The translations under genes were made by a program, and so were the position numbers. From a virus, in the IMG/VR virus record IMGVR_UViG_3300013372_001857, positions 1-27,676 of that record: a stretch of DNA of 27,676 nucleotides. One strand, written 5' to 3'. The stretch's first letter is position 1. Each line of letters opens with the position of its first letter. Under the pieces are notes generated by a model. It was not told the origin of the DNA, searched no databases, and saw only the letters and a list, made by a program, of their open reading frames with translations. Of the stretch, positions 1-27,676 are shown in pieces.

Positions 1-357
1 GCCGAGATTATCGATGGAGTACGAGATGATAACGGTTGGGATAGAAAGATGGCCGAAGCTTGGTTGGTACAAGTATGTACAAAACATAATAAAGGTGAGA
101 ATAAATTAAATAAATTCACATCGTTTCTGTTAATTCAACAGATGACAAAAGGGGATGATATGGTAGGTAGTAATAAATTAAAACACTTAACCGATGCTGC
201 TTTATTTTTACGACGTGAAAAAGAGAGCCAAGGTGGAGGAACATATATGTGTTTTGAAAAAAATCGTAACGGCGACACCGATTATAAAATGAGTTACTCG
301 TTAGGTAATAATGATATAATGTATGGTGCTGTAAGCGAGCGAGAGGATAGCGAATAA
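1..357 (+). CDS. RadA/DnaB-type ATPase, C-terminal fragment (5' truncated)
   Basis: The reading frame is open from the first base, so this is the 3' end of a longer gene rather than a gene starting at the internal ATG at 49. The translated part (118 residues) contains LLIQQMTKGDDMVG followed by KHLTDAALFLRRE and then CFEKNRNGD. This order matches the end of the ATPase core of RadA/Sms and related RecA-fold (SF4) proteins, where a conserved TK...G..+LEH..D..L.. stretch precedes a KNRFG-like motif. Such proteins drive branch migration or unwind DNA in recombination and replication. The Walker A and B motifs would lie upstream of the window, so the choice between a RadA-like recombination ATPase and a replicative helicase is open. 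A strong hairpin follows the stop codon. Confidence 0.65.
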   Translation, partial: AEIIDGVRDDNGWDRKMAEAWLVQVCTKHNKGENKLNKFTSFLLIQQMTKGDDMVGSNKLKHLTDAALFLRREKESQGGGTYMCFEKNRNGDTDYKMSYSLGNNDIMYGAVSEREDSE

Positions 358-366
358 TGTTATGTA

Positions 367-396
367 AGGGTGGGAAACAATTACGTTTCCCGCCCT
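367..396 (+). terminator. Hairpin terminator after the ATPase gene
   Basis: A 12-bp stem (367-378 with 385-396, one G-U pair at 371/392) closes a 6-base loop ten bases after the stop codon. There is no run of T after it, so it could also be an RNA-stabilising or processing hairpin. Position and stem strength favour transcription termination. Confidence 0.55.
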
Positions 397-798
397 GTCA
401 CAATAATGTATTATAACGATATGTACTCGTTTATTTATACTTTAAAATCATTGATGGAGGTATCGCACCTTCCCTTCTCCCGTCATATTTATCATGGACC
501 AACAGGTTTATAATTCGTCTCGGTTAACCTCAGTGTGACCCAACCCAGTAGCAAGGCAATGCATGTCGAACAGTTATAATAAACCTCAAGTCAAATATAT
601 AATATATGACCTGTGCTTAGCAGGTAACCAACTAAAATAAGCAACATATCAACTGAATGCCTGGATGAGTACACAGGCCAATATGATTATACTCCAGGCT
701 ACTGCTGAATATCCTGAGCAAAAACATAACGTAGAACACGTGTTCAAATTCAAAAGCCCGCTATTTCTAGCAGGCCATCATACTGCTCGGCAAATAAG
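397..798 (+). ncRNA. Gene-free structured stretch, candidate non-coding RNA
   Basis: About 400 bases hold no convincing gene; the longest ORF touching it (665-847) runs through the promoter at 799 and looks spurious. Several helices are visible. GGAGG at 456-460 pairs with CCTTCC at 469-473. GGTTTAT at 505-511 pairs with ATAAACC at 579-585, enclosing about 70 bases. ACCTG at 609-613 pairs with CAGGT at 621-625 around a 7-base loop. GCCTG and GAGTA at 659-671 pair with TACTC and CAGGC at 690-699 across a 3-base bulge. A helix with one bulge (713-720 with 784-790) encloses the palindrome GAACACGTGTTC (734-745) and a hairpin at 756-775. No known RNA family was recognised. Strand and ends are guesses from the direction of the neighbours. 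Confidence 0.35.
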
Positions 799-830
799 TT
801 TGGCTCACCCGGGAATGGATGTTATATTTA
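799..830 (+). promoter_or_regulatory. Bacteroidota-type promoter P1
   Basis: TTTGG at 799-803 and TATATTTA at 823-830 are separated by 19 bases. The start codon of the next gene is at 852. The right arm of the dyad is altered here (CCGGG instead of CCAAA), the only copy of the main series with this change. Confidence 0.75.
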
Positions 831-851
831 ATATAAATAAAAAATAAGAAC

Positions 852-1055
852 ATGAAAACAAAAATTAGTAAGAAAAAAATGTATTGGGTAACAGAATCAC
901 ACACCGTTGATTGTGTAAAATCATTTGTAGTAGAAGCTAATAATACACAAGAAGCAATTGATAAGATAAAACATGGTGATGGTGTATTAAGAAAGGTAGA
1001 ATATTTTACTGCAAATATAGGATGTTGGACAGGAGAATATTGGGGCAAATATTAA
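852..1055 (+). CDS. Small hypothetical protein with DpnD/PcfM-like motif (67 aa)
   Basis: The function is not recognised. The segment SFVVEANNTQEAIDKI followed by G.G and an acidic/aromatic end resembles the short EAENEEEA-type repeat of DpnD/PcfM-like proteins. The same pattern recurs in the C-terminus of the protein at 2118-2462 (FEVEADNEEEAIDMV), so the two genes probably share a small domain. The protein is basic at its N-terminus and has no signal peptide or membrane segment. It has its own promoter (P1) with an A-rich leader of roughly 15 bases and no Shine-Dalgarno sequence, and a further promoter cassette follows at once, so it is probably a single-gene unit or the first of overlapping transcripts. 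It is likely an early accessory gene. Confidence 0.7.
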   Translation: MKTKISKKKMYWVTESHTVDCVKSFVVEANNTQEAIDKIKHGDGVLRKVEYFTANIGCWTGEYWGKY

Positions 1056-1060
1056 ATAAA

Positions 1061-1092
1061 TTTGGCTACCCAAACACAACTCATTATATTTA
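1061..1092 (+). promoter_or_regulatory. Bacteroidota-type promoter P2
   Basis: TTTGG at 1061-1065 and TATATTTA at 1085-1092, spacing 19. The dyad is TTTGG-CTAC-CCAAA, with a 4-base centre instead of 5. The spacer differs from the other copies, yet the distance between the two boxes is kept. It drives the gene at 1114. Confidence 0.75.
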
Positions 1093-1113
1093 CAATAATA
1101 AAAAAATAAAAAT

Positions 1114-1461
1114 ATGAACATAATAATTGATGGAGTTGAATATATTCTTACTCCAGTAGAAAAAAAGATAATATTAGATCATCTTGAAATATACCCTGAA
1201 GATTTAGGTCAACATAATTGGGATGATGCTAATAAGATATGTGCTGAACTTGGTGATGGATGGAGATTACCTGAAAAGGAGGAGTTATATATGATGTGGC
1301 TCAATAAGGATGATAGTTTTAAAAATGCCAATTATTGGAGTTCTTGGGATGATAGAAGAGAAAACTTTAGTTGGGGGTTAAATTTTAAGTATGGTCATAG
1401 GGTTAATATTGAAAAGAAAACTACAGCCTATATTCGGGTGGTTAGGGGTCCTATTTTATAA
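1114..1461 (+). CDS. DUF1566/Lcl-like domain protein (115 aa)
   Basis: The middle of the protein, NWDDANKICAELGDGWRLP (residues 35-53), followed by EEL, then YWSS (74-77), a WGLNF stretch and IRVVRG (107-112), matches the DUF1566 / Lcl C-terminal domain, a small C-type-lectin-like fold common in Bacteroidota and their phages. Family members are often surface or ligand-binding modules, but here there is no signal peptide, so the protein is probably cytoplasmic or delivered in the virion. The first 30 residues are a short separate segment. It has its own promoter (P2) and an A-rich leader. The fold call is fairly firm; the role is unknown. Confidence 0.75.
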   Translation: MNIIIDGVEYILTPVEKKIILDHLEIYPEDLGQHNWDDANKICAELGDGWRLPEKEELYMMWLNKDDSFKNANYWSSWDDRRENFSWGLNFKYGHRVNIEKKTTAYIRVVRGPIL

Positions 1462-1471
1462 TTAAAGTAGG

Positions 1472-1503
1472 TTTGGCTCACCCAAAAACGGATGTTATAT
1501 TTA
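1472..1503 (+). promoter_or_regulatory. Bacteroidota-type promoter P3
   Basis: TTTGG at 1472-1476, dyad arm CCAAA at 1482-1486, TATATTTA at 1496-1503, spacing 19. It is nearly identical to P4-P6, and the likeness continues downstream into the A-rich leader. The real start codon of the next gene is the ATG at 1528, not the ATG inside the promoter at 1492. Confidence 0.78.
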
Positions 1504-1527
1504 ATTAATAATAAAAAACAAAGAAAC

Positions 1528-1758
1528 ATGACAAAAATTAACACACAAGATTGGAATGGTTTAAAAATCGCATTGAGAAATGAATTTGGAAAAGATGTAA
1601 TTATACATTTTTACAATGACAAGCAAAAGAGTTGGAGACGTATTAAAGCAAGTGTCCGAACATCAGATGTAAATAAAATAATTAAGTTTAGTAAAAAAAT
1701 GGGTTATGAGGTAAGTAAATTTACAGACCATGAGTTTGTATCTTACTTTACGGTTTAG
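1528..1758 (+). CDS. Small hypothetical protein (76 aa)
   Basis: No family was recognised. The frame could be extended to an ATG at 1492, but that start lies inside the spacer of promoter P3, and the extra residues would encode the promoter itself, so the ATG at 1528 (MTKINTQDWN...) is chosen. The protein is mixed-charge, with a WRRIKASVRTSDVNKIIKF segment in the middle that is basic and could contact nucleic acid, and a hydrophobic/aromatic end (FVSYFTV). There is no membrane segment or signal peptide. The next promoter begins on the base after its stop codon, which shows how tightly these cassettes are packed. It is likely an early accessory gene. Confidence 0.7.
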   Translation: MTKINTQDWNGLKIALRNEFGKDVIIHFYNDKQKSWRRIKASVRTSDVNKIIKFSKKMGYEVSKFTDHEFVSYFTV

Positions 1759-1790
1759 TTTGGCTCACCCAAACATGGATGTTATATTTA
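1759..1790 (+). promoter_or_regulatory. Bacteroidota-type promoter P4
   Basis: TTTGG at 1759-1763 and TATATTTA at 1783-1790, spacing 19, dyad TTTGG-CTCAC-CCAAA complete. It abuts the stop codon (1756-1758) of the upstream gene. The start codon of the next gene is at 1814. Confidence 0.78.
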
Positions 1791-1813
1791 CGATAATAAA
1801 AAAATAAAGAAAC

Positions 1814-2056
1814 ATGACAACAAAAACACAATTAACACCAGGTACAAAATTCAAAATCCACAACGGTAACAACATTATCTCAGATAGAATATTTGAGATG
1901 CATGATGGTTTTATATCGCAAGGTGGTTTATTCGGTAAACAGATGAATATCGAAAAAATGGGTAGTCGTAAAATAACATTATACACATTTAATATGGTGG
2001 GTATTATATCAATTGCGATTATCAAATATGAAGATATTGAAATAATTACCGAGTAG
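1814..2056 (+). CDS. Small hypothetical protein (80 aa)
   Basis: No family was recognised. The sequence is rich in beta-type residues, for example TPGTKFKIHNG near the start and RKITLYTF followed by IISIAII near the end, which suggests a small all-beta domain rather than a membrane protein. No cysteines, zinc motif or signal peptide are seen. It lies in the run of one-promoter-per-gene cassettes, with P4 upstream and P5 two bases after its stop codon. Translation starts at the ATG at 1814 after an A-rich leader without a Shine-Dalgarno site. An early, possibly host-directed accessory role is an inference from the context only. Confidence 0.65.
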   Translation: MTTKTQLTPGTKFKIHNGNNIISDRIFEMHDGFISQGGLFGKQMNIEKMGSRKITLYTFNMVGIISIAIIKYEDIEIITE

Positions 2057-2057
2057 G

Positions 2058-2089
2058 TTTGGCTCACCCAAAAATGAATGTTATATTTA
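2058..2089 (+). promoter_or_regulatory. Bacteroidota-type promoter P5
   Basis: TTTGG at 2058-2062 and TATATTTA at 2082-2089, spacing 19, dyad complete. It shares the downstream leader ATTAATAATAAAAAAC with P3 and P6. It drives the gene at 2118. Confidence 0.78.
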
Positions 2090-2117
2090 ATTAATAATAA
2101 AAAACAAAAACAAGAAC

Positions 2118-2462
2118 ATGACAAAAACAGCAAAACAATTTTTAGAGGGCCAATTGGCAAAACAAATCCTTAACGTGTTACAGGGTGATACGTCGGGTGT
2201 AGAATCAACACTTAAGATGTATGTTGAGGTAACAAATGCGATGCCAGAAGATACACCGTTAACAGGGTGGCTACAAGAGCAACTCATTAATAAATTCAGT
2301 AAGAAAACATTTGAGGTGACCAGGAGTATAGTTACCAATAATGTAGAGACATTTGAGGTAGAAGCCGATAACGAAGAAGAAGCAATTGATATGGTGATGC
2401 AAGGTAAGGGTACACAATTACGGACAGAGCGTTTCAATAACGAGGCAGAATATGATGCCTGA
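2118..2462 (+). CDS. Hypothetical protein with DpnD/PcfM-like C-terminal motif (114 aa)
   Basis: The N-terminal half is helical and contains KQFLEGQLAKQILNVLQ. The C-terminal half carries TFEVEADNEEEAIDMVMQG, the same pattern as in the 67-aa protein at 852-1055 and similar to the short DpnD/PcfM-like motif. The shared piece suggests that one domain was duplicated and joined to different partners within this cluster. No catalytic motif, signal peptide or membrane segment is visible. The gene has its own promoter (P5) and starts at the ATG after an A-rich leader; promoter P6 follows 18 bases after the stop. The function is unknown. Confidence 0.7.
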   Translation: MTKTAKQFLEGQLAKQILNVLQGDTSGVESTLKMYVEVTNAMPEDTPLTGWLQEQLINKFSKKTFEVTRSIVTNNVETFEVEADNEEEAIDMVMQGKGTQLRTERFNNEAEYDA

Positions 2463-2479
2463 AGATATTACAGAATAAG

Positions 2480-2511
2480 TTTGGCTCACCCAAAAATGGA
2501 TGTTATATTTA
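2480..2511 (+). promoter_or_regulatory. Bacteroidota-type promoter P6
   Basis: TTTGG at 2480-2484 and TATATTTA at 2504-2511, spacing 19, dyad TTTGG-CTCAC-CCAAA complete. It can be taken as the consensus copy of the series. The true start of the next gene is the ATG at 2542; the ATG at 2500 lies inside the promoter. Confidence 0.78.
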
Positions 2512-2541
2512 ATTAATAATAAAAAAACAAAAATAAAGGTT

Positions 2542-2727
2542 ATGAACACAACAACAACAAAACAAAAAGGTCGTCCAGTAGTAGAAGGTAGTAAACGTCA
2601 AGCGGTATTAGCTAAACGAGCCGAACGCGCAGCAGCGGGTTATGAAATTAAACGTGGACGTCCAAAAACAATTAAGTCCGATACCGATAACGAGATGCTA
2701 GATATCGAAGTCGAATTGGAAGCTTAA
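2542..2727 (+). CDS. Small AT-hook DNA-binding protein (61 aa)
   Basis: Two AT-hook-like cores are visible, KQKGRPVV (residues 7-14) and IKRGRPKT (36-43), separated by a basic, alanine-rich helix (KRQAVLAKRAERAAAG). AT-hooks bind the minor groove of AT-rich DNA. An acidic tail (EMLDIEVELEA) ends the protein. The larger protein at 3298-3831 has three similar motifs, so the phage encodes at least two such proteins. The start at 2542 is preferred because the upstream in-frame ATG at 2500 lies within promoter P6. It is likely a nucleoid-type or regulatory protein acting on phage or host DNA. A terminator hairpin follows eight bases after the stop codon. Confidence 0.72.
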   Translation: MNTTTTKQKGRPVVEGSKRQAVLAKRAERAAAGYEIKRGRPKTIKSDTDNEMLDIEVELEA

Positions 2728-2734
2728 TTACGCG

Positions 2735-2757
2735 GGGGCGGTTTAACGCCCCACTTT
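2735..2757 (+). terminator. Terminator of the small-gene cluster
   Basis: The GC-rich stem GGGGCG (2735-2740) / CGCCCC (2747-2752) has a 6-base loop and is followed by ACTTTAAA. It stands just after the last of the six small genes. The T-run is weak. Confidence 0.6.
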
Positions 2758-2845
2758 AAAACAGAAAATCGGGTGTATGCTTTTCTTATAAACGCTTTTG
2801 CCACGCCACCTATATAAGTAGAAACAACGTCTCCCCACTTTCTTG

Positions 2846-2859
2846 TCCAACGCGTTGGA
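2846..2859. repeat. 14-bp perfect palindrome
   Basis: TCCAACGCGTTGGA is fully self-complementary and lies 20 bases before the tRNA-like gene at 2880. It could be a protein-binding site (dimeric operator) or a processing or dimerisation hairpin in the RNA precursor. The 120-base stretch around it (2758-2879) holds no gene. Confidence 0.5.
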
Positions 2860-2879
2860 ATGGTTTTAAGGAGCAATAT

Positions 2880-2986
2880 AGTCAGGTGGCGGAATTGGTA
2901 GACGCTATATGGTAAAGCTAACCACAAACAAAGCTGTGGTAGAAGATTACGCACAGTTACAGGTTCGAATCCTGTCCTGACTGCCA
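2880..2986 (+). tRNA. tRNA-like gene, class II (Leu/Ser-type), abnormal anticodon region
   Basis: The ends are canonical. AGTCAGG (2880-2886) pairs perfectly with CCTGACT (2976-2982), followed by G and an encoded CCA. The T arm ACAGG-TTCGAAT-CCTGT is perfect, and the D arm GCG...CGC with GGTAGACGC is of the leucine type. The length without CCA is 104 bases, about 15-20 longer than a usual leucine tRNA. No 5-bp/7-base anticodon arm with U33 can be drawn. TGGT-AAAGCTA-ACCA (2910-2924) and CCACA...TGTGG (2922-2939) are competing hairpins, and GTGGTA...TACGCAC (2936-2954) fits a long variable arm. Either a short insertion disrupts the anticodon arm or this is a tRNA-like RNA that does not decode. 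The amino-acid identity is left open. Confidence 0.6.
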
Positions 2987-3250
2987 AAGCAATAAAAACG
3001 CTTGAATTTTGTTCTTTATTTTTTATTATGTCGTGTGTGCGGCGCCGGGAAGTCCCGGCGTACGTACGTACGGCAATCGTTGTGGTCATGTAGTAATCTC
3101 CCACGCGCGTTGATATCCATATAGCGTGGGGTAGTGTATAGAAAAGGGAGTATATTAAAAAATAGATCTCTACACCCTCTACACATCGATTGTATATACG
3201 CATATACCCTCCACATCTCCCGTGATTTAAACAGAATTTTTTGGAAAAAG
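2987..3250 (+). ncRNA. GC-rich multi-hairpin stretch, candidate non-coding RNA
   Basis: There is no gene on the + strand here, and the minus-strand ORFs overlap the tRNA-like gene and look spurious. Four helices are clear. CGCCGGG/CCCGGCG (3043-3049/3054-3060) has a 4-base loop and is followed by three TACG units (3061-3072). CCCACGC/GCGTGGG (3100-3106/3124-3130) follows. GGGAG/CTCCC (3146-3150/3217-3221) encloses GTATAT-ACGC-ATATAC (3192-3207). CTCTACAC is repeated in tandem near 3170-3185. GC content rises locally in an AT-rich genome, as is typical of structured RNA. It may be processed together with the upstream tRNA-like gene, or it could be a replication-related structure. Strand is assumed. 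Confidence 0.4.
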
Positions 3251-3282
3251 TTTGGCATACCCAAGATATATACGTATATTTA
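3251..3282 (+). promoter_or_regulatory. Bacteroidota-type promoter P7
   Basis: TTTGG at 3251-3255 and TATATTTA at 3275-3282, spacing 19. The dyad is weaker (TTTGG-CATAC-CCAAG). The spacer is otherwise unrelated to P1-P6. It drives 3298-4398. Confidence 0.75.
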
Positions 3283-3297
3283 TGGAAATAAAGAAAT

Positions 3298-3831
3298 ATG
3301 AAAGTAACAGAAAAATTAAAAGACAATTATATACCGTATAAGGTATATGAGGACATTGATCCAAAATTTAAAAACTTTGTAAAATTTGTACGGGTATTAC
3401 CGGCAGATTATTTTGATAACCCAGATGAACATCTAACATTAAAAGGTATGTACATGCCAGGTGATAAAAAATCATTCCCCAACGGTGGGTTTGAAGTATA
3501 TCATGATAATGGTACTATATACAATTATGATTTAGATCAAGTTATTGTTCACCCATATGTTTTAGGTATCAAGAAATTTGGACAGAAATCAGAAGAAAAA
3601 GAAAAGGTATTCAAGATCGTGGAAAATAAAGAACCGGGTAAAAAAGGTCGTAAACCATTATCCGATGATGAGAGAGTAAAACGTGAACAAGAAAAAATAG
3701 AACGTAAGTCTAAAAGTAGTGGTAAAAAAGGCCGTCCGTCAAAATATACACCTGAACAACGTGAAGCTAAATTAGCCCAAACAAATGCTAAAAAAGGTGG
3801 TAAACGTGGTCGCCCAAAGAAAAGTAAGTAA
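3298..3831 (+). CDS. AT-hook DNA-binding protein with histone-like tail (177 aa)
   Basis: Residues 1-95 form a compact, aromatic-rich domain of unknown type. Residues 96-177 are a highly basic, low-complexity tail with three AT-hook cores: GKKGRKP (114-120), GKKGRPS (142-148) and GKRGRPKK (168-175), spaced at about 26-28 residues. AT-hooks insert into the minor groove of AT-rich DNA, which suits this genome. The likely role is a phage nucleoid-associated or transcription-modulating protein. It is the first gene after promoter P7 and lies 24 bases before the ClpP-like gene, so the two are probably co-transcribed. The smaller AT-hook protein at 2542-2727 is a likely functional relative. The N-terminal domain was not recognised. 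Confidence 0.75.
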   Translation: MKVTEKLKDNYIPYKVYEDIDPKFKNFVKFVRVLPADYFDNPDEHLTLKGMYMPGDKKSFPNGGFEVYHDNGTIYNYDLDQVIVHPYVLGIKKFGQKSEEKEKVFKIVENKEPGKKGRKPLSDDERVKREQEKIERKSKSSGKKGRPSKYTPEQREAKLAQTNAKKGGKRGRPKKSK

Positions 3832-3855
3832 TAATATTTATCAGCAAACCGTAAT

Positions 3856-4398
3856 ATGAAAAAATCATCCCAACCATCATATGACCACCGTATTATAACA
3901 TTGGGTGATATTGACGAGGAAAATTCAAACGATATTATACAGTTTATACACGAGATAAACCACATAGACGCGGGAAAAAACGCGGGTAAATGTGAGCCCA
4001 TAAAACTTATCGTTAATTCATATGGCGGCGATATTTACCGCGGGTTTGGTGTTATTGATGCTATTTTAAACAGTGTTATCCCAGTTCATACAATATGTTA
4101 CGGAGCAGCATTATCAATGGCTTTTACAATCATGACTATTGGACATCATCGCATCGCGAGTAAACACAGTACATTTATGTATCATGAAGGAGGGTTTGAT
4201 TTGGGTTATATGAAATTAACTGGTCATAAAAGTGAGTTGGGAGAATTGAATAGAATTGAAAATTTATGTGATAATTTAATCTTGGAACGCACTACTTTAA
4301 CAAAAAAACAACTGAATACCTTAAAACGGGAACATAAAGATTGGTATATAAATGCGGAGGAAGCATTAAGTTACGGTATAATTGATGAAGTGATATAG
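3856..4398 (+). CDS. ClpP-like serine protease (180 aa)
   Basis: The fold pattern of ClpP is visible: RIITLGDIDEENSNDI near the N-terminus, IKLIVNSYGGDIYRGFGVID (residues 49-68), YGAALSMAFTI (82-92), STFMYHEGG (105-113) and INAEEALSYGIIDEVI at the end. The proposed catalytic triad is Ser87, His110 and Asp162, in the usual order and spacing. The length is close to bacterial ClpP but lacks a long N-terminal extension. ClpP-like proteases in phages may mature the capsid or act on host proteins. Here the gene sits with early-type promoters and an AT-hook gene rather than with capsid genes, so a regulatory or host-directed role is at least as likely. No Clp ATPase is in the window. Confidence 0.85.
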   Translation: MKKSSQPSYDHRIITLGDIDEENSNDIIQFIHEINHIDAGKNAGKCEPIKLIVNSYGGDIYRGFGVIDAILNSVIPVHTICYGAALSMAFTIMTIGHHRIASKHSTFMYHEGGFDLGYMKLTGHKSELGELNRIENLCDNLILERTTLTKKQLNTLKREHKDWYINAEEALSYGIIDEVI

Positions 4399-4466
4399 AT
4401 ATATACGGAGGATTAAGAGGGTGTGGGAATAATGCATGGGTAAATTAAAACATCTCCGGTAAAATG

Positions 4467-4498
4467 TTTGGCCACTCAAAAAGGATATCGTATATTTA
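4467..4498 (+). promoter_or_regulatory. Bacteroidota-type promoter P8
   Basis: TTTGG at 4467-4471 and TATATTTA at 4491-4498, spacing 19. The right arm of the dyad is degraded (CAAAA). The leader ends with AATAAAGGTTATG, as after P6. It drives 4529 and probably the tRNA and the genes up to 6053. Confidence 0.75.
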
Positions 4499-4528
4499 TG
4501 ATATAAAATAATTAAAAAAATAAAGGTT

Positions 4529-5329
4529 ATGTTAAACATCAACAACAACGAGTTTTTAACTCAAGAGCAAATTAAGAAAATCGCGCCATCTGTATTTACT
4601 GAGCAGGGTGCAGAGTCAACATCTGACAAGTATTCACACATTTCCACCAACTGCATCATAGACGATATGGCATTATTGGGATGGAATGTGGTTGATGCTA
4701 AAGAGGTTAAAGCTCGTAAGCAAATCGGTTACCAAAAACACCTGGTTGTGTTTCGAAACAATGATATAATCATTGATGGTGATGATGGAGATACAGTTTA
4801 TCCACAAATTTTATTGACAAACAGCCATGACGGTAAAAATGCATTTACATTTACTGCTGGTTTGTTTCGTATGGTTTGTGAAAATGGATTAGTTATTTCC
4901 ACCCAAGAATTTGAGAGTATGAAAATTCGTCACTACGGTTATGATTTTGAAACATTACAAGCCACTATTAAGGAAATGGTTGAGAAATTACCACTGACTG
5001 TTGATTCAATGAATAAATTTAAATCCACTAAATTAAACGATGAACAGGCTAAAGATTTCGCTTCTAAAGCAATCGCATTAAGATTTCCGGAAGAAGAATT
5101 ATCTAACATTCATGTCGATGTTGATGGATTATTATTACCTACCCGAAATGAGGATCAAGGAGATGACTTATGGAGTATATTTAATGTTATTCAGGAAAAA
5201 TTAGTACATGGTATGTTTAATTACAGTTATGCTAATAAGAATCGTAAAGCTCGTAGAATTAAGAATTTCCGTCAAGATATGGTTTTGAATGAGAAATTGT
5301 ATGACTTGGCATTAGAATATGCAAACTAA
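4529..5329 (+). CDS. DUF932-like phage protein (266 aa)
   Basis: The layout and motifs fit the DUF932 family of phage and plasmid proteins: an N-terminal region with TEQGAESTSDKYSHIST, a central GLFRMVCENGLVIS (residues 111-124) and a C-terminal LWSIFNVIQEKLVHG before a basic segment (KNRKARRIKNFRQD). In this family a conserved FR..C.NG motif and an N..QE.L..G motif are typical. The biochemical role of DUF932 is not established; members are found near DNA-metabolism and mobile-element genes. It starts at the ATG after an A-rich leader downstream of promoter P8. The tRNA gene begins 14 bases after its stop codon and is probably on the same transcript. Confidence 0.78.
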   Translation: MLNINNNEFLTQEQIKKIAPSVFTEQGAESTSDKYSHISTNCIIDDMALLGWNVVDAKEVKARKQIGYQKHLVVFRNNDIIIDGDDGDTVYPQILLTNSHDGKNAFTFTAGLFRMVCENGLVISTQEFESMKIRHYGYDFETLQATIKEMVEKLPLTVDSMNKFKSTKLNDEQAKDFASKAIALRFPEEELSNIHVDVDGLLLPTRNEDQGDDLWSIFNVIQEKLVHGMFNYSYANKNRKARRIKNFRQDMVLNEKLYDLALEYAN

Positions 5330-5343
5330 TAATATTTAGTTAC

Positions 5344-5417
5344 GGACTCTTAGCTCAGTTGGTTAGAGCACCTGACTCATAATCAGGGGGTCGTAGGTTC
5401 AAGCCCTACAGAGTCCA
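5344..5417 (+). tRNA. tRNA with CAT anticodon (Met or Ile2)
   Basis: This is a complete canonical cloverleaf of 74 bases. The acceptor GGACTCT/AGAGTCC is perfect, the D arm is GCTC-AGTTGGTTA-GAGC, the anticodon stem is CCTGA/TCAGG with loop CTCATAA (anticodon 5378-5380), and the T arm is GTAGG-TTCAAGC-CCTAC. The discriminator is A and CCA is not encoded. CAT is read as elongator methionine, or as isoleucine (AUA) if C34 becomes lysidine. AUA codons are common in this AT-rich window, so Ile2 would be useful, but the sequence alone does not decide. Confidence 0.93.
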
Positions 5418-5431
5418 CTCAAACAGTGAAT

Positions 5432-5890
5432 ATGAAATATTTAACACCTGAAGAAGCCGATAAATATGTAAGTGTATCAGACGATATGTTTAAATATCCA
5501 GCTGAGTATTTCACTTTGGTCCCATGTGTTGAGAAGAATTGGGAAAATGTAATATATTATACTGGTAAGAAGAAATTACGTTCAATAAGAGAAGGGGAAG
5601 GAAGATATTGGATATATGTTTTGTCCAATGAGGCAATGCCTGGTTTGGTTAAAATAGGATATACAATAAGTACACCTGAAGAAAGAGCGGTACAAATATC
5701 TAGATCAACAGGTGTAGCGTTACCGTTTAAAGTTGAATTTGCTTTTAAAGCTCATGAGGGTGAGTTTTTAGAGAAAGAAATACATACGTATTTAGACGCG
5801 TATAGAGTTAATAGCCAACGGGAATTTTTCGCTATAAGTGTAGATAAAGCAAAAGATATTGTAACAGAAATAGGTAAAAAATATAATTAA
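5432..5890 (+). CDS. T5orf172-type GIY-YIG superfamily protein (152 aa)
   Basis: Residues 58-140 match the T5orf172/MUG113 domain of the GIY-YIG nuclease superfamily: RYWIYVLSNEAMPGLVKIGYT (58-78), with IYV and KIGYT standing for the two halves of the GIY-YIG motif, then PEERAVQIS with Arg85, FLEKEIHTYLD (112-122) and NSQREFFAI (127-135). Such domains are common in phages and mobile elements; nuclease activity has been shown for only some GIY-YIG families. Residues 1-55 are a separate N-terminal part. A GTG start at 5426 is possible, but the ATG at 5432 gives a normal N-terminus. It follows the tRNA gene by 14 bases and precedes a 53-aa gene by one base. Confidence 0.8.
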   Translation: MKYLTPEEADKYVSVSDDMFKYPAEYFTLVPCVEKNWENVIYYTGKKKLRSIREGEGRYWIYVLSNEAMPGLVKIGYTISTPEERAVQISRSTGVALPFKVEFAFKAHEGEFLEKEIHTYLDAYRVNSQREFFAISVDKAKDIVTEIGKKYN

Positions 5891-5891
5891 T

Positions 5892-6053
5892 ATGGAAGAA
5901 ACAAATGAAATACGGTATATATTGGGCCGTGCTAAAGAATTTGGGTTAGAATGGGAAATTCTTGAATCAGCAATCAAACATGCCCGTGAATTTGAAGATG
6001 CATCAATTGAAGAATGTCTTCAAGTTGGAGCGATGGATTGGGATATAACATAA
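5892..6053 (+). CDS. Small acidic hypothetical protein (53 aa)
   Basis: The ATG lies one base after the stop codon of the T5orf172 gene, and the frame runs 53 codons to TAA. The product starts MEETNEIRYILGRAKEFGLE and is strongly acidic and helical, with a pattern of short helices (WEILESAIKHAREFED, then SIEECLQVGAMDWDI). It resembles a small helical-bundle protein and was not recognised. Tight coupling to the upstream gene and an intact reading frame with normal amino-acid composition support a real gene. Promoter P9 follows 26 bases later, so this is probably the last gene of the P8 unit. Confidence 0.65.
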   Translation: MEETNEIRYILGRAKEFGLEWEILESAIKHAREFEDASIEECLQVGAMDWDIT

Positions 6054-6079
6054 ATAATATTATCTTAATTCAAGAAAAG

Positions 6080-6111
6080 TTTGGAAAACCAAGAATATGA
6101 TGTTATATTTA
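6080..6111 (+). promoter_or_regulatory. Bacteroidota-type promoter P9
   Basis: TTTGG at 6080-6084 and TATATTTA at 6104-6111, spacing 19. The dyad is TTTGG-AAAA-CCAAG, so the centre has changed while most of the arm pairing is kept. It precedes a 160-base leader before the lipoprotein gene. Confidence 0.72.
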
Positions 6112-6271
6112 TGGTATAACAATTAAAATAGTAATAAGATATAAAAGGGTCAAGACCAAGGTACCTAACAGGTGCTCATGAACAGGTGAAATGATGGATA
6201 TGTACCATCCATTATAAGCCTTGGTTACCCAAAATTTGTAAATATTTAAACAAACATAAAAACGTAAAAAA
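6112..6271 (+). ncRNA. Structured leader RNA upstream of the lipoprotein gene
   Basis: This leader is much longer than the other leaders in the window. ACCAAGG (6155-6161) pairs perfectly with CCTTGGT (6219-6225). Inside lie a 4-bp hairpin ACCT/AGGT (6163-6173) and a 9-bp hairpin (6191-6199 with 6207-6215, one G-U pair, 7-base loop), giving a three-way junction. The direct repeat ACAGGTG occurs twice (6169-6175 and 6182-6188). The closing strand at 6219-6225 overlaps a second TTGG...CCCAAA box whose distance to a TATTTA element is about 3 bases too short for a good promoter. It may be a cis-regulatory RNA; no known riboswitch class was recognised. Confidence 0.4.
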
Positions 6272-6460
6272 ATGAAAAAAATGATTTTCGCCACGATTGT
6301 GATCGCATCAATGTTAGCCGTTTCTTGCACCTCTAAAGAGTCAGATAACGCCACAGTACCAACAACAGATACTACAACAGTAGTCACAGATACAACTGTA
6401 TCTACAACAACGGTTACACCAACCGAATCAACCAAAACAGTAACACCAGCTTCTAAGTAG
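6272..6460 (+). CDS. Small Thr-rich lipoprotein (62 aa)
   Basis: The N-terminus KKMIFATIVIASMLAVSC is a typical lipoprotein signal: two lysines, a hydrophobic core and the lipobox LAVSC with the lipidated Cys19. The following TSKESDN resembles the acidic lipoprotein export signal that sends lipoproteins to the cell surface in Bacteroidota. The rest (residues 27-62) is nearly all Thr, Val, Ser and Pro with no fold, a likely extended stalk. Phage lipoproteins of this size often block superinfection by masking a receptor or an injection channel; that role is an inference. It has its own promoter (P9) and a structured leader, and is followed by tRNA-like sequences and a terminator, so it forms a separate unit. 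Confidence 0.85.
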   Translation: MKKMIFATIVIASMLAVSCTSKESDNATVPTTDTTTVVTDTTVSTTTVTPTESTKTVTPASK

Positions 6461-6472
6461 TTGGTTTTTATC

Positions 6473-6544
6473 AGTCAGGTAGTTTAATTGATAAAACGGC
6501 TAACGATTAATTAGAGGATATAGGTTTGAATCCTGTCCTGACTA
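6473..6544 (+). tRNA. tRNA-Asn-like gene with abnormal anticodon loop (possible pseudo-tRNA)
   Basis: The acceptor AGTCAGG/CCTGACT is perfect and identical to that of the tRNA-like gene at 2880. The D arm is GTTT-AATTGATA-AAAC and the T arm ATAGG-TTTGAAT-CCTGT has one T-G pair. The anticodon stem is GCTAA/TTAGA with a G-A mismatch at the top. The 7-base loop is CGATTAA, so position 33 is G instead of the nearly invariant U and the anticodon would be ATT (6506-6508). The body resembles asparagine tRNA, whose loop would be CTGTTAA. Total length is 72 bases, the variable loop has 4 bases, and CCA is not encoded. Either a decaying tRNA-Asn or a tRNA-like RNA with another role. Confidence 0.6.
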
Positions 6545-6551
6545 CAAATAT

Positions 6552-6623
6552 TGCGAGGTAGACTGAAGTTGACCCAACTCGGTCTCATAAAATGAACTAT
6601 ACAGGTTTAAATCTTACTCGTTA
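6552..6623 (+). tRNA. Degenerate tRNA-Met-like sequence (CAT), probable pseudo-tRNA
   Basis: A stretch starting TGCGAGGT has a canonical anticodon loop CTCATAA (6584-6590) on a TCGGT/AATGA stem (4 of 5 pairs, one of them wobble) and a T-loop-like AGG-TTTAAAT-CTT. The overall pattern is that of an initiator methionine tRNA. The acceptor stem is only about 5 bp (6553-6557 with 6617-6621), and the D region instead folds into a 10-bp hairpin (6561-6584). A second competing helix AATGAAC/GTTCATT (6591-6597/6630-6636) breaks the cloverleaf. It is probably a remnant or a structured RNA derived from a tRNA. Confidence 0.35.
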
Positions 6624-6649
6624 AATACTGTTCATTATCCTTGTTTTTA

Positions 6650-6677
6650 GCACCGGTAGCAATATCGGTGCTTTTTT
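6650..6677 (+). terminator. Intrinsic terminator
   Basis: The stem GCACCG (6650-6655) / CGGTGC (6666-6671) can be extended by two weaker pairs and is followed directly by six T. This is the best intrinsic terminator in the window; it closes the lipoprotein/tRNA unit. Confidence 0.85.
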
Positions 6678-6700
6678 ATTCTTAACATATATTTATATAT

Positions 6701-7132
6701 ATGGACTTAAATAAAATATTCGCTTTATTCGACAATAAAACCGAAAATAAACCACTAACTGAAACTGATAACATAGTTGTGGAATTATATGAGAAACCGT
6801 TATTTTGGGTTAATATGTTTGAAAAATTAATAAGAAATAATAACGTGTTCAAACTCCAGCTTAAAAATACATTTAAAGACGATCATTACGATCCTGATAT
6901 GTTATGTGAAGCTGGGGATGCCCTTGTATATAATAAAGCGTTTATGTTTCTGTTACTTCTTGATTTAAATGATGAGGATCACAGGCACGCTATACGAACT
7001 AGAACAACATATAGTTATTTGGTTGTCGCGCTTATCACATCCATGAACTATTTTACTAGTACTGAAGAATATGAAAAATGTGCGGTTATAAAGAAAATTT
7101 TAGATTTTGCCATGGAGAGCTTGGAGGCGTAA
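6701..7132 (+). CDS. Hypothetical protein (143 aa)
   Basis: The family is not recognised. The sequence is helical, with an acidic N-terminal third, NKIFALFDNKTENKPLTETD, a middle FKDDHYDPDMLCEAGDAL, a hydrophobic helix AFMFLLLLDLND, and a C-terminal pair of helices ending FAMESLEA. The hydrophobic stretches are short and interrupted by charges, so a soluble helical bundle is more likely than a membrane protein. The ATG follows directly on a TATATTTATATA element (6688-6699) that resembles the candidate late motif, which leaves almost no leader. After the stop codon come about 125 bases without a gene (7133-7257), mostly purines. Confidence 0.7.
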   Translation: MDLNKIFALFDNKTENKPLTETDNIVVELYEKPLFWVNMFEKLIRNNNVFKLQLKNTFKDDHYDPDMLCEAGDALVYNKAFMFLLLLDLNDEDHRHAIRTRTTYSYLVVALITSMNYFTSTEEYEKCAVIKKILDFAMESLEA

Positions 7133-7257
7133 AGAAAAGATCGTATTTTCTAGTTACGGGTTTAGGGGAAAGTAGATAAGATGAAGAGAGAGATAGGAGA
7201 AGATAAGAGACGGATAGAAACAAGGGGTGGGTAAATATAATATTAAAAATAAACAAT

Positions 7258-7458
7258 ATGGTAAACAGAGAAATTATTAGAAGAAAGATGGAGAAATTGG
7301 AGTCTAATTTAACAAGGTTAGATTTTATCTTTAAACGAAGCGGAGATCTAGATGAATATCTAGCAGTCACAGCTGAAATGAAACAATTGGTAGATGAGGT
7401 AAAGTCGTATATTGAATACGAACCTAGAACTGGGAATGAATTAAATACATCAATCTAA
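7258..7458 (+). CDS. Small coiled-coil hypothetical protein (66 aa)
   Basis: The family is not recognised. Residues 4-55 show a heptad-like pattern of leucine, isoleucine and valine with many charged residues (REIIRRKMEKLESNLTRLDFIFKR), suggesting a coiled coil or a two-helix hairpin. No signal peptide or membrane segment is seen. It lies 16 bases before the HD-domain gene and is probably co-transcribed with it and with the two genes that follow, up to the late sigma factor. The upstream region is an A/G-rich leader without a TTTGG box. Confidence 0.65.
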   Translation: MVNREIIRRKMEKLESNLTRLDFIFKRSGDLDEYLAVTAEMKQLVDEVKSYIEYEPRTGNELNTSI

Positions 7459-7473
7459 TATAAATAAGAAGTT

Positions 7474-8250
7474 ATGAAATTAACAGCAGAGCAAATCCAA
7501 GACAATTGGGAAATTTTAATGAAACGTATAGATACATATATTTCAGAACCTCGTAGGTCTGAATTAAAATCATTTTATGAGGAATATTCTGAACGTATTA
7601 TGTTAATGCCGGCCGCTCATAAAAAAGAGTATCATAGTGCATTTCCAGGAGGATATGTAGACCATGTGTTACGAGTAGTAGATGCTGCTTTAGCTGTAAA
7701 TGAAGTATGGGTGAAAACAGGGGTTGATACATCTACATATACCGTTGAGGAATTAGTATTCTCAGCAATAAATCATGATCTGGGTAAGATGGGTGATGAA
7801 CAATATGAGTCATATATCCCACAAACCGATCAATGGCGTAAGGATAAATTAGGAGAAGATTATATGTTTAATAATCGTTTAGCGTTTGCATCTGTACCTG
7901 ATAGGGGGTTATATATGCTTCAATCATATGGTATTAAGTATTCATTTAATGAGATGGTAGCAATTCAAACTCATGACGGCTTATATGATGAGGCAAATAA
8001 GAAATATCTAGTATCATTTACTCCAGAACAAAAACCACGAACGTCATTACCTTATATATTACATCAGGCTGATATGATGGCTGCTAGGATTGAATGGGAA
8101 ATTGAGTGGCTTCATAAATTTAAAACGAATGTGGAGAAGCCAAAGAAAAATTTTATATTGGAGACGAACAAAGATAGTAAAACATCAAAAACCAAGGCTT
8201 TAGGGAGTATAAAATCCGAGGGACTTAAAAATTTATTAAATAGTATATGA
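7474..8250 (+). CDS. HD-domain phosphohydrolase (258 aa)
   Basis: Metal-binding residues of the HD superfamily appear in order: His64 in GGYVDHVLRV, His101-Asp102 in INHDLGKMGD and Asp200 in YILHQADMMAAR, with an additional THDG at 166-169. The spacing fits enzymes that hydrolyse phosphate esters of nucleotides. The AFPGGYVDH motif and the overall layout resemble HD proteins found in T4-like phages next to the late sigma gene. The substrate cannot be told from the sequence; dNTP or a cyclic/alarmone nucleotide are the usual options. The C-terminal tail (after residue 215) is lysine-rich and probably disordered. A TATAAATA octamer, identical to the T4 late promoter, lies at 7459-7466. The stop overlaps the next start (ATGA). 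Confidence 0.85.
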   Translation: MKLTAEQIQDNWEILMKRIDTYISEPRRSELKSFYEEYSERIMLMPAAHKKEYHSAFPGGYVDHVLRVVDAALAVNEVWVKTGVDTSTYTVEELVFSAINHDLGKMGDEQYESYIPQTDQWRKDKLGEDYMFNNRLAFASVPDRGLYMLQSYGIKYSFNEMVAIQTHDGLYDEANKKYLVSFTPEQKPRTSLPYILHQADMMAARIEWEIEWLHKFKTNVEKPKKNFILETNKDSKTSKTKALGSIKSEGLKNLLNSI

Positions 8251-8546
8251 CAACATTAATAATCGTTTTATTCATACTTATTGCAGTTTTAAGTTATGTA
8301 GTTTATAATTTATTACGTAAGAATGAAAAATTAGAAGACATAACAAATGAGCAAATTAAAATATTAGGAGGATATATGACTTACTTAAATAAGTTATCTG
8401 AAATAATTAGCCATTCTGATAAGCGTATTAAAGAAATAGATGTTAAAGGTTCATTCGAAAGTGATGATGAAATTGGATTTTTCTTTGAACAAGTAAAATC
8501 AATACAAGAAATATTGAATCAATTTAATATAAAGAATATACCATAA
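8247..8546 (+). CDS. Membrane-anchored coiled-coil protein (99 aa)
   Basis: Residues 3-22 (LIIVLFILIAVLSYVVYNLL) form one transmembrane helix close to the N-terminus, followed by a positively charged RKNEK, so the C-terminal part should be cytoplasmic. Residues 27-95 are a charged helical/coiled-coil region ending in a helix with EQVKSIQEILNQF. There is no lipobox or cleavage site. The start overlaps the stop of the HD-domain gene by four bases, and its stop overlaps the start of the sigma gene by one base, so the three are translationally coupled. Similar single-helix proteins of unknown role often accompany phage late regulators. Confidence 0.7.
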   Translation: MTTLIIVLFILIAVLSYVVYNLLRKNEKLEDITNEQIKILGGYMTYLNKLSEIISHSDKRIKEIDVKGSFESDDEIGFFFEQVKSIQEILNQFNIKNIP

Positions 8547-9268
8547 TGGAATTAGAGGTTAAGAAGAGAAAAAAGAAGACATCCAATATGTATTTTACTC
8601 AAGATACAGAAGACGCTATTGTAGCTTATGTGGCTAGTATTGATATGGAAGAACGCAATAGGTTATATAATGAGAAAATACACCATGCTTTTTTTAAGCT
8701 TACTGAAAATATAATTCATACATTCAAATTTTATTACACTGAAGTAGATAATATCCAAGATTTACAACATGAAATAATTACATTTTTACTTAGTAAATTA
8801 CATTTATATGATCAAACTAAAGGAACTAAAGCGTTTTCTTATTTTGGGACTATAGTTAAAAGATATTTAATATTATCTAACCAAACCAATTATAATAAGC
8901 GAATTAAAACATCCCCTGTGTCAACAATTGAGGAGGATGAAAAATTTTCATACCAATTAGATGATATTAAACCTATTATTACTAGTAATAATTTATCTAA
9001 ATTTATGGATGAATATATAGAATATTGTACTGATAATATATTTGAAATATTTCCTAAAGAATCTGAAGCTCAAGTAGCTGATGCGGTTTTAGAGTTATTT
9101 CGTAAACGAGATAGTCTGGATGTCTTTAATAAAAAAGCACTATACATATATATTCGTGAGATGATTGATGTTAAAACATCTAAAATCACTAAAGTAGCTG
9201 ACGTTTTATACGGTATATTCAGGAAAAAATATTCATTTTATTTAGAACACGGTTATACAAACTTTTAG
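8546..9268 (+). CDS. gp55-like late-transcription sigma factor (240 aa)
   Basis: The protein matches T4 gp55-type late sigma factors. YFTQDTEDAIVAYVAS lies near the start, followed by the region-2-like block HHAFFKLTENIIHTFKFYYTEVD, then DLQHEIITFLLSKLHLYDQ and AFSYFGTIVKRYLI, the part that contacts the core polymerase and melts the promoter. The length agrees with the phage family (about 185-240). In T4-like phages gp55 binds host RNA polymerase together with the sliding clamp and recognises an extended -10 element only, without a -35 box. It lies directly before the virion block, which begins with the candidate late promoter at 9273. No gp33-like co-activator or clamp is in the window. Confidence 0.9.
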   Translation: MELEVKKRKKKTSNMYFTQDTEDAIVAYVASIDMEERNRLYNEKIHHAFFKLTENIIHTFKFYYTEVDNIQDLQHEIITFLLSKLHLYDQTKGTKAFSYFGTIVKRYLILSNQTNYNKRIKTSPVSTIEEDEKFSYQLDDIKPIITSNNLSKFMDEYIEYCTDNIFEIFPKESEAQVADAVLELFRKRDSLDVFNKKALYIYIREMIDVKTSKITKVADVLYGIFRKKYSFYLEHGYTNF

Positions 9269-9272
9269 ATGT

Positions 9273-9284
9273 TATATTTATAAC
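9273..9284 (+). promoter_or_regulatory. Candidate late promoter L1
   Basis: TATATTTATAAC occurs here and again at 22374-22385, each about 15 bases before a virion gene start, and neither has TTTGG 24 bases upstream. This suits a gp55-type factor that needs only an extended -10 box. The opposite strand contains TATAAATA, the T4 late consensus, in reverse orientation. Confidence 0.5.
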
Positions 9285-9297
9285 TAAAATAAAATAT

Positions 9298-9636
9298 ATG
9301 AGCGCGTTAGAAAGTGTAGTATTTGGTAAAAAGAAGTTCAATGATATATTGGAGGAGATATATGATAACCAAAAGAAAAAAGATAAACAGATATCAGCGT
9401 TAATATCTGAATTGAAACCTCTTATAAATGATATAGGTGACGCCACTTTAATAGTTCCATTAATTAAAGAATATTTAGAAATAAGTGTTAAGAACGATGA
9501 ACAACTAATAAAGATGGCTACCATTGTACAACGCATATTGAATAATACAACAGATGATGGTGGTTTTGGTATTTCTGAAGAAGAAAAAGCACAATTGTTA
9601 TCACAGATTGATAAAATTCAAGAAGAAAATAAATAA
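9298..9636 (+). CDS. Helical protein at the head of the virion block (112 aa)
   Basis: The family is not firmly recognised. The sequence is helical: FNDILEEIYDNQKKKDKQISALISEL near the start, a central helix PLIKEYLEISVKNDEQLIKMATIVQRIL, a glycine hinge DDGGFGI and a C-terminal helix KAQLLSQIDKIQ. It is the first gene after the candidate late promoter at 9273 and lies two bases before the spike gene, so it is co-transcribed with the baseplate genes and may be a chaperone or a small baseplate component. Proteins with this look occur in the same place in other T4-like phages, but their role is not established. Confidence 0.7.
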   Translation: MSALESVVFGKKKFNDILEEIYDNQKKKDKQISALISELKPLINDIGDATLIVPLIKEYLEISVKNDEQLIKMATIVQRILNNTTDDGGFGISEEEKAQLLSQIDKIQEENK

Positions 9637-9638
9637 CG

Positions 9639-10883
9639 ATGTCTACTCAATACGGCTTTTCAGCATTTAATAATACGCAAAACGTACAAAACCAGGTCAG
9701 TATGGGACAGGCTTTGTCTGCTTTAAGTAATCAAATGACGCCGGTTCGTATTAAGAGTATTATACTTGATAGTACTCATCCTAGATTTAAAGAGTTAGGT
9801 GAATGGAATTCATTAGGTGCCATTGAATATCAATCTGTAACTAATCCACAGAATGCAGCTTCAGGACAATACTCAATAGCATATCCTTTATATCCCAATG
9901 TTAAGAATTATCCACTTATAAATGAGATTGTATTTTTAATTTCATTACCGAGTACAGGAATTGGGTTAACGTTTAATGCAACTCGTTCATATTATATTAG
10001 TTTAGTAGCGTTATGGAATCATCCCCACCATAATGCTTATCCTGAAAATCCTAACACACCTCCACCATCACAAGCGAAAGATTATACTCAAACTCAAGCA
10101 GGTAGTGTTAGGCGTGTTACTGATCAAAGTACTGAAATATTTTTAGGTCAAACATTTAAAGAACGTTCTAATATACACCCACTATTACCATTTGAGGGTG
10201 ATGTTATACAAGAAGGAAGATGGGGTAATAGTATACGTTTTGGATCAACAGTTAAAGATAGAAAAAATAATTGGTCAACCATTGGTACAAATGGTGATTC
10301 AATAATAATATTACGTAATGGACAATCTAAAAACGCTAGTGATGAAGGATGGGTACCTGTTACAGAAGATATAAATAATGATTTATCTTCAATATATAGT
10401 ACTAGTACACAAAAAATACCATTAGAAGCCTCATCTACGAGTTATGTAAGTTATAAATCAGATACACCAACTAATCCTAAAGAATATTCTGATAGCCCTC
10501 AGGTTATCCTTAATTCAGGTCGATTAATATTTAATACTACTCAAGATCATATATTACTAAGTTCTAAAAAATCAATTAATCTTAACGCTGTATCTTCAGT
10601 TAATATTGATGCCCCTGACACCATAATACAATCAAATAATGTATATTTAGGTTCTAAAGATGCTACTGAGTCAGTATTATTGGGTGATACAACAGTCTCA
10701 TTATTAAAGACATTAGTACAAAATTTACAATCTTTTATGCAAATATGTAGTACATTAGTTAGTACTCCACCCGGTGTTCCTTTAGCTCCATTAAATGCTA
10801 TTGCGTCTCAATTAACTACAACGTTAACTCAACTTAATACTAATTTAGATAACGTTAAATCAAAATACGTTAAAACAGCATAA
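9639..10883 (+). CDS. Baseplate hub/central spike protein, gp5-like without lysozyme (414 aa)
   Basis: The N-terminal half contains an OB-fold-like region ending in LPFEGDVIQEGRWGNSIRFG (residues 183-202), a motif of gp5/VgrG-type spike proteins. Residues 287-347 (VILNSGRLIFNTTQDHILLSS, then SINLNAVSSVNIDAPDTI) show the alternating pattern of a triple-stranded beta-helix, and LGSKDATESVLLGDT is the usual end cap. No lysozyme domain is present between them, unlike T4 gp5, which also has a beta-helix. The C-terminal 70 residues are helical with Thr/Leu repeats (LNAIASQLTTTLTQLNTNL). The protein forms the membrane-piercing centre of the baseplate. Its stop overlaps the next start by one base (TAATG). 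Confidence 0.85.
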   Translation: MSTQYGFSAFNNTQNVQNQVSMGQALSALSNQMTPVRIKSIILDSTHPRFKELGEWNSLGAIEYQSVTNPQNAASGQYSIAYPLYPNVKNYPLINEIVFLISLPSTGIGLTFNATRSYYISLVALWNHPHHNAYPENPNTPPPSQAKDYTQTQAGSVRRVTDQSTEIFLGQTFKERSNIHPLLPFEGDVIQEGRWGNSIRFGSTVKDRKNNWSTIGTNGDSIIILRNGQSKNASDEGWVPVTEDINNDLSSIYSTSTQKIPLEASSTSYVSYKSDTPTNPKEYSDSPQVILNSGRLIFNTTQDHILLSSKKSINLNAVSSVNIDAPDTIIQSNNVYLGSKDATESVLLGDTTVSLLKTLVQNLQSFMQICSTLVSTPPGVPLAPLNAIASQLTTTLTQLNTNLDNVKSKYVKTA

Positions 10884-11872
10884 TGGCATCTCCTTTAGAC
10901 ATAGAAAATATAAGAAAAAAAGCCGCTGAACAAATTAAGGGGGATACTAGTAAAATATTAGATGTTAATTTATCTGCTATTCAAAACGCTACTCCTGGGT
11001 CGTTAAAACCACAGGGTAATGCTAAATTAAGTGGTACTATAACAGCGATAGGTAAAAAAATATACACAGTACTCACACCAATTGCTATAAATATAGCTAA
11101 AGAATTAGGAGCATCTATAGCCCAAGACCAATTAGGTAATTTAAAGGATAATATATTATCTAAAAATGGGTGCCCAACCAATCCTAAATTATTAGAGATA
11201 TTAGCCCAACGAAATGCGTTAATAGCACAACTAAATAAAACTAGCACACAACTAGATAGACTTACAAAAGCAGTAACTGGATTAAATACATTCCTTGAAA
11301 TAAGTCAAACAGCTGTGAGTGCTATAAAAATAGTTAAGACAGCAGCTTCACTAGCCGTTAAAATTATACCATCACCTCCAGGTACACCAGGTGTTATAAC
11401 ATCGACGTTAAGTGATTTAGAAGACATAATAAATAAACTCCTATTTGGAAAAGATGGTACACCTCGTATACCTAAAATATCTGGTTCAATAGCATCAGCC
11501 ACATTATCTATATCAATAGTAAATGGATATATCCAAATAATAATAGCAATATTAACTGCAATAGACGCTAAAATTAAACAATGTAATCCTGATTTAACGT
11601 CAAGTCTTGCTCCAATAGATCCAAATTTAATATCAATATCTATACTTCAAACTAAAGCAGAACAAACACAAAATAATGTTACCTATGCTGGATTTTTAAT
11701 CGAGATTGAAGAGGTACCATACACCCCAACAGTAAATCGTAGGAGAGCTGTGGGTAAGAATCAAAGTGGTATTATATTAATACAAACCGAATTATCATTC
11801 ACAACACAAAATGAGTTATTAATTAATGAACTTAAATTAATAATCGATAGAGACAATTTAAAAGCTTATTAA
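10883..11872 (+). CDS. Baseplate-region structural protein (329 aa)
   Basis: The family is not recognised. The sequence is rich in Ile, Ala, Ser and Thr, with a heptad-like segment ILAQRNALIAQLNKTSTQL (about residues 105-123) and a long hydrophobic helix pair around SAIKIVKTAASLAVKIIP and TLSISIVNGYIQIIIAILTA. The C-terminal 70 residues are beta-type (NVTYAGFLIEIEEV, then RRRAVGKNQSGIILIQTELSF). The alternation of a helical middle and a beta C-terminus suits a hub or tube-attached baseplate component. It is coupled by a one-base overlap to the spike gene, and its product probably acts with the spike. Confidence 0.7.
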   Translation: MASPLDIENIRKKAAEQIKGDTSKILDVNLSAIQNATPGSLKPQGNAKLSGTITAIGKKIYTVLTPIAINIAKELGASIAQDQLGNLKDNILSKNGCPTNPKLLEILAQRNALIAQLNKTSTQLDRLTKAVTGLNTFLEISQTAVSAIKIVKTAASLAVKIIPSPPGTPGVITSTLSDLEDIINKLLFGKDGTPRIPKISGSIASATLSISIVNGYIQIIIAILTAIDAKIKQCNPDLTSSLAPIDPNLISISILQTKAEQTQNNVTYAGFLIEIEEVPYTPTVNRRRAVGKNQSGIILIQTELSFTTQNELLINELKLIIDRDNLKAY

Positions 11873-11876
11873 CACC

Positions 11877-11888
11877 AATATTTATAAC
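11877..11888 (+). promoter_or_regulatory. Possible late promoter L2
   Basis: AATATTTATAAC differs from the L1/L3 motif by one base. It lies only two bases before the ATG at 11891, which would give a leaderless or internal start, so it is less certain than the other two. Confidence 0.3.
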
Positions 11889-11890
11889 AT

Positions 11891-12238
11891 ATGGATATTA
11901 CCAAATTTAAAAAAATCATCAAAGAATCAGTGAGAGAAGTAATTCAAGAAGAATTACGCGACATCTTACTAGAAGCCGTTAAGGCTCCTAAAACTGTAGT
12001 TACAGAAACAGTACATCCAAATACTTATGCCCAACCACACGTTTCACAACCTAAACAATTAAACGCGGCTGAACGTAGGGCAATGTTTGGGAACATATTA
12101 GAAGATATGCAGGGTGGAGGAATGGCTACATCAAATAACATCCCATTCACACCATCAGGCCCAATTGATCCAGTTAATGGTAAATTACCTGAGGGTGAAT
12201 TAGGTTTGGATCAAATAATGGGATTAATGAATAAATAA
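11891..12238 (+). CDS. Small baseplate-region protein (115 aa)
   Basis: The family is not recognised. The N-terminal 30 residues form a charged amphipathic helix (FKKIIKESVREVIQEELRDILLEAVKA). The rest is Pro, Gly and Asn-rich with little predicted structure except ERRAMFGNILEDMQ. The C-terminus is PEGELGLDQIMGLMNK. It overlaps the gp25-like gene by one base (TAATG). Short proteins with a helix followed by a disordered tail are found in this place in other T4-like phages and may be assembly factors. The position is its only functional clue. Confidence 0.65.
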   Translation: MDITKFKKIIKESVREVIQEELRDILLEAVKAPKTVVTETVHPNTYAQPHVSQPKQLNAAERRAMFGNILEDMQGGGMATSNNIPFTPSGPIDPVNGKLPEGELGLDQIMGLMNK

Positions 12239-12645
12239 TGGCATTTGGAGCAAAGAAAATATTTCCTATTGACACCCAACCGGGAACAGCGGTTGGGGTG
12301 AATCTTCCATTTAACGCTGCGAATGTATTCCAATCGACATATACTACTAAAGAAGCGGTTAAGAATAATCTTATTAACTATTTCTTAACTAACACCGGTG
12401 AAATATATTTGAACCCATCATTTGGAGCTAATTTAAGGGCGTTCATATTTGAGCAAATTACGGAGGGAAATTTAGACGGTTTAAAACAAGACATACAATC
12501 TAAAATTGGGTTGTATTTCCCTAATGTTTTAGTGGTATCGTTGGAACTCACATCGTCTCCAGATTATAATGAGGTTACAATGACTTTAAAATACAACATA
12601 GTAGACACAGGTATATCAGATCAATTACAAATTAGCTTTCAATAA
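12238..12645 (+). CDS. 25: gp25-like baseplate wedge protein (135 aa)
   Basis: The length (135 aa; T4 gp25 has 132) and the order of motifs match the gp25 family, which has a lysozyme-like fold without activity: VGVNLPF near the start, TTKEAVKNNLINYFLTNTGE, then IYLNPSFGANLRAFIFE (residues 56-72), where NPSFGANLR stands for the conserved segment near the EPR motif, and a C-terminal beta part VTMTLKYNIVDTG. In T4, gp25 forms the core of the wedge with gp6 and gp53 and joins the sheath initiator. It is followed by the gp6-like gene with a one-base overlap, the same order as in many contractile-tail clusters. The gene number is used by homology. Confidence 0.87.
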   Translation: MAFGAKKIFPIDTQPGTAVGVNLPFNAANVFQSTYTTKEAVKNNLINYFLTNTGEIYLNPSFGANLRAFIFEQITEGNLDGLKQDIQSKIGLYFPNVLVVSLELTSSPDYNEVTMTLKYNIVDTGISDQLQISFQ

Positions 12646-14525
12646 TGGCCACCAATAATAATACAAAAAAGGACATAAAATATATAAACAAGGATTTTAC
12701 CGAGTTAAGGGCCAGTCTAATAAACTACGCTCAAACATATTTTCCTACCACATACAATGACTTTAGTCCTACATCACCAGGCATGATGTTTATGGAAATG
12801 GCGGCGTATGTTGGTGATGTTTTATCTTTTTATCTCGATAATCAGTTTCAAGAAAATTTTTTACAGTACGCACGTCAAACCAATAATTTATTTGAGTTAG
12901 CCTATATGTTTGGGTATAAACCAAATGTAACACAGGTTGCGGTAACTGAAATCGATTTTTACCAACAATTGCCAGTCGCATTATCTGGAAGTACATATAT
13001 ACCTGACTATACTTATGCTTTATTTATACCTGCTAATTCAACAGTATCTTCTACATTAACTAATGTATCGACGACATTCTTAATTGAGGACCCAGTAGAT
13101 TTTTCAGTGTCGTCATCACAAGATCCAACTGAAGTAACAGTGTATTCAGTATCAGGTGGTAGTAACCCAACATATTATCTACTTAAGAAGAAAAGGAAAG
13201 CTATATCAGCCACAATAAACACAACGTCATTTAGTTTTACTACTCCACAAAAATTTACTACTGTTGATTTAAATGACACTAACATAATAGGAGTATTGGA
13301 TGTATTTGACACCAATAGTAATCAATGGTATGAAGTAGATCATTTAGGACAAGAGATGGTGTATACATCGGTTAAGAATACTAACCCCAATGATCCTAAT
13401 TACTACTTAAATCAAGGTAACGCACCATATCTTCTTAAATTAGAGAAACAACAGCGTAGATTTGTGACTCGTTTCTTGAATTCAAATACACTACAGTTCC
13501 AATTCGGTGCTGGTACAGTAAATGATTCTGATGAATTAATAACACCAAATCCAAATAATGTAGGTATAGGTTTACCATTTGAACAAACTAAATTAACCAC
13601 CGCGTATTCACCATCTAATTTCTTATTTACTAAGACATATGGTATTGCCCCATCAAATACAACATTAACTGTAAGATATTTAACCGGCGGAGGAGTGACA
13701 GCTAATGTTAATGCTAATGTATTAAATAGATTAAATTCTACCCCAACATTCTTAAATTACACATTAGGTAACTCAACCACCGCTACTAGTATATTTAACT
13801 CATTAGTAGTGACTAATCCATTTGCTGCTGATGGAGGTGGAGATGGAGATACAATTGAAGAGATTAGACAAAATTCAATGGCTAATTTTGCGTCACAATT
13901 ACGTAATGTGACCCAAGACGACTATTTAGTCAGAGCATTATCCATGCCAGCGAGATATGGAGTGATATCTAAAGCATATATTGAACCAACTAAACGTGAT
14001 GCTTTATCTTCAGCCGGAGAATCTAATTCAGTATTAGATTTATACGTTTTAAGTTATAACGCAGACAAAACGTTACGTACAGCTACAAGTGCACTTAAAT
14101 TAAATCTAACAACATACCTATCTCAATACAGAATGATTGGTGACGCCGTTAATATTAAGGATGGATTCATCGTTAATATAGGTGTAAATTTTGAGATAAT
14201 AGTACTACCCAACTACAATAATAACGAGGTCTTAATCAAATGTATTGACGCTTTAAAGGTTTATTTTGCCATAGATAATTGGTCGATAAACCAACCCATC
14301 ATATTGAGAGATTTATATGTATTATTAAGTAAAATACAGGGTGTACAAACTGTTAAAACTATTGACATAACGAATTTAGTTGGTGAGAATTTAGGGTATA
14401 GCCTATATGCGTACGACATAAAAGGAGCAACATCAGCAAATGTTGTATATCCATCACTTGATCCATCCATATTTGAAGTAAAATATCCAAACCAAGACAT
14501 ACAAGGTAAAGTAGTACCACTATAA
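12645..14525 (+). CDS. 6: gp6/J-like baseplate wedge protein (626 aa)
   Basis: The start KKDIKYINKDFTELRASLI followed by YNDFSPTSPGMMFMEMAAYVGDVLSFYLDNQ is the signature of gp6/baseplate J-like wedge proteins. The middle is beta-rich (residues 110-350). GGGDGDTIEEIRQNSMANFASQLRNVTQDDY and the following MPARYGVISKAYIEP mark the core dimerisation domain. The C-terminal part (VLPNYNNNEVLIKCIDALKVYF and a LYVLLSKIQGVQTV end) is also family-typical. The length (626; T4 gp6 has 660) fits. Gp6 makes the ring that links the baseplate wedges. It is coupled to the gp25-like gene by a one-base overlap. The gene number is given by homology. Confidence 0.9.
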   Translation: MATNNNTKKDIKYINKDFTELRASLINYAQTYFPTTYNDFSPTSPGMMFMEMAAYVGDVLSFYLDNQFQENFLQYARQTNNLFELAYMFGYKPNVTQVAVTEIDFYQQLPVALSGSTYIPDYTYALFIPANSTVSSTLTNVSTTFLIEDPVDFSVSSSQDPTEVTVYSVSGGSNPTYYLLKKKRKAISATINTTSFSFTTPQKFTTVDLNDTNIIGVLDVFDTNSNQWYEVDHLGQEMVYTSVKNTNPNDPNYYLNQGNAPYLLKLEKQQRRFVTRFLNSNTLQFQFGAGTVNDSDELITPNPNNVGIGLPFEQTKLTTAYSPSNFLFTKTYGIAPSNTTLTVRYLTGGGVTANVNANVLNRLNSTPTFLNYTLGNSTTATSIFNSLVVTNPFAADGGGDGDTIEEIRQNSMANFASQLRNVTQDDYLVRALSMPARYGVISKAYIEPTKRDALSSAGESNSVLDLYVLSYNADKTLRTATSALKLNLTTYLSQYRMIGDAVNIKDGFIVNIGVNFEIIVLPNYNNNEVLIKCIDALKVYFAIDNWSINQPIILRDLYVLLSKIQGVQTVKTIDITNLVGENLGYSLYAYDIKGATSANVVYPSLDPSIFEVKYPNQDIQGKVVPL

Positions 14526-14534
14526 CATTAAACC

Positions 14535-15710
14535 ATGGCAGTATATAAAATATTCCCGACCCAAGACGCTACATTATATTCTATGTTCCCTAGTATGAAC
14601 ACGGGATTAGATGAGATAATTGAGTCTACTCAAACACAAATAGCGACAGAGAATAATGGTAACCCACAGGTTAGTAGATTTCTTATCCAATTCTCGGCTG
14701 ATGAGATTGACGATATAATACAGAACAAGATAGGTACAGGTTCTTTAATGAATACATCATCATGGGTAGCTAATTTAAATTGCTACATCGCTACCGAAAC
14801 CGGTTTAGCTTTAACCACTCAAATAGATTGTTACCCAATATATGGAGCTTGGGGTATGGGTACAGGTAAATATCTAGATGAACCTGAAATATCTAATGGT
14901 ACAAGTTGGATATGGTTAGATTATTCTGGGTCTACTAGGTGGTCTACTACGGGTTACCCATCATATGTTACAGGTTCATATAACACAACGTATGCTGTAG
15001 CGGGAGGAGGAACATGGTATACTGGTTCAGTATCTTCTAGTAGATTAAACTCAAATACATACCCGATAACAGCATCACAAATATTTAGTTATTCCAGCGA
15101 TAAAGACATTAACATGAATGTCTCTAACATTATACGAGCATGGTATACTGGAGCTATAGCGGATAATGGATTCATAGTTAAATTATCTAACGCTACAGAA
15201 TTTGTAAATAATGTTAACATTCAACCGGAACTTAAATTCTTCTCAGTTGATACCCATACTATATACCCACCATGTCTGGAATTTAAATGGAGAGACTACA
15301 CATGGAATACAGGTTCGTCAACACAAACTATTCTTAATACATTACCAGCAGTAGTGACATTAAATCAAAATCCTGGTTTCTTCTATAACGGAAGTGTGAA
15401 TAGGTTTAGGGTAAACTCTAGGCCAGAATACCCACCACAGGTATGGGTCACGTCGTCATTATACACTCAAAATTACTATTTACCTACAGCTTCATATTGG
15501 GCCATTAAAGATCTAGACACTAATGAAATGGTGATAAACTTTGACACTCAATTTACTCAATTGAATGCAGACGCTAGTGGTAGTTACTTTGATCTAAATA
15601 TGAACGGACTACAAACAGAACGATATTACACAGTATTAATTAAGACTACATTAGCTGGTTCGACGATAGTATATAATGACAATTACAGCTTTAAAATAAT
15701 AAATGGGTGA
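14535..15710 (+). CDS. Virion structural protein, probable baseplate wedge (391 aa)
   Basis: The start MAVYKIFPTQDATLYSMFPSMN is typical of a tail/baseplate protein that follows gp6 in marine T4-like phages. The bulk is beta-rich with many Trp, Tyr, Ser and Gly (YPIYGAWGMGTGKYLDE, SSWVANLNCYIATETG), and the C-terminus is an immunoglobulin-like stretch (YYTVLIKTTLAG). There is no coiled coil or signal peptide. The T4 gene in this place is gp7 or gp8; the length is closer to gp8 (334), but no motif confirms it. The stop codon TGA (15708-15710) overlaps the ATG of the leucine-rich-repeat gene, so translation is probably coupled. Confidence 0.75.
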   Translation: MAVYKIFPTQDATLYSMFPSMNTGLDEIIESTQTQIATENNGNPQVSRFLIQFSADEIDDIIQNKIGTGSLMNTSSWVANLNCYIATETGLALTTQIDCYPIYGAWGMGTGKYLDEPEISNGTSWIWLDYSGSTRWSTTGYPSYVTGSYNTTYAVAGGGTWYTGSVSSSRLNSNTYPITASQIFSYSSDKDINMNVSNIIRAWYTGAIADNGFIVKLSNATEFVNNVNIQPELKFFSVDTHTIYPPCLEFKWRDYTWNTGSSTQTILNTLPAVVTLNQNPGFFYNGSVNRFRVNSRPEYPPQVWVTSSLYTQNYYLPTASYWAIKDLDTNEMVINFDTQFTQLNADASGSYFDLNMNGLQTERYYTVLIKTTLAGSTIVYNDNYSFKIING

Positions 15711-16240
15711 TGATTAAACTACTCGACATGCTAGAAAATAAAATATTAGTTCCACTTCGTTCTAAAGAGGAACGTTCTAAAAATTATCAAATTGCCCTCC
15801 AAAAACAAGTCCAACAGTATATGAAAGATGGGGGTAAGGGTGATCTTGATTTACGTGGTACCCCAATCACATCATTACCATCTGGTTTAAGTGTTGGAGG
15901 TTATCTTAGTTTATATAATACTCCAATCACATCACTACCACCTGATCTAAGTGTTGGAGGTAATCTTGATTTAATTTATTGTGAAAAGTTAACATCACTA
16001 CCATCTGGTCTAAGTGTTGGAGGTAATCTTTATTTAAATAGTACTCCAATCACATCACTACCATCTGGTCTAAGTGTTGGAGGTTATCTTAATTTATCTG
16101 GTACCCTAATCACATCACTACCATCTGGTCTAACGGTTGGAGGTAATCTTCATTTATTTAATACCCCACTCTCCAAATCACATACAAAAGAACAAATTAA
16201 ACAAATGGCACCTGGTGTTAAGGGTACTATTTATATGTAA
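15710..16240 (+). CDS. Leucine-rich-repeat protein, copy A (176 aa)
   Basis: A conserved N-terminal segment (MIKLLDMLENKILVP, then KEERSKNYQIALQKQVQQY) leads into five repeats of about 20 residues with consensus ITSLPSGLSVGGxLxLxxTP (residues 45-152) and a short tail (SHTKEQIKQMAPGVKGTIYM). This is a leucine-rich-repeat-like solenoid of the phage LPxGLxVGGxL type, usually a protein-binding surface. The ATG at 15710, overlapping the upstream stop, is chosen over the GTG at 15707 because the paralogue at 25038 starts MIKLLD. It lies between virion genes with no promoter of its own. The paralogue has seven repeats. The role is unknown. Confidence 0.82.
   Translation: MIKLLDMLENKILVPLRSKEERSKNYQIALQKQVQQYMKDGGKGDLDLRGTPITSLPSGLSVGGYLSLYNTPITSLPPDLSVGGNLDLIYCEKLTSLPSGLSVGGNLYLNSTPITSLPSGLSVGGYLNLSGTLITSLPSGLTVGGNLHLFNTPLSKSHTKEQIKQMAPGVKGTIYM
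15841..16165 (+). repeat. Tandem 60-63-bp coding repeats, array A
   Basis: There are five tandem units, each encoding ITSLPSGLSVGGxLxLxxTP. DNA identity between units is high, particularly in the stretch that encodes SLPSGLSVGG, while the codons for the two to four residues before the next ITSLP vary. One unit (near 15975-15995) has an inserted residue (IYCEKL). Confidence 0.85.
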
Positions 16241-16244
16241 CTAT

Positions 16245-16595
16245 ATGGCAGATCAAATAACATTAGTAAAACCGTCGTTTAACAAGAACTCTTACGAGAA
16301 GGTGATTAACACATCGTTTAGTCAACTTACACAACCTGCTGTAGATACTACAGCTAATCCACCAATATCTGTTCAACAATTTTTTACTTATTACCAACAA
16401 TTATTCTATACCATACCTAAGTTTGGAGAAGTCAATTCTCATGAGTATCTTATAAAGACGAGTACCGACTATATTGGAACAGTAGCTGATGTTAATGATG
16501 ATATAATACAATCGTTACTCGAGGAAATAAATCAATTAAGACAAGAAAATCTAGACTTACAACAGAATGTACTAGACATAACAAGAAAACAATAA
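16245..16595 (+). CDS. Small virion-block protein with C-terminal coiled coil (116 aa)
   Basis: The open frame extends upstream into the leucine-rich-repeat gene, but the ATG at 16245 (MADQITLVKPSFNKNSYEKV) lies four bases after the preceding stop and gives a normal N-terminus, so it is chosen. The middle (SVQQFFTYYQQLFYTIPKFGE) is followed by SHEYLIKTSTDYIG and a C-terminal coiled coil of about 35 residues (SLLEEINQLRQENLDLQQNVLDI). The next gene starts one base after its stop. In related phages a small protein of this kind precedes the giant structural protein and may help its assembly. The family is not firmly recognised. Confidence 0.75.
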   Translation: MADQITLVKPSFNKNSYEKVINTSFSQLTQPAVDTTANPPISVQQFFTYYQQLFYTIPKFGEVNSHEYLIKTSTDYIGTVADVNDDIIQSLLEEINQLRQENLDLQQNVLDITRKQ

Positions 16596-16596
16596 C

Positions 16597-19500
16597 ATGG
16601 CTGAAATAGTTAATATACAATCCATTAATCCTCAAACGTTTGAGACCCAAACGTATACACCAGAAGATATTAATCTTATTCCGACAACTGATGTGTATGA
16701 GAGTTTTGACTCTACAATAGATCATGTAGAATATTTTATATATGACTTAAATGGAAGTATATTGTTCTCAAATGTTATTGGGTATCCTTATTTTAAGTTA
16801 CTAGACAATAACTTAGTAATCGATCCTGAGGCTGATTTAAAGCGTGAAGGATATAGTGAGGGTAATTACAACACAGTATATAACTTCTTAAAGAATAGAG
16901 TAGCCTCGGACCCACTTAATCGCTACTATATTGACCAAATCAGCTCGGATAGGACGGAAATCAGGTTAAATACCACAACTATACCAAATGCGGAATTAAT
17001 TGCTAGTACACAAAATTTCATAGATTATAGGAGCAGTAGTAGTGTGTTTATAGACTTCTATCTAGATTTTGGCAACAATAACCTAATAATAGCCAATAAC
17101 ATCTTACTAGATGTCACTACAACACCGACGGATCCTACTGTCCTAATTAAATTATATGAACCGTTACCTACAACATTAGATATACAATCACAATGTTGGG
17201 TAGTAGAATCTATAGCAGATTCAGTAGCGTATAATATAAACATAAATCAAACGTTTGATGCGTTAGATCAGAACATATATCTTAAAGGTCCTAACACTAA
17301 CATATCCATAAAGGACCAAATCAACAACTCCACCCCATACACAACATATAGTAGTTTAACTACAAATACATCAACGTTGGGTACAGGTAGTTTACAATAT
17401 CAGATAAATAGTATATTGGCAGAGAAAGGATTGGAAATAAACATAGACTACTCAGATTACTCTGAATTCGTATTTTTCTCGTCCGCACAAACACGCCTAG
17501 AGAATTTCTACTACAAGATATCGTTACTAGAACAATACCAATACAATGCTGGTTTTGCAGGAAACGGCTCGACAAATACCTATATATCTTCGAGTAATAC
17601 AGTTTGGTTAAATAAAATAAACGAAATTATCACCGGGTTTGATGGTTACGAGTATTACCTATATTACGAATCAGGTAGTAATACTTGGCCTAAGACTAAC
17701 TCAACATACCCATATGTTAATGCTAGTACTGGTTCGGTCGAGGGAAATAACTTCTTTATAGCACAGTCAGCGACAGCGTCATTATATGACTCCGAAAATA
17801 ACGATCGATTAATTAATGCCATACCATCATATCTTAAAGACGATGCCAATAACGACCAGTATATGTTATTCGTTGATATGATTGGTCAAAACTTTGATAG
17901 TGTTTGGGTATACATTAAAGACGTTACAAACAAATATAGCGCTGATAACCGTGTAGACTATGGTGTATCTAAGGATTTAGTAGCGGATGTATTAAGGGAC
18001 TTGGGTGTGAAGATATACCAAAATAATTTTTCAACAGACGACCTATATTCAGCACTACTTGGAATTACACCATCTGGTAGTTTATTTAATTTACCATATA
18101 CTGTAGGTTCTTTACCAGTACAAACAGGTTCGTTCTTAGAATACATTAACACGTATGTTACAGCATCATCTACTGGGTCATTAGATCCTACATTTGATAT
18201 AAATGCAGAGACATATAAGCGCATATACCACAATTTACCTTACATATTAAAGAAAAAAGGTACACCAGAAGGATTACGTGCCTTAATTACATCATATGGT
18301 ATCCCGGATACTATATTACGCATAAATGAGTTTGGTGGTAAAGACAAAAATACTAATACATGGGATTATTGGCAGGATGAATATAATTACGCTTATTCTG
18401 CAACCCCATCAACAGCATCTGCTCATGTTCAAACTAATTGGGGGCTTAATACATCATGGAATTCACCAAGTAATGTTCCAACTGTACTACAATTTAGATT
18501 TAAGGTGGCTGACGCCGGATATGTATTTAATGAGAAATCTCAATCGTTATGGTGTTTAGATGATGGTACTAATAAACCATGTATTGTGCTAGAATATACC
18601 GGTTCAGGATTAACTAGTGGTTCATATAGTGGTTCCATAGTTGACCCAAATAACTTATATGCTAATTTAAAATTTTTCCCAACATCTACATCTACTGACA
18701 GTATGTCTTTGTATTTACCTTTCTTAAATGAGGGATGGTGGTCAGTCACAGCTATGGTTAATGGTCAAAATATTTCATTTTATGCTGGTAATATCCAGTA
18801 TGATGGTTATGATGGTAATATATTAGGATATTACGCATCAGCATCTACAAGACTTGGTTCTGAACCAATATTATGGAACACTGGAGTAACGTCATCTTTT
18901 TTTCCATATGTTGTAGCATATGGTCCTGGATCTTACGAGGCATTTTCTGGTTCACTACAAGAGATACGTTACTATGGAAATTTAACATTAAACGAGAGTA
19001 GTATTAAGGACTATATCATGAACCCATATTCCATAGAAGGTAATGGGGTTGGTGACGGGTACAACTATTTAGCGTTTCGTTTACCATTAGGTGGTGAATT
19101 ATACACTGGTAGTATATCAATTCATCCTAAAGTAACAGGTTCATGGGTATCTACTGAATCTTTTAATGCTAATACTCCATATGGTAAAAATAATGCTTAT
19201 ATAGATACCACGTCTGGATCATTTGTATCTAACACTGAAACATTTTTTTACGACCAAGTACCAGCGGGTATACAGAACGCTGTGTCTGAGAAAATACAGA
19301 ACAAGAATATAATACTACCATATAGTAGTAGTGACAATAATATACCAAACGCAAATGTTTTATCACCATATATATCTGTTCAACAACAACCATCTATAAG
19401 TGGTTCTTACACCAACAATGTAGATTATGTTGAGGTAGCGTTCTCACCTCAAAACGAGATAAACGACGATATAAACGATACATTTGGTTACTTCAATATT

Positions 19501-20370
19501 GGTGAGTATATTGGTGATCCGCGAGAAATACCGTCTCGAAACACTCATTACCCCACATTAGATGCATTACGTGATGTATACTTCCAAAAATATACTTCAA
19601 ACTACAATATTTGGGACTATGTAAGACTTATTAAGTTCTTCGACAATTCGTTGTTTAAGATGATACAGGATTTTGTTCCGGCACACACCGATTTAGCATC
19701 TGGTATAGTGATTAAACAACACCTATTAGAACGCAATCGTTACCCTACACCACAGGCTAACTTATATACAACACAATCTGTTTATGGTAGTGGTTCTAAT
19801 CCAAGCATATCATGGAACAATCCTAATACGTTTGAAGATATTACGATTACAGCCTCAGTTCGAGGTATACCAGGGATGTTAGATGGGCAAAGAATATATA
19901 CTTCATCAACTCAATACCAATCGTTCCCAATAGAACAAGCAACAGGTAGTTCAGGTGGTGTTGTGCCTCAACTTAATGGAACGTCGTCAACCGGATTATA
20001 TGTCAATATAACTCAAAGCTGGAGTGGTACTACACCAAGTTTACTTGGTAATGTAGCCTTTACACAATCGTCACAATATGAGTTCTTTAATGGTGAATTT
20101 AGTGGTTCGGTTGTAGTAGCAGAAAACGGTAATTTAAATGATCCGGATTGTAGAATATATTTATACGCCAATACGATAGAGACTAAATACAAACCAGTAT
20201 TTTATTTGTCAACACAATTAAACGGGAACGACAACGCTCTTAATCTATTCTTAGATCCTAACACGTCACCAAATGTTGGAGAAATATATTTATATTGGGA
20301 TTCGGGAAGTACAGGTCCACTTACTACACCAGCATATAGTTCAGGAACAGGTGGGGGTATAGGAGCATAA
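16597..20370 (+). CDS. Giant tail/baseplate structural protein with ConA-like domain (1257 aa)
   Basis: The N-terminal 120 residues (VYESFDSTIDHVEYFIYDLNG...) look like the beginning of large virion proteins of marine T4-like phages. A middle segment with DVLRDLGVKIYQNNFS, YKRIYHNLPYILKKKGTPEGLRALITSYGIPD (about residues 540-575) resembles the tail-protein module that connects the baseplate to fibres. Residues 627-812 have the pattern of a LamG/ConA-like sugar-binding domain (TVLQFRFKV, WWSVTAMVNGQNISFYAG, LQEIRYYGNL). A repeat of the structural pattern continues to the Gly/Ser-rich C-terminus. The protein probably forms part of the baseplate periphery, possibly with glycan binding. It is not assigned to a T4 gene number. 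Confidence 0.8.
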   Translation: MAEIVNIQSINPQTFETQTYTPEDINLIPTTDVYESFDSTIDHVEYFIYDLNGSILFSNVIGYPYFKLLDNNLVIDPEADLKREGYSEGNYNTVYNFLKNRVASDPLNRYYIDQISSDRTEIRLNTTTIPNAELIASTQNFIDYRSSSSVFIDFYLDFGNNNLIIANNILLDVTTTPTDPTVLIKLYEPLPTTLDIQSQCWVVESIADSVAYNININQTFDALDQNIYLKGPNTNISIKDQINNSTPYTTYSSLTTNTSTLGTGSLQYQINSILAEKGLEINIDYSDYSEFVFFSSAQTRLENFYYKISLLEQYQYNAGFAGNGSTNTYISSSNTVWLNKINEIITGFDGYEYYLYYESGSNTWPKTNSTYPYVNASTGSVEGNNFFIAQSATASLYDSENNDRLINAIPSYLKDDANNDQYMLFVDMIGQNFDSVWVYIKDVTNKYSADNRVDYGVSKDLVADVLRDLGVKIYQNNFSTDDLYSALLGITPSGSLFNLPYTVGSLPVQTGSFLEYINTYVTASSTGSLDPTFDINAETYKRIYHNLPYILKKKGTPEGLRALITSYGIPDTILRINEFGGKDKNTNTWDYWQDEYNYAYSATPSTASAHVQTNWGLNTSWNSPSNVPTVLQFRFKVADAGYVFNEKSQSLWCLDDGTNKPCIVLEYTGSGLTSGSYSGSIVDPNNLYANLKFFPTSTSTDSMSLYLPFLNEGWWSVTAMVNGQNISFYAGNIQYDGYDGNILGYYASASTRLGSEPILWNTGVTSSFFPYVVAYGPGSYEAFSGSLQEIRYYGNLTLNESSIKDYIMNPYSIEGNGVGDGYNYLAFRLPLGGELYTGSISIHPKVTGSWVSTESFNANTPYGKNNAYIDTTSGSFVSNTETFFYDQVPAGIQNAVSEKIQNKNIILPYSSSDNNIPNANVLSPYISVQQQPSISGSYTNNVDYVEVAFSPQNEINDDINDTFGYFNIGEYIGDPREIPSRNTHYPTLDALRDVYFQKYTSNYNIWDYVRLIKFFDNSLFKMIQDFVPAHTDLASGIVIKQHLLERNRYPTPQANLYTTQSVYGSGSNPSISWNNPNTFEDITITASVRGIPGMLDGQRIYTSSTQYQSFPIEQATGSSGGVVPQLNGTSSTGLYVNITQSWSGTTPSLLGNVAFTQSSQYEFFNGEFSGSVVVAENGNLNDPDCRIYLYANTIETKYKPVFYLSTQLNGNDNALNLFLDPNTSPNVGEIYLYWDSGSTGPLTTPAYSSGTGGGIGA

Positions 20371-20388
20371 CACAAAAATAATTTAATA

Positions 20389-22371
20389 ATGCCACAAACA
20401 AACGCATATACCAGAGGAGTAAAATATATTAAGATAGCTAAACTAGATAGTGGTAGTGTGGACAATTCTATTGAGTTACAAAGTTTAACCGATATAAGAA
20501 TCCAATTCTCAGACATACCTAATGTTACACAATATAATGTTGGAGCCATAAATGAGTACCCAACATACTATCTTTATACTATTGTGCCTACTGATGTAAC
20601 ATCATCTGCTAATCAAGAAATATTAGATTATAAGGTGTCCGGCAGTTCAACTACTGGAACTATTATATCTGGAACTACTATAAAATTAAATAATTACAGT
20701 GTGAACACTGATGTGTTAAATTATTTCACAGCTAGTTCAGGAACATATACCTTAGGAAATACTCCAAATGTTACACTTAATGTTACAAGTTCAGTAAATG
20801 TTACAACAACCGCCCCAGGGTGTGTGGTATATTTTGTATCATTAGATAATTCTGGTTTACCTGTTTCTACACTTTTTACTGGTTCTTTTACCTCATCATT
20901 AGGAGTAGCTAGTGGTACTTTTTCAGGTTCTTTTACTCCTATAAAGGGATCTAACTATGGGATGGTTTTATATGTACCAACTTTTGTGGGATTATCTTAT
21001 TCAATAAACCTACTCATCACCCAATCAGTCGCGCCACAATCCTCAACATATGATATAACAGTACTTGAACCATACGTTGGTGAGAATTTCTACAACAGCG
21101 ATTGTAATGTATTACAAAATAACGTTGATGTAAACGTCATTAGTCCATTTTATATGGATGTTGACTTTACAAACAGCCCAATCATAGCACAAAACCAAGC
21201 AGCAATACTAAATGGAACAGCGGCACGCGCCCAAGTACAATCATGGAATTACGCATACCGTTCTAATATAAGTGGTAGGTATGTTGGTAAACAACAAAAC
21301 GCGATAGCAGTAAACGTATACACCAGTGCTAGTCAATTTGTAACACCATCAATAAATGGTTTTACAGGTTCTTGGCCTGGTGATTCTACTTCTCCAAGTA
21401 TACCGGTTCCGGGAAATATTCTAATACAATCATTAGATAGTTGCATATATGAGTACAATTGGGGAGGAGGAGGATACCCGGAAAATGCCTTAGGTGGTGG
21501 AATAAATATGGGTAACATATATTTAGTAGGCGAAACTAAAGACGATGTAACCACAATTAAGCCGGGTGATAATATATACTACGATTTACTTGCTAAGATG
21601 TTCTCGTCTGGCTCTACAGCGTACCAATATCAATACTCTAACATAAGTGGATTAGCCAATAAACTTAACATAACATATCCTGCATTAGGGCTACCTGGTG
21701 CCTCATATTATGTAGCATCAAGTTATATTGATCCAGGCGGCCCTTGGGGAGAAATATATCCAACAGGAAGTTCAACGTCAGGTTTAGGAACAGGAATACC
21801 ATATATACTCTGTAAGGGATACTCAAATACTCCAGACGCCTTTATAAATAATAGTGGATTTTTACAAGCTGGAACAACATTGATTACTTCATCACTGTTG
21901 TTTGCAACATTATCTAGCAGTTTAAACAATGGTGACAGATGGTTTGCTAGTTTATATAGTGGAAGTGGAACAACAGGTGTAACAACAGGATTAACAGAAT
22001 TAGCGGATGGTTCAAATTTAAGTCAGTATGGTTATCCGTTTGAAATATCTAGAGTATCTAGTTCAGCCGCTGGTGTATTCATTGCCCTAAATACAAGTTC
22101 ACTAAATAATGTAGGATATTGGTTTTTAACGGGTTCTAACCAACTCAGTGGGGGTAAAATAAATATAGGAACACAAACCGCGGCTACTTATAGAACTGGT
22201 TTACTCTTAACCAAAGCTGACACACCAACAAATGGTTTAACTATATTTGGAGTCCCAAGCATAGATTTTGCTGGTATGGGGGCTGGTTATATATTATCAT
22301 CATATCCAAAGAAAGTAATAACCGAGAACATAGATTACATCACCAAAACCTATGGTAACAATCCAAATTAA
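20389..22371 (+). CDS. Large virion structural protein (660 aa)
   Basis: The family is not recognised. The first 80 residues (VKYIKIAKLDSGSVDNSIELQSLTDIRI) form a beta-rich head that probably attaches to the baseplate or to the preceding giant protein. The rest is Ser/Thr/Gly-rich with tandem beta-sandwich-like segments (TSSVNVTTTAPGCVVYFVS, GVASGTFSGSFTPIKGSNYG), typical of fibre or decoration proteins. Short Gly-rich linkers (WGGGGYPENALGGGINMG) separate the parts. It follows the giant protein by 18 bases and ends just before the candidate late promoter at 22374. Confidence 0.75.
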   Translation: MPQTNAYTRGVKYIKIAKLDSGSVDNSIELQSLTDIRIQFSDIPNVTQYNVGAINEYPTYYLYTIVPTDVTSSANQEILDYKVSGSSTTGTIISGTTIKLNNYSVNTDVLNYFTASSGTYTLGNTPNVTLNVTSSVNVTTTAPGCVVYFVSLDNSGLPVSTLFTGSFTSSLGVASGTFSGSFTPIKGSNYGMVLYVPTFVGLSYSINLLITQSVAPQSSTYDITVLEPYVGENFYNSDCNVLQNNVDVNVISPFYMDVDFTNSPIIAQNQAAILNGTAARAQVQSWNYAYRSNISGRYVGKQQNAIAVNVYTSASQFVTPSINGFTGSWPGDSTSPSIPVPGNILIQSLDSCIYEYNWGGGGYPENALGGGINMGNIYLVGETKDDVTTIKPGDNIYYDLLAKMFSSGSTAYQYQYSNISGLANKLNITYPALGLPGASYYVASSYIDPGGPWGEIYPTGSSTSGLGTGIPYILCKGYSNTPDAFINNSGFLQAGTTLITSSLLFATLSSSLNNGDRWFASLYSGSGTTGVTTGLTELADGSNLSQYGYPFEISRVSSSAAGVFIALNTSSLNNVGYWFLTGSNQLSGGKINIGTQTAATYRTGLLLTKADTPTNGLTIFGVPSIDFAGMGAGYILSSYPKKVITENIDYITKTYGNNPN

Positions 22372-22373
22372 CA

Positions 22374-22385
22374 TATATTTATAAC
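22374..22385 (+). promoter_or_regulatory. Candidate late promoter L3
   Basis: TATATTTATAAC is identical over 12 bases to the motif at 9273-9284 and has the same distance to the next start codon (about 15 bases to the ATG at 22401). There is no TTTGG box 24 bases upstream. Confidence 0.5.
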
Positions 22386-22400
22386 AAACAAACACAAACA

Positions 22401-23054
22401 ATGGGATATTTAAATAATACGATAGTCACAGTAGACGCCATCTTAACAACCAAGGGTCGTCAACTTATGGCCCAAAATGATGGAACGTTTCGTATAACAC
22501 AATTTGCTTTGGCAGATGACGAAATCGATTACACACTATACAATCCAAATCATCCATCCGGTTCTGCATATTATGGTGAAGCTATTGATAACATGCCTTT
22601 ACTTGAAGCGTTTCCACAGGAAAACCAAATGATGAAATACAAACTCATCACATTACCTCGTGGTACTGCTAAAATGCCTATCCTTGATATTGGATACTCG
22701 GCTATAGTAATTAAACAAGGTGCGTCATTAGCAATTACACCACAAACACTAAACTACTTAGGTGGTAACACATACGAGACAAGTGGTTATACAGCAACTA
22801 TAGGTGATGTTAGAACAATGCAAACGTTTGAAGTAGTAGGTATTAACACACCATCAGCAACAGCATTAAATACAACAACAACGTTGGGTACAAGCGTATC
22901 TAAAACGGTAGTTGGTACTACGATAAATTTACGTGCGACTACAGTAAACACGTTATTTGGTAGCAATACGTCACTTCAAACCACATTAACTGTAGTAGGT
23001 AGAGATAGTGGTGCTAGATTATCTATCCCCGTAACTGTAACAAAAGTATCATAA
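22401..23054 (+). CDS. Virion structural protein (217 aa)
   Basis: The start GYLNNTIVTVDAILTTKGRQLMAQNDGTFRITQFALADDEIDY is widely seen in T4-like phages of marine and gut bacteria in a tail-protein setting. The middle (YYGEAIDNMPLLEAFPQENQMMKYKL, LPRGTAKMP) is also family-typical, and the C-terminal 70 residues form an Ig-like beta-domain (LRATTVNTLFGSN, TTLTVVGRDSG). It probably belongs to the tail or fibre-attachment complex. It heads a sub-block behind the candidate promoter at 22374 and precedes two proteins with a shared C-terminal domain. Confidence 0.75.
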   Translation: MGYLNNTIVTVDAILTTKGRQLMAQNDGTFRITQFALADDEIDYTLYNPNHPSGSAYYGEAIDNMPLLEAFPQENQMMKYKLITLPRGTAKMPILDIGYSAIVIKQGASLAITPQTLNYLGGNTYETSGYTATIGDVRTMQTFEVVGINTPSATALNTTTTLGTSVSKTVVGTTINLRATTVNTLFGSNTSLQTTLTVVGRDSGARLSIPVTVTKVS

Positions 23055-23073
23055 AAACAAAACATAAAATATT

Positions 23074-24105
23074 ATGGCATTCAGTCGATTAGCCCCCGAA
23101 GATTTTGTAGTAAGTTCAGACGCCATTACCGCCACTATGTGGTCAAATGGTAGTCCAACATTAACTTCGTTCTTTACTTCATCAACACAAGCAGCAGGTT
23201 CCTCAGGAAACTTCTACCTAAACGTATACCAGACAGCATCTACTGATGCCGCCGCAGCTATTCAATTTGCTATAGCCTATGGTAACAGTGATGGTAGTGG
23301 TAGTTTATGTTATAACGCAGCTGTAAATGGAAAATCACCAACAGGTACAGTATTTGGACAGTGGCAGGATTTAGTGATAGGTGATGAGAATACTAATTTT
23401 ACATTTGGTACTATAACATCATCTCAATTCTACGCACTAACAATGGATAGAACAAGATATAAGGAATCTTTATTCGTAGGGTCCTTAGCTCTGAAATTAT
23501 CTGGTAGTTCGGGTTCCATAACAATAACCGACAATAGTAATTACGTTACTGCAGTCCAATATTGTGAGGCCGGTAGAGTATTTCAACTTATATCGGGTTC
23601 CCAAGGTGTATTGAATTCAAGTCTTACATCTAATGGTTACTCTAAAAACTCAGGTTCATACGGTTGGTTATTACCAGACATAGGAACAATTATATTGAAC
23701 CCATTAGCGTTAGCTGATTTTGCTACAAGTGGTGGAATAGGATTCCAGTATAGTGGATCAGCTAGTGGTTCAGTAACCCCAACAATATCACCTAACGTCA
23801 GCATGTTTAGAGCGATAAGTGGTTCGTCATTATTTACTCTTAATAGTCAAGAAACAATCACATCAGATTATGTGTTTGTTAGACCAAGAAGTGCAGAATA
23901 CAACTACTCAGAAAACCCATCATATATATCTGGTTCAACCGGTGAGATAGTATATTCGTATTTTATTAACAACCCACAAACGTATATTACAACGATTGGA
24001 TTGTACAATGAAACAAACGAACTATTAGCCGTAGCTAAATTATCTAGACCACTACTTAAGAACTTCACGAAGGAAGCATTGGTGCGTATCAAGTTGGATT
24101 TTTAA
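23074..24105 (+). CDS. Virion structural protein with shared C-terminal domain (343 aa)
   Basis: The start FSRLAPEDFVVSSDAITATMWSNG and the beta-rich body with many Ser, Gly and Thr (YGNSDGSGSLCYNAAVNG) are those of a tail or fibre-attachment protein. The last 70 residues (AEYNYSENPSYISGS... YITTIGLYNETNELLAVAKLSRPL... RIKLDF) reappear in the next protein, which shows a duplicated C-terminal domain. The two genes are separated by 22 bases. The role in the virion is not known; a component of the tail-fibre network or a decoration protein is plausible. Confidence 0.75.
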   Translation: MAFSRLAPEDFVVSSDAITATMWSNGSPTLTSFFTSSTQAAGSSGNFYLNVYQTASTDAAAAIQFAIAYGNSDGSGSLCYNAAVNGKSPTGTVFGQWQDLVIGDENTNFTFGTITSSQFYALTMDRTRYKESLFVGSLALKLSGSSGSITITDNSNYVTAVQYCEAGRVFQLISGSQGVLNSSLTSNGYSKNSGSYGWLLPDIGTIILNPLALADFATSGGIGFQYSGSASGSVTPTISPNVSMFRAISGSSLFTLNSQETITSDYVFVRPRSAEYNYSENPSYISGSTGEIVYSYFINNPQTYITTIGLYNETNELLAVAKLSRPLLKNFTKEALVRIKLDF

Positions 24106-24127
24106 CGAACGTAGATGAAACAACTGA

Positions 24128-25036
24128 ATGATAGCATACAAACAACTCTTAACATCTGATGTCATAGTGACACCATTCGAGGTAAACAAAGCGTTTGCCT
24201 TTAGTGGTTCGGGATTGACTGCTTCAACAGTTGGTATAGACAGATTCTTGGGTAAGAATATAAATTCAAACCCATGGATATCTGGTTCTAATCTATCTAC
24301 AGGATACATAACTCCCCGTGACCCAGAATTAGTATATGATTCTATACAACAATTATATTACTCAAATTATTTAAGTTCTAGTTACGGTGATAATGTAAAT
24401 ACATCAAGTATAGTTCCGGGCGCTAATGAAGCGGGTAATGTACTTGTTGGTACTGTTCCATCACCTGGGATGTACGATAATTACCTTCAAACTACATTAA
24501 CGTTTGCCAAATCTTTTCCAACAGGTGCTAACACTTATGTAGGTGTAATATCTGTACCGTCACGTTTATTTGGTGATTATATTCAACCTAATTCATTTAC
24601 ATTCAAATTTACATCTGGTAGTATTCATACTATAGTGGATGATGGTGAAGGTAATTTAAAAATAGGTAGTGCTATAGTAGGTAATATGTACTATCCACAG
24701 GGTATGGCTGTAATAACAGATCAAACATACGCTTCAGGTTCAGTAGCTACATTAAATACAACATGCTCATTCTCCTCCTCATACACAATATATGAGACAC
24801 AATATAAATGTACATTCAGGGAAAATGAATTTAACTACACGTTAAATCCAACTGCGGCCTCAGACACAAGTGGGTCTTTATATTCTTACACAACAAGTTC
24901 ACAATGGTCACCATATGTTACAACTGTTGGTTTATATGATGAAATGCAGAATCTATTGGCTGTAGGAAAATTATCCCAACCACTACAAACTAGTGCTACA
25001 ACAGATACAACCATATTGATAAACATAGATATGTAA
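24128..25036 (+). CDS. Virion structural protein, paralogous C-terminus (302 aa)
   Basis: The last 70 residues (ENEFNYTLNPTAASD... YVTTVGLYDEMQNLLAVGKLSQPL... INIDM) align with the C-terminus of the preceding protein in the order E(Y/F)NY-NP-Y(I/V)TT(I/V)GLY(N/D)E-LLAV(A/G)KLS-PL, so both derive from one ancestor domain. The N-terminal part (IAYKQLLTSDVIVTPFEVNKAFAFSGSG) is a different, beta-rich region. Gene pairs of this kind often make alternating parts of one ring or fibre. The stop codon is followed by one base and then the second leucine-rich-repeat gene. Confidence 0.75.
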   Translation: MIAYKQLLTSDVIVTPFEVNKAFAFSGSGLTASTVGIDRFLGKNINSNPWISGSNLSTGYITPRDPELVYDSIQQLYYSNYLSSSYGDNVNTSSIVPGANEAGNVLVGTVPSPGMYDNYLQTTLTFAKSFPTGANTYVGVISVPSRLFGDYIQPNSFTFKFTSGSIHTIVDDGEGNLKIGSAIVGNMYYPQGMAVITDQTYASGSVATLNTTCSFSSSYTIYETQYKCTFRENEFNYTLNPTAASDTSGSLYSYTTSSQWSPYVTTVGLYDEMQNLLAVGKLSQPLQTSATTDTTILINIDM

Positions 25037-25037
25037 T

Positions 25038-25691
25038 ATGATTAAACTACTCGACATATTAGAGAATAAGATATTAGTTCCACGTCGTTCTAAGGAAGAA
25101 CGCGCTAAGAACCACCAAATCGCCCTTCAAAAACAAGTCCAACAATATATAAAAGGCGGGAGTAAAGGTAAACTTGATTTATATCGTTCCCCAATTACAT
25201 CATTACCATCTAATCTAACGGTTGGAGGTGATCTTGATTTAGCTCGTAGTAATATTATGTCACTACCATCCGGCTTAACAGTTAGAGGTGGTCTTAGTTT
25301 ATATAATACTAAAATAACATCACTACCACCTGATTTAAGTGTTGGGGATTATATTCATTTAGATAATTGTAGAAATTTAACATCACTGCCACCTGATCTA
25401 AAGGTTGGAGGTGATCTTTCTTTAGATGAATGTAAAAATTTAACATCATTGCCATCTGGTTTAAGTGTAGGAGGTTATCTTGATTTAAATGATACTAAAA
25501 TCACATCACTACCACCTGGTCTAACAGTTGGTCGTAATCTTACTTTATCTCGTACTCCAATTACATCACTGCCGTCTGATCTAAGTGTTGAAGGTTATCT
25601 TGATTTACGTTATACTTCACTCGCTAGATCACATACAGAAGAACAAATTAGACAAATGGTCCCTGGTGTTAAGGGTAAAATTTATATGTAA
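25038..25691 (+). CDS. Leucine-rich-repeat protein, copy B (217 aa)
   Basis: This is the paralogue of the protein at 15710-16240. It has the same N-terminal segment (MIKLLDILENKILVP, KEERAKNHQIALQKQVQQY), seven repeats of about 20 residues (residues 45-192) with consensus ITSLPxGLxVGGxLxLxxTx, and the same tail (SHTEEQIRQMVPGVKGKIYM). Two extra repeats account for the greater length. It lies one base after a virion gene and three bases before a GIY-YIG gene, without a promoter of its own, so it is produced with the late virion genes. The solenoid is a likely protein-binding surface. The role is unknown; attachment, anti-defence and assembly roles are all possible. Confidence 0.82.
   Translation: MIKLLDILENKILVPRRSKEERAKNHQIALQKQVQQYIKGGSKGKLDLYRSPITSLPSNLTVGGDLDLARSNIMSLPSGLTVRGGLSLYNTKITSLPPDLSVGDYIHLDNCRNLTSLPPDLKVGGDLSLDECKNLTSLPSGLSVGGYLDLNDTKITSLPPGLTVGRNLTLSRTPITSLPSDLSVEGYLDLRYTSLARSHTEEQIRQMVPGVKGKIYM
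25170..25620 (+). repeat. Tandem 60-63-bp coding repeats, array B
   Basis: Seven tandem units homologous to array A. The variable codons before each ITSLP differ from those in array A, and the units with CRNL and CKNL carry an extra residue, as one unit does in array A. The number of repeats (7 versus 5) differs, as expected for slippage or unequal recombination. Confidence 0.85.
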
Positions 25692-25694
25692 ATT

Positions 25695-26162
25695 ATGTTA
25701 CAAATTACAAAATCACTATTCGTTGATGATTTAATCAACGATCCAACATTTAATATAGATGACTACTATGGTTATGTTTATATGACAACTAACCTAGAGA
25801 ATGGACGTCAATATATTGGTAAGAAAATATTTAAACACACCACAAACAAGAAACTAGGTAAGAAAGAATTAGCGGCTTTACCTACTCAATGTGGCCGTAC
25901 TCCATCCAAGAAAAAAGTAATTAAAGAATCTGACTGGAAGACATATTACGGTTCAGCAGACGAGGTTAAACAATGGGCTAAGTCAACATCCCCTGATAAA
26001 CTAATACGTGTTATACTACGTTTATGCCATTCATCCAAGGAACTAACATACTATGAAACTAAATACCTATTTGACTATGATGTATTAACTAATGATGATG
26101 TATGGGTAAATAGTAATATATTAGGGAAATTTTTCCCGAAAGATTTGGCTCCCCAAACTTAA
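25695..26162 (+). CDS. GIY-YIG family nuclease (155 aa)
   Basis: The motif YYGYVYMTTNLENGRQYIGKK (residues 24-43) is the GIY-YIG motif in the form Y.Y..TN..NG..YIGK. It is followed by SDWKTYYGSAD, the family's middle segment, and by LTYYETKYLFDYDVL with the glutamate that should bind metal, and a C-terminal WVNSNILG. Proteins of this form are common in T4-like phages and are thought to be free-standing endonucleases that cut DNA, with a possible homing or host-genome-degrading role. The 3' end overlaps the promoter for primase (26144-26175). A small hairpin (26124-26137) lies inside the gene near its end. Confidence 0.82.
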   Translation: MLQITKSLFVDDLINDPTFNIDDYYGYVYMTTNLENGRQYIGKKIFKHTTNKKLGKKELAALPTQCGRTPSKKKVIKESDWKTYYGSADEVKQWAKSTSPDKLIRVILRLCHSSKELTYYETKYLFDYDVLTNDDVWVNSNILGKFFPKDLAPQT

Positions 26163-26175
26163 TATAGTATATTAT
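26144..26175 (+). promoter_or_regulatory. Bacteroidota-type promoter P10, inside a gene's 3' end
   Basis: TTTGG at 26144-26148, dyad TTTGG-CTCC-CCAAA, and TATATTAT at 26168-26175, with the same 19-base spacing as P1-P9. It begins within the last codons of the GIY-YIG gene and lies 9 bases before the primase ATG. The last two bases of the -7 box differ from the others. Confidence 0.6.
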
Positions 26176-26184
26176 AGGTTATAT

Positions 26185-27111
26185 ATGGTAAATCAAGCAC
26201 TAATTGCGATAGTAAATTCAGTATTAGGAAGTAGTAAATCTACATCTAATGGTAATTATGCATACCACTGCCCGTTTTGTAAACACCATAAACCTAAACT
26301 GGAAATAAATTTCACGGAAAATAGTAAAGGTGATAACCCATGGCATTGTTGGGCTTGTGACAAACGTGGTAAGAAACTAGTACAATTATTTAAGGTACTA
26401 GATACACCCAAGGAAAAAATAATGGAACTAAAGTCATACATCCAAACAGATGTTAAGGATGACATAACCATTACATCAGATAAAGTACATTTACCTAAAG
26501 AATTTATATCGTTAGTTAATCCACCCTCAACTATTATGGCGAGACATGCGGCGTCATATCTTAAGAAACGTGGTATAACTGAAGACGACATAATTAAATA
26601 CAATCTAGGATACTGTGAATCTGGAGCATACGTTAACCGAATAATAGTACCCTCATATGATGAGAATGGTATATTAAACTATTTTACAGCGCGTAGTTTT
26701 GAGAAAGACAATCCGATAAAATATAAGAACCCAAACACAACACGCAACATCATACCATTTGAGTTTTTCGTGAATTGGGACTTACCACTGGTTTTATGTG
26801 AAGGACCATTTGATGCTATAGCCATAAAACGTAATGTAATACCATTATTAGGCAAAAACATTCAGTCATGTCTCATGAAACGTATAGTAATGTCTTCTGT
26901 TAAGAAGATATATATAGCCTTAGATAAGGACGCACAGAAGAAAGCGTTAGAGTTTTGTCAACAACTCATGGGTGAAGGTAAGGAAGTATATCTAGTGGAT
27001 ATACAAGACAAGGACCCATCCGATATGGGATTTAAACATTTTACTCACATCATACAAGACACTGAACCATTGACGTTCTCTGACTTGTTGTACAAAAAAT
27101 TAATGCTATGA
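26185..27111 (+). CDS. 61: DNA primase, gp61/DnaG-like (308 aa)
   Basis: The N-terminal zinc ribbon is complete: YHCPFCKHHKPK with Cys29 and Cys32, and HCWACDKRGKK with Cys55 and Cys58. A DnaG-type catalytic core follows (LKKRGITEDDIIKYNLGYC, then RIIVPSYDENGILNYFTARSF). The TOPRIM motifs are CEGPFDA (205-211, Glu206) and ALDKDAQ (245-251, Asp247 and Asp249) with DPSDMG (277-282). The length is close to T4 gp61 (342 aa). The enzyme makes RNA primers for lagging-strand synthesis together with the replicative helicase. It has its own promoter overlapping the upstream gene, and its stop overlaps the start of the nuclease gene (ATGA), so the two are coupled. The gene number is given by homology. 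Confidence 0.9.
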   Translation: MVNQALIAIVNSVLGSSKSTSNGNYAYHCPFCKHHKPKLEINFTENSKGDNPWHCWACDKRGKKLVQLFKVLDTPKEKIMELKSYIQTDVKDDITITSDKVHLPKEFISLVNPPSTIMARHAASYLKKRGITEDDIIKYNLGYCESGAYVNRIIVPSYDENGILNYFTARSFEKDNPIKYKNPNTTRNIIPFEFFVNWDLPLVLCEGPFDAIAIKRNVIPLLGKNIQSCLMKRIVMSSVKKIYIALDKDAQKKALEFCQQLMGEGKEVYLVDIQDKDPSDMGFKHFTHIIQDTEPLTFSDLLYKKLML

Positions 27112-27676
27112 TAGACAAACACTCAAACATAATACATGACCCTAAAATTAAACGAATTGTAGAATATAGTGCCGATAATAAACAAATAAATGTATTAGAT
27201 CAACGATTTTATAGACGCAACGACAAATATTACCCATCTGTATCTAGTATATTAAATTACTTTCCTAAGAACCAGTTTTTCCACTCATGGCTTAAAGACG
27301 TGGGTCATAATAGTGAAATCATAGCAAGAAAAGCAGCTGGTGAAGGAACACAAGTGCATAACGCTATAGAAAAATTTCTTAATGGAGAAGAATTATCATG
27401 GATAGATGAGAACGGAAACGCTAAATATAACCTAGACGTATGGAGAATGATATTACGTTTTGCTGATTTTTGGAACACTAACCAACCTGAACTTATATCT
27501 ACTGAGTACCATTTATTTTCAGACGAGTTTGAATATGCCGGTACAGCAGACATTATATGTCGTATGGCTGGAAAATTATATTTACTAGATATTAAGACAT
27601 CTAATTCAGTACATAGTTCATATAATCTTCAATTAGCAGCATACGCCAACGCATGGAACGAAACACATAATGAACC
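27108..27676 (+). CDS. PD-(D/E)XK nuclease, RecB/Cas4-like (3' truncated)
   Basis: The frame starts at the ATG that overlaps the primase stop and stays open to the window edge, giving 189 residues. The metal-binding pattern of the RecB/Cas4 nuclease superfamily is visible: His84 (GTQVHNAIEKFL), Glu133 (ISTEYHLF), Asp148 in GTADII, Asp161 and Lys163 in LLDIKTS, and the QLAAYA motif (Gln175, Tyr179). Members are exonucleases or single-strand nucleases acting in recombination and DNA-end processing. Position after primase suits a replication/recombination role. The C-terminus is missing, so domain composition beyond the core is unknown. Confidence 0.87.
   Translation, partial: MIDKHSNIIHDPKIKRIVEYSADNKQINVLDQRFYRRNDKYYPSVSSILNYFPKNQFFHSWLKDVGHNSEIIARKAAGEGTQVHNAIEKFLNGEELSWIDENGNAKYNLDVWRMILRFADFWNTNQPELISTEYHLFSDEFEYAGTADIICRMAGKLYLLDIKTSNSVHSSYNLQLAAYANAWNETHNE

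Follow-up and report, generated by a model that had tools for sequence, protein, structure and literature searches.

An array of putative Bacteroidota-type promoter cassettes, each ahead of a single accessory gene, in a T4-like phage

Genes and repeated elements in the window

The DNA analysed here, called the window, has 27,676 bases and makes up an entire IMG/VR record. It belongs to a T4-like (Immutovirus-related) phage of Bacteroidota. T4-type baseplate wedge families lie within a contractile-tail module in its right part, and the closest cultured relative is Flavobacterium phage vB_FspM_immuto (Immutovirus, 160 kb; immuto below), which matches it in the baseplate wedge (47%) and DUF932 (40%) proteins and also encodes Gp20- and Gp23-type proteins. 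A megablast search of the window against known annotated phages gave no DNA-level match.

The left part of the window alternates small genes with copies of one short element (Table 1). Nine elements of the form TTTGG-N19-TATATTTA lie on the plus (gene) strand, where dinucleotide shuffles predict 0.10, and the minus strand of the window has none. P2 to P6 start 0-17 nt past the preceding stop codon and P1 to P6 finish 21-30 nt ahead of the next ATG, almost wholly occupying the gaps between single small genes. The initial annotation had listed six such cassettes with the two boxes exactly 19 bases apart. All six are present and the spacing is true at each, but the list was incomplete, as P7 to P9 lie outside the range that it covered. 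It had also called P3 to P6 almost identical, which describes P3, P5 and P6 (6-8 pairwise differences in 60 nt) but not P4, which differs from them at 16-18 positions and has the promoter half alone in common.

Table 1. Coordinates of the cassettes and of the genes that follow them
Feature	Position	Strand	Description
Cassette P1	799..851	+	-33 TTTGG, -7 TATATTTA, A-rich leader of 21 nt
P1 gene	852..1055	+	67 aa, no family; shares homology with P5 product in its C-terminal part
Cassette P2	1061..1113	+	5 nt past upstream stop; mini-dyad TTTGG-CTAC-CCAAA
P2 gene	1114..1461	+	115 aa; Pfam Lcl_C domain, just over cut-off
Cassette P3	1472..1527	+	12/56 differences from G005 ortholog, 6/60 from P5; overwritten by a neighbouring cassette
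P3 gene	1528..1758	+	76 aa; homologs in G002 (41%) and L115 (35%), each with its own cassette and different neighbours
Cassette P4	1759..1813	+	Directly adjoins the upstream stop codon; its hairpin (-7.2 kcal/mol) is stronger than any other in the window
P4 gene	1814..2056	+	80 aa, no family
Cassette P5	2058..2117	+	1 nt past upstream stop
P5 gene	2118..2462	+	114 aa; weak DpnD/PcfM-like match, under cut-off
Cassette P6	2480..2541	+	8/62 differences from G005 ortholog; flanking genes nearly identical
P6 gene	2542..2727	+	61 aa, basic; right-hand anchor, also in G009
Cassette P7	3251..3297	+	Outside the range of the initial annotation
P7 gene	3298..3831	+	177 aa; conserved in G005, G006 and G009
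Cassette P8	4467..4528	+	Outside the range of the initial annotation
P8 gene	4529..5329	+	DUF932; gene and cassette form a unit
Putative promoter P9	6080..6111	+	Precedes a small ORF, with a conserved, structured leader in between

The genes between the cassettes had been described as single and unrelated. They are single, but not all are unrelated: the P1 and P5 products have a common 45-aa segment at 42% identity (E=1e-10). To the left of the array, ORF 1 (positions 1-357) is the C-terminal part, cut at the contig end, of a RecA/DnaB-like protein of ~270-290 aa, whose gene has its own cassette in four relatives (G001, G002, G003 and G004). The ~440 nt that follow (358-798) hold no convincing gene and have no relatives except for a hairpin at 364-400 (GGGTGGGAAAC..GTTTCCCGCCC) common to G009. 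Between the P6 gene and P7, positions 2883-2983 resemble a tRNA-Leu whose variable arm is long, although neither ARAGORN nor Rfam reported one there. Gene calling simply took the longest ORF, and counts of small genes are approximate.

The promoter element in related phages

The exact extended motif is common to five IMG/VR contigs. A wider set of 123 sequences (1.49 Mb, including immuto) was built by adding relatives through ClpP, DUF932 and a phosphohydrolase anchor gene; the anchor gene is carried by more than 583 contigs, and most relatives were retrieved via two anchor genes, which over-represents cassette-poor flanks. In this set the gene strand holds 228 copies of.TTG-N20-TATATTTA and the opposite strand 7. 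The corresponding counts are 11 and 4 for a spacing of 19 and 13 and 6 for a spacing of 21, and a host-like TA..TTTG box is found 21 and 22 times, with no strand bias.

Immuto carries the same array, there at 66-76 kb; its record has no annotation of the array as such. Its 28 GTTG elements, 26 of them with N20, stand ahead of single small genes, and many carry the same leader, with GGTATCAATAATTAAAAC often following GTTG-N20-TATATTTA. The exact TTTGG motif has only 2 copies in immuto; this lineage uses GTTG as its -33 box instead, and its small genes are almost all different. Two immuto isolates, MW353175 and MW353176, differ by 4 mismatches in 18 kb (60-78 kb), and their virtually identical arrays offer no test of exchange.

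Flavobacterial sigmaA promoters have a -7 box TAnnTTTG and an A-rich leader without a Shine-Dalgarno sequence (PMC9723704). The phage elements have the same TA..TTT core and the same kind of leader, but their -7 boxes end in A (TATATTTA) rather than G, their upstream box, TTTGG(C), is longer, and the distance between the boxes is fixed at 20 nt. Geometry, leader and missing Shine-Dalgarno sequence otherwise fit flavobacterial promoters, and the same sigma factor may read the phage boxes. Together with the strand bias, the geometry supports the earlier proposal of a Bacteroidota-type promoter; the elements are named promoter cassettes here, their activity as promoters being predicted from sequence.

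Gene turnover and the hairpin component

Relatives at two distances reveal how the genes behind the cassettes change. The closer, G005, is 97% identical to the window over most of the shared length and 94% over the array, and at this identity gene order is fixed. G009 is more distant, with flanking proteins 64-82% identical, and the five genes behind P1 to P5 have no counterpart among the genes behind its seven cassettes in the same place. Across the set, 28/42 homologous small-gene pairs in which both members have a cassette share neither neighbour. An earlier expectation, differing gene content around persisting cassettes, is supported in G009 by replaced genes and in the family by changed neighbourhoods, though not among the closest relatives. 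Genes behind cassettes also lack any homolog more often than others do (74/152, 49%, versus 346/1339, 26%; p=2e-8).

The DUF932 gene and its cassette form a unit that follows ClpP in the window and in G007 and G008, is missing there in G009, and lies elsewhere in G003, G004 and immuto. In G001, a cassette, a RecA/DnaB-like gene (8972) and a second cassette stand between the orthologs of G004 genes 43523 and 45043; in G004 only a single cassette and a different gene lie between these two, and the copy of 8972 is 42 kb away behind a cassette. L077 has an extra gene inserted directly upstream of its DUF932 cassette, compared with L063 (regions L077 7440-7890 and L063 800-900).

The initial annotation had gone further, proposing mobile cassettes whose repeats let accessory genes be swapped by recombination; the corresponding alternative reading is that genes are exchanged mainly through homologous recombination at these repeats. 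The complete turnover between the window and G009 with cassettes kept, the relocation of gene 8972 between two flanking cassettes, and the excess of cassette genes without homologs would all fit such a cause, which is nonetheless doubtful, if still the best placed of the alternatives. Junctions between neighbouring genes are interrupted equally with and without a cassette (10/28 versus 71/206, p=1.0). Recent indel boundaries fall near a cassette in 17/348 cases, the chance level of ~5%. Gene order, moreover, is fixed at 97% identity. These comparisons have limited power: the close pairs at hand are mostly of cassette-poor lineages, and orthologs are missing for most array genes. Gene turnover is real; because breakpoints are not enriched at cassettes in either test, recombination there is not established as its cause, and that part of the earlier claim is not supported by them.

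A second component of the cassettes is a dyad over the -33 box. An arm able to pair with TTTGG is present in 49/63 cassettes of a first set, against 9.6 by spacer shuffling, and in 35/72 of a fresh set, for which loop lengths of 4 or 5 had been set in advance and shuffling gives 4.6. Shuffling within columns, however, reproduces the pairing (76 versus 81 observed), and a fixed preference for YYRRR therefore describes the core dyad just as well. A non-circular frame test of core-dyad pairing failed, and the plain minimum free energy of TTTGG plus 19 nt was not significantly different from that of control TTTGG sites (p=0.16). A hairpin in every cassette was dropped on the strength of the column shuffles and the failed frame test. 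Three results lend the hairpin independent support: the fold strengths and stop-codon distances given below, and covariation of the two arms, a change of the first box base from T to C going with a change of the last arm base from A to G (TTTGG..A versus CTTGG..G; p=2e-5 overall), more weakly so within contigs (74/5000 shuffles).

In a subset of copies the hairpin is clear. Folds with z<-3 are found in 8% of copies and 1% of controls, and those with z<-2 in 17/57 copies that lie 10-80 nt past a stop codon but in 0/38 that lie at 80-400 nt (p=6e-5). Strong hairpins, about 14% of copies, all stand close behind stop codons; their stem covers the -33 box together with some of the spacer, and a T run closes several of them (among others immuto 64498 and 69566, and G004 76984 and 93152). 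Immuto has hairpins at 64498, 67961, 68714, 69173, 69566 and 70242. Such copies most likely join a terminator for the upstream gene to the promoter of the next one, the two overlapping because the -33 box is itself a hairpin arm just past the upstream stop in this subset of relatives. The window's own copies are weak: the mean fold z of all nine is +0.2, and a 5-bp mini-dyad is all that remains of the hairpin. In the window itself a terminator-promoter fusion is therefore predicted from its homologs. The long cassette stem of L063, L073 and L077 retains most of its pairs despite base changes.

The TTTGG-N4/5-YYRRR dyad could instead serve as the operator of a regulator, from phage or host, rather than as an RNA hairpin. 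Column preferences account for it, it sits over the -33 box, and in the window it is short and thermodynamically weak. Its half-site positions, however, tolerate either purine or either pyrimidine, in the manner of wobble pairing, and its longer copies grow into clear stem-loops followed by T-rich stretches close behind stop codons, which makes an operator rather unlikely.

Exchange between cassettes and known systems

The window and G005 have all genes in identical order, the genes differing at 2.8% of sites, and six of eight comparable cassettes are only 0-3% different. The exceptions are P3 (12/56 sites; binomial p=4e-8) and P6 (8/62; p=3e-4). The gene behind P3 differs at 1/231 sites, while P3 itself is 6/60 from P5 of the window and 14/60 from its G005 ortholog; P3 of G005 is in turn nearest to P1 of the window (10/60). 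On these distances P3 is a block replacement by a paralogous cassette; P6, whose flanking genes are nearly identical, has likewise been overwritten. A second case spans 42 kb in G004, where the cassettes at 44760 and 86698 have an identical leader and are 9/68 apart but 21-26 from their orthologs; the gene behind 86698 has an ortholog in G003 with a different cassette. At the level of aligned sequence, both cases demonstrate exchange between cassettes.

This argues against the notion that the copies are ordinary convergent promoters, a strong host-type promoter being needed for each gene and similarity arising by selection alone with no copying or mobility: the boxes and their spacing are selected, since they are invariant, breakpoints are not enriched at cassettes, and six cassettes are conserved between the window and G005, but the likeness runs on through spacer and leader, which selection on the boxes leaves unexplained, as it does P3 beside its nearly unchanged gene and the G004 pair, so that convergence by itself is improbable.

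The array is probably best explained as a set of monocistronic accessory genes, each under its own copy of one phage promoter. Each copy spans the distance from the preceding stop codon to the next start codon and consists of a -33 box (TTTGG/.TTG), a -7 TATATTTA box whose distance from TTG is exactly 20 nt, and an A-rich leader of ~20-30 nt without a Shine-Dalgarno sequence; expression may be early in infection. Some copies in relatives have a -33 box that doubles as part of a hairpin, most likely terminating the preceding transcript, and in these the ~40-nt element would end one gene and start the next. Copies within one genome overwrite each other through ectopic recombination (gene conversion). 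Genes between the copies are gained, lost and replaced between species, which makes the array the family's hypervariable accessory locus, and shared cassettes might aid the integration of new genes. A more far-reaching version is tentative and on balance unlikely: that the terminator of the upstream gene has the -33 box itself as its 5' arm, and that fused ~40-nt elements of this kind, which end one transcript and start the next and are homogenised by gene conversion, serve a large clade of Bacteroidota phages as sockets for ever-renewed accessory genes.

The closest known parallel is the PeSL (promoter early stem-loop) cassettes of T4-type phages, reportedly described by Arbiol et al. in 2010 and by Comeau et al. 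These cassettes are said to combine a strong promoter, read by the principal sigma factor of the host, with a stem-loop that terminates the upstream transcript, and small circular DNAs reportedly arise from exchange between nearby cassettes. As in that system, small promoter elements are repeated in the gaps among small accessory genes, many near-identical copies being found in this layout in the window and its relatives; a stem-loop component is present, here in a subset of copies; the relatives are T4-like myoviruses; and genes turn over between cassettes. Going by descriptions of PeSLs, the present promoter is of Bacteroidota type (-33/-7) and not sigma70, the hairpin, where present, overlaps the -33 box and spacer and is weak in the window, and the exchange seen at the repeats is one of cassette sequence, with gene breakpoints not enriched there. 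A title cited in PMC4503421 calls the T4 PeSLs composite promoter-terminator motifs mediating shuffling. The comparison, already drawn in the initial annotation, fits better than could be known then, since the cassettes do have a hairpin component, which is weak in the window but strong in some of its relatives. On the best reading the array would be a Bacteroidota counterpart of the T4 PeSL cassettes, PeSL-like in its layout rather than a proven member. The haloarchaeal tailed virus HGTV-1 likewise has a conserved TATA-box and inverted repeat before most left-arm ORFs, for which a PeSL-like action was proposed (PMC3950731). In both viruses a promoter-like box and inverted repeat recur ahead of most ORFs of one genome arm, although promoter type (archaeal there), sequence and host are unrelated.

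The parallel hints at a T4 cassette design that either originated or persisted in combination with another type of promoter. Marine Bacteroidota phages are abundant and, to our knowledge, almost nothing is known of their gene regulation. The regularity of the motif would allow transcription units and small genes to be predicted in hundreds of uncultured relatives and offers a ready promoter part for Bacteroidota hosts. The cassettes mark fast-changing accessory genes, a place to seek host-takeover and anti-defence functions, and with the cultured immuto and its host, Flavobacterium sp. LMO8, the array is directly testable.

Between P9 and a small lipoprotein-like ORF lies a conserved, structured non-coding leader (6140-6240). 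An Rfam search of the window found tRNAs only, with nothing convincing in this leader or in 355-860. The leader is 77-100% identical over ~150 nt in most of 8 relatives, and 7 pairs of its consensus fold have changed on both sides; it is possibly a new cis-regulatory RNA or a small RNA.
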